64,000 bases of DNA from an uncultured Microbacterium sp. (GTDB lineage: Bacteria; Actinomycetota; Actinomycetes; Actinomycetales; Microbacteriaceae). The notes under the pieces were generated by a model. That model did no database searches. It saw only the letters and a program-made list of their open reading frames with translations, and was not told where the DNA came from. Numbering within the stretch: position 1 is the first letter of the stretch; each line of letters opens with the position of its first letter. The stretch spans positions 210,441 to 274,440 of the forward strand of contig CAJYJO010000013.1 in assembly GCA_913774845.1 (NCBI GenBank), written 5' to 3'. Below are positions 1 through 64,000 of the stretch, piece by piece. Position numbers and translations under genes: made by a program.

Positions 1-98
1 GGGCCCTGGGCTCGAAAGGGCGAAACCTCCTGGCAGCGGGCGAGCTATGCGAATGTCGAGTGGTACACGTACGCCTTCCACACGGTGTGAGTCAGGCC

Positions 99-725
99 GT
101 GCAGAATAGGCGGCTGCTCGCAGCAGTGCTGGCCGGCATCGCCTGCATCGGCGCCCTCTCGGGGTGCGCCGATGCGGGCACAGCCCCGGAGGTGCCTCTG
201 GGTCAGGACACCTCGCCGAACGTCGGCACCGCGCCCCATTTCGACGGGCCCTGGTCCGACTGGTTCACGCGCATCTACGAGTCGAGCGACACCACGGAGC
301 CCCAGCGCGCGATCCTCGCTGACGGCGTGGTCACGGACGCCGAGTACGCCGGTCTTCGCGCCGCCTTCAAGACGTGTCTCGAGGATCTCGGCGTCTCCGT
401 AGAGCTCTACGCCGACGGAGGATACGCCGTGGAGGCCGACGGCGAGCTCACGGAGTCGCAGGTGACCGGGGACGCCGTGCCCGGGTGCGAGAAGAAGACC
501 GTCGGCGCTGTCGCGATGCTGTACGAACACATCCGGCGGAATCCCGAGGAGAGAGACGAGGCGGTCATCGTCGTCGATTGTTTCAAACGCAAGGGAATCG
601 TCTCCGACGCGTACACGGTCGCGCAGTACAACAAGGATGTCGCCGATCAGACGGGGCTGAACTGGTCCGCGATCGAGGTGCGGCGGTGCGCCCAGGATCC
701 TCTCGGCGTTCTCGACGCGCCGTGA
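99..725 (+). CDS. putative secreted lipoprotein, function unknown
   Basis: Predicted 208-residue lipoprotein. From the GTG at 99 the protein opens with a textbook lipoprotein signal: an RR n-region, a hydrophobic stretch and the lipobox LSGC, so the mature protein would be lipid-anchored outside the membrane. The frame stays open upstream and GTG at 60 or 87 would add 4-13 residues; 99 was preferred because it gives a standard signal peptide, but no clear Shine-Dalgarno sequence separates them. The mature part has four or more Cys (ETCLEDLGV, PGCEKKT, VDCFKRKG, RRCAQD), suggesting disulfides. It ends 16 bp before the peptidoglycan-binding export gene and is probably co-transcribed. I do not recognise a named family. 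Confidence 0.72.
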   Translation: MQNRRLLAAVLAGIACIGALSGCADAGTAPEVPLGQDTSPNVGTAPHFDGPWSDWFTRIYESSDTTEPQRAILADGVVTDAEYAGLRAAFKTCLEDLGVSVELYADGGYAVEADGELTESQVTGDAVPGCEKKTVGAVAMLYEHIRRNPEERDEAVIVVDCFKRKGIVSDAYTVAQYNKDVADQTGLNWSAIEVRRCAQDPLGVLDAP

Positions 726-741
726 ACCAGAGAAGGACAAG

Positions 742-1785
742 ATGACACGCCGTTCCCGCGAAGGGCGTCAGCGGACGATCATCCTCGGCAGCGCCCTCCT
801 GCTGTCGGTGTGCTGTGCTGCGATCGTCGGATGGTCGGTGGGGCGGATCGCCCTTCCCGCCGAACTGGAGCGTCCTGTCGCCATCGAGCGTTCCGGCGTC
901 AGCGTGGAGGAGTTCTCCGATCGGAGGACGGTCGACCTGAGCATCACCCTCGAGCCCAGCGCGAAGGTGACCTCCCCGTCCGGCGGGCTGCTCACCTCGA
1001 GCTCCTGCTCGCCGGATGCCGTCATCGAGCACGGCGGTTCGACGTTCGCCATCGACGGCACCCCGCTCGTCGACCTGGCAACGGCGCATCCCTTGTGGCG
1101 CACTCTCGAGGTCGGTGCGAAGGGCACCGATGTTCGCGAACTCCAGGAGTCGTTCGCGCTCCTCGGTTTCGAGGGGGCGATCGACGGGGTGATGGGTCCT
1201 CGCACGATCGCTTTCTTCAACGGCCTGCGACGTGCGGCGGTACCCGATGCGCCCCTTGTCGACGCGATCGCGCCGTCCAGCGTGGTGTGGCTGCCGAGCG
1301 ACGCCGTTACGGGCGGGACGTGCCTCTCGCACGTGGGCGCCGTGCTCCAACCGGGCGATGCTCTGGTCGAGCTGCCTCCTCGAATATCCGCGCTCCGACT
1401 GGGCACCATGCCGCGGACGCTCCCCGCCCGGCCGCGGGTCGTATCCGTCGACGGCGTCCCGGCTGGCATCGATGAGCAGGGGAACGTGGATCGACAGACG
1501 TGGGCGGCTCTCACATCGACGCCTTCCTTCCGGGCGTTCGTGGCGGACCCGAAGTCGGTGGCCTTCAAGGGAGAGGTGCAGTTGGTCGACCCGATCGAGA
1601 CCGTCCGAGTACCCCCGTCGGCGATCGTCGGAGCAAGTGGCGATCGAGGATGCGTCTGGGACGGCGACGTCGCCTACTCAGGCGACATCGTCAGCAGCCA
1701 GTTGGGGTACACCTTGATGACGTTCGACGACGACCTGCCCTCCGAGGTCGAGATCGCACCGGGCGCGGGGCGGACATGTCCCTGA
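742..1785 (+). CDS. peptidoglycan-binding, membrane-fusion-like export protein
   Basis: 347 residues. An N-terminal membrane anchor (about residues 13-35) is followed by an extracytoplasmic region. Residues about 117-155 form a PG_binding_1 repeat (VGAKGTDVRELQE, then AIDGVMGPRTIAFF). The following segment (SVVWLPSDAV...GDALVEL) resembles the barrel part of periplasmic adaptor proteins of ABC efflux systems. An AAGGA element lies just upstream of the ATG. The gene overlaps the next ATPase gene by 10 bp, and a permease follows, so it probably acts as the wall-spanning adaptor of a tripartite exporter. The substrate cannot be told from sequence; such cassettes often export peptides or macrolide-like molecules. 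Family assignment is good, role inferred. Confidence 0.8.
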   Translation: MTRRSREGRQRTIILGSALLLSVCCAAIVGWSVGRIALPAELERPVAIERSGVSVEEFSDRRTVDLSITLEPSAKVTSPSGGLLTSSSCSPDAVIEHGGSTFAIDGTPLVDLATAHPLWRTLEVGAKGTDVRELQESFALLGFEGAIDGVMGPRTIAFFNGLRRAAVPDAPLVDAIAPSSVVWLPSDAVTGGTCLSHVGAVLQPGDALVELPPRISALRLGTMPRTLPARPRVVSVDGVPAGIDEQGNVDRQTWAALTSTPSFRAFVADPKSVAFKGEVQLVDPIETVRVPPSAIVGASGDRGCVWDGDVAYSGDIVSSQLGYTLMTFDDDLPSEVEIAPGAGRTCP

Positions 1786-2381
1786 TCCTCGATGACGTCG
1801 GGCACGAGTACGAGTCGGGCCGGCGACTCTTCGCGGGGATCGACCTGACGCTGATCCCGGGACGCAGCTACGCGGTCGTGGGTCCGTCTGGGGCGGGGAA
1901 GAGCACCCTGCTGGGCGTGATGGCGGGCGATATCCAGCCCGCCCACGGGTGCGTCCGACGTCCAGACTCGTCGTCAGCCAACTGGGTGTTCCAGAACCCG
2001 CACGGGGTGGCGGGCAGGACCGCGCTCGATCATGTCGCCCTGCCGTTCCTGGCTCGAGGTCACGAACGGCCCGCAGCGGAGGAGGGGGCGATGAGTCTCC
2101 TCGAGGAGTTCGGTCTGGAGGCGGTCGCCGACGAAGCGTTCCGGTACTTGTCCGGCGGCGAGGCCCAGCGACTGATGCTCGCGCGTGCGATCGCCGCGGC
2201 ACCCGACCTGTTGTTCGTCGACGAGCCCACGGCCCAGCTCGATCTGCGAACCGCGCACACGGTCAATGAATCTCTTCGGAAGATGGCCGGTCGGGGGTGC
2301 ATCGTGGTCATCGCGACCCATGATGCCGGGACGCGGGATTCCTGCACCGACATCGTCGATCTGGCCGCCTTCCAGCCGTGA
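1776..2381 (+). CDS. ABC transporter ATP-binding protein (LolD/MacB type)
   Basis: 201-residue ATPase started at the ATG inside the tail of the adaptor gene. It has Walker A GPSGAGKST (about residue 33), a Q-loop region near FQNPHG, the signature LSGGEAQRLMLARAIA and Walker B LLFVDEPTAQLD, then the H-loop ATHD. Length is typical of LolD/SalX-like single-domain ATPases that pair with FtsX-type permeases. It overlaps the adaptor by 10 bp and the permease start by 4 bp (GTGA), so the three proteins are almost certainly made together. Confidence 0.93.
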   Translation: MSLILDDVGHEYESGRRLFAGIDLTLIPGRSYAVVGPSGAGKSTLLGVMAGDIQPAHGCVRRPDSSSANWVFQNPHGVAGRTALDHVALPFLARGHERPAAEEGAMSLLEEFGLEAVADEAFRYLSGGEAQRLMLARAIAAAPDLLFVDEPTAQLDLRTAHTVNESLRKMAGRGCIVVIATHDAGTRDSCTDIVDLAAFQP

Positions 2382-3469
2382 ACGACGTCGGATCCTCGAT
2401 CTCCGCGCGGTCGTTGCGTTCCGAAGCGAGGCGCAACCTCGAATCGGGAACCACGCGGGCACTCCTTCTCGGCATGGTGTGGTGCGTTCTGCTCTCCGGT
2501 CTGCTGGTGTGGAACGTCGCGGTGACGGCCGATCTTCTCCAGTCGGCGAGGGGGTATCAGGACGCGGGGGCATCGGTGACCGTCGTCGATGCCGCGGGGC
2601 GCATCGACGGGCAGCAGTGCGCCAGCCTGGCAGCGCTCCCAAATGTGCGCGGTGCGGGCGCGCTCCGCGCTGATCCGGCTCCTCTTACTCCCGCCGTCAC
2701 CCCGGGCGTCGAACTGCCGACTTTCGAAGCGACCCCCGGCCTCATCGGCATCCTGCTCCCCGACGCGCGCGAGCGGAACGGGATCTTCCTGTCCGATGCC
2801 GCGGCTGACGCCCTCGGTGCGGGCAGGACGCCGCTGGCGCTGGGGGACCGCTCCGTCGACGTCGCCGGCACGTTCCCCTACCCGGAAGACGGCCGTCGTC
2901 CCCTGTTGGGATACTCCGTCCTCCAGACCGTGCCCGATGCCGGAACCTTCGACCAGTGCTGGGTCAACGTGTGGCCGGAGTCGCCGCGCGTCGAGTCCAT
3001 CGCCGCCTCGGCTGTGGTCGTCGGCGAGGACACGGGGCAGGGGCCTCCCACCGTGGGTCAGTTGAACTCCTCGCTCGGACGCACCTTTGACGGGGAGGCG
3101 TCGTATCGGAACCGGGCGACGGCGTTCCTGCCGGGCGCGCTCGTCCTCGTCGGCGTCTCGCTGGGGTTCCTGGCCGTGCGCGTGCGAAGACTCGAACTCG
3201 CCGCAGCGCGGTTGATCGGCATCCGACCGTCCGATCAGGGCGTCATGCTCCTGGTGGAGACGGGAGCGTGGATTGTGGCGGCCTCGATCATCTCCCTCGT
3301 TGTCACCCTTGCGGTGTCGGTAGCGATGACGGGCGGGGTTCTTCCCTCGGCTCTCGAGTTCTCCGTCGTCGCGCTGCTGGCGGGCGGAACCGGCGTCGTC
3401 TGCGGGGTGCTCGAAGGAATCGCGTCGATCAGCTCTCGTCGAGCGCTTCAATACTTCCGGGACAGGTGA
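2378..3469 (+). CDS. FtsX/MacB-like ABC transporter permease
   Basis: 363 residues with a four-helix FtsX-type layout: one helix near residues 27-50, a large extracytoplasmic domain (about 55-250) containing two Cys, then three C-terminal helices (about 255-275, 290-320 and 330-350). The GTG start overlaps the ATPase stop. With the preceding ATPase and adaptor it forms a complete exporter of MacB topology. The extracytoplasmic domain would contact the peptidoglycan-binding adaptor. Substrate unknown. Confidence 0.82.
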   Translation: MNDVGSSISARSLRSEARRNLESGTTRALLLGMVWCVLLSGLLVWNVAVTADLLQSARGYQDAGASVTVVDAAGRIDGQQCASLAALPNVRGAGALRADPAPLTPAVTPGVELPTFEATPGLIGILLPDARERNGIFLSDAAADALGAGRTPLALGDRSVDVAGTFPYPEDGRRPLLGYSVLQTVPDAGTFDQCWVNVWPESPRVESIAASAVVVGEDTGQGPPTVGQLNSSLGRTFDGEASYRNRATAFLPGALVLVGVSLGFLAVRVRRLELAAARLIGIRPSDQGVMLLVETGAWIVAASIISLVVTLAVSVAMTGGVLPSALEFSVVALLAGGTGVVCGVLEGIASISSRRALQYFRDR

Positions 3470-3517
3470 CGCTTCGTTTCGCTGCGCGTGGAGTCAGCGT
3501 GCAAGAACTCGGGAGGG

Positions 3518-3590
3518 TGGGCCCCGTGGGGCTCGAACCCACGACCCGCGGATTAAAAGTCCGATGCTCTACCGACTGAGCTAGAGGCCC
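3518..3590 (-). tRNA. tRNA-Lys (anticodon TTT)
   Basis: On the minus strand a 73-nt cloverleaf folds: acceptor GGGCCTC with GGGGCCC (one G-U), D-arm AGCTCAGTCGGTAGAGC, anticodon loop CTTTTAA (anticodon TTT) and T-arm GTGGG-TTCGAGC-CCCAC. The CCA end is not encoded; the discriminator A is followed by CCC. Confidence 0.95.
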
Positions 3591-3650
3591 GTGACCACCA
3601 GCCTACCGGGCCGCGCGGAGCGGTTCGTGCAGGTGGCGGCAGAAAGGAGC

Positions 3651-3685
3651 GAGCGCCGGACCCCCTCGCCTGGGGTCCGGCGCTC
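3651..3685 (-). terminator. stem-loop terminator after the fasciclin gene
   Basis: Perfect 14-bp inverted repeat (GAGCGCCGGACCCC and its complement) with a 7-nt loop. It lies 60 bp past the stop of the minus-strand fasciclin gene. There is no long T-run, as is common in high-GC genomes. Confidence 0.7.
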
Positions 3686-3744
3686 GCCGTCATGGTCGGT
3701 CGATCATCGACCGATCGGTTGCGTGGAGTTCACGCACCGAGGAC

Positions 3745-4416
3745 TTACATCGGGGGCATCAGCACCGTGTCGATGAGGTACACGGTCGCGTTGGCGGTCT
3801 GGACGCCACCGCAGATGACCTTCGAGGAGCCGTTGACGGTGATCGAGTCGCCCGAGCCGGCGACCGTGACATCCTGGCCCTCGACCGTGGTGTGGGTGCC
3901 GTCGATCTTGTCCGGAGCGATCTGGCCGGGGACCACGTGGTACGTGAGGATCTTGGTCAGCAGGTCGCTGTCGGTCTTGAGCGTGTCGATGGTGCCCGAG
4001 TCGATCTTGGCGAACGCGTCGTCGACCGGAGCGAAGACGGTGAACTCGCCGCCGTTGAGAGTGTCGACGAGGTTCACGTTGGGGTTGAGCTGGCCGCTGA
4101 CCGCTGCGGTGAGCGTGGTGAGCAGCGGGTTGTTCGAGGCGGCGACGGCGACCGGGTCAGCGGCCATGCCCTCGACCGAGCCAGCGCCCGAGGGGACGGC
4201 GGCGGCGTAGTCCGAGCAGCCGGGGCCCACGAGGTTGGCGGCGGGGTTCATGGTGCTGGACGAGGCCGACATCGACGGCGACGCGGCCATCGAGGGGGCG
4301 GTGGTCTCCTCGGTCGAACCGCCGGCGGTCGAACCACCCGAACATGCGGTGAGAGCGAAGGCCGAACCCAGGACGAGGGCGAGACCGGCGACGACAGGCT
4401 TCTTGTTGGTGAGCAT
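3745..4416 (-). CDS. fasciclin (FAS1) domain lipoprotein, MPT83/MPT70-like
   Basis: 223 residues. The ATG follows a GGAGGA Shine-Dalgarno. A lipoprotein signal ends at LTAC (Cys25), followed by a Ser/Thr/Ala-rich linker and one FAS1 domain (about residues 85-220) with the typical blocks [14 protein letters not shown] and [13 protein letters not shown]1 domains are extracellular adhesion modules; the protein would sit on the outer face of the membrane. It is divergent from sigK-rskA, the same partnership as mpt83/mpt70 with sigK-rskA in Mycobacterium tuberculosis, so SigK control is likely. Confidence 0.92.
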
Positions 4417-4604
4417 GACATTCCTCCGAAATCGTTCGGATCGCGGCTGCGACCCGTCAGGGACACCCCGGTGCGAGGGGCGGTTCGCCGTGGAGCGGCT
4501 TACACAGGGTCTTCGGGACCCCCTCGGGATCGGATTGCGAAATGTTGCTGATCAGGGGCTCGGATGGCATCCGGTCAAAGAAAAAGACCAGATCAAGACG
4601 GTGT

Positions 4605-4624
4605 AAATATTCCTGCGAATATTT
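4605..4624. promoter_or_regulatory. perfect AT-rich palindrome between fasciclin gene and sigK
   Basis: AAATATTC-CTGC-GAATATTT: two perfect 8-bp arms with a 4-nt spacer, inside the 324-bp divergent region 4417-4740, within a patch much more AT-rich than its surroundings (about 4570-4630). The right arm contains CGAAT, the -10 core I recall for mycobacterial SigK promoters. Apart from the Shine-Dalgarno boxes of the two flanking genes I see no other gene or RNA in this gap. It could be an operator or part of a promoter. Confidence 0.45.
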
Positions 4625-4740
4625 TTCGATCCGCTCGTGCGCCACGGCTGCGAGTGATCGGCGGGGTCGGAGATAACGGTTTGCTTGCGCTCTCCGCCTT
4701 CCTCGCGCGCGCACGCGAGGAAGGCAGGCGGAGGTAGGGA

Positions 4741-5343
4741 ATGATGGATGTCATGGTGATCGACGGCTTCGACCTCCCCGACGACGGGGCGGAGAACGTG
4801 GATCACGTGGGCGCCCTGCTCCAGCGCGTCGCCGGCGGTGACCGCGCCGCGTTCGCCGAGCTCTACGACACGCTGTCCGCGCGGGCGTTCGGACTGATCC
4901 TGCGCGTCCTCGTCGACCGCTCCCAGAGTGAAGAGGTCCTCCAGGAGGTCTTTCTCGAGATCTGGCAATCCGCTGAGCGCTTCACTCCGAACAGAGGTCA
5001 GGGAAGATCGTGGGTTCTCACGATCGCGCACCGACGAGCGGTGGACCGCGTGCGGTCGTCGCAGTCGAGCGTGGATCGGGATGTGCGTGCGGGATTCCGC
5101 GATATGGACGTCGCCTATGACGACGTCTCCGAAAAAGTAGAGCTCAAGATGGAAGGGCGGCGTGTCGTCGATGCACTGGCGACGCTTCCCGACGCCCAGA
5201 AGGAAGCGCTTACGCTGGCCTATTTCGGTGGGTACAGCCAAAGTGAGATCGCTACCCTCGTCGGGGCGCCGCTCGGTACGGTCAAGACCAGGATGCGCGA
5301 CGGACTGTCGCGACTGAGGATGGAAATGGGGGTGGACAAGTGA
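4741..5343 (+). CDS. sigK: ECF RNA polymerase sigma factor SigK
   Basis: 200 residues. Sigma-70 region 2 spans about residues 30-98 (RAAFAELYDTLSARAFGL to RAVDRVRSSQS), and region 4 about 142-192 with the helix-turn-helix GGYSQSEIATLVGAPLGTVK. The start follows GGAGG by 6 nt. The downstream anti-sigma gene begins inside its stop codon region (4-bp overlap), and a fasciclin lipoprotein gene is divergent. This neighbourhood supports the SigK assignment over other ECF groups. It should be held inactive by the membrane anti-sigma factor until that factor is cleaved. Confidence 0.88.
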   Translation: MMDVMVIDGFDLPDDGAENVDHVGALLQRVAGGDRAAFAELYDTLSARAFGLILRVLVDRSQSEEVLQEVFLEIWQSAERFTPNRGQGRSWVLTIAHRRAVDRVRSSQSSVDRDVRAGFRDMDVAYDDVSEKVELKMEGRRVVDALATLPDAQKEALTLAYFGGYSQSEIATLVGAPLGTVKTRMRDGLSRLRMEMGVDK

Positions 5344-6140
5344 ACGAGAGGGATTTCGCCGACCTCGCCGTCGGACATGCGCTCAACGCGCTATCCGAGG
5401 CAGATGAACGCGCGTACCAGGAGGCTCTGGCGGGTTATCCGCATTGGGACCACCACGTGCGGGATGCCGCGGACACCGCCTCGGCGATCAGCGCCTCCGT
5501 CGACCCCGTCGAACCGCCCCCGTCGATCCGTGCGTCGCTGCTGGCGCGCATCGTCGACCTTCCCCAGGCCGACTCCGTAACAGCCGGCGGACGTGACGAC
5601 GAGGACTATGCCGCCGCGGGCCCCGCTCCTTTCGAGCCGGCGCGCGAGGTCGTGCCGACTCGTGCGTCTGCGGCATCCGGATGGGGGGCGAAGCGCTGGT
5701 TCGCTCTCGCCGCCTCCTTCGCCGCGGTGCTCGTCCTCGGGTTCGGTGCGGTGACCGCCAGCCAGCTGTTCACGCCCCCGGCCGCCGTCGTGGCGCTGCA
5801 GGAGATCGAGAAGGCTCCCGACGCCCAGCAGGCCTCCGCGACGATGGCCGACGGCACTGTCGCGACCGCGCACTGGTCCCCCTCGACGGGACGCACCGTC
5901 ATCGTCGCCGACGGGATGCCGGAGCTCGCCGACGGCACGACGTACGAGCTCTGGTTCGTCCGTGACCAGACGCCGATCGCGGCCGGCACGTTCAAGCCGG
6001 GTCCCGATGGGAACGCGACGGCGGAACTCGTCGGCGAGATGCATGTCGGCGACGTCATCGCCGTCACCGTCGAACCCGACGGCGGCTCGCCCGACGGTAC
6101 GCCCAGCACTGCCCCGATCGTCGCCGTAGCCACCGCCTGA
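5340..6140 (+). CDS. rskA: anti-sigma-K factor RskA
   Basis: 266 residues. The cytoplasmic N-terminal part (about 1-115) would bind SigK, with a single membrane helix (WFALAASFAAVLVLGFGAV, about 119-140). The extracytoplasmic C-terminal domain has the RskA pattern (GTTYELWFVRDQTPIAAGTF, then VTVEPDGGSP). There is no HxxxCxxC zinc motif, as expected for RskA. It is a single-pass regulator whose proteolysis would free SigK. The GTG start overlaps sigK by 4 bp. Confidence 0.88.
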   Translation: MNERDFADLAVGHALNALSEADERAYQEALAGYPHWDHHVRDAADTASAISASVDPVEPPPSIRASLLARIVDLPQADSVTAGGRDDEDYAAAGPAPFEPAREVVPTRASAASGWGAKRWFALAASFAAVLVLGFGAVTASQLFTPPAAVVALQEIEKAPDAQQASATMADGTVATAHWSPSTGRTVIVADGMPELADGTTYELWFVRDQTPIAAGTFKPGPDGNATAELVGEMHVGDVIAVTVEPDGGSPDGTPSTAPIVAVATA

Positions 6141-6177
6141 GCCGGGGAGTGCGGCCCGTTCGTGCGGGCGCACGGCC

Positions 6178-6183
6178 TAGCCT
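6178..6183 (+). promoter_or_regulatory. -10 hexamer TAGCCT, leaderless start
   Basis: TAGCCT lies exactly 6 nt before the ATG at 6190, and no good Shine-Dalgarno is present, so transcription probably starts at the ATG. Confidence 0.5.
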
Positions 6184-6189
6184 GGAACG

Positions 6190-6828
6190 ATGAGCGATTC
6201 TTCTCGCGAGTTCCACAAGCCGGTCCGGCGTCCCGCCGAACTGTTCGACAGGTTGTTCTCGGCCGACGACCCGGCAGAGGTGTCGCGCGTCGCGCACAGC
6301 ACCGCTCACGCGCTGCTCTCGCGTGTTCGTGCAGACCCGAGCGCCGGGGTCGTGGAGCGGCTCGTGGCGTTCACCGACGATCACGGCATCGACGACATCG
6401 CCGAGCTGTGGTCGCGTTCACCCGCTCGATCCCTGCCGGGCTCGCTGTGGCGTCTCTACCTGTTGCAGTTGATGATCCACGACGACTCGGCCACGGCCGC
6501 CCTGCTGTACGAGCGCGGCCGTGTCGAGATGAGCACCGTCGATGCGATCGTCGCGGGCGCTCCCGCGCCCGCGGGACCCGAGGAGCTGGTGCAGCTGATC
6601 GACACGATCCTGCGCGGACTCTTCGAGGGAGATTTCGCCGTCGCGCTGGAACGCGCAGCGGCGTTCTGTCGCGTGCAGGCCGCCGGATCGACGCACCTGG
6701 CCGACGACTACGAGAACACAGAGTCGGAGCGGGCGTCAGCGCTCACGACCCGCGCCCTGCGCCTGGCCACCTACGCCGACGACCTCTCGGCATCCGCGGC
6801 TCTGTGGCGTCGAGACGCGCTGACCTGA
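6190..6828 (+). CDS. conserved hypothetical protein, all-helical
   Basis: 212 residues, soluble, with no signal peptide or membrane helix. It is rich in Ala, Leu, Arg and Glu and looks all-helical. I know it only as an actinobacterial hypothetical type. It follows rskA by 49 bp but has its own -10 hexamer 6 nt before the ATG, so it is probably independent. The 198-bp gap after it (6829-7026) shows no gene or convincing terminator. Confidence 0.7.
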   Translation: MSDSSREFHKPVRRPAELFDRLFSADDPAEVSRVAHSTAHALLSRVRADPSAGVVERLVAFTDDHGIDDIAELWSRSPARSLPGSLWRLYLLQLMIHDDSATAALLYERGRVEMSTVDAIVAGAPAPAGPEELVQLIDTILRGLFEGDFAVALERAAAFCRVQAAGSTHLADDYENTESERASALTTRALRLATYADDLSASAALWRRDALT

Positions 6829-7014
6829 CCCGCGTGAAGCGGAGAAGAAAAGTGCCGGACCGCAGAACGCCTCTCGGCGCAAGGCCGCTCATAGCGGCAG
6901 AAGATGGAGCCCGGGGTTACTGCGGCCCGGCTGTAGAAGTGTAACAAGCGACTCCGCAGGACATTCCCTCGGCCGACCCCGTTGACACGCCCCGGGCGTG
7001 TCGGCAACGCCGCG

Positions 7015-7020
7015 TAGGCT
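7015..7020 (+). promoter_or_regulatory. -10 hexamer TAGGCT, leaderless start of pabC
   Basis: TAGGCT lies 6 nt before the ATG at 7027. A TTGACA at 6982-6987 is too far (27 nt) to be its -35 element. Confidence 0.5.
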
Positions 7021-7026
7021 CGCTGC

Positions 7027-7911
7027 ATGGCTTGGCGTTTCGCTCTCGTGATCGACCCCGCGGCACCCGACGATCCGCACACCGACCTCGCCGCGTCGCT
7101 GCGCGTCATCGACCCGGCCGCGCCGGCCCTCGTGGTGGGCGAGCTCAGCGCGCAGCGCGGTGACGGCGTCTTCGAATCGCTCGGTGTCGTCGACGGGCAC
7201 GTGCAGGGGGTCGAGCCTCATCTCGCGCGGCTCGCCCGCTCGGCCGAGCTGTGCGACCTGCCCGCGCCGCACCTGGCGCAGTGGCGGGCCGCGATCACCC
7301 GCGTCGCGGCCGAGGCCGGACCGGGGGAGTCCGTCATGAAGCTCCTGTACAGCCGCGGCGTCGAGGGCGGTGCCACGCCGACGGCGTGGGTCACCCTCGC
7401 AACCGCCCCCGACAACGTCCGTGCACGGCGAGACGGCGTGCGCATCGTGACGCTGGACCGCGGATACGCCCTCGACGTCCCCGCGCGGGCGCCGTGGCTC
7501 CTGCTCGGCGCGAAGACGCTGTCGTACGCGGTCAACATGGCCGCGATCCGCGAGGCGCAGCGCCGCGGTGCCGACGACGCCGTGTTCGTCTCGAGTGACG
7601 GTTTCGTCCTGGAGGCGCCCACGGCATCCGTCCTCCTGCGGTTCGGCGACCGTTTCGTCACTCCGGCGCCGCACGCCGGCATCCTGCACGGGACGACCCA
7701 GCAGAGTGTGTTCGCGCACCTGGCGCGGCGCGGCTTCGAGACGGGCTATGAGACCGTACCGGTGGTCGACCTCGGTCGCGCGGATGCTGCCTGGCTGCTG
7801 TCGAGCGTGCGTCTGGCCGCGCCCGTGGCGGCGATCGACGGCGACGACCTGGCGATCGATCACGCCCTGACGGACGACCTCAACGCGTATCTGCTGAGCC
7901 CGCGCGACTGA
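7027..7911 (+). CDS. pabC: aminodeoxychorismate lyase (class IV aminotransferase fold)
   Basis: 294 residues of the fold-type IV PLP enzymes. The PLP lysine is Lys163 in LLLGAKTLSYAVNM. Other family motifs are GDGVFESLGVVDG, ALDVPARAPWL, VFVSSDGFVLEAPTASVLLRF and HAGILHGTTQQ. The role would be release of pyruvate from aminodeoxychorismate to give p-aminobenzoate for folate. D-amino acid or branched-chain aminotransferases share the fold, so substrate is inferred from overall resemblance. Confidence 0.85.
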   Translation: MAWRFALVIDPAAPDDPHTDLAASLRVIDPAAPALVVGELSAQRGDGVFESLGVVDGHVQGVEPHLARLARSAELCDLPAPHLAQWRAAITRVAAEAGPGESVMKLLYSRGVEGGATPTAWVTLATAPDNVRARRDGVRIVTLDRGYALDVPARAPWLLLGAKTLSYAVNMAAIREAQRRGADDAVFVSSDGFVLEAPTASVLLRFGDRFVTPAPHAGILHGTTQQSVFAHLARRGFETGYETVPVVDLGRADAAWLLSSVRLAAPVAAIDGDDLAIDHALTDDLNAYLLSPRD

Positions 7912-7961
7912 TCCGGGATGTCTCGCACGTTCGGACGGGGGGTCGCCGGCATCCGGGAACG

Positions 7962-7991
7962 CCGAAGGCCCCGCCGGAGCGGGGCCTTCGG
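7962..7991. terminator. bidirectional terminator between pabC and pstB
   Basis: A 13-bp perfect inverted repeat (CCGAAGGCCCCGC and its complement) with loop CGGA, lying between the convergent ends of pabC and pstB. Confidence 0.8.
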
Positions 7992-8000
7992 GTGGGCGGC

Positions 8001-8780
<780 letters not shown>

Positions 8781-8798
8781 GAGAGTGCCTTTCTGGGC

Positions 8799-9881
8799 TC
8801 AGCGCGCCTTGGGCGCGAACACCGCCGCCACGATACGGGCGATCAGGTTGAAGATGACGACGAGGACGACGAGCAGGAATGCGGCTCCCCAAGCCTGGGC
8901 CTGGGAGGCGTCGATGTCCTGACCCGGGAAGCTGTACGCGGTGTATGCCATGACGGGCAGGGTCTGCATCGGACCCTCGAACGGGTTGGCGTTGAAGTTG
9001 TCGGTGAAGCTCGCGGCGATGAAGATCGGCGCGGTCTCGCCCACGACGCGGGCCACCGCCAGCACGACACCGGTGATGATGCCCGAGGCGGCCGTCCGCA
9101 GCACGACCTTGAGGATCGTGGCCGAGCGGGGCACGCCCAGTGCCAGGGACGCCTCGCGCAGGTCGGCGGGGACCAGGCGCAGCATCTCCTCCGTGGAGCG
9201 GATGACGATGGGGATCATCAGCACGCACAGGGCGATGGATGCCGAGAACCCGCTGAACGCCTTCGGTCCGACGATGAGGCTGAACAGCGAGAACGCGAAC
9301 AGACCGGCGACGATCGACGGGATACCCGTCATGACGTCGACGAGGAACGTGATCGCCCGGCGCAGCGGGTTGTTCGGCTGCGCGTACTCGACCAGGTAGA
9401 CCGCGGCGAGGATGCCGATCGGCACCGAGATCAGCGCGGCGATGCCCGTGATGATGAGCGTTCCGGTGATCGCCTGCCACGCGCCGGCGGTCGCGACGAC
9501 CTCGAGCGTGTTCGGGTCGAAGGCGGTACCGCCGACCTGCGTGATGAACTGCCAGTTGACGACCTGGAGCCCCTTGGACACCACGGTCCACAGGGTCGAG
9601 ATCAGCGGCGCGACCGCGAGCAGGAAGGCCAACGTGACCAGACCGCGGACGACGCGGTCGACGGCCTTACGGCGGTTCTCGACGATCGACGAGCCCACTC
9701 CGATGGCGATCAGGTAGAGCACGGCGGTCAGGATCAGCCACACGGCGAGGTTGAAGTCGCCCATCAACAGCTGGACGCCGGCGACGACCACCGCGACCCC
9801 GGCGAGCAGCATCGGCTCGATGTAGCGGGGGAGCTGGCCGCTGGTCAGCGCGAGGGGCGCGGAGGGGGCGGTGACGGTCAT
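8799..9881 (-). CDS. pstA: phosphate ABC transporter permease PstA
   Basis: 360 residues started at the ATG that overlaps the pstC stop (ATGA). Two N-terminal helices precede the six-helix permease core with EAA-loop region LVPADLREASLALGVPRSATILKVVL. FTDNFNANPFEGPMQTLPV is a typical PstA segment. It pairs with PstC to form the membrane channel for phosphate. Confidence 0.96.
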   Translation of the reverse strand: MTVTAPSAPLALTSGQLPRYIEPMLLAGVAVVVAGVQLLMGDFNLAVWLILTAVLYLIAIGVGSSIVENRRKAVDRVVRGLVTLAFLLAVAPLISTLWTVVSKGLQVVNWQFITQVGGTAFDPNTLEVVATAGAWQAITGTLIITGIAALISVPIGILAAVYLVEYAQPNNPLRRAITFLVDVMTGIPSIVAGLFAFSLFSLIVGPKAFSGFSASIALCVLMIPIVIRSTEEMLRLVPADLREASLALGVPRSATILKVVLRTAASGIITGVVLAVARVVGETAPIFIAASFTDNFNANPFEGPMQTLPVMAYTAYSFPGQDIDASQAQAWGAAFLLVVLVVIFNLIARIVAAVFAPKAR

Positions 9882-10897
9882 GAGCGCTTGCCCTTCTTGC
9901 GGCCCTTGGCGCCCGGTCCGGTCGCGCCGATGATGTAGCGGGCGAACATGTTCACCGCGAGCGACACGACGAACAGCATCAGACCGGTGCCGATCAGCGC
10001 CGAGCGCTGCAGATCGGTGGCGATGGGGAAGTTCAGCGCGATGTTGGCCGCGATCGTCTGCGAGTTGTACCCGTCGGTGAGCAGGAGCACCGAGTAGATG
10101 AGGCTGGGGGAGAGGATGAGCGCGATGGCCATCGTCTCGCCCAGCGCGCGCCCGAGCCCCAGCAGCGTGGCCGAGACCATGCCGCTGCGTGCGTAGGGGA
10201 ACACCGCGAGGCGGATCATCTCCCAGCGGGTCGCTCCGAGCGCCAGCGCGGCCTCCTCGTGCAGACGAGGCGTCTGCAGGAAGATCTCGCGAGTGATCGA
10301 GGTGACGATCGGGAGGATCATGACGGCGAGCACGACGCCACCGGTGAACATCGTCGATCCGGTCGTCGAAACGGGACCCTGGAAGAGCGGGATCCAGCCG
10401 AGGTACTCGTTGAGGAACTGGCTCACGGGCAGCAGCAGCGGGCGCATCACGATGATGCCCCACAGGCCGAAGACGATCGAGGGGACGGCGGCGAGCAGGT
10501 CGACGATGTAGCCGAGTGCTCCGGCGATGCGGCGCGGGGCGTAGTGCGAGATGAACAGCGCGATGCCGATGGCGATGGGCGTGCCGATCACCATGGCGAT
10601 GAGCGCCGCCCAGATGCTGCCGAACAGCAGCGGACCGACGTACTCCCAGAAGCTCGACCAGGTGCGGTTCTGGTAGCCGGCGAGGTCCCCCTCGCTCCAG
10701 TTCGCCGTGATGGCGGGCAGACCCCGCAGGATCAGGAAGATCGCGACGCCGGCGAGGATGATCATGATCGACACGGCGGCGGTGGTCGACAGGCCGAGGA
10801 AGACGCTGTCGCCGACGCGACGCTTCCCGACGATGCTCGTGCGGGCGGGGGGCGGAGACGACGGGGCGGTCTCGGTGTCAGCGACGGTGTCAGTCAC
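9878..10897 (-). CDS. pstC: phosphate ABC transporter permease PstC
   Basis: 339 residues from the GTG at 10897, which has a GAGG box about 6 nt upstream; GTG at 10918 would add 7 residues. Six membrane helices, EAA-loop region EEAALALGATRWEMIRLAVFPYARSG, and AAVPSIVFGLWG are typical of PstC. A short open frame with a stronger Shine-Dalgarno ends across the start (see 10890-10925), hinting at coupled translation. It overlaps pstA by 4 bp and follows pstS after a hairpin-containing gap. Confidence 0.93.
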   Translation of the reverse strand: MTDTVADTETAPSSPPPARTSIVGKRRVGDSVFLGLSTTAAVSIMIILAGVAIFLILRGLPAITANWSEGDLAGYQNRTWSSFWEYVGPLLFGSIWAALIAMVIGTPIAIGIALFISHYAPRRIAGALGYIVDLLAAVPSIVFGLWGIIVMRPLLLPVSQFLNEYLGWIPLFQGPVSTTGSTMFTGGVVLAVMILPIVTSITREIFLQTPRLHEEAALALGATRWEMIRLAVFPYARSGMVSATLLGLGRALGETMAIALILSPSLIYSVLLLTDGYNSQTIAANIALNFPIATDLQRSALIGTGLMLFVVSLAVNMFARYIIGATGPGAKGRKKGKRS

Positions 10898-10925
10898 GGG
10901 GGACCTCGCGCTCGGCACGTGTCAT
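10890..10925 (-). CDS. possible 11-codon leader ORF upstream of pstC
   Basis: A GAGGAG Shine-Dalgarno 5 nt before an ATG opens an 11-codon frame whose TGA ends 7 nt inside pstC, whose GTG start it overlaps by 8 nt. Ribosomes ending here could restart on pstC. It may equally be chance or the trace of an old start; expression is not known. Confidence 0.3.
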   Translation of the reverse strand: MTRAEREVPRD

Positions 10926-11004
10926 GGGTGCTCCTCGATCGGGTGTTCTCTGAGGAATTCGGCTCAGCGGAGCGTTCGACGATGGTCGACCGTTCCGATC
11001 AGCC

Positions 11005-11039
11005 CGACGCGACCCGCACGGTGCGTGCGGGTCGCGTCG
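11005..11039. other. strong stem-loop between pstS and pstC
   Basis: 15-bp perfect inverted repeat (CGACGCGACCCGCAC and complement) with a 5-nt loop, 15 bp beyond the pstS stop. No T-run follows in the pstS direction. It could stop part of the transcripts or shield the 3' end of pstS mRNA, which would give more binding protein than permease. Confidence 0.6.
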
Positions 11040-11054
11040 AGTCCGAAGAGATGT

Positions 11055-12182
11055 TTACTTGATGGCCGAGAGGGTCTTGGCGGCGGCCTCGAGCACCGAG
11101 TCCGGCAGCGGGGCCGAACCGGCGTTCTTCGCCGCGACCTGCTGGCCGAGGGTGCTGGTGACGAAGCCGAGGTACGACTTCACGAGCTCGGACTGCTTGG
11201 AGTCCTTGAAGGTGGTGCAGGTGATCGCGTACGACACCAGCGGGATCGGGTAGGACTCGGCGGTCAGCTTCGAGTAGTCAAACTTCTTCGACAGGTCGCC
11301 CGTGACGCCGTTGCTGGCGTCGACCGCGGCGGCCTCGAACGTCGCGGTGACGGCCTCGGCGCTGTAGGGGACGGCGGTGCCGTTGGTCACGATCGCAGCG
11401 GCGTTGAGGTCACCGATGGCGGAGTGGTCGGCGTAGCCGATCGTGCCGGAGCCGGCCTTGACGGCCTCGACGACGCCCGAGCCGCCCTTCTGCTTCGAGA
11501 CGTTGCCCTCGATGGGCCAGTCCTTACCGGCCGGGGAGGTCCACACCGACGACTGGGTCGCGGCGAGGTAGTTGGTGAAGTTGGTGGTGGTGCCCGAGCC
11601 GTCCGAACGCGCGACGGTCGTGATGGCGCCGGCGGAGAGGGCCGTGCCGTTGTCCTTGGTGATGGCCGGGTCGGACCAGTCGGTGATCTGCAGAGCGAAG
11701 ATCTTCGCGATCGTCTCGCCCGAGAGCTTCAGGCTCGTGACGCCGGGGATGTTGAAGATGATGGCCACGCCGTCGAGGTAGACGGGGATGTTGACGCCAC
11801 CGTCGGTGCAGAGGGCCTTGGACTGAGCCGTCTGGTCCGCGTTCAGCGGGGCGTCGGAGCCGGCGAAGTCGTACGCGCCGCTGAGGAAGTTGGTGACACC
11901 GCCGCCGGAGCCCTGCGACTTGTCGTAGTTGATCGTGACGCCCTTGGCCTGGGCGTTGTAGGCGCTGGTCCACGCGGCCTGCGCGTTGGACTGGGCGCTG
12001 GAGCCACCGGCGGTGATCGTGCCCGACAGGCTGGGGTCGATCGTGAACGCCACGTCGGACGACGAGGGCGAAGAGGACGAACCCGCGGCGTCGCCGGAGC
12101 CCGAGGGGCCGGCGCAGCCGGCGAGAGTCAGGGAGGCCACGGCGGCCACGGTGCCCAGCTGGGCGAGTCGGGAGAGCTTCAC
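11055..12182 (-). CDS. pstS: phosphate-binding lipoprotein PstS
   Basis: 375 residues from the GTG at 12182, which has AAGGA 8 nt upstream; the frame is open to 12200. A lipoprotein signal ends at LAGC, followed by a Gly/Ser-rich linker. The binding-protein motifs ITAGGSSAQSNAQ, GSGGGVTNFLSGAYDFAGSDAPL and ARSDGSGTTTNFTNYL (phosphate-contacting SGT) are clear. It captures extracellular phosphate for PstCAB. A PHO box lies 92 bp upstream, so it should be induced by low phosphate. Confidence 0.96.
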   Translation of the reverse strand: MKLSRLAQLGTVAAVASLTLAGCAGPSGSGDAAGSSSSPSSSDVAFTIDPSLSGTITAGGSSAQSNAQAAWTSAYNAQAKGVTINYDKSQGSGGGVTNFLSGAYDFAGSDAPLNADQTAQSKALCTDGGVNIPVYLDGVAIIFNIPGVTSLKLSGETIAKIFALQITDWSDPAITKDNGTALSAGAITTVARSDGSGTTTNFTNYLAATQSSVWTSPAGKDWPIEGNVSKQKGGSGVVEAVKAGSGTIGYADHSAIGDLNAAAIVTNGTAVPYSAEAVTATFEAAAVDASNGVTGDLSKKFDYSKLTAESYPIPLVSYAITCTTFKDSKQSELVKSYLGFVTSTLGQQVAAKNAGSAPLPDSVLEAAAKTLSAIK

Positions 12183-12248
12183 GATGTGAATCCTTCGCAT
12201 GTTTGGGGACGGAACCCGGTGCAGGGCTCGACGGGAACGCTAAACATC

Positions 12249-12262
12249 GACTCTTAAGAGTC
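12249..12262. promoter_or_regulatory. 14-bp palindrome GACTCTTAAGAGTC upstream of pstS
   Basis: A perfect dyad without spacer between the PHO box and pstS. It is notably AT-rich for this genome and may be a second operator or part of the pstS core promoter. Confidence 0.4.
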
Positions 12263-12273
12263 TGCGTTGCACG

Positions 12274-12291
12274 GGTGAACGGAAGGTGAAC
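12274..12291 (-). promoter_or_regulatory. PHO box (11-bp direct repeats) for pstS
   Basis: GGTGAAC at 12274-12280 and again at 12285-12291, 11 bp apart; on the minus strand this reads GTTCACC-N4-GTTCACC, the direct-repeat site known for actinobacterial PhoP/RegX3 regulators. It is 92 bp before pstS and 51 bp before the divergent NRPS-like gene. Confidence 0.8.
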
Positions 12292-12331
12292 CGGGGCGGC
12301 CGTTCCGGGGTGTTTTCCTGGGCGCTGTACT

Positions 12332-12338
12332 GTTCACC
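12332..12338 (+). promoter_or_regulatory. extra PHO half-site next to the NRPS start
   Basis: GTTCACC in the orientation opposite to the pstS box, 3 bp before the GTG at 12342. It overlaps TACTGT (12328-12333), a possible -10 element. A lone heptamer is weak evidence by itself. Confidence 0.35.
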
Positions 12339-12341
12339 CCC

Positions 12342-15300
12342 GTGACGATCTCTGCTTCTCGCGCGCAGGCTCCTCTGGATCGGACGGATGCCGCGCCACC
12401 CGCGCGCACGCTCATCGACCTTCTCGCGGGAGTGGCCGCACGGCATCCGGAGGCGTCCGCGATCGATGACGGATCCGGGGCTCTCAGCTACCGGGAACTG
12501 CTCGCACGCGTGTGGCGGACCGCGGCGGCCCTCCACGAGGCCGGCGTGCGCCGGGGCGACCGCGTGGGGGTGCGGATGCCGTCGGGATCGAAGGAGCTGT
12601 ACGTCTCGATCCTCGCCGTGATGGCCGCCGGAGCCGCCTACGTCCCCGTCGACGCCGACGATCCCGACGAGCGGGCGCGTCTCGTCTTCGGCGAAGCCGG
12701 GGTGCGGGGCATCATCACGGGCGCGGGGGAGTACGTCCCCCGTGATCCGGATGCCGACCTCGTCCCCCTCTACGACGGTGCGGCGCCCCACCCCCGCACG
12801 AACGCGGTACCGATCGTCGCTCCGCCCGCCGTCGATGACGACGCATGGATCATCTTCACCTCCGGGTCGACGGGCGTGCCGAAGGGTGTGGCCGTCACGC
12901 ACCGCTCGGCCGCGGCGTTCGTCGAGGCCGAGGGGCGCATCTTCCTCCGGGGTGAGCCGCTCGGTCCGGGCGATCGGGTTCTGGCCGGACTGTCCGTCGC
13001 CTTCGACGCGTCCTGCGAGGAGATGTGGCTCGCCTGGGGGCACGGGGCGTGCCTCGTGCCGGCACCGCGGGCGCTCGTGCGCTCGGGGGAGGACCTCGCC
13101 CCCTGGCTGCTGCGGCAGGGCATCAGCGTCGTCTCGACCGTTCCGACCCTTGCGGCGATGTGGCCGGCCGAGGCGATCGAGAACGTGCGTCTGCTGATCT
13201 TCGGCGGCGAGGCGTGTCCTCCCGAGCTCGCGGCGCGTCTGGTGGCCGAGGGGCGCGAGGTGTGGAACACCTACGGCCCCACCGAGGCGACGGTCGTCGC
13301 GTGCGCTGCGCCGCTGGATGGTTCCCTCCCGGTGCGCATCGGTCTGCCGCTCGACGGGTGGGCGCTGGCCGTCGTCGACGCGGACGGCTCACCGGTGGCC
13401 GAGGGCGAGGTCGGGGAGCTCATCATCGGCGGCGTGGGGCTGGCCCGGTACCTCGATCCGGCGAAGGATGCCGAGAAGTACGCGCCCATGCCCTCTCTCG
13501 GGTGGGAGCGGGCGTACCGCTCCGGCGACCTCGTGCGTTTCGACTCCGCGGGACTGGTGTTCCAGGGGCGCGCCGACGACCAGGTGAAGGTCGGCGGGCG
13601 GCGCATCGAACTCGGCGAGGTGGAGTCGGCGCTGCAGGACCTCGACCGGGTGAGCGCGGCGACCGTCGCGGTGCGCACCACCGACGCCGGGGTGCCCGTG
13701 CTCGTGGGATACCTCGTGATGGACGACGGTGTCGAGCTGGACCGGCACGCGGCCCGGGCGGCGCTGGCGGAGCGTCTGCCCGCCGCGACCATCCCCCTCC
13801 TCGGGGTGGTGGACGCCCTTCCCGTGCGCACGTCGGGGAAGGTCGATCGGGATGCGCTCCCGTGGCCGTTGCCGGGCGCCGCCGTTCCCGCCGCGACCGA
13901 CTTCTCGCCCGACGAGACGTGGCTCGCGGAGCAGTGGCAGGCGGTCCTCGGCCTGAGCGTGACCGAGAGGAAGGCCGACTTCTTCGACCTCGGTGGGGGA
14001 TCGCTCGCCGCCGCACAGCTCGTGTCGCGCATCCGGGCACGGGTGCCGGAGTTCTCCGTCGCCGACATCTACGACGTGCCGCGCCTCGGGGCGATGGCGA
14101 AGGCCCTCGGGCCGCAGTTGCAGGAGGACGCGCCGACGGCGTTCCACCGTGCCGCGCCCACCCCACGCGCGACGCAGTGGGTGCAGACTCTGCTGGGTGC
14201 GCCGCTGTTCATCCTCTCGGGGGTGCGCTGGCTGCTGTATCTTCTGACCGCCTCGGCGATCCTGCGCCTGATGCCGGGTTTCGACGTGCTGCCGTCGGTG
14301 CCCCCGGCGGTGCTCGTCGTCGGGCTCCTGGTCTTCGCGACGCCGTTCGGACGCATGGCCATCGCCGTGGCATCCGCTCGTCTGCTCCTGGGCGGGGTGC
14401 GTCCCGGGGACTACCCACGCGGTGGGTGGGTGCACGTGCGCCTGTGGCTCGCCGAGCAGATCGCGGATCAGGTGGATGCCGTCGGCCTTGCCGGCGCGCC
14501 CTGGGTGTCGTACTACGCCCGCGCGTTGGGTGCGCGGATCGGGCGCAACGTGGACCTGCACGCGCTGCCTCCGGTGACGGGCATGCTCGTCGTCGGGGAC
14601 GGGGCGTCGATCGAGCCGGAGGTCGACCTGACCGGCTGGTGGATCGATGGTGATCTCGTGCGCATCGGCGAGGTGCGCATCGGCGCCGGGGCCACCGTCG
14701 GATCCCGTTCGACGCTCGCACCCGGGACGCGCATCGGTCGTCGCGCCGAGATCGCGCCCGGCTCCGCCGTCTTCGGTCGTGTCAAAGCCGATCAGTCGTG
14801 GGCCGGGTCGCCGGCGGTGCGCGTGGGCGGAACGACGCGAGGATGGCCCGCGGAGCGCCCCGCTGCGCCGACCCGCTGGCTGTGGGCCTACGCCGCGTCG
14901 GCCGTGGTGCTCGCCCTGCTGCCGCTCGCCGCGTTCACGGTGGGTGGTCTCGTCCTGGCCCAGGGGATGCGCGGCGCCGACTCCCTCCTCGAGGCCGTCG
15001 GGTCGGGGTTCGTCTGGCTCGTGCCGGCCGTCGCGGTCACAGGCGTCGTGTTCGCGGCATCCGTCGTTCTTCTCGTGCGGGTGCTGTCGATCGGTCTCAC
15101 CGAGGGCACCCATCCGGTGCGCAGCCGGGTCGCGTGGCAGGCGTGGACGATCGAGCGGCTGCTGGACGCCGCGCGCACGATCCTCTTCCCGCTGTACTCC
15201 TCGCTGTTCACCCCCGTGTGGTTGCGCCTGCTCGGTGCGCGCGTCGGACGTGATGTCGAAGCGTCGACGGTTCTGCTCCTGCCGTCGATGACCCGTATCG

Positions 15301-16286
15301 AGGACGGGGCGTTCCTCGCCGACGACACCATGGTCGCGTCGTACGAATTGCACGCTGGATGGATGCGGATCGGGCCCGTGCGGATCGGCAAACGCGCGTT
15401 CCTCGGCAACTCGGGGATGGCGGCTCCGGGACATCGCGTTCCCCGTGACGGTCTGGTCGCCGTGCTGTCGGCGGCGCCGGCGAAGGCGAAGCCCGGGTCG
15501 TCCTGGCTCGGTTCGCCTGCCGTGCGTCTGCGCCGCCTGTCGGCCGAGGGTGACGAGTCGCGCACGTATCGCCCCAGCGCGCCGTTGCGTCTCGCGCGCA
15601 CGCTGTGGGAGCTCTGCCGGTTCGTGCCGGTCGTGGTGACCTGCGGGATCGGGCTGGGCGTGCTCTTCACCCTCGCCGCGCTCTGGTCGGCGTGGGGTCC
15701 GGTGTGGGCGTTGCTGCTGTCGGGGATCGTGATGCTGGCCGCGGGCGCGGTCGCGGCGGGCGTGTCGACCGCGGCGAAGTGGGCGATCGTCGGTGTCATC
15801 CGCGCCGGGGAGCAGCCGCTGTGGTCGAGTTTCGTGTGGCGCACCGAGGTGTCGGACACCTTCACCGAGATGGTCGCGGCTCCGTGGTTCGCGCGAGCCG
15901 CCGCGGGGACTCCGGCTCTCGCCGTGTGGTTGCGCTCGTTGGGGGCGAGGATCGGTCGCGGCGTGTGGTGCGAGAGCTACTGGCTGCCCGAGCCCGATCT
16001 CGTCACGCTCGGGGACGCGTCGACCGTCAACCGGGGGTGTGTCGTGCAGACGCACCTGTTCCATGATCGAATCATGAGCATGGACACCGTCGAGCTCGAG
16101 CCGGGGGCCACCCTCGGTCCGCACAGCGTGGTGCTGCCGGCATCCACGCTCGGAGCGCACGCCACCGTCGGGCCCGCGTCGCTCGTCATGCGCGGTGAGA
16201 CCGTGCCGGTCGGCTCGCGGTGGAGCGGCAATCCCATCGGCCCGTGGCGTGCGGTCAAGGTGCGCGCGTACCAGTCGACGACGTGA
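12342..16286 (+). CDS. Pls/PosA-type non-ribosomal peptide synthetase (A-PCP-TM-LbH)
   Basis: 1314 residues. An adenylation domain (about 25-510) carries IIFTSGSTGVPKGVAVTH, NTYGPTEATVVAC, RADDQVKVGGRRIELGEVE and the A10 lysine K500. A carrier domain (about 520-595) has the phosphopantetheine site GGGSLAAAQL with Ser554. There is no condensation or thioesterase domain; instead three left-handed beta-helix (hexapeptide) domains (about 715-830, 965-1070, 1210-1310) alternate with paired membrane helices, the architecture of epsilon-poly-lysine synthetase. Pocket residues by hand alignment to GrsA: D222 A223 E226 S265 I286 G288 T310 V318 V319 K500, suggesting a basic amino acid such as lysine. 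The product is inferred, not shown. Confidence 0.88.
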   Translation: MTISASRAQAPLDRTDAAPPARTLIDLLAGVAARHPEASAIDDGSGALSYRELLARVWRTAAALHEAGVRRGDRVGVRMPSGSKELYVSILAVMAAGAAYVPVDADDPDERARLVFGEAGVRGIITGAGEYVPRDPDADLVPLYDGAAPHPRTNAVPIVAPPAVDDDAWIIFTSGSTGVPKGVAVTHRSAAAFVEAEGRIFLRGEPLGPGDRVLAGLSVAFDASCEEMWLAWGHGACLVPAPRALVRSGEDLAPWLLRQGISVVSTVPTLAAMWPAEAIENVRLLIFGGEACPPELAARLVAEGREVWNTYGPTEATVVACAAPLDGSLPVRIGLPLDGWALAVVDADGSPVAEGEVGELIIGGVGLARYLDPAKDAEKYAPMPSLGWERAYRSGDLVRFDSAGLVFQGRADDQVKVGGRRIELGEVESALQDLDRVSAATVAVRTTDAGVPVLVGYLVMDDGVELDRHAARAALAERLPAATIPLLGVVDALPVRTSGKVDRDALPWPLPGAAVPAATDFSPDETWLAEQWQAVLGLSVTERKADFFDLGGGSLAAAQLVSRIRARVPEFSVADIYDVPRLGAMAKALGPQLQEDAPTAFHRAAPTPRATQWVQTLLGAPLFILSGVRWLLYLLTASAILRLMPGFDVLPSVPPAVLVVGLLVFATPFGRMAIAVASARLLLGGVRPGDYPRGGWVHVRLWLAEQIADQVDAVGLAGAPWVSYYARALGARIGRNVDLHALPPVTGMLVVGDGASIEPEVDLTGWWIDGDLVRIGEVRIGAGATVGSRSTLAPGTRIGRRAEIAPGSAVFGRVKADQSWAGSPAVRVGGTTRGWPAERPAAPTRWLWAYAASAVVLALLPLAAFTVGGLVLAQGMRGADSLLEAVGSGFVWLVPAVAVTGVVFAASVVLLVRVLSIGLTEGTHPVRSRVAWQAWTIERLLDAARTILFPLYSSLFTPVWLRLLGARVGRDVEASTVLLLPSMTRIEDGAFLADDTMVASYELHAGWMRIGPVRIGKRAFLGNSGMAAPGHRVPRDGLVAVLSAAPAKAKPGSSWLGSPAVRLRRLSAEGDESRTYRPSAPLRLARTLWELCRFVPVVVTCGIGLGVLFTLAALWSAWGPVWALLLSGIVMLAAGAVAAGVSTAAKWAIVGVIRAGEQPLWSSFVWRTEVSDTFTEMVAAPWFARAAAGTPALAVWLRSLGARIGRGVWCESYWLPEPDLVTLGDASTVNRGCVVQTHLFHDRIMSMDTVELEPGATLGPHSVVLPASTLGAHATVGPASLVMRGETVPVGSRWSGNPIGPWRAVKVRAYQSTT

Positions 16287-17581
16287 GCGCGGCCGATCCC
16301 TACGCCCCGCAGAGCGGCGACACGTCGTACGACGTCGAATCGTACGATCTGTCGCTGAGCTATCGGGTGCGCACGAACCGTCTCGAGGGTGTGGCCCGGA
16401 TCACAGCGGTCGCGCGCGAGTCGGCGACCTCGATCGCCCTCGATCTCGTCGGCTTGCGCACGTCGCGGGTGCGTGTCGACGGGGAGGTCGCGCGATTCGC
16501 GGCCGGGCCACGCATTCTTCGGGTGACTCCGCCGCGGGCTCTCGTCGCCGGCGACCGGTTCGAGGTCGACGTGACGTACGCGGGGGCCCCCTCGCCGCGG
16601 CGCTCCCGCTGGGGCACGGTGGGCTGGGAGGAACTGACCGACGGCGCGCTCGTCGCCGGGCAGCCGATCGGTGCTCCGACGTGGTTCCCCTGCAACGATC
16701 GGCCCGACAACCGGGCGCGGATGCGCATGGAGATCACCGTGGACGACGACTATGCCGTGGCCGCCACGGGCGTCGCGTCCGAGGTCACGCGTCGCGGAGG
16801 CCGGGCGTCGACGACGTTCACGTCGGAGGTGCCGACGGCGACATATCTCGCTGCCGTGCACATCGGGCGCTATCGTACCCGCGCGCTCGCGGGGAGTGGA
16901 GTGGACGTGGTGCCCCCGGTGCACGTCACCGCGCCGCCCGCCCTGACGGCCGGCGCGGATCGTGCCTTCGCCGCGGTACCCGACATGCTGCGTCTGTTCG
17001 ACCGGGTCTTCGGTGCGTACCCGCAGGAGAGCTGCACGCTGGTCGTGACCGCCGACGAACTCGAGATCCCCCTCGAGGCGCAGGGGCTCGCCGTGTTCGG
17101 GATGAACCACCTCGTGCCCGCCGCGCAGCGCCTGGTCGCGCACGAGCTGGCGCACCAGTGGTTCGGCAACAGCGTCGGCATCGGTCGGTGGAGCGACATC
17201 TGGCTCAACGAGGGTTTCGCCTGCTATGCCGAATGGCTGTGGTCGGAGGCGTCGGGAGGGATGAGCGTCGACGCCTGCGCCGTAAGCCACTACGGGCGTG
17301 TGGCCGCGCAACCGCAGGACCTGCGCGTGGTCGATCCGGGGCCCGACGACATGTTCGACGACCGGGTGTACAAGCGCGGTGCGCTGACCCTGCACGCGCT
17401 GCGCGGGCACCTCGGTGACGTGGCGTTCTTCGAGCTGCTGCGCTCGTGGGTGGCCGAGCATCGACATGGCCTCGTGTCGACGGACGACTTCCGCGCCGCG
17501 GTGGGACGAGCCGGGGGAGAGGATGCCATGGCGCTGCTCTCGACCTGGATCGATCACGTCGAGCTGCCCCCGCGCGTCTGA
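16283..17581 (+). CDS. M1-family zinc aminopeptidase, short form
   Basis: 432 residues from a GTG overlapping the NRPS stop by 4 bp. The zinc motif HELAHQWFGN followed 18 residues later by Glu in NEGFACYAEW gives the HExxH-E metal site; the exopeptidase loop is GMNHLV rather than GAMEN. No signal peptide is visible and the long C-terminal domain of PepN is missing, as in many actinobacterial short M1 enzymes. Tight coupling to the Pls-type synthetase suggests it trims or degrades the peptide product, as I recall for the polylysine-degrading aminopeptidases of producers. Confidence 0.9.
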   Translation: MSAADPYAPQSGDTSYDVESYDLSLSYRVRTNRLEGVARITAVARESATSIALDLVGLRTSRVRVDGEVARFAAGPRILRVTPPRALVAGDRFEVDVTYAGAPSPRRSRWGTVGWEELTDGALVAGQPIGAPTWFPCNDRPDNRARMRMEITVDDDYAVAATGVASEVTRRGGRASTTFTSEVPTATYLAAVHIGRYRTRALAGSGVDVVPPVHVTAPPALTAGADRAFAAVPDMLRLFDRVFGAYPQESCTLVVTADELEIPLEAQGLAVFGMNHLVPAAQRLVAHELAHQWFGNSVGIGRWSDIWLNEGFACYAEWLWSEASGGMSVDACAVSHYGRVAAQPQDLRVVDPGPDDMFDDRVYKRGALTLHALRGHLGDVAFFELLRSWVAEHRHGLVSTDDFRAAVGRAGGEDAMALLSTWIDHVELPPRV

Positions 17582-17619
17582 GCGGCGGGGCTCGGGGCGC
17601 GGCAGGTTGTTCGGCAGAG

Positions 17620-17815
17620 CCGGTGGGCTGGGCTGGGCTTGGGGCTGGGCTGGGTGGCGGGCTGGGGTGGGGGCTGGGCTGAGTGGCGGGCTGGGCTGGC
17701 CGGGCAGGCTGGGCGTGGGGCTGGGCTGGCCGGGCGGGCTGAGCTTGGGGCTGGGCTGGGCGGGCGGGCTGAGCTTGGGGCTGGGCGAGCTGGGCAGGCG
17801 GGCTGAGGACGTGGG
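17620..17815. repeat. G-rich low-complexity repeats (GGGCT-type)
   Basis: Degenerate tandem copies of GGGCTGGGCTT-like units on the plus strand, with runs of GGG/GGGG separated by 2-4 nt that fit the G-quadruplex pattern. They fill most of the 503-bp gap 17582-18084 between the M1 peptidase and the HNH gene. No gene is supported in the gap. Confidence 0.75.
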
Positions 17816-17823
17816 TAGGTGGG

Positions 17824-17865
17824 CTTGGTCCTTGGTCCTTGGTCCTTGGTCCTTGGTCCTTGGTC
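17824..17865. repeat. six perfect tandem copies of a 7-bp unit
   Basis: CTTGGTC repeated six times head to tail with no spacer. The rest of the gap to 18084 holds no further repeat or gene that I can support. Confidence 0.95.
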
Positions 17866-18084
17866 TGGGCTGCGGGCTCGGGCCGGTGGGATGGCTCTTC
17901 GAGATCAGCGGGACCGGGTGAGCGCAACACGGGGCGTGGCGAGTCGAGGTGGCGTCGGGAGCCGATGCTCGGTGGAGATCGCGACGCGCCTGCAGCGCCG
18001 AGCGGAGTGCACACGGCCGCGCGAGAGCGTTCTCGATGCAACGTCCTGTCCGTGCCCGCGCCCATGTAAGGCGCCCTCCCCGTC

Positions 18085-19485
18085 TCAGAAGGGTGCCGGG
18101 TGTCGTCCGAGGATCTCGGAGGGAGGGGAATCGTCCTCGACGAAACGGACGGCCGGTGAGTACGGGAGCGGGTGGTCGGTGTAGACCCGCCCGGTGGGTG
18201 AGGTGAACTCGATCACCCCGCCGGGGAGTTGCCTCACCTGCCACCGGGTGAACTGCTTCTGGGTGTGGTGGCGTTGGCAGAAGTGGCAGAGGTTGCACAC
18301 GTGGGTTTTGCCGCCGAGGGCGTAGTCGAGGTTGTGGTCCACTTCGCAGCGCACGGCGGGGGTGGTGCAGCCGGGCCAGCGGCAGTGTCGGTCGCGGGCG
18401 CGGAGGTACCGGTCGATCGCGGCGGTCCGTTGGTACGTGTCGGTGCAGAGCACGGCCCCGGTGACGGGGTGGGTGAGCACCCGGTCCCACGGCACCCTCG
18501 TCGCTTCGGTGAGGCGTTGGGCAGTGTCGATGTCGATGGGGCCGTGTCCGACGAGCTCCGCCGGGTCGATGTTCTCGCGCGCCGGGTCGAGCACGGAGAG
18601 CGCGGGGACGACGACTTGCACGCGGGCGCGGATGGCGCCGAGGGTGCCGGGGCCGTCGTCGGTGCGGGTGGGGTCGGCGTCGGGAGCGGCGGTGAGGAGG
18701 AGGTCGGCGAGGATGTCGGCCCGCACCTGATCTGCGCTTCGCAGATCCGGCTTGACCCCGCCTCCTTCTTCCCCCCCTGGTGGCACGCTCGCCGGCTCGG
18801 CCGACGCAGGCGGTGGCGTGTCGGTGTTCTCCCGCGCGTCGATCAGCGCCCGCGACTGCTGCGTCAACCGGTCGGAGATCCCCACCGCCAACACCGTCGG
18901 TAGCGTCGCGATGAGATCCGACATCCCGTTCTCACCCCGCACCACCCGGACACACCGCTGCTCACGCCCGCGCTGGTGCCGTTCCGTGATCGTCGTCGGC
19001 TGCAACCGCTCCGCCAACGTCGCCAACCGTGCCCGCAGTCGTCCGGCACTCAGTCCTTCAGCGGTGGCGACGGCGAGCACGTCGAACTCTCCACGCTTAT
19101 CCACCGGCACCGGGGTACCGGCATCGACTATGGCCTGCACATGAGCCCGGGAGAGTGCTCCCGCCTCCCACGCGTCGACCGTCGCCGGGAAGTGATCGAC
19201 GAGCGTCATGGCCCGCCCGATCTGCGCCTGCACCGACCGATCCGACAGGCACTCCGCGGCCGCGATCTCGGACGCGACCTCGCGAAGCGCCATCTCCGCC
19301 GCCCGCGACGATGCCCGCTGCCCCGCAAGGGCGTCGAGGGCCAGACGACCCGCCCGGGCCAGCGCCCGGGTTCTGCGGGCTTCGGCGGCCGCGAGAGCGG
19401 CATCCGCGTCCAGCACCTCGCGCAGCACGACCACAAGCGGGTCGGACCCGTCAGGTGGTGGAGGCGAAGGTATCGAGAAGCTCAT
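18085..19485 (-). CDS. DUF222 / HNH endonuclease, 13E12 repeat family
   Basis: 466 residues. An N-terminal DUF222 region (about 15-330) contains an Ala-rich helical part and a Pro/Gly-rich, probably disordered linker (about 218-245). A C-terminal HNH nuclease domain (about 350-410) has the metal and zinc elements CRWPGC, CEVDHN and CNLCHFCQRHHTQK. This family occurs in multiple copies in actinobacterial genomes, is linked to the mobile 13E12 element and has no settled role. Repeats flank it on both sides. The ATG has TAGCAT 6 nt upstream. Confidence 0.92.
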   Translation of the reverse strand: MSFSIPSPPPPDGSDPLVVVLREVLDADAALAAAEARRTRALARAGRLALDALAGQRASSRAAEMALREVASEIAAAECLSDRSVQAQIGRAMTLVDHFPATVDAWEAGALSRAHVQAIVDAGTPVPVDKRGEFDVLAVATAEGLSAGRLRARLATLAERLQPTTITERHQRGREQRCVRVVRGENGMSDLIATLPTVLAVGISDRLTQQSRALIDARENTDTPPPASAEPASVPPGGEEGGGVKPDLRSADQVRADILADLLLTAAPDADPTRTDDGPGTLGAIRARVQVVVPALSVLDPARENIDPAELVGHGPIDIDTAQRLTEATRVPWDRVLTHPVTGAVLCTDTYQRTAAIDRYLRARDRHCRWPGCTTPAVRCEVDHNLDYALGGKTHVCNLCHFCQRHHTQKQFTRWQVRQLPGGVIEFTSPTGRVYTDHPLPYSPAVRFVEDDSPPSEILGRHPAPF

Positions 19486-19491
19486 GCAGGC

Positions 19492-19497
19492 ATGCTA
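19492..19497 (-). promoter_or_regulatory. -10 hexamer TAGCAT, leaderless start of HNH gene
   Basis: On the minus strand TAGCAT lies 6 nt before the ATG at 19485. Confidence 0.5.
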
Positions 19498-19672
19498 GCC
19501 GCAACCTCCGACATTCGAGCCCTGACCGGCACTTTCTGTGGATAAGTCGAGTGAGGAGGCGGCTGTGGAGAAGTCGTCACCGCCGAGTATGGCGCGCGAG
19601 ATCGAATCCATCTGGCGCGCCTCTCACCTCACCTCGGCGCAGCTCGCCTCAGCCCCACTCCCGGCGCCCCGC

Positions 19673-19724
19673 GCTCACCCAAGCCGCTCACCCAAGCCGC
19701 TCACCCAAGCCGCCCACCCAAGCC
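19673..19724. repeat. four tandem copies of a 13-bp unit
   Basis: GCTCACCCAAGCC three times, then a fourth copy with one change. It lies in the 439-bp gap 19486-19924, which holds no gene I can support; the gap is filled mainly by this repeat and the 38-bp repeat. Confidence 0.93.
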
Positions 19725-19797
19725 GCCCCACACCCCACCCGGAGCCTCGCGCCCACCACGCGCACACACATCGCAGCACCCCACCCGCCACGCCCTC

Positions 19798-19934
19798 GCG
19801 ACGGAACGCGAAGCCCCGCCCCCCTCCTCGAACGCGAAGCCCCGCCCTCTCGCCCCACGCCCTCCTCGAACGCGAAGCTCCGCCTTCTCACCCCACGCCC
19901 TCCTCGAACGCGGAGCCCCGCCTCTCACTCCACG
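19798..19934. repeat. 38-bp imperfect tandem repeat running into a coding end
   Basis: Three copies start at 19822, 19860 and 19898 with 38-bp period, preceded by a partial copy. Each contains TCCTCGAACGCG followed by a C-rich half. The last copy covers the stop codon of the phosphopantetheinyl transferase gene. Confidence 0.9.
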
Positions 19935-20434
19935 CGCCTGCACCCCACCGCCACCGCGACCACGACGCCCTCCGGTCCGTCGACGTCCCAGCCGGCCCAT
20001 CCGCCGACCCCGTCGATCGAGGCGGTCCATCCGTCCGCTCTTTCGTGCACCTCGACCCGTCGCGGATCGACCGTCAGTCCGCGTCCGTCAGCCTTCAGAA
20101 CAGCCTCGACGCGCGCCCAGGCCCGATCCGGGGAGGCGGAAGCGAGTATCCGGTCCATGCCCGCGGCGCCGCGAGGGACGGCATCCACCCCGATGCCGCG
20201 TCCGGCGCCGGTCGACACCGCGGCCACGGCCCACCCTCCGGCGTACGAGACGGACGCGGCGGCATCCCGATCACGCACCCGGATGCGACCGTGTGCGCCT
20301 CCGCACGCCGGGCAGCGCGAGACGACGTCGGCGCCGGGCAGCAGCTCGGCGAGCAGAGCGCGAGACGTCTCGCGACGCGCGGTCGCCGGCGGGATCCGAC
20401 GCCACGCGACGCGGATCCCGGCGGGCAGGGTCAC
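19925..20434 (-). CDS. 4'-phosphopantetheinyl transferase, Sfp type
   Basis: 169 residues from a GTG that overlaps the upstream gene by 4 bp. Family signatures are GIGVDAV (magnesium-binding Asp) and WARVEAVLKADGRGL, the WxxKEA-type motif with Arg/Val variation. CPACGGAHGRIRV near the N-terminus matches the usual CxxCGxxHG segment. The enzyme attaches phosphopantetheine to carrier proteins, and the only carrier domain in the window is in the NRPS about 3.6 kb away. It is short for the family (often about 220), and its 3' end merges with tandem repeats. Confidence 0.82.
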   Translation of the reverse strand: MTLPAGIRVAWRRIPPATARRETSRALLAELLPGADVVSRCPACGGAHGRIRVRDRDAAASVSYAGGWAVAAVSTGAGRGIGVDAVPRGAAGMDRILASASPDRAWARVEAVLKADGRGLTVDPRRVEVHERADGWTASIDGVGGWAGWDVDGPEGVVVAVAVGCRRVE

Positions 20435-21429
20435 ACCCGTGGCTCGTGCGTCTCGATCGCGACGATTCCGGCACCCGGGTGCTCGACCGGCACGTGCACG
20501 ACCGAGAACGCGGCGGGGGACAACGCCGACGCGCTGCCGAGGTACGAGCCGCTCATGGTCCCGGTGGCCAGAGCGAGCTCGTGGAGGATGTCGGGCAGCA
20601 CCGGACCGTGGCTGGTGAGGACGACGGGTTTGCGGGCGCGCACGCGCTGACCGACGACGGTGCGCGCATCGGCGCGTCCGTCTTCCCAGGCGTCCTGACT
20701 GATCTCGGGGCAGAGGTGCAGGCGCTGTCCGAGCGCCTGGGCGATCGGGGTCGCCGTGCGCACGCACCGTTCGGCGGGACTGGAGTACACCCGTCGCACG
20801 CCGAAGGCGAGGAGCGGACCGACGATGGATGCCGCTTGCCGGCGTCCGCGAGGGGTGAGCGGCCGTGCGCCGTCGTCGCCCTCCCAGTCGTCGCGGGAGA
20901 GCGCCTTGCCGTGCCGGAGCACGACGAGGGGGAAGGTCGGGAGGGCGTTCTCGTCGACGATCCGCGTGAACTCGTCGAGGATCTCGATGTCGACGGGGTA
21001 GCTGAGATGCTTGCGCGCCTTCTTCAGGCTCATCCATTCGATCGCGGCGACCTCTTTGTTCGGGACGAACGAGGAGGTGCGCACCGCGGCCTCGGTGGCC
21101 TCGGCGGCCCAGTAGTGCACGATCTTCGTGCGCGAGTTCGGCATCCGATATCGAGAGACTCCGACCGGCACCCCAAGGGAGACTCGGATGCCGGTCTCTT
21201 CCCGGATCTCGCGCACGGCGGTCTCGGCCAGCGTCTCACCGGGGTCGACCTTGCCCTTGGGCAGGGTGAGGTCGCGGTATTTCGTGCGGTGGATGATCAG
21301 CACGCGGAGTTTGCCGTCGACCCGTCGCCAGACCACACCGCCCGCGGCGTAGACGGCCGTCTCTTTGGCGGAGGTGGTCACCTCGCCGTCCTCGCGGATC
21401 ATGACCGCACCACCCGCATGAGGCGTCAC
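20431..21429 (-). CDS. NUDIX hydrolase fused to histidine phosphatase (MutT1-like)
   Basis: 332 residues from the GTG overlapping the ppk stop; ATG at 21402 is another possible start. The N-terminal NUDIX domain has the box [23 protein letters not shown]; the C-terminal half is a histidine phosphatase with [10 protein letters not shown]. The same fusion is MutT1 in mycobacteria, which degrades 8-oxo-dGTP and diadenosine polyphosphates. Position between ppk and the transferase in a head-to-tail set suggests one operon. Confidence 0.9.
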
Positions 21430-23594
21430 CGGACCGTCCGCGTGCGTCGACGCCGCTGGACCTGCGCCATAGTGTGCTCCTGCAGGTCGATGAGCGGGGC
21501 GCCTGCGGCGTCGACGCTGTGGCGTGTCCACTCGCCCTCGGGGCCGAGGTGCCACGAACTGGTGCCGTCGTCGATGGCGAGGTCGAACAGCGCGGTCAGC
21601 TCGCGCAGCTGGTTCTCGTCGACGACGCGGACGAGCGCCTCGACGCGACGGTCGAGGTTGCGGTGCATCATGTCGGCGCTGCCGATGAAGATCTGCGGGT
21701 CGCCGTCGTTCGCGAACGAGAAGATGCGCGAGTGCTCGAGGTAACGACCGAGGATCGAGCGCACCGTGATGTTCTCGCTCATGCCCGGCACACCCGGCTT
21801 GATGGAGCAGATGCCGCGCACCCAGATCTCGACGGGGACGCCCGCCTGGCTCGCGCGGTACAGCGCGTCGATGATCTGCTCGTCGACCATCGAGTTGACT
21901 TTGATGCGCACTCCCGAGGGCTTGCCCTCGAGGGCGTTGCGGCGCTCCTTGTCGATGTGGCGCAGCAGACCCTTGCGCAGGTGCAGGGGAGCGACGAGCA
22001 GGCGCTTGAACTTCTTCTCGATCGCGTACCCGCTGAGCTCGTTGAACAGGCGGGTGAGGTCGCGGCCGACCTGGTCGTCGACGGTGAAGAGCCCGAAGTC
22101 TTCGTAGATGCGGCTCGTTTTGGGGTTGTAGTTGCCCGTGCCGACGTGGCTGTAGTGGCGCAGCCGCCCCTCTTCCTCGCGGATGACGAGGGCGAGCTTG
22201 CAGTGCGTCTTGAGCCCGACGAGTCCGTAGACCACGTGAACGCCGGCCTTCTCGAGCTTGCGCGCCCAGACGATGTTGTTGGCTTCGTCGAAGCGGGCCT
22301 TCACCTCGACGAGGGCGAGCACCTGCTTGCCGGCCTCGGCCGCGTCGATCAGGGCCTGCACGATGGGGCTGTCTCCCGACGTGCGGTACAGCGTCTGTTT
22401 GATGGCGAGCACGTGCGGGTCGCGCGCGGCCTGCTCGAGGAAGGCCTGGACGCTCGTCGCGAACGACTCGTAGGGGTGGTGCACGAGCACGTCGGCCTTG
22501 CGGATCGCCCCGAACAGGTCGGCGCGTCCGTTCTGCTCGGGCGGCTGGAATGCCAGCGCCGTCTTGGGCACGTGCGGCGGATAGTGCAGGTCGGGCCGGT
22601 CGATGCGCGACAGGTCGAACAGACCGCGCAGGTCGAGGGACCCGGGGAGGCGGTACACCTCCTGCTCGGTGATGTCGAGCTCGCTCAGCAGCAGCGCGCG
22701 CGTGACGTCGTCCATGTCGTCGGTGATCTCGAGGCGGATCGGCGGACCGAAGCGTCGGCGCAGCAGCTCGGCCTCGAGGGCCTGGATGAGGTTCTCGGTC
22801 TCGTCCTCCTCGATCGTCATGTCTTCGTTGCGGGTGAGGCGGAAGGCGTGGTGATCGAGCACCTCCATCCCGGGGAAGAGGTCTTCGAGGTGGTTCGAGA
22901 TGAGCTCTTCGAGCGGCAGGTAGCGCACTCCCGGCCCGTCTCCGGCGACCTCGACGAAGCGCGGCAGCATGGGCGGCACCTTCAGGCGCGCGAACTCCTG
23001 GCGCCCGGTGCGGGCGTTGCGGATGCGGATCGCCAGGTTCAGCGACAGCCCCGAGATGTAGGGGAACGGGTGCGCGGGGTCGACCGCGAGCGGCATGAGC
23101 ACGGGGAAGACGTTGCGCTGGAAGTACTCGGTGAGCCGCGCCGCCGTGTCGGCGTCGAGAGAGTCCCAGGAGACGACCTCGATGCCCGCCTCGGCGAGGG
23201 CCGGGCGCACCTTCTCGGTCCAGGCCGCGGCGTGGCGCAGCTGCAGGCGGTGCGCTTCGGCCGAGATGTCGGCGAGCACGTCGAGCGGGGCGCGGCCCAC
23301 GTTCGTGGGCACGGCCAGGCCCGTCACGATGCGACGCTTGAGGCCGGCTACGCGCACCATGAAGAACTCGTCGAGGTTGCTGGCGAAGATGGCCAGGAAG
23401 TTCGCGCGCTCCAGGACCGGGACCGTCGGGTCTTCGGCGAGCTCCAGCACCCGCTGGTTGAACGCCAGCCAGCTCAGCTCTCGATCGAGGTAGCGGTGAT
23501 CGGGCAGCTGGTCGTCTGCCGCCTCGACAGCCTCGTCGAAGTCGTCGTCGTCGGCATCGCCGAGGCCGGCATCCAGCGCGTCGTGTTCGATCAT
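21426..23594 (-). CDS. ppk: polyphosphate kinase 1
   Basis: 722 residues. After an acidic N-terminal extension come the four PPK1 domains; [14 protein letters not shown] opens the N domain, the phospho-His lies in [15 protein letters not shown], and [17 protein letters not shown] is in the C-terminal kinase domain. It makes and uses polyphosphate from ATP, a phosphate store. It lies 56 bp downstream of the glnR-like gene. The ATG has AATGAT 6 nt upstream, a weak -10 candidate. Confidence 0.96.
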
Positions 23595-23650
23595 TCCCAC
23601 ATCATTGCAGGGGTGGGTGACACGCGAGTGAACTCGTCGTGTGCGAGCCC

Positions 23651-24346
23651 TCAGGAGGGGGTGGATGCCGCTGCCGGCGCCGCATCGTCTTCGTAGACGT
23701 TGAAGCGGTAGCCGACGTTGCGCACGGTGCCGATGAGCTGCTCGAGGTCGCCGAGCTTGGCGCGGAGGCGCCGAACGTGCACGTCGACGGTGCGGGTGCC
23801 GCCGAAATAGTCGTAGCCCCACACCTCGCTGAGCAGCTGCTCGCGCGTGAACACCCGTGACGGGTGCGTCGCGAAGAAGTGCAGGAGCTGGAACTCCTTG
23901 TAGGTGAGGTCGAGGGGCTTGCCGTGCACCTTCGCGGAGTACGACGACTCGTCGATCGTGATGCCGGAGGTCTGGATGCGGGTCGACACCTGATCGACGG
24001 TGCGGCGACCCATGGCCAGACGGATGCGGGCGTCGATCTCGGCGGGGCCGGCGCCGACGAGCACGACGTCGTCGATGCCCCAGTCGGTGGACACCGCGGT
24101 GAGCCCTCCCTCGGTCACCACGAGCACGAGGGGGGCCTCGACCCCCGTGGTCGACATGATCTTGCACAGCGATTTCGCCCCGACCAGGTCGAAGCGGGCG
24201 TCGACGAAGATCACGTCTGCGCTCGGGGCGTTCACCAGCTGTGCGGCTTCGGCAGGAATCTGCCGCACGCGGTGGCTCAGCAATTCGAGCGCGGGCAGTG
24301 CCGCGCCGCCGCCGGGGGCGGAGCTGAGTACCAGAAGCTGAGCCAC
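23651..24346 (-). CDS. glnR: GlnR-type orphan OmpR-family regulator
   Basis: 231 residues from a GTG with GGAGG 5 nt upstream. The N-terminal receiver-like domain (about 1-110) matches the GlnR style ([74 protein letters not shown]) rather than a normal phospho-acceptor pocket, and the C-terminal winged helix has the OmpR motif [15 protein letters not shown]. GlnR controls nitrogen genes in actinobacteria. No kinase gene is adjacent, as expected for an orphan. Confidence 0.85.
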
Positions 24347-24450
24347 ATCGACCTCCAAGCGCGGTCCCGCCGCGCACCGATCATCTTAGGGCGAGGCGCC
24401 GCCCGCCTCGATTCGCGGCGCTTCGCGTGCGCGCGCACCCTCTCCTGGGC

Positions 24451-24456
24451 GATGAT
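24451..24456 (+). promoter_or_regulatory. -10-like hexamer GATGAT, possible leaderless start
   Basis: GATGAT lies 6 nt before the ATG at 24463; a weaker match than the TAGnnT sites. Confidence 0.35.
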
Positions 24457-24462
24457 GGGGAC

Positions 24463-24753
24463 ATGTCGACCCCCGACCTCGCTCCGCGCCGCACGTTCGG
24501 CGGCATCGTCGCCGTCTGGGTGCTGGCGGCCGTCGCCGGGGTCGTCATCGGACTCTTCGTCCCCGCGGGGTGGCGGGCGCAGTGGATCACCGTCGCGATG
24601 GGGGCGTGCTTGATCCTGTCGTTCGCCGTCCAGCTCTGGTACGGCCGGTCGCAGGCGTTCATCCAGCGCATGGCGCTGTCGACGCTGGGTGCCCTCGTCG
24701 TCCTCGGGGCGATCACGGCCGGGTTCGGGCTGGCGGCCCTGTTGGCGGGCTAG
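24463..24753 (+). CDS. small membrane protein with three helices
   Basis: 96 residues. Three hydrophobic helices at about 12-31, 40-60 and 70-95 with little else. Divergent from the glnR-like gene. I do not recognise the family with confidence; it resembles small DUF-type membrane proteins common in actinobacteria. The start at MSTPDL fits the 6-nt -10 spacing. Confidence 0.72.
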   Translation: MSTPDLAPRRTFGGIVAVWVLAAVAGVVIGLFVPAGWRAQWITVAMGACLILSFAVQLWYGRSQAFIQRMALSTLGALVVLGAITAGFGLAALLAG

Positions 24754-24756
24754 AGT
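24751..24756 (+). promoter_or_regulatory. -10 hexamer TAGAGT, leaderless start
   Basis: TAGAGT overlaps the stop codon of the preceding gene and lies 6 nt before the ATG at 24763. Confidence 0.45.
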
Positions 24757-24762
24757 AGCGGC

Positions 24763-24876
24763 ATGGACCTTTTCGCGCTCGAAATGTTCTTCGTGGGACT
24801 TCTCGGCCTCGCCTCACTGGCGATCGCCTTCGTGTCCGGAACGGTCATCTGGAACCTCTACCGCGGCCAGCGCTGA
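24763..24876 (+). CDS. 37-residue single-helix membrane microprotein
   Basis: MDLFALEMFFVGLLGLASLA opens a protein that is nearly all one membrane helix and ends in the basic tail NLYRGQR. A -10 hexamer exactly 6 nt upstream and the tight fit between two real genes support it being expressed. Function unknown; it may be a small regulator of a membrane complex. Confidence 0.6.
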   Translation: MDLFALEMFFVGLLGLASLAIAFVSGTVIWNLYRGQR

Positions 24877-24883
24877 GCGCCTC

Positions 24884-25483
24884 GTGATCGAGATTCCGAC
24901 CGACCTCCCGGCCGACCTCGTCCCGCTGTCCTGGCTCGTCGGGGTCTGGGAGGGCACCGGGGTCATCGACTACGAGGCCGACGGCCGCTCCTTCTCGGGT
25001 GAGTTCGCGCATCGCGTGAGCTTCAGCCACGACGGGGGCGGGTTCCTCAACTACTCCGCCGACGCGTGGCTGCTCGACGGTGACGAGCGGCGTCCGCTCG
25101 TCTCGGAGATCGGCTACTGGCGCCTCGCGCGCCCGGCCGGCGACGCCGACGCGGGCCCTGCGCTGCTGCCGGCGACGGCCCCCGCGGTCGTGCGCACCGC
25201 CGACGACGTCGAGACCCTGCGCAACGCCGACGGCGGCTTCGACATCGAGGTGAGCCTGGTTCACGCCGACGGCGTCCTCGAGCTGTACGTCGGGCAGGTG
25301 AAGGGGCCGCGCATCGACCTGGCCACCGACGCGGTCGTCCGTACCGCCGGCGTCAAGCCCTACGCCGCGGCGACGCGTCTGTACGGCCTCGTCGACAACC
25401 ACCTGTTGTGGGCCTGGGACATCGCGGCTCTCGGGCGCGAGCTCGGCTCGCACGCCTCGGCTCGTCTCGCCCGGGCGGAGTGA
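24884..25483 (+). CDS. nitrobindin-like FABP-family beta-barrel protein
   Basis: 199 residues from a GTG 7 bp after the microprotein. The N-terminal motif LVGVWEGTGVIDY is the GxWxGxG signature of nitrobindins, heme proteins that bind nitric oxide or peroxynitrite. Further beta-strand blocks (FAHRVSFSHDGGGFLNY, RLYGLVDNHLLWAWDIAA) fit a ten-strand barrel. Heme binding is inferred. It overlaps the next gene by 4 bp. Confidence 0.8.
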   Translation: MIEIPTDLPADLVPLSWLVGVWEGTGVIDYEADGRSFSGEFAHRVSFSHDGGGFLNYSADAWLLDGDERRPLVSEIGYWRLARPAGDADAGPALLPATAPAVVRTADDVETLRNADGGFDIEVSLVHADGVLELYVGQVKGPRIDLATDAVVRTAGVKPYAAATRLYGLVDNHLLWAWDIAALGRELGSHASARLARAE

Positions 25484-26574
25484 CCGTGGCCGCCCTCACC
25501 GACGTCCCCGGAGCGGTCGTCGACGACCGCGGACTGCGTCACGTCGGCTCACCCGTCGCCGAGCAGAGACGTCTGGCAGCCGGTACCGCCGTCGCCCCGC
25601 TCGGCGATCGGCGCGTCGTGTCGGTCGGCGGCGAAGACCGTCTGAGCTGGCTCGACTCCCTGTCCTCGCAGGCGCTCACCCACCTCCCGCCGGGGGTGTC
25701 CACCGAGCTGCTCATCCTCGATCCGCAGGGGCGCGTCGAGCACGCGGCATCCGTCGTCGACGACGGTGAGACGGCCTGGCTGATCGTCGACGCGACCGAC
25801 GCCGACGGACTGGTGGGCTGGCTGACGCGCATGCGCTTCCGCCTGCGCGTCGAGGTCCGCGACCGCTCCGAGGAGCTCTTCGTCGTCGGGGGCACCCGCG
25901 CCGCCGTCGGATCGCTCGGTGCGGTCGCCCCGGTCTGGATCGATCCGTGGCCGGACGTCAGCCCCGGAGGGTGGGCCTACGCCCGCGTCGACCCGCACCC
26001 GGGTGCGGACCGCGACTGGGCCGAGGCGATCGTGGATGCCGAGGAGTTCGCGCGCCTGATCGAGGCGGCGGTCCGCGGAGAGACGGCTCTCGCCGGTCTC
26101 GACGCCGTCGAGGCGCTGCGCGTCGCCGCCTGGCGTCCCCGCGTGGGCGTCGACGCCGACGAGCGCCTCCTTCCGCACGAGATGGACTGGTTGCGCACCG
26201 CCGTGCACCTGTCGAAGGGCTGCTACCGCGGCCAGGAGACCATCGCCAAGGTGCACAATCTCGGCCACCCGCCGCGCCGGGTCGTCGCTCTCCAGCTCGA
26301 CGGCAGCGACAACGTGCTGCCGGCCCGCGGCGATGAGGTCCGCGCCGGCGACACCGTGATCGGCGCCGTCACGTCGGTCGCCGTGCATCACGAGGAGGGG
26401 CCGATCGCCCTCGCGCTCGTCAAGCGCACCGCGCCCGAGGGGGTGCCGCTCGTGGTCGACACCGTCGACGGCCCGCTCGCCGCCGCCGCCGAGACGGTGG
26501 TCCCCGCCGATGCGGGCGCCACCGCCGCCGTGCCGCGCCTGCCGCGTCTCGGCCGCCGCCGCGCCGCGGAATGA
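25480..26574 (+). CDS. YgfZ/GcvT-like folate-binding protein
   Basis: 364 residues. The hallmark KGCYRGQETIAK (KGCxxGQE with the conserved Cys) and an aminomethyltransferase-like fold identify the YgfZ family, folate-dependent proteins that help iron-sulfur enzymes and tRNA modification. The start overlaps the upstream nitrobindin-like gene (GTGA; GTG at 25486 is possible), and the stop overlaps the next gene by 4 bp, so the three are co-translated. The C-terminal 30 residues are Ala/Arg-rich and variable. Confidence 0.87.
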   Translation: MTVAALTDVPGAVVDDRGLRHVGSPVAEQRRLAAGTAVAPLGDRRVVSVGGEDRLSWLDSLSSQALTHLPPGVSTELLILDPQGRVEHAASVVDDGETAWLIVDATDADGLVGWLTRMRFRLRVEVRDRSEELFVVGGTRAAVGSLGAVAPVWIDPWPDVSPGGWAYARVDPHPGADRDWAEAIVDAEEFARLIEAAVRGETALAGLDAVEALRVAAWRPRVGVDADERLLPHEMDWLRTAVHLSKGCYRGQETIAKVHNLGHPPRRVVALQLDGSDNVLPARGDEVRAGDTVIGAVTSVAVHHEEGPIALALVKRTAPEGVPLVVDTVDGPLAAAAETVVPADAGATAAVPRLPRLGRRRAAE

Positions 26575-27680
26575 CGAACGACGAGTCCTCGACGACCGTC
26601 GGGGTCGTCGTGCCGCGTTCACGTCTGCGGTCGACGCTGTCGCGTCGCGCCGTGCGCGTGCGCGAATCCATCCCGGCGATCGCCCAGATCGTGGTGGCCG
26701 CCACCGCGGCGTACGCCTTCGCGCACGTCGTCCTGGGACATGCGGTGCCGTTGCTCGCGGCCACGGTCACGGTGTCGAGTCTCGGGCTGGTCCGCGACGC
26801 CCGCCCGTGGCGCGTCGCCGAGACGGTCATGGGGATGCTCGTCGGCATCCTGATCGCCGAGGTCGTGCTCGTCACCGCCGGCAGCGGCTGGTGGCAGATC
26901 GCGGTGGCGATGACGGTGACGCTCCTGGTCGCGCGGTTCCTCTCCCCGCAACCGGGCTTCGCCCTCGCGGCGGTGGTGCAGTCGCTCATCGCCCTGGTGG
27001 TGGTCACGGGCGCTCCGTTCCTGCGCCTCGCCGACGGTGCGATCGGCGGTGTGGCGGCCCTTATCGTCACCGCGCTCATCCCGCGGACGCTGCGCCGCAC
27101 CGAGCTGCGCGACGCCGACGAACTCTTCGACGCGTTCGATGTCGCCGTCGAGACGATCGTGCGTGCGCTGCGGCGCGGGGACCGGGCGCGCGCCGAGCGC
27201 GGGCTCGAGCGGGCCCGCTCGCTGCAGACCTATGTCGACGCGTGGAGCGGCTCTCTCGAGTCCGGTCGGGAGGTGGCGCGCATCTCTCCGTTCCTGCGTC
27301 GGCAGCGCAGCGAACTGCAGCGGCACGAGCGCGTCCGCGCGGCTCTCGACCTCGCCACCCGCAACCTCCGCGTGGTGGCCAGACGTGCGGCGTATCTCTG
27401 CGCCGACGGCGAGAGCCGTCCCGTTCCGGCCGATCTGCTGGCCGAGCTGTCCCGAGGTGCGCAGCTGGTCCGCGACGGTCTCGACGACATCTCTCTCGAA
27501 CCCGTGGCGCGGGATACCCTCGCCGCCATCACCCGCCGCCTCGACCCGGCGGCGATCCTGCCCGACGGCGGGGTCGGCGAGCTCAACCTCGTCGCCGCGC
27601 TGCGCCCGCTCGCGGTCGATCTCCTGGTCGCCGCGGGGATGCCGTCGGCCGACGCGCGCGCCCTGCTCCCACGCATCTGA
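26571..27680 (+). CDS. FUSC-family (aromatic acid exporter-like) membrane protein
   Basis: 369 residues. Six hydrophobic helices between about 35 and 175 are followed by a long cytoplasmic helical domain. This is the layout of the FUSC/DUF939 family, related to aromatic acid exporters. PWRVAETVMGMLVGILIAEV is a typical block. Last gene of the 24.4-27.7 kb plus-strand set. Substrate unknown. Confidence 0.78.
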   Translation: MTNDESSTTVGVVVPRSRLRSTLSRRAVRVRESIPAIAQIVVAATAAYAFAHVVLGHAVPLLAATVTVSSLGLVRDARPWRVAETVMGMLVGILIAEVVLVTAGSGWWQIAVAMTVTLLVARFLSPQPGFALAAVVQSLIALVVVTGAPFLRLADGAIGGVAALIVTALIPRTLRRTELRDADELFDAFDVAVETIVRALRRGDRARAERGLERARSLQTYVDAWSGSLESGREVARISPFLRRQRSELQRHERVRAALDLATRNLRVVARRAAYLCADGESRPVPADLLAELSRGAQLVRDGLDDISLEPVARDTLAAITRRLDPAAILPDGGVGELNLVAALRPLAVDLLVAAGMPSADARALLPRI

Positions 27681-27752
27681 CCGGACGCGGGGCGTGCGTC
27701 GCGTCCGAGCCGGCCCGATCTCCGGCCCGGCGGGCGGGTTCCCCGTTCTCGT

Positions 27753-28541
27753 CTAGGCCGGCGCGACCGCGTCCCAGGCCACGCCGACCTCCCCGAGTCG
27801 CCAGCGCTCGCGCCGGACGAGCGGCCACCCGGCGTCATCCAGGGCCTGCATCGCCGTACGCCAGCGGTGCACCGCACCGAAGGGCGCGAGGGCCGCCGCC
27901 CGCGTCCATTCCCGGTCCAGGGATGCCAGGAACGCGTGCACCCGCTCGCCCTCGACGTTGCGATGGATCAGGGCCTTCGGCAGACGCTCGGCGGCGATCG
28001 CGGGGGAGTCGAGCTCGGCCAGTCGGAGCGAGACGGTCAGGCTGAGCGCGACGGCATCCGCCCCCACCTCCACCCAGGTGGCGACCCGTCCGATCTCGTC
28101 GCAGGTGCCCTCGACCAGGATGCCGCCGGGCTGCAGGCGGTCGCACATCTGGGCCCACGCGCCGGCGACGTCCTCTTCGTCGTACTGTCGCAGCACGTTC
28201 ATCGCGCGGATGACGGCGGGGCGTCGCCCACCGGGGACCGGTACCTCGAAGCCGCCGCGCGCGAAGGACACCCCCGCCACGCCCGCGGCCTGCTCGCCCG
28301 CCCGCGCGACGCGGTCGGGATCGATCTCGAGGCCGAGGACCTCGGCATCCGGTCTCTGCCGTCGCAGCCGAGACAGCAGCTCGAGGGGCGTGACCGCGCT
28401 CGCCCCGAAACCGAGGTCGACCACGAGGGGGTCGTCGGTGCGCCGGAGCACCGGATGCCGAGCGATCCAGCGGTCGATCCGGCGCAAACGGTTCACCCCG
28501 GTCGTGCCGCGCGTGGGGCGGCCGACGGGGGAGGAGCTCAC
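27753..28541 (-). CDS. class I SAM-dependent methyltransferase-like protein
   Basis: 262 residues. Motif I is VVDLGFGASAVTPLELL, followed by an acidic loop in VLGLEIDPDRV, so the Rossmann SAM-binding half is clear. Substrate part not recognised. The GTG start has CATCAT 6 nt upstream, a possible -10. It is divergent from gpmA. Confidence 0.75.
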   Translation of the reverse strand: MSSSPVGRPTRGTTGVNRLRRIDRWIARHPVLRRTDDPLVVDLGFGASAVTPLELLSRLRRQRPDAEVLGLEIDPDRVARAGEQAAGVAGVSFARGGFEVPVPGGRRPAVIRAMNVLRQYDEEDVAGAWAQMCDRLQPGGILVEGTCDEIGRVATWVEVGADAVALSLTVSLRLAELDSPAIAAERLPKALIHRNVEGERVHAFLASLDREWTRAAALAPFGAVHRWRTAMQALDDAGWPLVRRERWRLGEVGVAWDAVAPA

Positions 28542-28588
28542 CCCGACATGATGCCAGGTGCGGCTCGGGCGGGCGGTCGCCGCCTCGA

Positions 28589-28594
28589 TAGCAT
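28589..28594 (+). promoter_or_regulatory. -10 hexamer TAGCAT, leaderless start of gpmA
   Basis: TAGCAT lies 6 nt before the ATG at 28601. Confidence 0.5.
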
Positions 28595-28600
28595 GGAGTC

Positions 28601-29347
28601 ATGCCTCACACGCTGATCCTCCTCCGCCACGGGCAGAGCGAGTGGAACAAGACCAACCAGTTCACCGGCTGGGTCGACGTGCGACTCACCGACCAGGGCA
28701 AGGCGGAGGCGAAGCGCGGCGGCGAGCTGCTCGCCGAGTCCGGCGTGCTCCCCGATGTGCTGCACACCTCGGTGCTCAGCCGTGCGATCCAGACCGCGAA
28801 CATCGCGCTCGACGCGGCCGACCGCCTGTGGATCCCCGTCAAGCGCTCGTGGCGCCTCAACGAGCGCCACTACGGCGCCCTGCAGGGCAAGGACAAGGCG
28901 CAGACCCTCGAGGAGTTCGGCAACGAGCAGTTCATGCTGTGGCGCCGCTCGTTCGACGTTCCGCCGCCGCCGCTGCCCGCCGACGACGAGTTCAGCCAGG
29001 TCGGCGACCCGCGCTACGCGGGCATCGACGGCGAGGTGCCCGACACCGAGTCGCTCGCCATCGTCATCGACCGCATGCTGCCGTACTGGCACAGCGACAT
29101 CGTCCCCGACCTGCAGGCCGGCAAGACGGTGCTGGTCACCGCGCACGGCAACTCGCTGCGGGGCCTCGTGAAGCACCTCGAGGGCATCAGCGACGCCGAC
29201 ATCGCGGAGCTCAACATCCCCACCGGCATCCCGCTGGTGTACCGCCTCGACGACGAGCTCAAGCCGCTCGGTCCGGGCGAGTACCTCGATCCCGAGGCCG
29301 CCGCCGCCGGAGCCGCGGCCGTGGCCGCTCAGGGCAACAAGCACTGA
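28601..29347 (+). CDS. gpmA: 2,3-bisphosphoglycerate-dependent phosphoglycerate mutase
   Basis: 248 residues, the usual length. [19 protein letters not shown] carries the catalytic His, and [17 protein letters not shown] and [19 protein letters not shown] complete the active site. It interconverts 3- and 2-phosphoglycerate in glycolysis. It is convergent with phoU across a bidirectional terminator; in mycobacteria gpm also lies beside senX3-regX3. Confidence 0.97.
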
Positions 29348-29357
29348 CACCGCGACG

Positions 29358-29397
29358 AGAAGAGGGGTGGTTGCCGATCGGCATCCACCCCTCTTCT
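29358..29397. terminator. bidirectional terminator between gpmA and phoU
   Basis: 13-bp perfect inverted repeat (AGAAGAGGGGTGG and complement) enclosing a second small GCC-GATC-GGC stem. Confidence 0.8.
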
Positions 29398-29408
29398 GCG
29401 CGGTGCGG

Positions 29409-30092
29409 TCAGATGACCGGGCTGGGTTCGTGCGCGGCCTCGTCGTCGGCGCCGGCCCAGTCGCCGGTGGCGAGGTACATGACCTTCTTGGCCACCGAGA
29501 CGGCGTGGTCGGCGAAGCGCTCGTGGTAGCGGCTGGCCAGGGTGGCGTCGACGGTCGCGGTGGCCTCGCCCTTCCAGGAGTCGCCGAGGACCTTCTCGAA
29601 CACGCTGATGTGCAGCTCGTCGATGTCGTCGTCGGCGTCGCGGATCGACTCGGCGATGCGCAGGTCCTGCGTACGCAGCAGCTCGGCGAGGCGGCGGGCC
29701 ACCTCGACGTCGAGTTCGCCCATGCGGGTGAACGTGGTCTTCAGCCCCTTGGGGATGGCGCGCTCGGGGAAGCGTGACCGGGCGAGCTGCGCGATGTGCT
29801 CGGCCATGTCGCCCATGCGCTCGAGCGAGGCGCTGACACGCAGGGCGGTGACGACGATGCGCAGGTCGCGTGCGACGGGCTGCTGGCGGGCGAGGATCTC
29901 GATCGCGAGCTCGTCGAGCTCGACGGCTTTCTCGTCGATGATGGCGTCGGCTTCGATGACCTCTTCGGCCAGGGCGACGTCGCTCGTCCCGAAGGCGCGC
30001 GTCGCGCGGTCGATGGCGACGGTCACGAGGTCGGCGATCTCGACCAGTCGGCTCTGAACGTCCTCGAGGGACTGGTGGAATACTTCGCGCAT
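29409..30092 (-). CDS. phoU: phosphate signalling protein PhoU
   Basis: 227 residues from an ATG with AGGAAGG 8 nt upstream. Two PhoU repeats of three helices each; MREVFHQSLEDVQSRLVEIA and RYHERFADHAVSVAKKVMYLATGD are family segments. PhoU links the Pst transporter to the sensor kinase and keeps phosphate genes off when phosphate is plentiful. It is divergent from senX3 over a region with a PHO box. Confidence 0.96.
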   Translation of the reverse strand: MREVFHQSLEDVQSRLVEIADLVTVAIDRATRAFGTSDVALAEEVIEADAIIDEKAVELDELAIEILARQQPVARDLRIVVTALRVSASLERMGDMAEHIAQLARSRFPERAIPKGLKTTFTRMGELDVEVARRLAELLRTQDLRIAESIRDADDDIDELHISVFEKVLGDSWKGEATATVDATLASRYHERFADHAVSVAKKVMYLATGDWAGADDEAAHEPSPVI

Positions 30093-30219
30093 GGCGGGTA
30101 CCTTCCTCGTCGGCGGCACGGCACATAGGTGTCCCGCAACCCTCCGGGATTCTTCCCAGCGAAGGTTAACGAGTGGTGCTGTGACAGTGAATAGTAGCCG
30201 CTGCTGCCGCTCTCCCGGG

Positions 30220-30237
30220 GGTGAACGGCCGGTGACG
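30220..30237. promoter_or_regulatory. PHO box between phoU and senX3
   Basis: GGTGAAC (30220-30226) and GGTGACG (30231-30237) repeat at 11-bp spacing, the same design as the pstS box. This suggests the two-component system regulates itself and phoU. Confidence 0.7.
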
Positions 30238-30264
30238 CCCGAGGGGCGCCCCTACGCTGGAGGC

Positions 30265-31479
30265 ATGGAACAACCGCAGCTCGTGCTGCTCGCGCTCCTC
30301 GCAGGCATCCTGGTCGGAGCGGCGGTGGTCGGCCTCGTGGTCGCCGCCCTGCGCGCTCGCGACCGCTCTCTGGCTCAGACCTCCGCGGAGGTGCCGGAGG
30401 GTGTGGAGGCCATGCTCGGGGCGATGGACGACCCCGCCTTCGTGTGCGACACCTCCTCGACGGTGCTGGCGCTCTCGCCGGCCGCCGAGGTGTTCGGCGT
30501 CCAGACCGGGGAAGTCATCGCCAGCGAGGAGCTCAAGCGCGTGGCCCGCGTGGCGCGCGACACCGGGGCCGGCATCGCCGAGAACCTGCGCCTGCGCCGG
30601 GGAGCCGCTCCCGCCGAGCCGCGCCTCGTGGCCGTGCGCGCGACGCCCATCTCGGTCCGCCTGACGCTCCTCGTCCTGCGCGACATCACCGAGCATGAGC
30701 GGGTGGAGGAGATGCGGCGCGACTTCGTGGCGAACACCAGTCACGAGCTGAAGACGCCGGTAGGCGCGGTGAGCCTGCTCGCCGAGGCGATCGAGTCCGC
30801 CGCCGACGACCCCGCCCAGGTCCGCCACTTCTCCACCCGGCTGCAGGCCGAGGTGACGCGGTTGGCGGCCCTCGTCAATCGCATCCTGAGTCTGTCGCGT
30901 CTGCAGGCCTCCGACGAACTGCGCGACGTGCGCGACGTCTCGATCGACGAGGTGGTCGCGGCGGCCGTCGAAGGATACGCCGTCCAGGCCGACGCGGCGC
31001 AGGTCACCGTCGTCCGCGGCGGCACGAAGGGCTTGTGGGTGCGCGGGGAGCCCCAGATCCTCACCGAGGCCGTCGGCAACCTCGTGGCCAACGCCATCGC
31101 CTACTCGCCGGAGGGATCGAAGGTCGGCGTCGGGGTCAAGCTCGACGACACCGTGGTCGAGATCGCGGTGACCGACCGCGGCATCGGCATCCCCGAGGGC
31201 GACCAGCACCGTGTCTTCGAGCGCTTCTACCGCGCCGATCAAGCGCGTTCCCGGCGGACCGGCGGCACGGGCCTGGGACTGTCGATCGTCAAGCACGCCG
31301 TGCAGCGCCACGGCGGCGAGGTGCGGCTGTGGTCGCGTCCCGATCGCGGCTCGACCTTCACCATCCGCCTGCCGATGTCGGAGGCTCCCGATCTCGAGAG
31401 CGTCCGCCCCAAACCCCGCCGCAAGGGCCGTAAGGGCTCTGCGACGACCCCCGTACCCGCGAAGGGAGACACCGCATGA
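30265..31479 (+). CDS. senX3: sensor histidine kinase SenX3/PhoR-like
   Basis: 404 residues. One visible N-terminal helix (about 5-28), a PAS-like cytoplasmic sensor region (about 45-150), the phospho-His in NTSHELKTPVGAVSLLAEAIE, N-box NLVANAIAYSPEGSKV, G1 DRGIGIPEGDQHRVFERFYR and G2 GGTGLGLSIVKHAVQRHGGEV. It phosphorylates RegX3 under phosphate limitation. The C-terminus is Lys/Arg-rich. TACGCT lies 6 nt and a GGAGG-like box 1 nt before the ATG. Confidence 0.93.
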   Translation: MEQPQLVLLALLAGILVGAAVVGLVVAALRARDRSLAQTSAEVPEGVEAMLGAMDDPAFVCDTSSTVLALSPAAEVFGVQTGEVIASEELKRVARVARDTGAGIAENLRLRRGAAPAEPRLVAVRATPISVRLTLLVLRDITEHERVEEMRRDFVANTSHELKTPVGAVSLLAEAIESAADDPAQVRHFSTRLQAEVTRLAALVNRILSLSRLQASDELRDVRDVSIDEVVAAAVEGYAVQADAAQVTVVRGGTKGLWVRGEPQILTEAVGNLVANAIAYSPEGSKVGVGVKLDDTVVEIAVTDRGIGIPEGDQHRVFERFYRADQARSRRTGGTGLGLSIVKHAVQRHGGEVRLWSRPDRGSTFTIRLPMSEAPDLESVRPKPRRKGRKGSATTPVPAKGDTA

Positions 31480-32159
31480 CCCGCGTTCTGATCGTCGAGG
31501 ACGAGCCCGATCTGGCCGACCCGCTGGCCTACCTGCTGCGCCGGGAGGGCTACGAGGTCGAGATCGCCGAAGACGGCGCCCTCGCCCTGACCGCCTTCCG
31601 CGAGCGCGGTGCGGACATCCTCCTGCTCGACCTCATGCTGCCCGGGATGCCCGGCACGGAGGTGTGCCGTCAGCTGCGTCTGACATCGCAGGTCCCGATC
31701 ATCATGCTGACCGCCAAGGACTCCGAGGTCGACATCGTCGTGGGCCTCGAGCTCGGCGCCGACGACTACGTGACGAAGCCCTACTCGACGCGCGAGCTGC
31801 TCGCCCGGATGCGCGCGGTGCTGCGCCGGCGCACCCCGGAGGACGGCGATCTCGACGAGCGCATCCTCTCGGGCGGGCGGGTCGTCCTCGACATCGACCG
31901 TCACACGGTCGCCGTCGACGGAGCGGAGATCGGCATCCCCCTCAAGGAGTTCGAGCTGCTCGAGGTGCTGATGCGCAACGCCGGTCGCGTGCTGACGCGC
32001 GGCCAGCTCATCGACCGGGTGTGGGGGACCGACTACTTCGGCGACACCAAGACGCTGGACGTCCACATCAAACGCATCCGCTCTCGCATCGAGCAGAACC
32101 CGAGCGAGCCGAGCATGCTGGTCACCGTGCGGGGACTCGGCTACCGCTTCGAGGCCTGA
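31476..32159 (+). CDS. regX3: response regulator RegX3/PhoP-like
   Basis: 227 residues with an ATGA overlap to the kinase. Receiver domain: acidic pair EDEPDLADPL, phospho-Asp in LLLDLMLPGMPG, Lys in DDYVTKPYSTREL. A C-terminal OmpR-type winged helix follows, with TKTLDVHIKRIRSRIEQNP and VRGLGYRFEA. It should bind the PHO boxes found before pstS and phoU/senX3. Confidence 0.95.
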   Translation: MTRVLIVEDEPDLADPLAYLLRREGYEVEIAEDGALALTAFRERGADILLLDLMLPGMPGTEVCRQLRLTSQVPIIMLTAKDSEVDIVVGLELGADDYVTKPYSTRELLARMRAVLRRRTPEDGDLDERILSGGRVVLDIDRHTVAVDGAEIGIPLKEFELLEVLMRNAGRVLTRGQLIDRVWGTDYFGDTKTLDVHIKRIRSRIEQNPSEPSMLVTVRGLGYRFEA

Positions 32160-32170
32160 GGCCGCTGGGA

Positions 32171-32211
32171 ACGACGAAGGCGCCGACGATCATCGTCGGC
32201 GCCTTCGTCGT
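32171..32211. terminator. bidirectional terminator after regX3
   Basis: 20-bp perfect inverted repeat around a 1-nt centre, starting ACGACGAAGG, between the convergent regX3 and lipoprotein genes. Confidence 0.85.
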
Positions 32212-32218
32212 ATGCGCG

Positions 32219-32779
32219 TCAGCCCGCGGGCGTCGCGGTGGGGCTCGGGGTCGCGACGGGCGTCGGGGTCGAGGTGATCGTCACCGTCGCCTCGGGCGTG
32301 GGCGCGAGGGGAGCGAGGTACTCGAGGGCGCCGTCGAGGACGGGCACCTGCATGAGGGAGCCCTCGCCGTCGCCGGACTGGAAGTACACGGGGACGGTGC
32401 TGCCGGGAACGGCGTCGATGTCGGACAGGCGCAGCGGCTCGATGTCGTTGGCCAGGTCGCCGAGGCTGAGGGTGCGGTTGGCCGGCACGTTGACCGTCTC
32501 GCGGACGGCCGAGGAGCCCTCGCCGACCTCGATGTTCAGCGTCAGCTGCTCGGTGGTGTCGTTGACGATCGCGGCCACGAAGTTGCCGGTCGTGCCGTCG
32601 TCGTTGGCGACGATGAGGGCGTTGCGCACCGAGAGCGGGCCGGCCGAGGCGGGAACGTTCACGCCGTCGGAGGCCGAGTAGTCGATGGTCGTCGCCTGGG
32701 GAGCGATGAGGTTGCACCCCGTCGTGCCCAACAGCACAGCGGCACCCAGGGCGACGGACGCGATCAGGCGCGTTTTCAC
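32219..32779 (-). CDS. lipoprotein in the LpqE position
   Basis: 186 residues from a GTG with GGAGG 5 nt upstream. The lipoprotein signal ends at GTTGC, followed by a beta-rich domain of about 125 residues and a Thr/Pro-rich tail of about 30 residues, probably a wall-spanning spacer at the C-terminus. Divergent from carD, as lpqE is in M. tuberculosis, so it may be the LpqE counterpart. Role unknown. Confidence 0.82.
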
Positions 32780-32939
32780 GGATCCTCCAAGATCGACGGA
32801 CGGCATTCCCTCCTCATCCTACGGGGTGCGTCACCGCCTTCTGGCGCGCCCTCGCGCGCGAGAGGGCGTCGGGAGAGGGCGGAACCTTAGCGCATGCGGG
32901 CCTGTGGTATCCTGGATGTTGCCGAAAGGACATAACTCC

Positions 32940-33422
32940 ATGCTTTTTGAGGTTGGCGAGACCGTCGTTTACCCGCACCATGGCGCGGCCACGATCATCG
33001 AGGTCAAAGAACGCGTTATCAAGGGCGAGACGAAGAAGTACCTGAAGCTCAACGTCACCCAGGGAGACCTCGTCATCGAGGTCCCGGCTGACAACGTCGA
33101 CCTCGTCGGCGTTCGCGACGTGATCGGCAAAGAGGGTCTCGACCGCGTGTTCGAGGTGCTGCGCGCACCGTTCACCGAGGAGCCGACCAACTGGTCGCGC
33201 CGCTACAAGGCGAATCTCGAGAAGCTCGCCTCGGGCGACGTGATCAAGGTCAGCGAGGTCGTCCGCGACCTGTGGCGCCGCGATCAGGACCGTGGCCTGT
33301 CCGCGGGCGAGAAGCGCATGCTGGCCAAGGCCCGTCAGATCCTGGTGTCGGAGCTCGCTCTGGCCGAGAAGACCGACGAAGACCGCGCGAGCGTCGTGCT
33401 CGACGAGGTCCTCGCGTCCTGA
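32940..33422 (+). CDS. carD: RNA polymerase-binding transcription factor CarD
   Basis: 160 residues. The N-terminal RNAP-interaction domain ([21 protein letters not shown]) and the C-terminal helical DNA-binding domain with the conserved Trp region ([19 protein letters not shown]) match CarD exactly. It stabilises open promoter complexes, especially at rRNA promoters. GAAAGGA lies 9 nt before the ATG, and TATCCT at 32908-32913 is a likely -10, giving a short leader. Confidence 0.97.
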
Positions 33423-33456
33423 TCCCGCTCGGCGCGTCGCCGCTTCGGCGGCGCGC

Positions 33457-33462
33457 TAGCGT
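33457..33462 (+). promoter_or_regulatory. -10 hexamer TAGCGT, leaderless start of ispDF
   Basis: TAGCGT lies 6 nt before the GTG at 33469. Confidence 0.5.
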
Positions 33463-33468
33463 GAACGG

Positions 33469-34671
33469 GTGACTCTCACCCCCGTCCCGCGTCTCGCGGT
33501 CATCGTCGTCGCCGCCGGCTCCGGCACCCGCTTGAAGGGTGGCGCGCCGAAGGCGTTCGTCGGCATCGACGACCGGTCGATCCTGCACCACGCGTTGCGC
33601 GGGGTCTTCGCCGCGGCGAGCGCGCAGGTGGTCGTCGTCGTGCCCGAAGGGTACGAGGGCGAGGCGCTCACCGATGCGAGGGATGCCGCGGGCGACCGCG
33701 CCGATCTCGTCACCGTCGTGGTCGGCGGAGCGACCCGGCAGGAGTCCGTGGCCGCGGGCCTGGGTGCGCTCTGGGGCGACGTCGAGACCGTGCTGGTGCA
33801 CGACGCGGCTCGAGCCCTGACCCCGCCCGCGGTGTTCGACCGGGTGGTCGCGGCCGTCGACGCGGGAGCCGCTGCCGTCATCCCCGTCCTGCCCGTCGTC
33901 GACACGATCAAGCGCGTCGACGACCGAGGACGCGTGATCGCCCCCGTCGATCGCTCGGAGCTCGCGGCTGCCCAAACCCCGCAGGGCTTCCGCCGCGCCG
34001 TCCTGGAGTCCGCCCTCGCGTCCGCCGGTGCCGACCACACCGACGACGCGGCCGTCGTCGCCGCGGCCGGGCATTCCGTGGTCACGGTCGAGGGCGACGC
34101 CGTGGCGTTCAAGATCACGACCGGCCCCGACCTCGACCGCGCTCGCGCTCTTCTCGCGACGGGCGCCACGGCATCCGTCGTCGCCCCGCCGACCCGCTCG
34201 GCACCGCGCGTGGGCATCGGCACCGACGTGCACGGCTTCGGGGGAGAGGGCACCCTGTGGCTCGCGGGCCTGGAATGGCCGGGCGAGCAGGCCCTGTCGG
34301 GCCACTCGGATGGAGACGCCGTCGCGCACGCGATCGTCGACGCGCTGCTGGCCGCGGCGGGTCTCGGCGACATCGGCACGCACTTCGGCACCGACCGCCC
34401 CGAGTTCGCGGGAGCGCACGCGGCCGCCTTCCTCGCGCACACCGTCGGGCTGCTGTCGGCGGCCGGGTGGCGCATCGGCAACGTGTCGGTGCAGGTGCAG
34501 GCGAACCGTCCGCGGTTCGCCTCGCGCCGCGTCGAAGCGGAGCAGGCCCTGTCCGCGGCCCTCGGCGGCGCCCCCGTCTCGGTGAGCGCGACCACCACCG
34601 ACGGTCTCGGCTTCACCGGCCGCACCGAGGGCGTCGCCGCCTTCGCGACGGCTCTCGTGCTGCCGGCCTAG
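33469..34671 (+). CDS. ispDF: bifunctional IspD-IspF enzyme of the MEP pathway
   Basis: 400 residues carrying two complete enzymes. Residues 1-235 are IspD (cytidylyltransferase; [20 protein letters not shown] and [12 protein letters not shown]). Residues about 243-400 are IspF ([14 protein letters not shown] with its metal ligands, [23 protein letters not shown]). The enzymes act at steps 3 and 5 of isoprenoid precursor synthesis. In mycobacteria the same neighbours are two separate genes. Convergent with the GNAT gene, overlapping by 4 bp. Confidence 0.95.
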
Positions 34672-35129
34672 AGCTCGCGCGTCATGAACGTCGACAGCGG
34701 ATCGGGCGCGTAGGGCGCGAACGCCGGGCACTCCACGAACCCCTCGCTCGCGTACAGGCGTCGGGCCGGCACGAAGTCGTCGGTGCTGCCCGTCTCGAGC
34801 CACAGGCTCCGGATGCCGCGCTCCCGCGCATCGTCCATGATGTGCCGCAGCACGGCCCGGCCGATGCCCTGGCCGAGGAACTCCTGAACGACCCGCATCG
34901 ACTTCAGCTCGGCCCGATCGGCGTCGAGGTCCTTGCAGGCGCCGATGCCGGCGAGCTCGTCGTCGACCCAGGCCGACCACACGGTGATGCCGTCGGCGGT
35001 GAGCTGATCGACGTCGAGGGCGTGCACGCTCTCAGCGGGCGTGTTCTCGAGCAGGCCCGCGAGGTGGGCGGCGACGAGGGCGCGGGTGGCGTCTGCGGAG
35101 AGGTCGTCGGGGCGGATCAGAAGAGGCAC
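34668..35129 (-). CDS. GNAT-family N-acetyltransferase
   Basis: 153 residues. The acetyl-CoA loop is in [28 protein letters not shown], a Q/RxxGxG/A variant, followed by [13 protein letters not shown] near the C-terminus. The substrate is unknown. The GTG start has TAGGGT 6 nt upstream on the minus strand. Confidence 0.85.
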
Positions 35130-35135
35130 CCCCGC

Positions 35136-35141
35136 ACCCTA
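35136..35141 (-). promoter_or_regulatory. -10 hexamer TAGGGT, leaderless start of GNAT gene
   Basis: On the minus strand TAGGGT lies 6 nt before the GTG at 35129. Confidence 0.45.
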
Positions 35142-35185
35142 ACGACCCCATGTTTCACGCACGGGTCGCGTCGAAGACCGGCCGG

Positions 35186-35191
35186 TAGGCT
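35186..35191 (+). promoter_or_regulatory. -10 hexamer TAGGCT, leaderless start of cysS
   Basis: TAGGCT lies 6 nt before the GTG at 35198. Confidence 0.5.
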
Positions 35192-35197
35192 GGGGCG

Positions 35198-36590
<1,393 letters not shown>

Positions 36591-36598
<8 letters not shown>

Positions 36599-37586
36599 GC
36601 CTGGACGCCCGGGAGCACGCAACCCCGGCAAGAAGAAGGGCCCCCTCAAGGGCACCGGCGGACACTCCCGCAAGGCGCTCGAGGGTCGCGGCCCCACCCC
36701 GAAGGCGGAGGACCGCGCCTGGCACCCCGCCGGCAAGCGCAAGGCGGCCGAGGAGCGCTACGCCGCGGCCGGAGGCAAGGGACGGCCGGGTGTCCGCGCC
36801 GTCGGCAACCCGAACCGCAAGAGCCCGAAGGCCGCCGACGACACCGAGACCGTCACCGGGCGCAACTCGGTGCTCGAGGCGCTGCGCGCGAAGATCCCCG
36901 CCACGGCGATGTACATCGCCCAGCGCGTCGAGATGGACGACCGCGTCAAAGAGATGCTGTCGATCGCGACCAACCGCGGCATCCCCGTGCTCGAGGTGAC
37001 GCGCCCCGAGCTCGACCGCATGGCGGGCTTCGACGGCGTGCACCAGGGAGTGGCGCTCAAGGTGCCCCCGTACTCCTACGCGCACCCGCAGGACCTGCTC
37101 GAGAAGATCATCGACCGCGGCGAGGTTCCCCTCCTGGTCGCTCTCGACGGCGTCACCGACCCGCGCAACCTCGGGGCGATCATCCGCTCCACCGGAGCGT
37201 TCGGCGGTCAGGGCCTGATCATCCCGCAGCGTCGCTCGGCGAGCGTCAACTCCGCCGCGTGGAAGACCAGCGCCGGAGCCGCCGCCCGCATCCCCGTCGC
37301 CCTGGCGGCCAATCTCACCGCCACGCTCAAGGAGTTCAAGAAGCAGGGCGTGTTCGTGCTCGGCCTCGATGGCGACGGCGACGTGTCGCTTCCCGCGCTC
37401 GAGCTCGCCGATCGTCCCGTCGTGATCGTGGTGGGCTCCGAGGGCAAGGGCCTGTCGCGCCTGGTTACCGAGACGTGCGATCAGGTCGTGTCGATCCCCA
37501 TCTCCACCGCCACCGAGTCGCTCAACGCCGGCATCGCGGCATCCGTCGCCCTGTACCAGGTGTCGACGCTGCGCGGCGCCGTCTGA
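36591..37586 (+). CDS. rlmB: 23S rRNA (guanosine-2'-O-)-methyltransferase RlmB/TrmH type
   Basis: 331 residues. A basic, Gly/Lys-rich N-terminal extension (about 1-80) is followed by the substrate-binding domain ([18 protein letters not shown]) and a SPOUT knot with the three TrmH motifs ([54 protein letters not shown]). It methylates a ribose in 23S rRNA. The tight overlap with cysS is the same pairing seen in mycobacteria. Confidence 0.94.
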
Positions 37587-37605
37587 TCCACCGAGAGGAA
37601 CACCC

Positions 37606-38247
37606 ATGCCCCGCATCGCCGTCATCGGAGGCACCGGTTACGCCGGCAGCCACATCGTGACCGAGGCCGTCCGCCGCGGCCACACCGTCGTGTCGATCGC
37701 CCGCTCGGTGCCCACCGAGCGTGTCGAGGGCGCGACCTACCTCGAGGGAACCGTCCTCGACGTCCCCGGTCTCGTCGCCCAGCTCGAGGGCGTCGACGTC
37801 GTGGTGTCGGCCGCCGCTCCCCGCGGCGACATGGAGGGCAAGCTCCGTCCCGCGATCGCCGAGCTCGTCACCGCTCTCCCGGAGAACGTCCGCGTGGGCG
37901 TCGTCGGCGGTGCGGGCGGTTCGCTCGCGGCCGAGGGCGGGCCGCGTCTGATCGACACCGACGGTTTCGCCGAGGAGTACAAGCCCGAGGCGCGCGAGGC
38001 GATCGGCATCCTCGAAGACCTGCAGGCCGACGACACCGGCCGCGACTGGTTCTACGTGCACCCGGCCGGCGGCTTCGGCTCGTGGGCTCCGGGCGAGCGC
38101 ACCGGTTCGTACCGCGACGGCGGCGACGTGCTCGTGGTCGACGACAACGGCGACTCGTTCATCGGCGGCGCCGACTTCGCGATCGCCGTCCTCGACGAGA
38201 TCGAGAACCCCGCGCACACGCGCGAGCGCTTCACCGTGGGGTACTGA
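37606..38247 (+). CDS. NAD(P)-dependent epimerase/oxidoreductase-like protein
   Basis: 213 residues. An atypical SDR / NAD(P)H-binding fold with the dinucleotide loop IGGTGYAGSHIVTEAVRRGH at residues 6-25 and a nucleotide pocket at SIARSVP. Related proteins include YwnB and other NmrA-like reductases. There is no clear catalytic YxxxK, so the reaction is unknown. It follows rlmB by 19 bp and is probably co-transcribed. Confidence 0.85.
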   Translation: MPRIAVIGGTGYAGSHIVTEAVRRGHTVVSIARSVPTERVEGATYLEGTVLDVPGLVAQLEGVDVVVSAAAPRGDMEGKLRPAIAELVTALPENVRVGVVGGAGGSLAAEGGPRLIDTDGFAEEYKPEAREAIGILEDLQADDTGRDWFYVHPAGGFGSWAPGERTGSYRDGGDVLVVDDNGDSFIGGADFAIAVLDEIENPAHTRERFTVGY

Positions 38248-38262
38248 CCTCCCGCGCATCGT

Positions 38263-38308
38263 CGAAGGCCGCGGCATCCGGACCGAACCCCGGATGCCGC
38301 GGCCTTCG
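38263..38308. terminator. terminator after the oxidoreductase gene
   Basis: 19-bp perfect inverted repeat starting CGAAGGCCGCGGCATCCGG with an 8-nt loop. It contains the frequent GGCATCC heptamer in both arms. Confidence 0.8.
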
Positions 38309-38348
38309 TCGTTCCCGGGGCTCGGCGCCCGCGTCGGACAGCCCACGA

Positions 38349-38410
38349 GGACACGTGACCCGCACGAGATCACACGAATGCTCGTGCGACCTCGGCGAGG
38401 TCACGTGACC
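38349..38410. repeat. nested palindromic intergenic element
   Basis: GGACACGTGACC (38349-38360) and the perfect palindrome GGTCACGTGACC (38399-38410) enclose an inverted repeat CGCACGAG-N12-CTCGTGCG (38361-38388). A diverged relative lies at 52844-52919. No gene is visible in the 222-bp gap. Confidence 0.7.
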
Positions 38411-38469
38411 GCGCGCGCGATCGCGCCGAGACCACCCGATCCGAGCGGCGGGCGGCCGGGGACGGTGCG

Positions 38470-39792
38470 TCAGACCAGGTCGCGCCAGTCGACCGAGTCG
38501 GTGTCGGTGGTGGGAATCTCGCCGGTCGCGGGGGCGTCGGCGTCGGCGACCGTCGCCAGCGACATCGTGTCGGTGGGCGGGCCCATCACCGTCGCCTCGT
38601 CGCGCCGGTGACGCAGGACGTCGTCGATGTAGGAGCTGACCACCTCGGCGAGGGGCACCGAGCGGCCGCGCGCCTGCGACATGTACCAGCGGTGCTCGAG
38701 CACCTGGTGGAAGACCTCGGCGGGCTCGAGCTTGGCCCGGAGGTCCCACGGGATCGCCATGACGATGGGCTCGAAGACGCGCGTGAGCCACTCGTGGGCC
38801 ACGCGCTCCTCGTCGGCGCCGAGGCGCGAGACGCGCGCGCGGAACTCGTCGAGGTCGTTGAGGAGGCGGCGGGCCTGGTTCTCCTCGACGTCGAGGCCGG
38901 TCAGGCGCAGGAGGCGGCGCTGATGGTGTCCGGCATCGACGACCTTGGGTTGGATCGACACCTGGGTGCCGTCGCTGGCCGTGCGGATCGACATCTCGCC
39001 GATGTCGAAGCCCAGCGCGTTCAGACGGTGCACGCGCTCGGTGATGCGCCAGGACTCGTCGACGGCGAACGACTCCCTGTCGGTGAGGGCGCCCCACAGC
39101 GAGTGGTACGAGGAGACCAGCCCGTCGGCGATGGCGATGGCATCCACCCCGCCCTCGAGGCGTCCCCCGGCTTCGAGGTCCATGATCTCGCCCGCGATGT
39201 TGACGCGGGCGATGTCGAGGTCGTGCGCGCGCTGACCCGGGCTCAGCCGGTTGCCGTGCAGCTCGCCGGTCTCGGCGTCGACGAGGTACGCGGCGAACTC
39301 GCCCGCGTCACGGCGGAAGAGGGTGTTCGACAGCGACACGTCGCCCCAGTAGAAGCCGACGTTGTGCAGACGCACGAGCAGCACCGCGAGGGCGTCGACG
39401 AGACGGGTGGCGGTGTGGGGCCGCAGCACCTGGGTGAACAGGGCGCGGTAGGGGAGGGAGAACCGCAGGTGCGCCGTGACGAGGGCCGCGGGCAGGGGGC
39501 GGCCCGACGCATCGGTTCGCCCGGCGATCACGGCGACGCGCTCGACGCAGGGGGCGTCGAGGCGGTCGAGGTTGCCGAGCATGTCGTACTCGCGCCGCGC
39601 CATCTCTTCGGTCGTCTCCTTGATGGCGACGACCCGCCCGGAGAGGTTGGCGAAGCGCACGAGGTGCCGTGAGATGCCCTTGGGCAGCGCGACGATGTGG
39701 CTGCTCGGCCAGTCCGCGAGCCCTGTCGACCAGGGCAGTTGCAGAAGGCCGGGGTCGACGGTGCTGGCGGTGATGCTGAGCGATTCGGACAC
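38470..39792 (-). CDS. DUF4032 protein with kinase-like N-terminal domain
   Basis: 440 residues. The N-terminal two-thirds resemble a lipopolysaccharide-kinase/RIO-like protein kinase: an ATP Lys in RVVAIKET, a catalytic-loop-like GFYWGDVSLSNTLF and a metal-Asp-like YLVDAETGE. The C-terminal part is the DUF4032 region (HRWYMSQARGRSVPLAEVVSSYIDDVL). Common in actinobacteria, function unknown. It is upstream of nothing on the same strand except the ABC ATPase gene 82 bp away. Confidence 0.85.
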   Translation of the reverse strand: MSESLSITASTVDPGLLQLPWSTGLADWPSSHIVALPKGISRHLVRFANLSGRVVAIKETTEEMARREYDMLGNLDRLDAPCVERVAVIAGRTDASGRPLPAALVTAHLRFSLPYRALFTQVLRPHTATRLVDALAVLLVRLHNVGFYWGDVSLSNTLFRRDAGEFAAYLVDAETGELHGNRLSPGQRAHDLDIARVNIAGEIMDLEAGGRLEGGVDAIAIADGLVSSYHSLWGALTDRESFAVDESWRITERVHRLNALGFDIGEMSIRTASDGTQVSIQPKVVDAGHHQRRLLRLTGLDVEENQARRLLNDLDEFRARVSRLGADEERVAHEWLTRVFEPIVMAIPWDLRAKLEPAEVFHQVLEHRWYMSQARGRSVPLAEVVSSYIDDVLRHRRDEATVMGPPTDTMSLATVADADAPATGEIPTTDTDSVDWRDLV

Positions 39793-39874
39793 GGAGGACC
39801 TCCGGGAAAAGCGGTGCGGCGCGCCCCCGGCCCCGATGGATCGGGATCGAGGACGCGCCGCGTCGGTGCGTGGA

Positions 39875-40978
<1,104 letters not shown>

Positions 40979-41188
40979 GTTTTCTTCTCCTTCACCGGCA
41001 GGTACGTGCCGGACGATCCGTAGTGAATGGAATGAACGGGGGCGACCCCGTGCGCCCGCCATTGGACGCAGGGTCAGTATGGCATGTGTCTGGCCATTTC
41101 TCAGCCAGCCTCGTTAGCATCGATGCTCGTTCGCCCACCCGAGCGTCCCCCCATTTTCCACGGCGTCGTCCGTGCCCCGGAAGGTTCC

Positions 41189-42142
41189 ATGTCCCACGAC
41201 GAGTCCCCGAACGTGCCAGCCGAACGCGACCGTCGCGAGGCGGTGCGCGAGAAGGCGCAGCAGGTCAAGGCCAAGCAGACGCGCTGGCGCATCGCGCGCC
41301 GCTCGCTCATCGGTCTGGGCGCCGTCGCGGTGATCGGCGTCGGAGCCGTGGGCGTCTCGATGGCGTTGAACTCCCGCGAGGCCCGTTCGCTGGCGTTTCC
41401 GGATGCCGCGAGCGACGACGGCTTCGTCGTGACCACCGCCTCGGCGGTCGCCGACCCGCGCGCCGACCAGACGGTCGACGGCAGTTCCGCGACGATGGCG
41501 GCGGGCGCCGCGCCCACCGCGTCGGCCACCCCCGAGCCCACCGGCACGGCGGCTCCGGTCGACATCCGCGTGTACGTCGACTACATGTCGGCCGAGGCCC
41601 GGGAGTTCCAGGCGGCCAACGCCACCCAGCTGTCGAAGTGGGTCGGCGACGACGCCGCGAAGCTCACCTACTACCCGGTCGCCATGCTGACGTCGAAGTC
41701 GAACGGCACGAAGTACAGCCTGCGCGCAGCCGGGTCCGCCGCGTGCGTGGCCACTCACGCGCCCGACCGCTTCTTCGCGTTCAACCACGAGCTGCTGACC
41801 AATCAGCCGGCGGTCGACTCCGACGGGTACAGCGACCAGCAGCTCGCGGACATGGCGCAGGGCGCGGGCGTGAGCGACATCGCCACCGTCCGTGAGTGCA
41901 TCGAGGACGAGACGTTCACCGGGTGGGCCAAGGCCGCCACCGACCGCGCCATCAAGGGGCTGCCCGACACCAACGGTCAGGCGCTGACCGCGACGCCCAC
42001 CGTGCTCGTCAACGGCACCCCGTACGTCGGCAACATGGACGACGCGAAAGAGTTCGCGCAGTTCGTGCTCACCGTCGACAGCAACGCCTACTACTCCACG
42101 GCGACCCCCACGCCCACCCCGACCGCGACCCCCGAAGGTTGA
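41189..42142 (+). CDS. membrane-anchored DsbA/G-like thioredoxin-fold protein lacking CXXC
   Basis: 317 residues. A charged cytoplasmic N-terminus and one membrane helix (about 35-55) precede an extracytoplasmic DsbA-like domain (about 125-305), with a Thr/Pro tail. Where relatives have DYxCPxC this protein has VYVDYMSAEAREF, so both catalytic Cys are replaced; the cis-Pro loop ATPTVLVNG is kept. Only two Cys remain in the domain (AACVAT, VRECIE). It may be a chaperone-like or structural relative of mycobacterial DsbA-like proteins. GGAAGG lies just before the ATG. Confidence 0.82.
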   Translation: MSHDESPNVPAERDRREAVREKAQQVKAKQTRWRIARRSLIGLGAVAVIGVGAVGVSMALNSREARSLAFPDAASDDGFVVTTASAVADPRADQTVDGSSATMAAGAAPTASATPEPTGTAAPVDIRVYVDYMSAEAREFQAANATQLSKWVGDDAAKLTYYPVAMLTSKSNGTKYSLRAAGSAACVATHAPDRFFAFNHELLTNQPAVDSDGYSDQQLADMAQGAGVSDIATVRECIEDETFTGWAKAATDRAIKGLPDTNGQALTATPTVLVNGTPYVGNMDDAKEFAQFVLTVDSNAYYSTATPTPTPTATPEG

Positions 42143-42173
42143 GCGGCTCTCTCGCCCGGGGCTGCTCGTGTGC

Positions 42174-42179
42174 GATTCT
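42174..42179 (+). promoter_or_regulatory. -10-like hexamer GATTCT, leaderless start
   Basis: GATTCT lies 6 nt before the ATG at 42186. Confidence 0.4.
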
Positions 42180-42185
42180 GTTCTC

Positions 42186-42563
42186 ATGAACGATGAGATC
42201 GAGGACTCCCCACCGCGGCGGTCTCGTGATCAGCTGAAGGCGTGGGTCCAAGAGTTCCGCGACCAGGGGCACGTGGTCGCGGGCAACCTCAAGGTCGTCG
42301 ACCAGGAAGACGCCGACGGGCAGGATACCGGGCTCGTGGTGATGAACCTGTCCAATACCAAGGCCTCGGTGTACATGCAGCCCCGCGGCTACGACGAGCC
42401 GTTGTGGGAGGCGACCCTCACGGGCCGTCAAGATGACACCACGCTGTCGCCGCACGAGATGGCGAGCCTCGCCGCCGAGCTCGTCATCGCGGGCAACCTC
42501 TGCTCGTTCCTGCAGTTCAAGTCGCTCGAGTGGGACCGCCAGAGCGGCCAGCACACCGACTGA
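42186..42563 (+). CDS. small conserved protein, paralog of the gene at 42837
   Basis: 125 residues, acidic, soluble. Alignment by eye with the protein at 42837 pairs DQLKAWVQEF with ADLSGWVEDF, GLVVMNLSNTKASVYMQ with GIVVVHLQHAPAAVYLQ, and AAELVIAGNLCSFLQ with GAEVSAAGQLCAYLQ, so they arose by duplication. I do not know the family; function unknown. Confidence 0.8.
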   Translation: MNDEIEDSPPRRSRDQLKAWVQEFRDQGHVVAGNLKVVDQEDADGQDTGLVVMNLSNTKASVYMQPRGYDEPLWEATLTGRQDDTTLSPHEMASLAAELVIAGNLCSFLQFKSLEWDRQSGQHTD

Positions 42564-42623
42564 CCCGTCGAGGTCGGAGGCCTCGCACGGCTTAGACTCG
42601 TGCAGCGAGGCCCCGCCTCACCC

Positions 42624-42696
42624 GCCGGCTTGGCGCAATTGGTAGCGCACCGTACTTGTAATACGGGGGTTGCAGGTTCAAGTCCTGTAGCCGGCA
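42624..42696 (+). tRNA. tRNA-Thr (anticodon TGT)
   Basis: 73-nt cloverleaf: acceptor GCCGGCT/AGCCGGC, D-arm GGCGCAATTGGTAGCGC, anticodon stem CCGTA/TACGG with loop CTTGTAA (anticodon TGT), T-arm GCAGG-TTCAAGT-CCTGT (a G-T pair at one end). CCA is not encoded. It lies between two paralogous small genes. Confidence 0.95.
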
Positions 42697-42824
42697 CATC
42701 ATTCGGCCTACCCGCTGCGGGGAGAGCGTGTGGGGCACCCTGCGATGGGCGGGGAACCCGGGTCCCCCGCACAGTGGGGCTAACGAACCGTCTCGATACG
42801 CGTCCGACCCGCCCCCACGGATCA

Positions 42825-42830
42825 TAGAAT
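42825..42830 (+). promoter_or_regulatory. -10 hexamer TAGAAT, leaderless start
   Basis: TAGAAT, a near-perfect -10 element, lies 6 nt before the ATG at 42837. Confidence 0.55.
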
Positions 42831-42836
42831 CGTTTC

Positions 42837-43181
42837 ATGACGCTCTCGACCCGCCCGACTCTGGCTGACCTGAGCGGATGGGTCGAGGACTTCCCCCGGG
42901 CTGAGGTCCCTGAGCTCGGTACGGTTCGCGCCCTGCCCACCGACGGCGCAGACGAGACCGGCGAGGGGATCGTGGTGGTCCATCTGCAGCACGCTCCCGC
43001 GGCGGTGTACCTGCAGCTCGACGCCGATTCGGTCTGGGTGGCCACGTTGACGGCCCGCTCGAACGATCTCACCGGGACGAGCCTCGACCTCATCGGCCTC
43101 GGTGCCGAGGTCTCCGCCGCCGGGCAGCTGTGCGCGTACCTGCAGCAGCGCACCGAAGAAGCGGCATCCGCCCTGCGGTGA
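42837..43181 (+). CDS. small conserved protein, paralog of the gene at 42186
   Basis: 114 residues, acidic and soluble, with the same conserved blocks as its paralog across tRNA-Thr: a W-x-E/D-F start, a V-Y-L/M-Q strand and a C-terminal helix with LCAYLQ. Function unknown. It has its own near-consensus -10 hexamer, so the two are transcribed separately. Confidence 0.8.
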   Translation: MTLSTRPTLADLSGWVEDFPRAEVPELGTVRALPTDGADETGEGIVVVHLQHAPAAVYLQLDADSVWVATLTARSNDLTGTSLDLIGLGAEVSAAGQLCAYLQQRTEEAASALR

Positions 43182-43206
43182 GCTCACGCGCGATCGGCCG
43201 CCCGCG

Positions 43207-43680
43207 TCAGTCCGCGTGCTTCGCGGTCCATTCGCGGAAGGGGGCGGTGGCGTCGTCGACGGCGATCCGCTGCGTGGGGAGGGTGCGCTCCTCGACGGGC
43301 TTGGCGTACTCGTCGTAGAACGTGGCGAGGCTCATGAGACGGTTGCCGTCCTCGTAGTGCTCGCCCTCCTCCTCCCGCGTCACCGCATAGACGAGGCGGT
43401 CCGGCTGCGCGTAGTACACGGCGCCGAGGCACATCGGACAGGGATAGGCGGTGACGAACATGTCGTACCCGGCGAAGTCGCCGATGCCCTTCTCCGCCGC
43501 CGCGCGGATCGCGCGGATCTCGGCGTGCGCCGTCGGATCGCCCTCCTGCGCGACGTGGTTGACGGCCTCGACGACGATCTCCCCGTCCTTCACGATCAGA
43601 CAGGCGAAGGGCTTGCCGCCGGCGCGGACGTTCTCGCGCGCGCGGGAGATGGTGAGCGCGGACAGGTCGTTGTCGTTCAT
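43207..43680 (-). CDS. nucleoside/guanine deaminase-like zinc enzyme
   Basis: 157 residues of the cytidine deaminase superfamily: HAEIRAIRAA (zinc His and proton-shuttle Glu) and PCPMCLGAVYYA (two zinc Cys). FACLIVKDGEIVVEAVNHV is typical of guanine deaminase (GuaD) and tRNA adenosine deaminase relatives. Position away from tRNA genes and this length favour a purine-base deaminase, though TadA-like activity cannot be excluded. Confidence 0.88.
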   Translation of the reverse strand: MNDNDLSALTISRARENVRAGGKPFACLIVKDGEIVVEAVNHVAQEGDPTAHAEIRAIRAAAEKGIGDFAGYDMFVTAYPCPMCLGAVYYAQPDRLVYAVTREEEGEHYEDGNRLMSLATFYDEYAKPVEERTLPTQRIAVDDATAPFREWTAKHAD

Positions 43681-43686
43681 GACCTC

Positions 43687-43692
43687 ACGCTA
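43687..43692 (-). promoter_or_regulatory. -10 hexamer TAGCGT, leaderless start of deaminase
   Basis: On the minus strand TAGCGT lies 6 nt before the ATG at 43680. Confidence 0.5.
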
Positions 43693-43758
43693 GGGCGCCG
43701 GGCGCCGGTGGGGTGGCCCTGCCGTCGACGTCGCATCCGTGCTACACCGACCGCGCCC

Positions 43759-44031
43759 TTACGACAGGATCCGGGCGAGAGCGACCAAGAAGATCCCGGC
43801 CGCAGCGATCGTCACCAGCCCCCCGAGCAGAGCGCCCGCGAACGCCGCCCATCGCAGGGGTCCCGGATGCCGGCATGCCTCCGTGGCGAACAGCAGCGCG
43901 GCGACCGCGACGACGAGCATGACGAGGTCGCCGACGATGCCCGCGGGCGCCCACACCACGGCGCTGACCGCGATGACCCCCGCGACCAGCGCCGCGAGGT
44001 GGCGGACCGGGGCGCCCGAGGGTTCGTCCAC
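43759..44031 (-). CDS. small membrane protein, function unknown
   Basis: 90 residues from a GTG 4 bp after the amylosucrase-like gene. Two or three hydrophobic helices (LAALVAGVIAVSAVVWAP, GDLVMLVVAVAALLFATEA, WAAFAGALLGGLVTIAAAG). No family recognised. Probably co-transcribed with the upstream glycoside hydrolase. Confidence 0.65.
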   Translation of the reverse strand: MDEPSGAPVRHLAALVAGVIAVSAVVWAPAGIVGDLVMLVVAVAALLFATEACRHPGPLRWAAFAGALLGGLVTIAAAGIFLVALARILS

Positions 44032-44035
44032 GGGA

Positions 44036-45925
44036 TCAGCGCGTCCGCACGCGCAGCCACCGCACACCATGGGCGGCGACGGTGAGTCCGGCTCCCAGCC
44101 ACACCGGTCGCGAGTCGACGATGTCGAGTGCCTCGGGAACGAGACCGGACAGGGTGAGGGCCGCGATCTCGACGGGGGAGTCGGCCACGTTCGCGACGAC
44201 GAGCACCGAGAACCCGTGCGCGCCGGGGCGCAGGAACGCCACGATCGACGCGACGCGCGCGTCGAAGGCGATCAGGTCGTTGCCGGCGAACTCCGGGGCG
44301 GCGCGGCGCACGTCGATCAGCCGCGTCAGCCGGGCGTGCACCCGTCCGACCGGGGTCGCGGCATCCGTCCTGTCGGCGTAGTTCTGCTCCGGACGGTGCG
44401 GGCGGTGCACCCACCGGCTGTCTCCCGCCTCATCCGCGCGCTCGGCGTAGGTGTAGTCGTTGAGCTGGGCGACCTCGTCCCCGAGGTAGAGCAGGGGGAT
44501 GCCTCCGGTCGACAGGGCGAGGGCGTGCGCGAGGATCACGCGGTCCTCGCCGCCGGCGTCTCCCGCCTCGATCCCGGCGAGGGACGCCGTGGTGCCGGTG
44601 ACGCGGGCATCGCCGGTGCGGGGGTTCTCCTGGAACGGCACGCCGCGTGCGAAGGACCCCTCGGCCCGTCCCACGTAGAACTCGTTGAGGAAGCGGCGGT
44701 GGGGGTAGCCGTCGATGCCGAGCTCGGCGGCATCCTCGTCGGCGAAGGTCCAGCCGATGTCGTCGTGGCTGCGCACGTAGTTCACCCAGGCCGTTCCGGC
44801 GGGGAGCGCGTGACGGCGCTCGAGCGCTTGCTGCAGGAGACGGCCGTCGCGCGTGGCGAGCGCCTCCCACGTGAGGGCCATCTGCAGCGGGTTGTAGGAG
44901 ATCTGGCATTCCTCCGGCGAGATGTACGAGATCACCTCGTCGGGGTGCACGATCGCCTCCGACTTGAACAGCAGCCCCGGGGCCGCCATCCTCAGCACGG
45001 CGTTGAACGCCTGCAGCAGCAGATGCGCCTCGGGCAGCGACTCGCAGGTCGTGCCGAGCTGCTTCCAGATGAAGGCCACGGCATCCATGCGGAGGATCTC
45101 GACGCCCTGGTTCGCGAGGAACAGCATCTCGCCGGCCATCGCCTCGAAGACCGCGGGATTGGCGTAGTTGAGGTCCCACTGGAAGTGGTAGAACGTCGCC
45201 CAGATCCAGCGACCGTCGTCGAGCTGCACGAAGGAGCCCGGGTGGTCGTCGGGGAAGATCTCGCGAGTGGTCTTCTCGTAGGCGTCGGGCATCTCGCGGT
45301 CGGGGAAGATGAGGTAGAAGTCCTCGTACCCCGCCTCGCCGGCGACGGCTCTCCGCGCCCACTCGTGCTCGTTGCTGGTGTGGTTGAAGATGAAGTCGAC
45401 CACGAGCGAGATGCCCGCCCGCCGCAGCTCCGCGGCGAGGGAGGCCAGCTCTTCCATCGTGCCGAGGGCGGGGTTCACCCGCCGGTAGCTCGACACCGCG
45501 TACCCGCCGTCGCTGTTGCCCTCGGGGCTCTCGAACAGGGGCATCAGGTGCAGGTACGTCAGTCCCAGCTCGCGGAAGTACGGGATGGATTCCCGGATGC
45601 CGCTGAGCCCGCCCGCGTAGCGATCGACGTAGCAGACGCCTCCGAGCATCCGCTCGCTCTCGAACCAGTCCGGGGCGCTCTCTCGCTCGCGGTCGAGCGC
45701 CTTGAGCGCGCGCGGACGCTCCGTCCAGGAACGACGGGCGAGGTCGACGACGGATGCCAAGCGCTCGACGCCGTCGGGGCGCTCGCCGTAGAGGCGCTCG
45801 AACAGCTCGTGCAGTCGCGGGAGGTGCACCTCGGCGTGCGCGAGGAACTCCGGATCGGCGCCCGCGGCGGAGAGATCGCCGAGGAGGCGGGAGACGTCGT
45901 GGGGGCCGGGGCTGAGCTGGGTCAC
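44036..45925 (-). CDS. GH13 family enzyme, amylosucrase-like
   Basis: 629 residues from the GTG at 45925; the frame is open to 45988. An N-terminal helical domain (about 1-90, ending ...LYGERPDGVERL) precedes a (beta/alpha)8 GH13 barrel: DFIFNHTS, nucleophile Asp in ILRMDAVAFIWK, acid/base Glu in LLFKSEAIVHP, HDDIGW. The helical N-domain and the HDDIGW block are typical of amylosucrases (GH13_4), which transfer glucose from sucrose to glucan. No signal peptide, so it acts in the cytoplasm. Sucrose hydrolase activity is the alternative. Confidence 0.86.
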   Translation of the reverse strand: MTQLSPGPHDVSRLLGDLSAAGADPEFLAHAEVHLPRLHELFERLYGERPDGVERLASVVDLARRSWTERPRALKALDRERESAPDWFESERMLGGVCYVDRYAGGLSGIRESIPYFRELGLTYLHLMPLFESPEGNSDGGYAVSSYRRVNPALGTMEELASLAAELRRAGISLVVDFIFNHTSNEHEWARRAVAGEAGYEDFYLIFPDREMPDAYEKTTREIFPDDHPGSFVQLDDGRWIWATFYHFQWDLNYANPAVFEAMAGEMLFLANQGVEILRMDAVAFIWKQLGTTCESLPEAHLLLQAFNAVLRMAAPGLLFKSEAIVHPDEVISYISPEECQISYNPLQMALTWEALATRDGRLLQQALERRHALPAGTAWVNYVRSHDDIGWTFADEDAAELGIDGYPHRRFLNEFYVGRAEGSFARGVPFQENPRTGDARVTGTTASLAGIEAGDAGGEDRVILAHALALSTGGIPLLYLGDEVAQLNDYTYAERADEAGDSRWVHRPHRPEQNYADRTDAATPVGRVHARLTRLIDVRRAAPEFAGNDLIAFDARVASIVAFLRPGAHGFSVLVVANVADSPVEIAALTLSGLVPEALDIVDSRPVWLGAGLTVAAHGVRWLRVRTR

Positions 45926-46004
45926 GGGGAAAGCCTGGCGTATCCGCGGGGGTTCCGTCGACACGGAGCTTGTCGCGGTGCGTCGCACGGATCAGCATGG
46001 GGAG

Positions 46005-46505
46005 ATGTCGACGCGTCGAACCACCGTGCTGATCGCCACGGCCGGGCTGCTGGCGGTATGCGCGTACGCAGCCGTCGCGCTGATGCAGATCCTCGTGTGG
46101 AACCCCGAAGCCGCCGTTCCCGGGCTCACAGCGGACCAGATCTGGGCCGAGGTCGCCGCCGCGCAGCAGGGACCGCCGGGAGTGCTCGTCGTCGGGATCG
46201 TCGTGTTGGGGCCACTGCTCGCCTCGGTGATGTTCGCGCTGTTCGTCGTGACCGACGCGGGCATGTGGCCGACGGTCGCCGGATACCTCGGACTGCTTGC
46301 AATGGGGGCGGTCGGGTACTTCTTCGCGTCCTTCGGACCGGGGATGGGCTTGGCCGACACGTACTTCATCGACGGGGGCGATTATTCGCGGGCGTCGCTC
46401 GCGCTGGCCGCGGTCAGCGCTCTCGCCGTCGTCCTGCTCCTCGCGTTGGTGGTCGGGGCGGCGTGGCGTGCGCGGCGCGAGCGTCTCGCGCTCGCACGTG
46501 CCTGA
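46005..46505 (+). CDS. hypothetical membrane protein with four helices
   Basis: 166 residues. Hydrophobic helices at about 8-28, 62-85, 92-112 and 132-155, with a small extracytoplasmic loop after helix 1. Start uncertain: GTG at 45978 would add 9 residues. No recognised family. Divergent from the amylosucrase-like gene. Confidence 0.68.
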   Translation: MSTRRTTVLIATAGLLAVCAYAAVALMQILVWNPEAAVPGLTADQIWAEVAAAQQGPPGVLVVGIVVLGPLLASVMFALFVVTDAGMWPTVAGYLGLLAMGAVGYFFASFGPGMGLADTYFIDGGDYSRASLALAAVSALAVVLLLALVVGAAWRARRERLALARA

Positions 46506-46588
46506 GGCGGGCGCCCAGCCAGCGCGGCGGATGCCGGGCGTCGTACGATCGACGATGGCCCTCAGCCCGGGGGCGCGAGGGGAGAACC

Positions 46589-47533
46589 GTGTCGGAGCGC
46601 GGAACGATCGGCGTCGCCGTCGGCGGAGCAGTCCTCATCGGCGCCCTCACCGCCCTCCAGGCGCGCATCAACGGCACGTTGGGAGCGGAGCTCGGTGACG
46701 GGATCGTCGCGGCGGCGGTGTCGTTCAGCTCCGGACTCGTGATCCTCGTCGTGCTGTCGGCGCTCGTGCCCGAGGGACGACGCGGTTTCGGGCGCCTGAT
46801 GCGCGGCATCCGGGAACGGAGCATCCCGCCGTGGATGCTGCTCGGAGGTCTCGTCGGCGCGTTCACCGTCGCCAGTCAGGGTTTGACGGTCGCCACGATC
46901 GGCGTCGCGCTGTTCACCGTCGGATTCGTCGCGGGCCAGACCACCGGCGGTCTCGTCCTGGATCGGGTGGGTTACGGACCGGCGGGGGTCGTCCCCGTCA
47001 CGGTGCGCCGGCTCGTCGGTGCGGCGCTCGCTATCGCCGGAGTGATCGTGTGCCTGTCGGGCGACGCCCTCGGCGGCGTGCCCCTGTGGATGCTCGTCGT
47101 CCCCGCCGTCGCGGGGGCCGGGGTCGCCTGGCAGCAGGGCACGAACGGGCGGCTTCGCGTGCGCGTGGAGAGTCCGCTCACCGCGACGCTGGTCAACTTC
47201 ATCGGCGGCACCGTGGTGCTGCTCGTCGCGGCGCTCGTACACGTCGCCGTGGTCGGAGCGCCGCGCGCCGTCCCGAGCGAGCCCTGGCTCTACCTCGGCG
47301 GCGCCGTCGGCGTGATCTACATCTTCTTGTCGTCGGTGGTGGTCCGCCGCACCGGGGTGCTGCTGCTGGGCCTCGGCTCGGTGGTGGGGCTGCTGAGCAC
47401 CTCGGTGGTGCTCGACGCGCTCTGGCCCGCTCCCGCAGCCCCCACCACGGCCGTAGCCGTGCTCGCCGCCGCGGTGGCGATCGCCGGCGTTGTCGTGGCC
47501 GCGGTGCCCTGGCGGCGTCGCCGACGCCGCTGA
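46589..47533 (+). CDS. DMT-family transporter, YdcZ (DUF606) type
   Basis: 314 residues from a GTG with AGGGGAG 5 nt upstream. Ten hydrophobic helices in two internally similar halves; the first half (GALTALQARINGTLGAELGDGIVAAAVSF) and second half (GAGVAWQQGTNGRLRVRVESPLTATLVNFIGG) repeat the same Q-x-x-x-N-G-x-L block, diagnostic of a tandem DUF606 transporter. Likely exports or imports a small metabolite; substrate unknown. Confidence 0.85.
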   Translation: MSERGTIGVAVGGAVLIGALTALQARINGTLGAELGDGIVAAAVSFSSGLVILVVLSALVPEGRRGFGRLMRGIRERSIPPWMLLGGLVGAFTVASQGLTVATIGVALFTVGFVAGQTTGGLVLDRVGYGPAGVVPVTVRRLVGAALAIAGVIVCLSGDALGGVPLWMLVVPAVAGAGVAWQQGTNGRLRVRVESPLTATLVNFIGGTVVLLVAALVHVAVVGAPRAVPSEPWLYLGGAVGVIYIFLSSVVVRRTGVLLLGLGSVVGLLSTSVVLDALWPAPAAPTTAVAVLAAAVAIAGVVVAAVPWRRRRRR

Positions 47534-47690
47534 CTCCGCACGCCGATCGTCGCCCGGGGTCGCATCCGCTGGCGCGAACGACCGCGGCCCCACCGATCGG
47601 ATCCATCGTCGGCGTTCGACGCGAAGGCGGCGGCCGGACGACGACGCCGCCCGGGGGAGCCCCCGAGCGGCGTCATGGTGGGCGGGCGAG

Positions 47691-48260
47691 TCAGGCGCGC
47701 GCTTCGTCGACCGTGCGTCGCTTCTTGCCACCGGGCATGCGGGAGATGTGCCTCGCGGCATCCACGGTCTTGCGCCGGACCGGGCGCGAGCGCTGCGGTT
47801 TGCCGCCGACGTAGAGCCACCCGAGCAGCACCTCGTGCTTCGCGAGCCCGTGGGCCTTGGCGAGCACCTTGCTGCGGGTGTTGTCGTCGGTGCGCCAGAA
47901 CACGCCGAAACCCGCCTCATCGAGCGCGAGACTCAGCATGTGGGCGACACCGGAGGCCACGGCTTCCTGCTCCCACGCGGGGATCTTCTTCGAGCCGAGA
48001 TCGGCCACGATCGCGAGGATGAGCGGGGCGCGGCGCGGCTTCGAGGAGAAGCCCTTCTTGCCGTCGGCCTTGTTCAACGCGCGGGCGAGCACGTCGCGGT
48101 CGCTGCCGCGGATCTCGATGATGCGCCACGGCCGGAGCGTCTTGTGGTCGGCGACACGGCCCGCGGCGGCGACGAACGCCTCGAGCTCGGGACCCGAGGG
48201 AGCCTCGTCGGTGACCTTCGACCACGACCGACGGTCGCGCATCGCCTCGAGAGCGCTCAC
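47691..48260 (-). CDS. nitroreductase-family protein
   Basis: 189 residues from a GTG overlapping the msrB stop by 4 bp. FMN-binding family features: RDRRSWSKVTDEAPSGPELEAFVAAAGRVADHKTLRPWRI at the N-terminus and the later EQEAVASGVAHMLSLALDEAGFGVFWRT. The C-terminal end is Lys/Arg-rich. Substrate unknown. It forms a two-gene operon with the repair enzyme MsrB. Confidence 0.85.
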   Translation of the reverse strand: MSALEAMRDRRSWSKVTDEAPSGPELEAFVAAAGRVADHKTLRPWRIIEIRGSDRDVLARALNKADGKKGFSSKPRRAPLILAIVADLGSKKIPAWEQEAVASGVAHMLSLALDEAGFGVFWRTDDNTRSKVLAKAHGLAKHEVLLGWLYVGGKPQRSRPVRRKTVDAARHISRMPGGKKRRTVDEARA

Positions 48261-48664
48261 GCGTCCTCGTCGGGGGTGAAGGCCAGCGACAGCGAGTTCA
48301 TGCAGTACCGGTCGCCGGTGGGCGTGCCGAAGCCGTCGGGGAAGACGTGGCCCAGGTGCGAGCCGCAGTTGGCGCATCGCACCTCGGTGCGCTGCATGCC
48401 GTGGCTGTTGTCGTCGAGCAGCTCGACCGCCTCGGGGCGCACCGACTCGTAGAAGCTCGGCCACCCGCAGTGCGAGTCGAACTTCGTGCCGCTCTGGAAC
48501 AGCTCGTTCCCGCACGCGGCGCAGGTGTAGAAGCCGGCGCGGCTCTCATCCAGCAGCTCACCGGTCCAGGCGCGCTCGGTGCCGGCCTGGCGCAGCACGG
48601 CGTACTGCTCCGGGCTCAGCTCGGCCCGCCACTGATCGTCGGACTTCTCGACGGCGTAGGTCAT
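48257..48664 (-). CDS. msrB: peptide-methionine (R)-S-oxide reductase
   Basis: 135 residues, full length. Zinc pairs CAACGNELF and CANCGSHLGHVF, GWPSFYE, and the catalytic Cys in DRYCMNSLSLAF. It reduces methionine-R-sulfoxide in damaged proteins. AGGAG lies 7 nt before the ATG. Co-transcribed with a nitroreductase-like gene. Confidence 0.97.
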   Translation of the reverse strand: MTYAVEKSDDQWRAELSPEQYAVLRQAGTERAWTGELLDESRAGFYTCAACGNELFQSGTKFDSHCGWPSFYESVRPEAVELLDDNSHGMQRTEVRCANCGSHLGHVFPDGFGTPTGDRYCMNSLSLAFTPDEDA

Positions 48665-48723
48665 GGTGTTTCTCCTTCGTCCCCTCCATTCTCCCGTGCC
48701 GGAGGACCGTCAGGTCGGAGCGG

Positions 48724-48729
48724 CATAAT
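48724..48729 (+). promoter_or_regulatory. -10 hexamer CATAAT, leaderless start
   Basis: CATAAT lies 6 nt before the GTG at 48736, one base off TATAAT. Confidence 0.5.
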
Positions 48730-48735
48730 TCCGAG

Positions 48736-49725
48736 GTGGACCAGGATGCCGTGACCCCCGTCGTCGAACGCTACGAGCGGTTCGCCCGCGAGGAGGCGCC
48801 CGGCCGATCAGCCCTGTACGGGGCGTGGGCGCGCCGCGTCGCCGGCGACCGAACGGTGGCGCTCGCCCTGTCGCGGATCCCCGAGACCCGTCGTCAACCC
48901 CCACTCGTGTTCGCCGTGATGCGCCTTTTGGGTGCACCCCTGGACGATGTCGACGCGTGGGCGCGGTGGGTGCCCGAGCACGCGGACGAGCTCGTGATCG
49001 AGTGCGGTCGGCGCAGCGTCCAGACGAACGAGCCGCTGCGGTGCGCCGCGCTGCTGCCGGCGCTCGCGCTCATCGACGGGCCCATCGCCCTGCTCGAGGT
49101 CGGCGCGAGCGCCGGCCTGTGCCTCTACCCCGATCGGTACTCGTACCGCTATCGCCGAGGGGACGAGGTCATCGCTCTCGATCCCGTCGACGGGAGGAGC
49201 GGGGTGCTGCTCGAGAGCGGCCTGGAGGGGAGTCCCGACCTGCGGATGCCGGAGATCGTCTGGCGGGCCGGGATCGACGTGAACCCCCTCGACGCCCGCG
49301 ACACCGACGACCGGGCGTGGCTCGCCGGGCTGGTCTGGCCGGGCGAGGATGGACGGCGGGAGCGGATCGTCGCCGCGCTCGACATCGCCGCCGCCGAGCC
49401 CCCACGTCTCGTCCGCGGCGACGGCGCCGCGGCACTGCCCGCGCTCGCCGCCGAGGCGCCGCGGGACGCGACGCTCGTGGTCACCACGCCGGGGGTGCTC
49501 GCGCACGTCCCCCGCGCGCGACGCGGTGCGCTGATCGCCGCGGCGCGGGCGGCGGGACGCTGGATCACGCTCGACGCGCCAGGCCTGCACGACGGATGGA
49601 CGCGGCGCCGGGAGTCGACCCGGGGCGGGTTCTCGCTCGCCCTCGACGGCGAGGTGCGGGCCGAGGTGGACCCGCTCGGGGCGTGGGTGGCGTGGCATCC
49701 GGGATCGACGTCCGCCCCGCAGTAA
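48736..49725 (+). CDS. DUF2332 family protein
   Basis: 329 residues. The family pattern is clear: YERFAREEAPGRSALYGAWARRVAGD near the start, LEVGASAGLCLYPDRYSYRY (a glycine-rich loop recalling SAM-binding folds) and VVTTPGVLAHVPRARR near the end. Cytoplasmic; function not known. Its stop region holds the -10 hexamer of the next gene. Confidence 0.88.
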   Translation: MDQDAVTPVVERYERFAREEAPGRSALYGAWARRVAGDRTVALALSRIPETRRQPPLVFAVMRLLGAPLDDVDAWARWVPEHADELVIECGRRSVQTNEPLRCAALLPALALIDGPIALLEVGASAGLCLYPDRYSYRYRRGDEVIALDPVDGRSGVLLESGLEGSPDLRMPEIVWRAGIDVNPLDARDTDDRAWLAGLVWPGEDGRRERIVAALDIAAAEPPRLVRGDGAAALPALAAEAPRDATLVVTTPGVLAHVPRARRGALIAAARAAGRWITLDAPGLHDGWTRRRESTRGGFSLALDGEVRAEVDPLGAWVAWHPGSTSAPQ

Positions 49726-49728
49726 CGT
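49723..49728 (+). promoter_or_regulatory. -10 hexamer TAACGT, leaderless start
   Basis: TAACGT overlaps the stop of the DUF2332 gene and lies 6 nt before the GTG at 49735, favouring that GTG over the one at 49732. Confidence 0.45.
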
Positions 49729-49734
49729 GGCGTG

Positions 49735-49989
49735 GTGCCTCTGACCGACCGCGACCTCGCCTTCCTCGCCTTCGAGGCGGAGTGGCGTCGCCACGCCGGA
49801 GCGAAGGAAGAGGCGATCCGCGCGCGGTTCGGGATGCCGCCGGCGCGGTACTACCAGCTCCTCGGCCGGCTGATCGATGCCCCCGAGGCGCTCGCGCACG
49901 ACCCGATGCTGGTGCGACGACTGCGCCGCCGTCGCGACGAGGCGGCCGCCGCGCACCGTTCCCGACTGGGTCGGACGGCGACCCGCTGA
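49735..49989 (+). CDS. DUF3263 family small protein
   Basis: 84 residues. LTDRDLAFLAFEAEWRRHAGAKEEAIRARFGMPPARYYQLLGRLID is the DUF3263 helix-turn-helix-like core, followed by a basic Arg-rich tail. Possibly DNA-binding; unproven. It often sits, as here, just before a LytR C-terminal-domain gene. Confidence 0.85.
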   Translation: MPLTDRDLAFLAFEAEWRRHAGAKEEAIRARFGMPPARYYQLLGRLIDAPEALAHDPMLVRRLRRRRDEAAAAHRSRLGRTATR

Positions 49990-50012
49990 CGGGGCGTTCT
50001 GACTCCGACAGG

Positions 50013-50018
50013 TAGCAT
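50013..50018 (+). promoter_or_regulatory. -10 hexamer TAGCAT, leaderless start
   Basis: TAGCAT lies 6 nt before the ATG at 50025. Confidence 0.5.
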
Positions 50019-50024
50019 TCTCGA

Positions 50025-50627
50025 ATGGCCAGATCGACCTTCCCTCGGGATCGCTTCGACGACCTGCCGGAAGCCGCCGGTCGTGTCGGCGCTCACCGGG
50101 CCGAGCGGCCGCGATCGCGCGGGTGGATCGTGTTCCTCTGGGCCGCCATCGCCACGCTCGTGCTCATCATCGCCGGGATCTTCGCGACGCTGGTCGTGTC
50201 GGGGCGCATCTCGCTCGGCGACGACCCCACCGCCGCACCGACCGCGTCGGCGGAGCCGACCACCGCCGCGGTCGTCGACACCTCGTACTCGGTGGTCGTG
50301 CTCAACGGCACCTCCGACGAGGGTCTCGCGGCCGCCGTACGCGATCAGATCCTCGCCGCCGGGTGGGCGGGCGACACGGTCGAGACGGGCAACTCCGACA
50401 GCACCGACTTCGCCGCGACGACGGTCTATTACCTGCGCGAGAGCGACCAGGCGGCGGCCGAGGGGCTGGCCCAGACCATCGGCGGCGCCGAGACCGCGCA
50501 GAGCGACTTCCTCCAGCCGACGGACGACCCCAACACCCCCGACGACGAGAGCGACGTCAAGCGCCTCATCGTGGTGATCGGCATGGACCGCGCCACCGGC
50601 GAGGCGAGCGAGACCCCGGCGGGTTGA
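50025..50627 (+). CDS. membrane-anchored LytR C-terminal domain protein
   Basis: 200 residues. A cytoplasmic N-terminus, one membrane helix (WIVFLWAAIATLVLIIAGIF, about 34-56), an Ala/Thr/Pro linker and a LytR_C domain (about 88-185, beginning YSVVVLNGTSDEGLAAAVRDQL-like). The domain without the catalytic LCP part occurs in actinobacterial envelope proteins; the Mycobacterium counterpart is VirR-like. Extracytoplasmic, role unknown. Confidence 0.85.
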   Translation: MARSTFPRDRFDDLPEAAGRVGAHRAERPRSRGWIVFLWAAIATLVLIIAGIFATLVVSGRISLGDDPTAAPTASAEPTTAAVVDTSYSVVVLNGTSDEGLAAAVRDQILAAGWAGDTVETGNSDSTDFAATTVYYLRESDQAAAEGLAQTIGGAETAQSDFLQPTDDPNTPDDESDVKRLIVVIGMDRATGEASETPAG

Positions 50628-50758
50628 CCGCGTCCGCGGGGTGTGTTTCCTGGGCGTAAAAAGTTGGATTCCCGCGCGTCAACAATGCCCCTGGGCCCCG
50701 GTTCCGCGCGGCGTCCCGTGCTTACGATGACCTCGTCGTTCAGCAACAGGAGATTCGC

Positions 50759-50959
50759 ATGACCCAGGGCACCGTCAAATGGTTCAACGCCGAGAAGGGC
50801 TTCGGCTTCATCACCGTCGCCGATGGTCAGGACGTCTTCGTCCATTACTCGAGCATCGAGATGTCCGGCTTCCGGGTGCTCGAGGAAGGGCAGGCGGTGG
50901 AGTTCACCGTCGGCACCGGACAGAAGGGGCCCCAGGCGGAGTCCGTGCGACTGGCCTGA
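50759..50959 (+). CDS. cold-shock protein, CspA family
   Basis: 66 residues, a single cold-shock domain with RNP1 KGFGFITV and RNP2 VFVHYSSIE, and [11 protein letters not shown] at the start. It binds single-stranded RNA/DNA as a chaperone. The ATG follows GGAG by 7-8 nt; a leader of a few tens of nt is likely, with TACGAT (50723-50728) as a candidate -10. It ends in a strong terminator. Confidence 0.96.
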
Positions 50960-50968
50960 CTGCCGTAC

Positions 50969-51008
50969 CGAACGCCGTGGCATCCGACAGCGGATGCCAC
51001 GGCGTTCG
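50969..51008 (+). terminator. terminator after the cold-shock gene
   Basis: 18-bp perfect inverted repeat starting CGAACGCCGTGGCATCCG with loop ACAG, 9 bp after the stop codon. Confidence 0.85.
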
Positions 51009-51031
51009 TCGTTCCGGGGCGGCTCCGGCGG

Positions 51032-51058
51032 CTTGCACTCCCCAGGGGCGAGTGCCAG
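51032..51058. promoter_or_regulatory. CIRCE-like operator 1 upstream of groEL
   Basis: CTTGCACTC-N9-GAGTGCCAG, matching the HrcA operator TTAGCACTC-N9-GAGTGCTAA in the core and spacing with four changes at the ends. Confidence 0.65.
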
Positions 51059-51063
51059 AATGA

Positions 51064-52749
<1,686 letters not shown>

Positions 52750-52766
52750 TCCACGCTCACGCCTGA

Positions 52767-52796
52767 GAACGCCCCCTCCTCCGGGAGGGGGCGTTC
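52767..52796 (+). terminator. terminator after groEL
   Basis: 13-bp perfect inverted repeat (GAACGCCCCCTCC and complement) with a 4-nt loop, then TTCG. Confidence 0.85.
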
Positions 52797-52843
52797 TTCG
52801 TTGCCGGGGGCTGCACCGGGCCGCAGCGAACGGGGCAGGCGAG

Positions 52844-52919
52844 AGCACACGATCGGCACGAGATCACGGGCTCCGGGGGCGTCGCGCGGTGTGCTGTCGC
52901 ACCGTTCGTGTGATTTCGC
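52844..52919. repeat. imperfect palindromic intergenic element
   Basis: AGCACAC (52844-52850) pairs with GTGTGCT (52889-52895), and CACGAGATCAC (52857-52867) with the diverged GTGTGATTTCG near 52909-52919. Shares GCACGAGATCAC and TTCGTGTGAT with the element at 38349-38410. The 283-bp gap 52750-53032 holds no gene that I can support. Confidence 0.5.
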
Positions 52920-53032
52920 GGTGCCACGGCGCAGCCGGGGCGGGGCGCAACGGGGCGTTGCGACGCGTGGGACGGCGCGACGCCGGGCAGGGCGGGCGCG
53001 ACGTCGGGGCGGGAAAGCGGCGCGCGGGGCGG

Positions 53033-54820
53033 TCAGGCCTCGGGACGGTAGTCGTCGGGGAGGCGTTCGAGAGGCTGCGTCTCGATGAGCGCGTGCTCCT
53101 GCGCGTCGCGGCGATCGGCCAGCGGCAGCGAGACACGGAACGTCGCGCCACCGCCCGGGGTGTCGACGACGTCGACCGTCCCGTGCAGCAGGTCGACGAT
53201 GGATGCCACGATCGACAGGCCGAGACCCGAGCCGCCGGTCTCGCGGGTGCGCGACGTGTCGGCGCGCCAGAAGCGCTGGAAGATCTGCTCGCGGATCTGC
53301 TCGGGCACGCCCTCGCCGTGGTCGATGATCTCGATCCACCCCATGTCGGTCTCGGCGTCGACGCCCAAGCGCAGGCCGATGGGCGAGTCGTCCGCCGTGA
53401 AGCGACGGGCGTTGCCGAGCAGGTTCGCCACGACCTGCCGCACCTTGTTCTCATCGCCGAGGACGATCGGCGCCAAGCGCGGGGACCGCACGACCGCCGG
53501 CGGCATGGCCGGGGGAGCGGGGACGTCGACGGCGGACGGGGAGGCCGGGTCGGCGGCATCCTTCTGCCGACGGCGCAGACGCGACAGCGTCGCCCCGGCG
53601 ATCGCCATGGCCGAGGTCGTGGGTGCGACCCTGCGGCGACCGGTCTCGGTGGCGGGTCGGCCGCCGGAGTCGAGGAGCGGATCGAGCGTGATCGTGGGCA
53701 GGATCATTTCGCCGCGAGACGTGGTGTCGTCGACCGTCACCTCGCGCTGCGGGGAGGTGACGCGCAGGTCGAGGGCGGCATCGCGGGCGATGGGACGCAG
53801 ATCCAGCGCGGTGATGCTCACGTCGCGGCGCTCGTCGAGACGGGCGAGGGCGAGGAGATCCTCGACCAGGGCGCCCATGCGGATCGCCTCCTTCTCGATG
53901 CGCTCCATCGACTGCGCGACGTCCTCGTCGGAGCGGATCGCGCCCATCCGGTACAGCTCGGCGTAACCGCGCATCGTCACGAGCGGGGTGCGCAGCTCGT
54001 GACTGGCGTCGCCGATGAACCGGCGCATCTGCCGCACCGTGGCATCCCGCTGCCCGAGGGCGCCGTCGATGCGGGCGAGCATCGCGTTGATCGCGGTCTT
54101 CAGACGTCCCACCTCGGTGTCGGGGACGATGTCGGTCAAGCGCTGACTGAAGTCGCCCGCGGCGATGTCCATGGCGGTCGTCTCGACCTGGCGGAGGTTG
54201 CGGAAGGCGAGCGTGACCAACCACCGGGTCAGCAACGCGGTCGCGATGAGGATCAGCAGCGCCACGAAGGCGTAGATGCCCACGTAGGCGGCGACGATGC
54301 GGTCGGTCGGCGCGAGCGGTTGGACCACCATCTGGGTGTAGACGCCCGGATTGCCCGGCACCTGGAGCACGCCCACCCGCGCGAGGAAGTGCGCCCCGGA
54401 GTCGGGGTCCTCCAGGTCGATACGGCGGTCGATCTGGCCGTAGGTCTGCTCGACCGTGAAGGTCGAGGGCAGTTCGGGCAGCACCTTCGAGGAGGTGCCG
54501 TTGTAGAACGCCTCACGCTCGCCGTCGGGGCCGTACACGACCACCATCGACCCGATCTGGGGAGCGTTGTCGACCTGCGAGAAGACGATCTGCCCGTCGA
54601 CCGGCGCCGTGGTGAAGATGCTGTTGGCGATGCTTCCCGCGGCCTGCTGCGCGAGCTGCTCGTCGAGGTTGTTGACGAGGGTCGTGCGCAGGAAGACCAT
54701 CGTCCCCACCCCGGCCGTGAACAGCCCGATCGCCAGGAGCGCGACCGTGACGCCGGTGACCTTGGTCCGAAGACTCAGACCGCGCCACCAGCGCGTGAGG
54801 GCATCGTCGGGATGCGACAG
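53033..54820 (-). CDS. sensor histidine kinase, HAMP type
   Basis: 595 residues if started at the CTG at 54820, which has GGGAGG 6 nt upstream; no ATG, GTG or TTG lies nearby in frame without running deep into the regulator gene. Two membrane helices (about 20-45 and 170-195) flank a sensor domain of about 120 residues, then HAMP, phospho-His in IGDASHELRTPLVTMRGYAEL, N-box NLLGNARRF, DHGEGVP and GGSGLGLSIVASIVDL. About 90 Pro/Ala/Arg-rich residues are inserted between the dimerisation helices and the N-box. Partner of the regulator just upstream; stimulus unknown. Confidence 0.88.
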   Translation of the reverse strand: MSHPDDALTRWWRGLSLRTKVTGVTVALLAIGLFTAGVGTMVFLRTTLVNNLDEQLAQQAAGSIANSIFTTAPVDGQIVFSQVDNAPQIGSMVVVYGPDGEREAFYNGTSSKVLPELPSTFTVEQTYGQIDRRIDLEDPDSGAHFLARVGVLQVPGNPGVYTQMVVQPLAPTDRIVAAYVGIYAFVALLILIATALLTRWLVTLAFRNLRQVETTAMDIAAGDFSQRLTDIVPDTEVGRLKTAINAMLARIDGALGQRDATVRQMRRFIGDASHELRTPLVTMRGYAELYRMGAIRSDEDVAQSMERIEKEAIRMGALVEDLLALARLDERRDVSITALDLRPIARDAALDLRVTSPQREVTVDDTTSRGEMILPTITLDPLLDSGGRPATETGRRRVAPTTSAMAIAGATLSRLRRRQKDAADPASPSAVDVPAPPAMPPAVVRSPRLAPIVLGDENKVRQVVANLLGNARRFTADDSPIGLRLGVDAETDMGWIEIIDHGEGVPEQIREQIFQRFWRADTSRTRETGGSGLGLSIVASIVDLLHGTVDVVDTPGGGATFRVSLPLADRRDAQEHALIETQPLERLPDDYRPEA

Positions 54821-54834
54821 GGCGGGCCTCCCAA

Positions 54835-55527
54835 TCAGGCGGTCTTGCCCGACTTCAGCATGTAGCCGAAGCCGCGCTTGGTCTGGATCAGCGGCTCCGA
54901 GGAGTGCGGGTCGATCTTGCGGCGCAGGTACGAGATGTAGCTTTCGACGATGCCCGCGTCGCCGTTGAAGTCGTACTCCCACACGTGGTCGAGGATCTGC
55001 GCCTTCGACAGCACGCGATTGGGGTTGAGCATGAGGTAGCGCAGGAGCTTGAACTCCGTCGGGCTCAGATCGATCGACACGTCGCCGACGCTGACGTCGT
55101 GGGTGTCCTGGTCCATCGTGAGCTCGCCCGTGCGGATGATGGACTCCTCGTCGGCCTGCATCGTGCGGCGGAGGATCGCCTGGATGCGGGCGACGATCTC
55201 GTCGAGGCTGAAGGGCTTGGTGACGTAGTCGTCGCCCCCCGCGTTGAGCCCCATGATCTTGTCCTCGGTCTCGTCCTTCGCGGTGAGGAAGAGGATGGGG
55301 GCGGTGTAGCCGGCGCCGCGCAGGCGCTTGGTGACGCTGAAGCCGTTCATGTCGGGCAGCATCACGTCGAGCACGATGAGGTCGGGTTCCTCCTCGAGCA
55401 CGGCCGAGATCGTCTGCGCGCCGTTGGCCACGGCTCGCACCTGGAACCCGGCGAAGCGCAGGCTGGTGATGAGCAGATCGCGGATGTTCGGTTCGTCGTC
55501 GACGACGAGGATGCGAGGAGCTGTCAT
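54835..55527 (-). CDS. OmpR-family response regulator
   Basis: 230 residues. Receiver: DDEPNIRDLLITSL, phospho-Asp in DLIVLDVMLPDMNG, Lys in DDYVTKPFSLDEI. Winged helix with ESYISYLRRKIDPHSS and TKRGFGYML. Similar to mycobacterial PhoP/PrrA-type regulators, but the gene context is not enough to name it. GATAAT lies 6 nt before the ATG. The kinase gene follows by 14 bp. Confidence 0.94.
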   Translation of the reverse strand: MTAPRILVVDDEPNIRDLLITSLRFAGFQVRAVANGAQTISAVLEEEPDLIVLDVMLPDMNGFSVTKRLRGAGYTAPILFLTAKDETEDKIMGLNAGGDDYVTKPFSLDEIVARIQAILRRTMQADEESIIRTGELTMDQDTHDVSVGDVSIDLSPTEFKLLRYLMLNPNRVLSKAQILDHVWEYDFNGDAGIVESYISYLRRKIDPHSSEPLIQTKRGFGYMLKSGKTA

Positions 55528-55533
55528 GTGCTC

Positions 55534-55539
55534 ATTATC
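55534..55539 (-). promoter_or_regulatory. -10 hexamer GATAAT, leaderless start of regulator
   Basis: On the minus strand GATAAT, one base off TATAAT, lies 6 nt before the ATG at 55527. Confidence 0.55.
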
Positions 55540-55596
55540 GTGACCGGACCCAGCAATGCGCTGGATATGGAACGGAAAGCCGCACCCTGGTATGGG

Positions 55597-57246
55597 TCAG
55601 GCGGCGGCCGCGTCGATCGTGTCGGCATCCAGGATCGTGTAGGCGTAGCCCTGTTCGGCCAGGAACCGCTGCCGGTTCTGGGCGAAATCCTGGTCGACGG
55701 TGTCGCGCGCGATGAGCGTGTAGAAGCTGGCCGTGTGGTTCGACTGCTTGGGTCGCAGCAGTCGCCCGAGGCGCTGCGCCTCTTCTTGCCGCGACCCGAA
55801 CGAGCCCGACACCTGGATGGCGACGGAGGCCTCGGGCAGGTCGACCGAGAAGTTCGCGACCTTCGAGACCACCAGCAGCGGGATGCTGCCGTCGCGGAAG
55901 CCTTGGAACAGCTCCTCGCGCTCGGGGATCGGCGTGGCGCCGGTGATCTGCGGGGCGCCGAGGGCCTCGGCGAGCTCGTCGATCTGGTCGAGGTACTGCC
56001 CGATGACCAGCACGCGTTCCCCGGGATGCCGTTGCACGAGGCGTCGGGTGACGTCGATCTTCGCGGGCGCGGTGGCGGCGAGCCGGTAACGATCCTCGTC
56101 GGCGGCGGCCGCGTATTCGAGGCGCTCGTCGGCGGGGAGGTCGATGCGCACCTCGTAGCAGGCCGCGGGGGAGATGAACCCCTGCGCCTCGATCTCCTTC
56201 CACGGCGCATCGAAGCGCTTCGGTCCGATGAGGCTGAAGACGTCGCCCTCGCGGCCGTCCTCGCGGACGAGCGTCGCGGTGAGGCCGAGGCGGCGACGCG
56301 CCTGCAGGTCGGCGGTGAGCTTGAACACCGGCGCGGGCAGGAGGTGCACCTCGTCGTACAGCACCAGGCCCCAGTCGAGCGCGTCGAGCAGCGCGAGGTG
56401 GGCGTACTTGCCGCCGCGCTTGGCGGTGAGGATCTGGTACGTCGCGATGGTGACGGGCTTGATCTCCTTCACCTGCCCGGAGTACTCGCCGATCTCCTCG
56501 GGGGTGAGGGTGGTGCGCCGCAGCAGCTCGTCGCGCCACTGTCGCGCGCTCACGGTGTTGGTGACCAGGATGAGCGTCGTCGTGCGGGTGTCGGCCATCG
56601 CGCCCGCGCCCACGAGCGTCTTGCCCGCGCCGCAGGGGAGCACCACGACGCCCGAACCGCCCTCGGAGAACGAGTCGACCGCCTGCCGCTGGTAGGGACG
56701 CAGGTGCCAGCCGTCTTCGGCGAGGTCGATCGGGTGCGGGGTGCCGGGCGTGTAGCCGGCGAGGTCCTCGGCGGGCCAGCCGATCTTCAGCAGCTCCTGC
56801 TTGATGTGGCCGCGCGCCCACGCGTCGACGAGGAAGCTGTCGGGGCCGGGGCGGCCGATCAGCAGCGGGGCGATGCGCTTGTTGCGCGACACCTCGCCGA
56901 GCACGGCGGCATCGGTGGAGCGGAGGACGAGCTCGCCCTCGTCATTGCGCTCGATGACGAGCCGGCCGTAGCGGTTGACCGTCTCGCGGATGTCGGTGCT
57001 CACCGACGCCGGGACGGGGAAGCGCGACCATTTGTCGAGCGTCTCGAGCATCGCCTCGGCATCGTGCCCGGCCGCGCGGGCGTTCCACAAGCCCAGGCGG
57101 GTGATGCGGTAGGTGTGGATGTGCTCGGGTGCGCGCTCGAGCTCGGCGAAGACTGCGAGCTCGTGCCGCGCCGTCTCCGCCTGGGGGTGCGCGACCTCCA
57201 GAAGGACGGTGCGGTCGCTCTGCACGATGAGGGGGCCGTCAGCCAT
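55597..57246 (-). CDS. DNA repair helicase XPB, bacterial type
   Basis: 549 residues, superfamily 2. An N-terminal damage-recognition-like region (about 1-180) precedes the helicase core: LRPYQRQAVDSF, Walker A VVLPCGAGKTLVGAG, Walker B LVLYDEVHLLP (DEVH), motif III LGLTATLVRED, and the C-terminal ATPase lobe with QVSGSFGSRQEEAQRLGRLLRPK. Bacterial XPB is an ATP-dependent DNA unwinding enzyme common in actinobacteria; its repair role is inferred. Encoded directly after its partner protein. Confidence 0.95.
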   Translation of the reverse strand: MADGPLIVQSDRTVLLEVAHPQAETARHELAVFAELERAPEHIHTYRITRLGLWNARAAGHDAEAMLETLDKWSRFPVPASVSTDIRETVNRYGRLVIERNDEGELVLRSTDAAVLGEVSRNKRIAPLLIGRPGPDSFLVDAWARGHIKQELLKIGWPAEDLAGYTPGTPHPIDLAEDGWHLRPYQRQAVDSFSEGGSGVVVLPCGAGKTLVGAGAMADTRTTTLILVTNTVSARQWRDELLRRTTLTPEEIGEYSGQVKEIKPVTIATYQILTAKRGGKYAHLALLDALDWGLVLYDEVHLLPAPVFKLTADLQARRRLGLTATLVREDGREGDVFSLIGPKRFDAPWKEIEAQGFISPAACYEVRIDLPADERLEYAAAADEDRYRLAATAPAKIDVTRRLVQRHPGERVLVIGQYLDQIDELAEALGAPQITGATPIPEREELFQGFRDGSIPLLVVSKVANFSVDLPEASVAIQVSGSFGSRQEEAQRLGRLLRPKQSNHTASFYTLIARDTVDQDFAQNRQRFLAEQGYAYTILDADTIDAAAA

Positions 57247-57292
57247 AGCGTTCGAGTCTACCGGGGTCGCGGCGAGCGGGAGCCCGCGTCGG

Positions 57293-59020
57293 TCACTCGA
57301 CGAGGGCGACGCCGTCGATGTGCGACAGCGGGAGAGTGCGTTCCACATCGGCGCCGCGGTCGCGACCGCGCAGACGTCCGCCGCCGAGGCCCGTCGCCTC
57401 CAGACGGAAGACCCGGGCCGAGCCGTCGGGCAGGCGCACGGTGACGTCGACGACGGCTCGGGCGCGCACGGCCTGATCGAGCTCGCGCTCGAGCCAGGCG
57501 GCATCCGAGTCCTCCGCCCCTTCGCGCAGGCGCTCGAGCAGCGGCGCGTACGTCTCGACGGGGTCGATGCCGGGCCGCGCGTCGGCGGCGAGCCGGGCCC
57601 TCTCGAGGGTGCGCGGGCGTCCGTCGACGTCGACGGCCAAAGCCGGGTAGTGCGCGTCGGTCAGGGCCCAGAAGACGACGTCGGCCGAGACGTGCGATAC
57701 GAGTTCGCCGTCGGTGCGCGTCAAGGCGATCGAGCGCAGGGACTGGTCGACCTCCATCGAGCGCAGGAGCGTCTCGTCGTCGGTGGTGACGCGGGTCATC
57801 TGCGACGCGGGATCGGAGGTCACCCGCACGCGACCGTGCTCGGCGGACGTGCGTTCGATGACGTAGGCGAGGGGTTGGGGGAGACCGGTGAGCGAGATCT
57901 CGGTGAGGAACGACCGCAGCGACTCGGCGGTCTCGCCCGCCGTGATCGCCGCCCCGATCGTCGCCGCGCTGAAGCGGTAGCTCGACGCCTGCGCGCGGGA
58001 CTCGCGCGCGGCCATGGAGCGGAGCCGCACGTCGAGGTGCGGGGCGAGGGGCCCGGGGGCGATCGCGGTGAGGTCGTTCTGCAGGTACACGCGGTCGACC
58101 TCGGGCGGCAGGAGGTCGCGAAGGGCAGCGGTGTCGACGTCGCCGCCCTCGGCGAGCGGGACGGCCCACGGGGCGAGGCGACCCGCCGCGTCGAGCAGGC
58201 CCCACCGCACCAGGCGACGAATCCACAGGGTGGCGCGCTCCGGACCCTCGGGATCGAACGGGGTCGCGCCCGCCCACTCCTCGGTGGGGATCCATCCGCC
58301 GTCGGAGCGGCGGTACGCGCGCGGCAGGGCCTCGCGCAGGGCCAGGGCGGTGCGGTGCCAGCGCTCGAGCGTCGGCAGGCGCAGCCACTCACGCCCGACG
58401 GGCGACACCAGCCAGGCGCGCTCGTTCGCGCCGAGCAGCCCCACCTCGGCGGCGAGACCGACGAGGAGGTCGGCCTCGGCGGGCGTGGTGACGGCTCCCG
58501 AGTCGACCAACCGGCGCCGCTCGGTCGCCCCCAGCGAGCCCGAACCGATGCGCCCCAGGGGCGCCTCGAGCGTCTGCAGCAGGATGTCGGCGACGCTCGC
58601 CGCGTTGGTGAAGGCGGCCTCGGAGGCGGCGGCGGCCGTCTCGGACGCGGCCGGTGCGCGGCGTGGGGGCGCGGCATCCGCAAGACCGTCGGGGAGGGCC
58701 TCGCGCGCCGCCTCGGCGACGCTGGGGAACGGCAGCCCGTCGTCGGAGACCAGGGCTCGGGATGCCAGCGCCTCGCGCTGGGCCCCGGTTGCGGGTGTTC
58801 CGTCGACCGCCGCCAGGAGCGCCGCCGCCTCGGCGCGCGTGAGCGCGGGCAGGGCGCGTGCCACCGAGCCGGGCTCCAGGAGCGCCTCGGCCGCGTCGAA
58901 CATGTCGCGCCACGTGCTCGACGGGGAGACGTGACGGTCGGCGAACAGCTGCGCGAGGTCGCCGTCGGCGCGCGCGCTCAACGAGACCGCCAGTGCGCGT
59001 TGAGCGGAGGTCTCGGGCAC
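57293..59020 (-). CDS. helicase-associated protein, XPB/Ssl2-like N-terminal domain
   Basis: 575 residues, no ATPase motifs. Rich in Ala, Arg and Glu; a helical N-terminal half with repeated winged-helix-like blocks (RRLVDSGAVTTPAEADLLVGLA, RRLVRWGLLDAAGRLAPWA) and the XPB/Ssl2-like conserved part QNDLTAIAPGPLAPHLDVRL to YVIERTSAEHGRVRV. In actinobacteria it nearly always precedes XPB and may guide the helicase to DNA. It is 46 bp upstream of the helicase gene. Confidence 0.88.
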   Translation of the reverse strand: MPETSAQRALAVSLSARADGDLAQLFADRHVSPSSTWRDMFDAAEALLEPGSVARALPALTRAEAAALLAAVDGTPATGAQREALASRALVSDDGLPFPSVAEAAREALPDGLADAAPPRRAPAASETAAAASEAAFTNAASVADILLQTLEAPLGRIGSGSLGATERRRLVDSGAVTTPAEADLLVGLAAEVGLLGANERAWLVSPVGREWLRLPTLERWHRTALALREALPRAYRRSDGGWIPTEEWAGATPFDPEGPERATLWIRRLVRWGLLDAAGRLAPWAVPLAEGGDVDTAALRDLLPPEVDRVYLQNDLTAIAPGPLAPHLDVRLRSMAARESRAQASSYRFSAATIGAAITAGETAESLRSFLTEISLTGLPQPLAYVIERTSAEHGRVRVTSDPASQMTRVTTDDETLLRSMEVDQSLRSIALTRTDGELVSHVSADVVFWALTDAHYPALAVDVDGRPRTLERARLAADARPGIDPVETYAPLLERLREGAEDSDAAWLERELDQAVRARAVVDVTVRLPDGSARVFRLEATGLGGGRLRGRDRGADVERTLPLSHIDGVALVE

Positions 59021-59021
59021 G

Positions 59022-59303
59022 TCAACGAGCCTTGTTGGCCCGGGCCCTTCGCACGAAGCTCATGATGAGCACGGCCAGGAGGCAGGCGAACGCCACGGGC
59101 GGGGCGATGAGGATCAGCAGGCTCACCACCGGCCAGAACCCGGTGGCGGTGTCGGCACCGGCCGAGGAGCCCGCGATGATCGCGAAGAAGCAGACGACCG
59201 ACAGCACCAGCAGCCCCAGCGACATGAACGCGAGGATGCGGTCGATGCGTCGGACGGGGACGTCGTCGCCCGGTGTGCTGCCACCGGTGGTGCGGGTGCT
59301 CAT
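59022..59303 (-). CDS. small membrane protein with two helices
   Basis: 93 residues. Two hydrophobic helices (ILAFMSLGLLVLSVVCFFAII and FWPVVSLLILIAPPVAFACLLAVLI) with a basic tail. No family recognised. It ends 1 bp before the helicase-associated gene and is probably first in that operon. Confidence 0.7.
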   Translation of the reverse strand: MSTRTTGGSTPGDDVPVRRIDRILAFMSLGLLVLSVVCFFAIIAGSSAGADTATGFWPVVSLLILIAPPVAFACLLAVLIMSFVRRARANKAR

Positions 59304-59310
59304 CGGGCAC

Positions 59311-59316
59311 AGCCTA
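59311..59316 (-). promoter_or_regulatory. -10 hexamer TAGGCT before the small membrane gene
   Basis: On the minus strand TAGGCT lies 7 nt before the ATG at 59303, so the mRNA is leaderless or nearly so. It may drive the whole XPB operon. Confidence 0.45.
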
Positions 59317-59410
59317 TCGTCTGGCGCCGGTGTCGTAGGCTGGAAGACCGGGATCCGATCGGGTCCCGCGTTCCATCGCGCATTCCGCGCAGACAACCAG
59401 CGAGGTGTCC

Positions 59411-59794
59411 ATGCCCACCGGCAAGGTCAGGTTCTACGACGACGAGAAGGGCTTCGGCTTCATCAGCACCGATGACGGCCAGGACGTGTTCCTGCACGCC
59501 ACGGCTCTGCCCGCCGGGACCCCCGCGCCCAAGGCCGGGACCCGTCTCGAGTTCGGCGTGGCCGACGGCAAGCGCGGTCCTCAGGCGCTTTCGGTTCGCG
59601 TCCTGGATGCTCCCGTCAGCCTCGCGAAGCGGTCGCGCAAGCCGGCCGACGACATGGCGATCATCGTCGAAGACCTCGTGAAGCTTCTCGACGGCATCGG
59701 CGGCGACCTCCGTCGCGGTCGCTACCCCAACGGTCCGCACGCGCAGAAGATCGCCGCTGTCCTGCGCAAGGTCGCCGATGACTTCGAAGCCTGA
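59411..59794 (+). CDS. cold-shock domain protein with C-terminal extension
   Basis: 127 residues. An N-terminal cold-shock domain (KVRFYDDEKGFGFISTDDGQDVFLH-type, RNP1 KGFGFIS and RNP2 VFLHAT) is joined to a helical C-terminal domain of about 55 residues (DDMAIIVEDLVKLLDGIGGDLRRG). The ATG follows GAGG by 5 nt. It overlaps the DUF3027 gene by 17 bp, so the two are co-translated. It likely binds RNA; partner unknown. Confidence 0.93.
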   Translation: MPTGKVRFYDDEKGFGFISTDDGQDVFLHATALPAGTPAPKAGTRLEFGVADGKRGPQALSVRVLDAPVSLAKRSRKPADDMAIIVEDLVKLLDGIGGDLRRGRYPNGPHAQKIAAVLRKVADDFEA

Positions 59795-60416
59795 GCAGGT
59801 CGACGAGCGCCTCACCGGCGCCCACGACCTGGCTCTCGCCGCGCTGCACGAGATCACCCCTGCCGATACCGTCGGCCCGGCCGCCGGCTACACGGCCGAA
59901 GACGACGGCGTCGTCTCGCTGAGGTTCCACACCCGTCTGTCCGGATACCCCGGCTGGTACTGGACGGTGGCCGTGGCGGTGGTCGAGGACTCCGAGCCGA
60001 CCGTGCTCGAGGTCGAACTGCTCCCCGGCGACGGCGCGCTGCTCGCGCCCGACTGGGTGCCGTGGGCCACGCGCCTGGCCGAGTACCAGGCGGCGCAGGC
60101 GGCCGCGGCTGCTACCGACGACGATGACGACGACGAGGACGACATCCTCGACGACGACGAGCCCGACGAGGACGACGACGAATCCGACGACGACGACGAG
60201 GAGCCCAAGGCGCGATTCCACGCCGGCGACCTCGACGGCGTCGACATCGACGAGCTCGACGAGCACGCCGGCGAGGGCGATGACTCGTCCGTGCACGGGA
60301 CCGACGCGTCCGACGACGCCGAACCGGCGCACCACGAGGACGACGACTCGACGTACGGCGACGAGGACGACGAGGTCGACGACGACGATCGGGACGAGGG
60401 CGAGCGCAGCTACTGA
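59778..60416 (+). CDS. DUF3027 family protein with acidic tail
   Basis: 212 residues. The DUF3027 domain (about 1-112; FHTRLSGYPGWYWTVAVAV, LAPDWVPWATRLAEYQ) is followed by about 100 residues dominated by Asp and Glu, certainly disordered and strongly negative. Such tails can mimic nucleic acid. It overlaps the cold-shock gene, suggesting a functional link with an RNA-binding partner. Function unknown. Confidence 0.9.
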   Translation: MTSKPEQVDERLTGAHDLALAALHEITPADTVGPAAGYTAEDDGVVSLRFHTRLSGYPGWYWTVAVAVVEDSEPTVLEVELLPGDGALLAPDWVPWATRLAEYQAAQAAAAATDDDDDDEDDILDDDEPDEDDDESDDDDEEPKARFHAGDLDGVDIDELDEHAGEGDDSSVHGTDASDDAEPAHHEDDDSTYGDEDDEVDDDDRDEGERSY

Positions 60417-60422
60417 TCCCTC

Positions 60423-60475
60423 CCCGAACGACGAAGGCCGTCCCGCGATGTGCGGGACGGCCTTCGTCGTTCGGG
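60423..60475. terminator. bidirectional terminator between DUF3027 and serC
   Basis: A 24-bp perfect inverted repeat starting CCCGAACGACGAAGGCC with a 5-nt loop, between two convergent genes. Confidence 0.88.
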
Positions 60476-60478
60476 CGA

Positions 60479-61600
60479 TCAGGCGCTCGGCAGGTTCGCG
60501 ATCGTGTAGTCGATCGCGCCGATGAGGCGGCGGACGTCGCCGGGCTCGATCGAGACGAAGGTCGCCACGCGCAGCTGGTTGCGACCGAGCTTGCGGTACG
60601 GCTCGGTGTCGACGATGCCGTTGGCCCGCAGGCTCTTCGCGATCGCCGCGGCGTCGATCCGGTCGTCGAAGTCGATCGTGACGACGACGGGGGAGCGGTC
60701 GTCGGGGCTCGTGACGAACGGGGTCGCCACATCGCTGGCATCCGCCCACTCGTAGAGCGCCGACGACGACTCCGTGGTGCGGGCGCCCGCCCACGCGAGA
60801 CCGCCGTTGTCGAGGATCCAGCCGAGCTGCTCGTCGAGGAGCAGCAGCGTCGCGAGGGCCGGGGTGTTCAGGGTCTGCTGCAGACGCGAGTTGTCGAGCG
60901 CGTTCTTCAGGCTCAGGAACTCGGGGATGTAGCGTCCGGATGCCGCGACCCGCTCGATGCGCTCGATCGCGGCCGGCGAGACCGCCGCGTACCAGAGACC
61001 GCCGTCGGAGCCGAGGTTCTTCTGCGGGGCGAAGTAGTAGACGTCCGCCTCGGCGACGTCGAAATCGATGCCCCCCGCGGCGCTGGTGGCGTCGATGACG
61101 GTCAGCGCGCCCTCGTCGCCCCGGATGCGCTGCACGGGGGCGGCGACGCCGGTCGAGGTCTCGTTGTGCGGCCAGGCGTAGACGTCGACTCCCTCGACGG
61201 CCTCCGCGATCGTGCGGGTCCCCGGCTCGGCCTTGCGCACGTCGGGAGCCTGCAGCCACGGGGCGGCCGCGGCGGAGGCGAACTTGCCGCCGAACTCGCC
61301 GAAGACCAGGTTCTGGCTGCGCGACTCGATCAGGCCGAAGGCCGCGGCATCCCAGAAGGCGGTCGATCCGCCGTTGCCGAGGATGATCTCGTAGCCGTCG
61401 GGGAGGCGCAGCAGCTGCGACAGGCGCTCGCGCGTGCTGGCGACGAGGTTCTTCACGGGGGCCTGGCGGTGCGAGGTGCCCAGGATCGACGCGCCGCGGG
61501 TGACGAGCGCCTCGAGCTGCGCGCCGCGCACCTTCGAGGGGCCGCAACCGAAGCGACCGTCGGCGGGAAGGAGATCGGCGGGGAGTTCCACGTGCGACAT
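60479..61600 (-). CDS. serC: phosphoserine aminotransferase
   Basis: 373 residues of the actinobacterial SerC type: FGCGPSKVRGAQLEALVTRG, GNGGSTAFWDAAAFGLI, and the PLP lysine in VYYFAPQKNLGSDGGLWYA. It converts 3-phosphohydroxypyruvate to phosphoserine with glutamate. A near-consensus -10 (TAGAAT) lies 6 nt before the ATG. Confidence 0.95.
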   Translation of the reverse strand: MSHVELPADLLPADGRFGCGPSKVRGAQLEALVTRGASILGTSHRQAPVKNLVASTRERLSQLLRLPDGYEIILGNGGSTAFWDAAAFGLIESRSQNLVFGEFGGKFASAAAAPWLQAPDVRKAEPGTRTIAEAVEGVDVYAWPHNETSTGVAAPVQRIRGDEGALTVIDATSAAGGIDFDVAEADVYYFAPQKNLGSDGGLWYAAVSPAAIERIERVAASGRYIPEFLSLKNALDNSRLQQTLNTPALATLLLLDEQLGWILDNGGLAWAGARTTESSSALYEWADASDVATPFVTSPDDRSPVVVTIDFDDRIDAAAIAKSLRANGIVDTEPYRKLGRNQLRVATFVSIEPGDVRRLIGAIDYTIANLPSA

Positions 61601-61606
61601 GGCTCG

Positions 61607-61612
61607 ATTCTA
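61607..61612 (-). promoter_or_regulatory. -10 hexamer TAGAAT, leaderless start of serC
   Basis: On the minus strand TAGAAT lies 6 nt before the ATG at 61600. Confidence 0.55.
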
Positions 61613-61698
61613 GGGTCCCGGCTCAGCCGCGCCCGCGCTCGTGTCGGAGGGGGTCGGTAGGCTGGGAGGACTTGCCGCGCGACATCGAGGACACCTGA

Positions 61699-62397
61699 AT
61701 GACCGATCTGATCGACACCACCGAGATGTACCTGCGCACGATCCTGGAACTCGAGGAAGAGAAGATCGTGCCCCTGCGCGCGCGCATCTCCGAGCGCCTC
61801 GGCCACTCCGGACCCACCGTGTCGCAGACGGTGGGGCGCATGGAGCGCGACGGCCTGGTCGTCGTGTCCGAGGACCGCCGACTCGAACTCACCGACGACG
61901 GTCGGCAGAAGGCGGTCGACGTCATGCGCAAGCACCGTCTGGCCGAGCGCCTGCTCAGCGATGTGATCGGTCTCGACTGGGCCTACGTGCACGACGAGGC
62001 GTGCCGGTGGGAGCACGTCATGAGCGAGCAGGTCGAGCGTCGTCTCGTCGAGCTGCTGGGTCACCCCACCGAGTCGCCCTACGGCAACCCGATCCCCGGC
62101 CTCGACCAGCTCGGCGACGCCGCCAGCTCCACGTTCGACGACGGCGTCGTCGGCCTGGTGCGCAAGCTCACCGACGCCGGTGCGCCCATCTCGGGCACCA
62201 TCCGTCGCCTCGCCGAGCCGGCGCAGGTCGACCCCGAGCTGCTGCAGCAGCTGAAGGCGGCGGGCGTCCTGCCGGGCGCGCGCGGCGACTATCGCTTCAA
62301 CGAGGGATACGTGCTCGTTCAGATGGAGGGCGTCGACGAGGGCCTCGAACTGCCGGTCGAGGTCGCCTCCCACATCTTCCTCGTCGCCGAGGACTGA
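61699..62397 (+). CDS. DtxR/IdeR-family metal-dependent regulator
   Basis: 232 residues. N-terminal winged helix (TTEMYLRTILELEEE, LGHSGPTVSQTVGRMERDGLV), metal-binding/dimerisation domain with DEACRWEHVMSEQVE (ancillary-site Cys and His) and a C-terminal SH3-like domain. The full three-domain length and ligands fit the iron regulator IdeR/DtxR; a manganese regulator cannot be excluded. Divergent from serC. Confidence 0.92.
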   Translation: MTDLIDTTEMYLRTILELEEEKIVPLRARISERLGHSGPTVSQTVGRMERDGLVVVSEDRRLELTDDGRQKAVDVMRKHRLAERLLSDVIGLDWAYVHDEACRWEHVMSEQVERRLVELLGHPTESPYGNPIPGLDQLGDAASSTFDDGVVGLVRKLTDAGAPISGTIRRLAEPAQVDPELLQQLKAAGVLPGARGDYRFNEGYVLVQMEGVDEGLELPVEVASHIFLVAED

Positions 62398-62481
62398 GCC
62401 CCGCCCGCCGGCGCTCGGAAGAGGCCCGCTGCGAAGACGCTGACGATCGACCCGGAACGGTCGTCGGCCGCTGTCCGAAGC

Positions 62482-62510
62482 GTGACATGTTCGTTATCTT
62501 CGGGTAGCCT
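62482..62510 (+). promoter_or_regulatory. promoter of the M23 peptidase gene
   Basis: GTGACA (62482-62487, one base off TTGACA), 17-nt spacer, TAGCCT (62505-62510). It predicts a leader of about 147 nt before 62664. The leader holds an inverted repeat GGCTCGTC (62566-62573) / GACGAGCC (62620-62627). Confidence 0.65.
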
Positions 62511-62663
62511 CTGAGAGTCCACAGGCTGGAAGCCCGCCGTCGGACCCCTCGCGGTTTGCCTCCTCGGCTCGTCGTCCGCGCAGGGCCCAGCCCGCACATC
62601 GTGCCCCCAATCGAGTGCTGACGAGCCAGCGTCACCCGAAGACGCAGAGGCGCCGGAGGAACT

Positions 62664-63581
62664 TTGGCTGAACACAACGATCCCGCCGCGGACCTACCCG
62701 AGGTCGCTGCGACGGGCCCCACCCGCAGAACCACCCGCACCGCCGTCGCCCGAACGACGAAGCTCCCGGTGCGGACCGCGGCCCCGTCGGCCGGAACGGT
62801 CGCCCGCTCCGCCGCGCCGCGCCCGACGGCCCGGCGTCGCGGCGGACGGCCGCTGCGCAGCGCCGTGATCCTCTCGATGGTCGCCGGTCTCGTCGCCACC
62901 GTCGCCATCCCGGCGTACGCCGCGACCATGCCCGCCGCCGAGACGGTGACCCTCCAGCAGATGTCGGCTCCCGACAATCAGTCGCTGGTGGTCGCCTCCG
63001 ACGCCACCGCCGAGGGTCTCGACCGCAGCAGCTACTCGGCCACCACCGCCGAAGAGATCCAGAAGAAGAAGGACCAGGAGGCCGCCGCGGCCGCCGCCGC
63101 CGAGCGCGCGCGCGAGCTCGCCGCCAAAGCGTCGCAGGCCTCGACCTCGGTCAGCTCGGTCGACCTCAACATGACCGCCCCCGGTTCGGGCGAGGTGCGC
63201 TGGCCCCTCACGAGCTACATCCTCGGCCGTGGCCTGTGGGACTCCGGCTACCACCAGGGTGTCGACCTGCTCGCCCCCGGCGGCCAGCCGATCTTCGCCG
63301 CCGCCGCGGGCGTCGTGAGCGTCTCGCAGGAGAGCTACGGCGGGTACGGCGTCGCGATCGTGATCGAGCACGTCATCAACGGCCAGAAGGTCTCGACGAC
63401 CTACGGCCACATGACGTACGGCAGTCGCCAGGTGCAGGCGGGCCAGACCGTCGCCGCGGGTCAGCTCATCGGCCTCGTCGGCTCCACCGGCAGCTCGACG
63501 GCGAACCACCTCCACTTCGAGGTGCACATCAACGGGTCGGTCGTCGACCCGTACGCCTGGTTGCAGCAGAACGCAGGCTGA
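62664..63581 (+). CDS. M23/LytM-type peptidoglycan endopeptidase
   Basis: 305 residues from a TTG with GGAGG 5-6 nt upstream. A basic N-terminus and a membrane segment (about 72-92, ending YAA) target it outside the membrane. A Lys/Ala/Glu helical stretch (about 130-155) leads to the M23 domain (about 185-302) with zinc residues in YHQGVDLLAP (His, Asp) and HLHFEVHING (second His of HxH), plus TTYGHM. It is likely a cell-wall hydrolase. Ends 11 bp before a terminator. Confidence 0.92.
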   Translation: MAEHNDPAADLPEVAATGPTRRTTRTAVARTTKLPVRTAAPSAGTVARSAAPRPTARRRGGRPLRSAVILSMVAGLVATVAIPAYAATMPAAETVTLQQMSAPDNQSLVVASDATAEGLDRSSYSATTAEEIQKKKDQEAAAAAAAERARELAAKASQASTSVSSVDLNMTAPGSGEVRWPLTSYILGRGLWDSGYHQGVDLLAPGGQPIFAAAAGVVSVSQESYGGYGVAIVIEHVINGQKVSTTYGHMTYGSRQVQAGQTVAAGQLIGLVGSTGSSTANHLHFEVHINGSVVDPYAWLQQNAG

Positions 63582-63592
63582 TCCTCTTCTCG

Positions 63593-63640
63593 AAGACGGC
63601 GTGCCGGAGACGATCGTTCTCCGACACGCCGTCTTTTGTT
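63593..63640 (+). terminator. rho-independent terminator after the M23 gene
   Basis: 18-bp inverted repeat with one mismatch (AAGACGGCGTGCCGGAGA / TCTCCGACACGCCGTCTT) followed by a T-rich run TTTTGTTT. Confidence 0.9.
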
Positions 63641-63717
63641 TCCTCCCGCGCCCGACCCCGGGCGTGTCGCAGTGGGTTAGCCTGTCAGCGACGTCGGAAG
63701 AACCGGAGGGAAAGCCG

Positions 63718-63831
63718 ATGAACACCAGCCCGCGCATCCGCACCATGGATGCGCTCGGGCTGCTCGTTCTCCGGCATCGCGGTTCCGGATGCCGCGGCCT
63801 CGCCGCGACTTCTCAGGCGCTGTCTGTCTAG
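63718..63831 (+). CDS. 37-residue possible leader peptide
   Basis: A GGAGGG Shine-Dalgarno lies 7 nt before an ATG; the frame (MNTSPRIRTMDALGLLVLRH...) ends inside a strong terminator hairpin. It contains a Leu-Leu-Val-Leu run and several Arg. It could be the leader of a transcription-attenuation unit for the HNH gene that follows, or a real microprotein. No family known. Confidence 0.45.
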   Translation: MNTSPRIRTMDALGLLVLRHRGSGCRGLAATSQALSV

Positions 63832-63845
63832 ACAGCGCCTTTTTT
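63815..63845 (+). terminator. strong rho-independent terminator within the leader ORF end
   Basis: Perfect 11-bp stem AGGCGCTGTCT / AGACAGCGCCT with loop GTCT, followed by TTTTT. It covers the stop codon of the 37-residue ORF and lies 74 bp upstream of the HNH gene. Confidence 0.9.
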
Positions 63846-63918
63846 CATCCCTCCGCACCTTCCGCCGTCGAGAGTCGAACATCCGAGAAGCCGTCTCGGC
63901 CATTCGAGAGGAAACGGA

Positions 63919-64000
63919 ATGCGCACACTGGTGCTGAACGCGGGCTACGAGCCCCTCGCGGTCGTGTCGTTCAAGCGAGCCCTCGTGCTCGTGATGAACG
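63919..64000 (+). CDS. HNH endonuclease family protein, N-terminal part only
   Basis: The ATG follows GAGGAAACGGA. Only the first 27 residues fall in the window, MRTLVLNAGYEPLAVVSFKR and on, the usual start of short actinobacterial HNH endonucleases of about 165 residues; the nuclease motif lies outside. Incomplete at the window end. Confidence 0.75.
   Translation, partial: MRTLVLNAGYEPLAVVSFKRALVLVMN

Follow-up and report, generated by a model that had tools for sequence, protein, structure and literature searches.

Gene content of the locus

We analyzed a 64,000-nucleotide stretch of Microbacterium DNA, called the window below. It contains a gene, pls, for a single-module synthetase and, on the same strand, a gene for an M1-family zinc peptidase. 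A DUF222 gene and a gene for a putative phosphopantetheinyl transferase lie further downstream in the opposite orientation. The group is flanked by phosphate uptake genes on one side and by a nudix-SixA gene and a polyphosphate kinase gene (ppk) on the other (Table 1).

Table 1. Positions of genes, protein domains and sequence elements in the window
Feature	Position	Strand	Basis or remark
pstSCAB phosphate uptake genes, left flank of cassette	8001..12200	-	
PHO-type box, GTTCACC-N4-GTTCACC	12274..12291	-	Shared pstS-pls intergenic region, 51-68 nt before pls
pls, candidate single-module NRPS-like epsilon-poly-L-lysine synthetase (A-T-terminal domain)	12342..16286	+	TIGR02353, 707 bits; 7wew alignment
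Adenylation domain of Pls, residues ~10-513	12369..13880	+	Domain search; 7wew alignment
Carrier (thiolation) domain, residues 527-589, Ser in LGGGS	13920..14108	+	PF00550, 9.1e-10
Pls terminal domain, residues 614-1299, three related beta-helix domains and three hydrophobic helix pairs	14181..16238	+	
M1-family zinc peptidase	16283..17581	+	PF01433, 2.3e-26; PF17900, 3.1e-11; HELAH and Glu motifs
DUF222 gene, between peptidase and transferase genes	18085..19485	-	PF02720, 4.7e-14; outside conserved cassette
Sfp-like 4'-phosphopantetheinyl transferase, convergent to pls-M1	19925..20434	-	Weak PF01648, motifs, co-occurrence with pls
Right flank: nudix-SixA gene (~20431-21381) and ppk (~21426-23594)	20431..23594	-	PPK domains

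We compared this arrangement with three collections of loci. In a genus sample of 198 genomes, 106 had a Pls terminal domain scoring over the cut-off, as did 99 of 249 in a family sample and 73 of 296 in a class sample. Forty regions were hand-picked from the 106 genus and 99 family carriers. A further 39 regions (L164-L202) were reduced to 36 by setting aside L190 and L191, which had no pls match, and L192, which had no aligned pocket; the 36 comprise 34 regions from other families and two genus carriers without the transferase. The third collection consisted of named loci, of which we used the best 80 of 444.

Domain make-up and substrate pocket of the synthetase

A first-pass annotation, made from the sequence alone, had described one adenylation and one carrier domain, no condensation or thioesterase domain, and three beta-helix domains parted by membrane helices. 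Our analysis bore out this layout. Adenylation and carrier domains are followed by a terminal domain of the TIGR02353 family, the make-up that defines Pls proteins, and the domain search found neither a condensation nor a thioesterase domain in Pls. Hydropathy, repeat comparison and an AlphaFold2 model place six membrane segments, arranged as three pairs, around three tandem soluble domains, and the model of the terminal domain agrees with three beta-helix domains. A fold search with this model effectively probed the first beta-helix domain only (model residues 107-234), for which many acetyltransferases tie; whole-model Foldseek TM-scores were low, at 0.09-0.15 of the query among the matches listed. 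The carrier-domain serine is kept in all 40 genus and family relatives.

The best match to the adenylation domain among PDB sequences is 7wew, the epsilon-poly-L-lysine synthetase of Streptomyces albulus (E 8.9e-181), with 312 of 487 aligned residues identical (64%). The ten pocket residues that had been aligned by hand in the first pass (D222, A223, E226, S265, I286, G288, T310, V318, V319 and K500, giving DAESIGTVVK) match 7wew at every position. All 40 genus and family relatives carry the same code, as do 35 of the 36 further relatives whose pocket could be aligned; both sets were found with the terminal-domain model, and the single exception reads DFEYLGTVTK. It also occurs in 80 of 80 named loci (best 80 of 444), a partly selected set in that one of the two patterns used to find it, ASCEEMW, spans two pocket positions. 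The closest named relatives over pls, among these best 80 of 444, are Microbacterium loci that are 89-90% identical.

Other enzymes of this family carry different codes in the published excerpts consulted for comparison (PMC10522769). Lysine enzymes have Ala at pocket position 2. The delta-polyornithine synthetase PosA has Met218, His260, Asn280 and Ser313, the PDAP and PDAB synthetases have Phe at position 2, and the epsilon-poly-beta-lysine synthetase reads DGESISVVNK, with Gly at position 2. The ornithine-type pocket, with Met at position 2 and the other PosA residues, is absent from the window's Pls, which has Ala223, Ser265, Ile286 and Val319. Because the pocket equals that of S. albulus Pls at ten of ten positions and the literature codes of other enzymes differ, lysine is the best reading of the predicted substrate. 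The alignment to Pls and PosA that the first-pass annotation had proposed as a check thus upheld its lysine-type assignment, and we set aside polyornithine, beta-lysine, diaminobutyrate and diaminopropionate as leading product readings.

A TACTGT element lies 8 nt ahead of the pls GTG (12328-12341) and would suit a leaderless transcript. A sigma-70 scan of the region upstream of pls found no promoter. A tRNA-Lys (ttt) gene is present at 3516-3590, about 9 kb from pls, probably by coincidence.

The coupled M1 peptidase

The peptidase gene lies directly downstream of pls and overlaps it by 4 bp (GTGA), as had been noticed in the first pass. In S. albulus, pldII likewise overlaps pls by 4 bp and forms one operon with it (PMC4361855, in part), and pldII is described as translationally coupled to pls (PMC9223678, in part). 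An M1 gene was found downstream of pls in all 40 genus and family regions, 29 of which have an in-frame start giving the 4-bp overlap, and in 33 of the 36 further regions. The 80 named loci (best 80 of 444) all have one, within 0.6 kb in 79 cases and at 2.1 kb in one.

The GAMEN position of the predicted peptidase reads IPLEA, and no signal peptide was evident by eye. The available portion of PMC9223678 places PldII outside the membrane and models its metal sites as D44, T45, D173 and K174, which differ from the M1 motif found here. The same M1 family adjoins pls in seven of eight loci of a family that we presume to be Streptomycetaceae (f25). We presume from position, overlap and the f25 gene that the M1 peptidase is the ortholog of S. 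albulus PldII.

A phosphopantetheinyl transferase linked to pls

The transferase matches PF01648 weakly (8.4e-4, 19.8 bits, below the gathering score of 25). Asp84, Trp106, Glu110 and Lys114 are invariant in 22 aligned rows. At the second acidic position of the GxDxE motif, the window and its three closest relatives (L082-L084) have Val, and the other 18 of 22 rows have Glu. Sfp-type transferases are marked by conserved acidic residues and a W..xEAxxK motif.

We built a transferase profile from the 22 cassette neighbors and searched the 198 genus genomes. Of the 106 pls carriers, 104 gave a strong match, and the 92 non-carriers gave none (Fisher p 3e-55, kinship ignored); the limit of the strong class was set by eye after the scores were seen, where they leave a gap from E 1.7e-23 to 1.2e-20. 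This co-occurrence rejects a chance neighborhood for the Sfp-type gene at 19925, which the first-pass annotation had named as part of the candidate locus. At E 1e-5 the profile matches 139 of 198 genomes; 35 fall outside the strong class, 34 of these being non-carriers, and we take their weaker matches for a second kind of transferase. In 101 carriers the transferase shares a contig with pls, always convergent and 1.3-4.2 kb downstream of the terminal domain. In three others a different contig carries it, and two of the 106 lack the cassette transferase.

Beyond the profile search, tblastn placed a transferase near pls in 26 of 40 genus and family regions. One was also near pls in 10 of 34 other-family regions and in 30 of 80 named loci (best 80 of 444), the last with 33 hits of which three lie upstream or on the pls strand. 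In nine genus regions where pls lies away from pst, pairs of regions share similarity that begins somewhere from -630 to +70 relative to the pls start and ends at about +5,030-5,710; this comparison excludes pairs sharing their whole surroundings, and one pair has an extra short match at -733. Given these bounds, the cassette genes travel as a unit. We conclude that pls, the M1 gene and the transferase gene behave as a single cassette, present in some species and absent from others.

The genome contains two further transferases, one of them about 12 kb from a separate multi-module NRPS. Among the titles and abstract openings listed by searches of open-access literature, none stated a transferase for Pls. 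The DUF222 gene has no match between the M1 and transferase genes in the 40 genus and family regions. In the window it is flanked by short tandem-repeat arrays (periods 5-38) at 17624-17865 and 19672-19935.

The site between pst and ppk

The cassette lies between pstS and nudix-ppk in 11 of 20 genus carrier regions and elsewhere in nine. Twenty pls-lacking genomes were hand-picked from the 92. In 19 of them pstS is directly beside nudix-ppk; in the twentieth, the stretch examined holds only the pst genes. In a tree given here as drawn, with no support values, the pst-site pls genes and that of the window form one group, which includes one gene from another site (L079).

Two further observations concern the surroundings. 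Among relatives that share this gene order, many have pstS, pstC and pstA genes with only 39-59% identity to the window's copies and a pstB gene with 84-90% (window 8799-12200); the permease and binding-protein genes look as if exchanged. A loose pattern, which misses some copies, picked out in 18 of 140 loci (for example L079:13320-14126 and L211:4995-5963) a gene that has a Rho_N/SAP-like motif at its end and often stops where pls starts. With this pattern, neither the 20 pls-lacking regions nor the surroundings of the window's pls gave such a gene.

A PHO-type box and possible phosphate control

The intergenic region shared by pstS and pls contains a box that reads GTTCACC-TTCC-GTTCACC and is oriented towards pstS. 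The name PHO box and its consensus come from Streptomyces work. All 20 pls-lacking genomes have such a box ahead of pstS, with one mismatch at most, and it is therefore the genus's pstS box.

A first look at 29 non-pst family and genus regions found a box with at most three mismatches in six, compared with 2% of shuffles, and led us to test the named loci. After removal of 10 loci with pstS or ppk matches from the best 80 of 444, 70 remained. In 10 of these 70, a box with at most two mismatches in 14 lies on the pls strand in the 150 nt ahead of the gene, at -44 to -116. The corresponding counts were 1 of 70 for the opposite strand, 11 of 13,716 for background windows and 1 of 468 for other genes at these loci (kinship ignored). 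The box-bearing records are from Planctomonas, Leifsonia, Plantibacter, Cryobacterium, Arthrobacter, Pseudarthrobacter (two), Rhodococcus (two) and Microbacteriaceae bacterium VKM Ac-2855.

No box was found near pls in the nine non-pst genus regions (one weak match at -604), in three named non-pst Microbacterium loci scanned, in the S. albulus pls promoter as printed in the excerpted text of PMC8117764, or at the eight presumed Streptomyces loci of f25. Three of 32 other-family loci had one with at most two mismatches, all from family f33. A conserved PHO box before pls everywhere is thus not supported. In a high producer, RegX3-SenX3, alkaline phosphatase D and a phosphate-binding protein were up, which the authors read as insufficient phosphate supply (PMC10157215, in part). 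Among the titles and abstract openings listed by searches of open-access literature, none stated phosphate or PHO-box control of pls. The box positions and the pst-ppk site suggest that pls may be under phosphate control.

A model for the locus and its alternatives

The best explanation of these results is that the locus makes epsilon-poly-L-lysine, using a cassette of synthetase, M1 peptidase and transferase, and we put its probability at about 0.92. The adenylation domain would activate L-lysine, and the carrier domain would hold it as a thioester after priming, probably by the convergent downstream transferase. The membrane-bound terminal domain, with its three hexapeptide-type beta-helix domains, would join epsilon-amino groups to alpha-carboxyls iteratively and probably deliver the chain outside. 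The M1 zinc peptidase, co-translated with Pls, may trim or degrade the product for self-protection, turnover or length control. Because of the cassette's position between pstSCAB and nudix-ppk, next to a PHO-type box, we also propose, less surely, that it would be expressed under phosphate limitation.

Architecture alone cannot separate this model from one in which a same-family enzyme polymerizes ornithine, beta-lysine, diaminobutyrate or diaminopropionate, and members with other products exist (PMC10522769, in part). The pocket speaks strongly against such a product, being equal to that of Pls throughout and having the lysine-type Ala at position 2 in place of Met, Phe or Gly, and we regard it as very improbable. 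A less remote alternative is that the enzymes are capable and the strain makes no epsilon-poly-L-lysine, the locus being silent or decaying and the cassette drifting to loss. According to the available text of PMC8117764, native Corynebacterium variabile made no detectable epsilon-poly-L-lysine, nor did C. glutamicum expressing the gene, and the window's locus may therefore be silent too; the presence of pls over the cut-off in 106 of 198 genomes of the genus sample and the missing acidic residue of the window's transferase are in keeping with this. Against it stand frames, motifs and pocket that are intact in the relatives examined and a transferase retained by 104 of 106 carriers, and we consider a silent locus rather unlikely.

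We give about even odds to the pst-ppk location being incidental, with the PHO box serving pstS alone and pls lacking phosphate regulation in this organism. The orientation of the window's box, its presence before pstS in all 20 pls-lacking genomes and the lack of a box near pls in the genus's non-pst regions, in the printed S. albulus promoter and in f25 all fit an incidental site, but the same-strand boxes at 10 of 70 named non-pst loci, set against their controls, do not. At its widest, the phosphate interpretation would make polylysine synthesis a phosphate-starvation response in many actinobacteria, with pls a Pho-regulon gene whose cassette settled between transporter and ppk, and phosphate limitation the missing trigger for "silent" coryneform pls genes. 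We offer this full version tentatively, with the odds somewhat against it.

Significance and comparison with known systems

Epsilon-poly-L-lysine is an antimicrobial polymer used commercially as a food preservative. Its regulation and natural role are called less well understood in the excerpted text of PMC8117764. The synthetase-peptidase pair is already known in kind; the new, testable parts are the transferase cassette and a possible phosphate trigger. If pls is phosphate-controlled, growing carriers at low phosphate could wake silent producers and show the polymer's purpose. The cassette transferase would be a natural partner gene for heterologous expression.

The window's synthetase resembles S. 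albulus Pls in adenylation-domain sequence, in its identical ten-residue pocket and in the family of its terminal domain, and the two loci share a peptidase gene overlapping pls by 4 bp (PMC4361855, in part). The window differs in its convergent transferase, none having been found near pls in the presumed Streptomyces loci of f25, and in its pst-ppk location and adjacent PHO-type box. Coryneform loci, such as that of C. variabile, have the same kind of gene and a neighboring peptidase gene; the C. variabile Pls, with its peptidase gene in the operon, made epsilon-poly-L-lysine in Streptomyces coelicolor, and Microbacterium is among the genera listed with Pls homologues (PMC8117764, in part). 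The available portion of that paper reports neither a transferase cassette nor a phosphate link. PosA, the delta-poly-L-ornithine synthetase of Acinetobacter baumannii, shares family and layout with the window's synthetase, but its pocket differs at several positions and posA is described as a single-gene operon (PMC10522769, in part).
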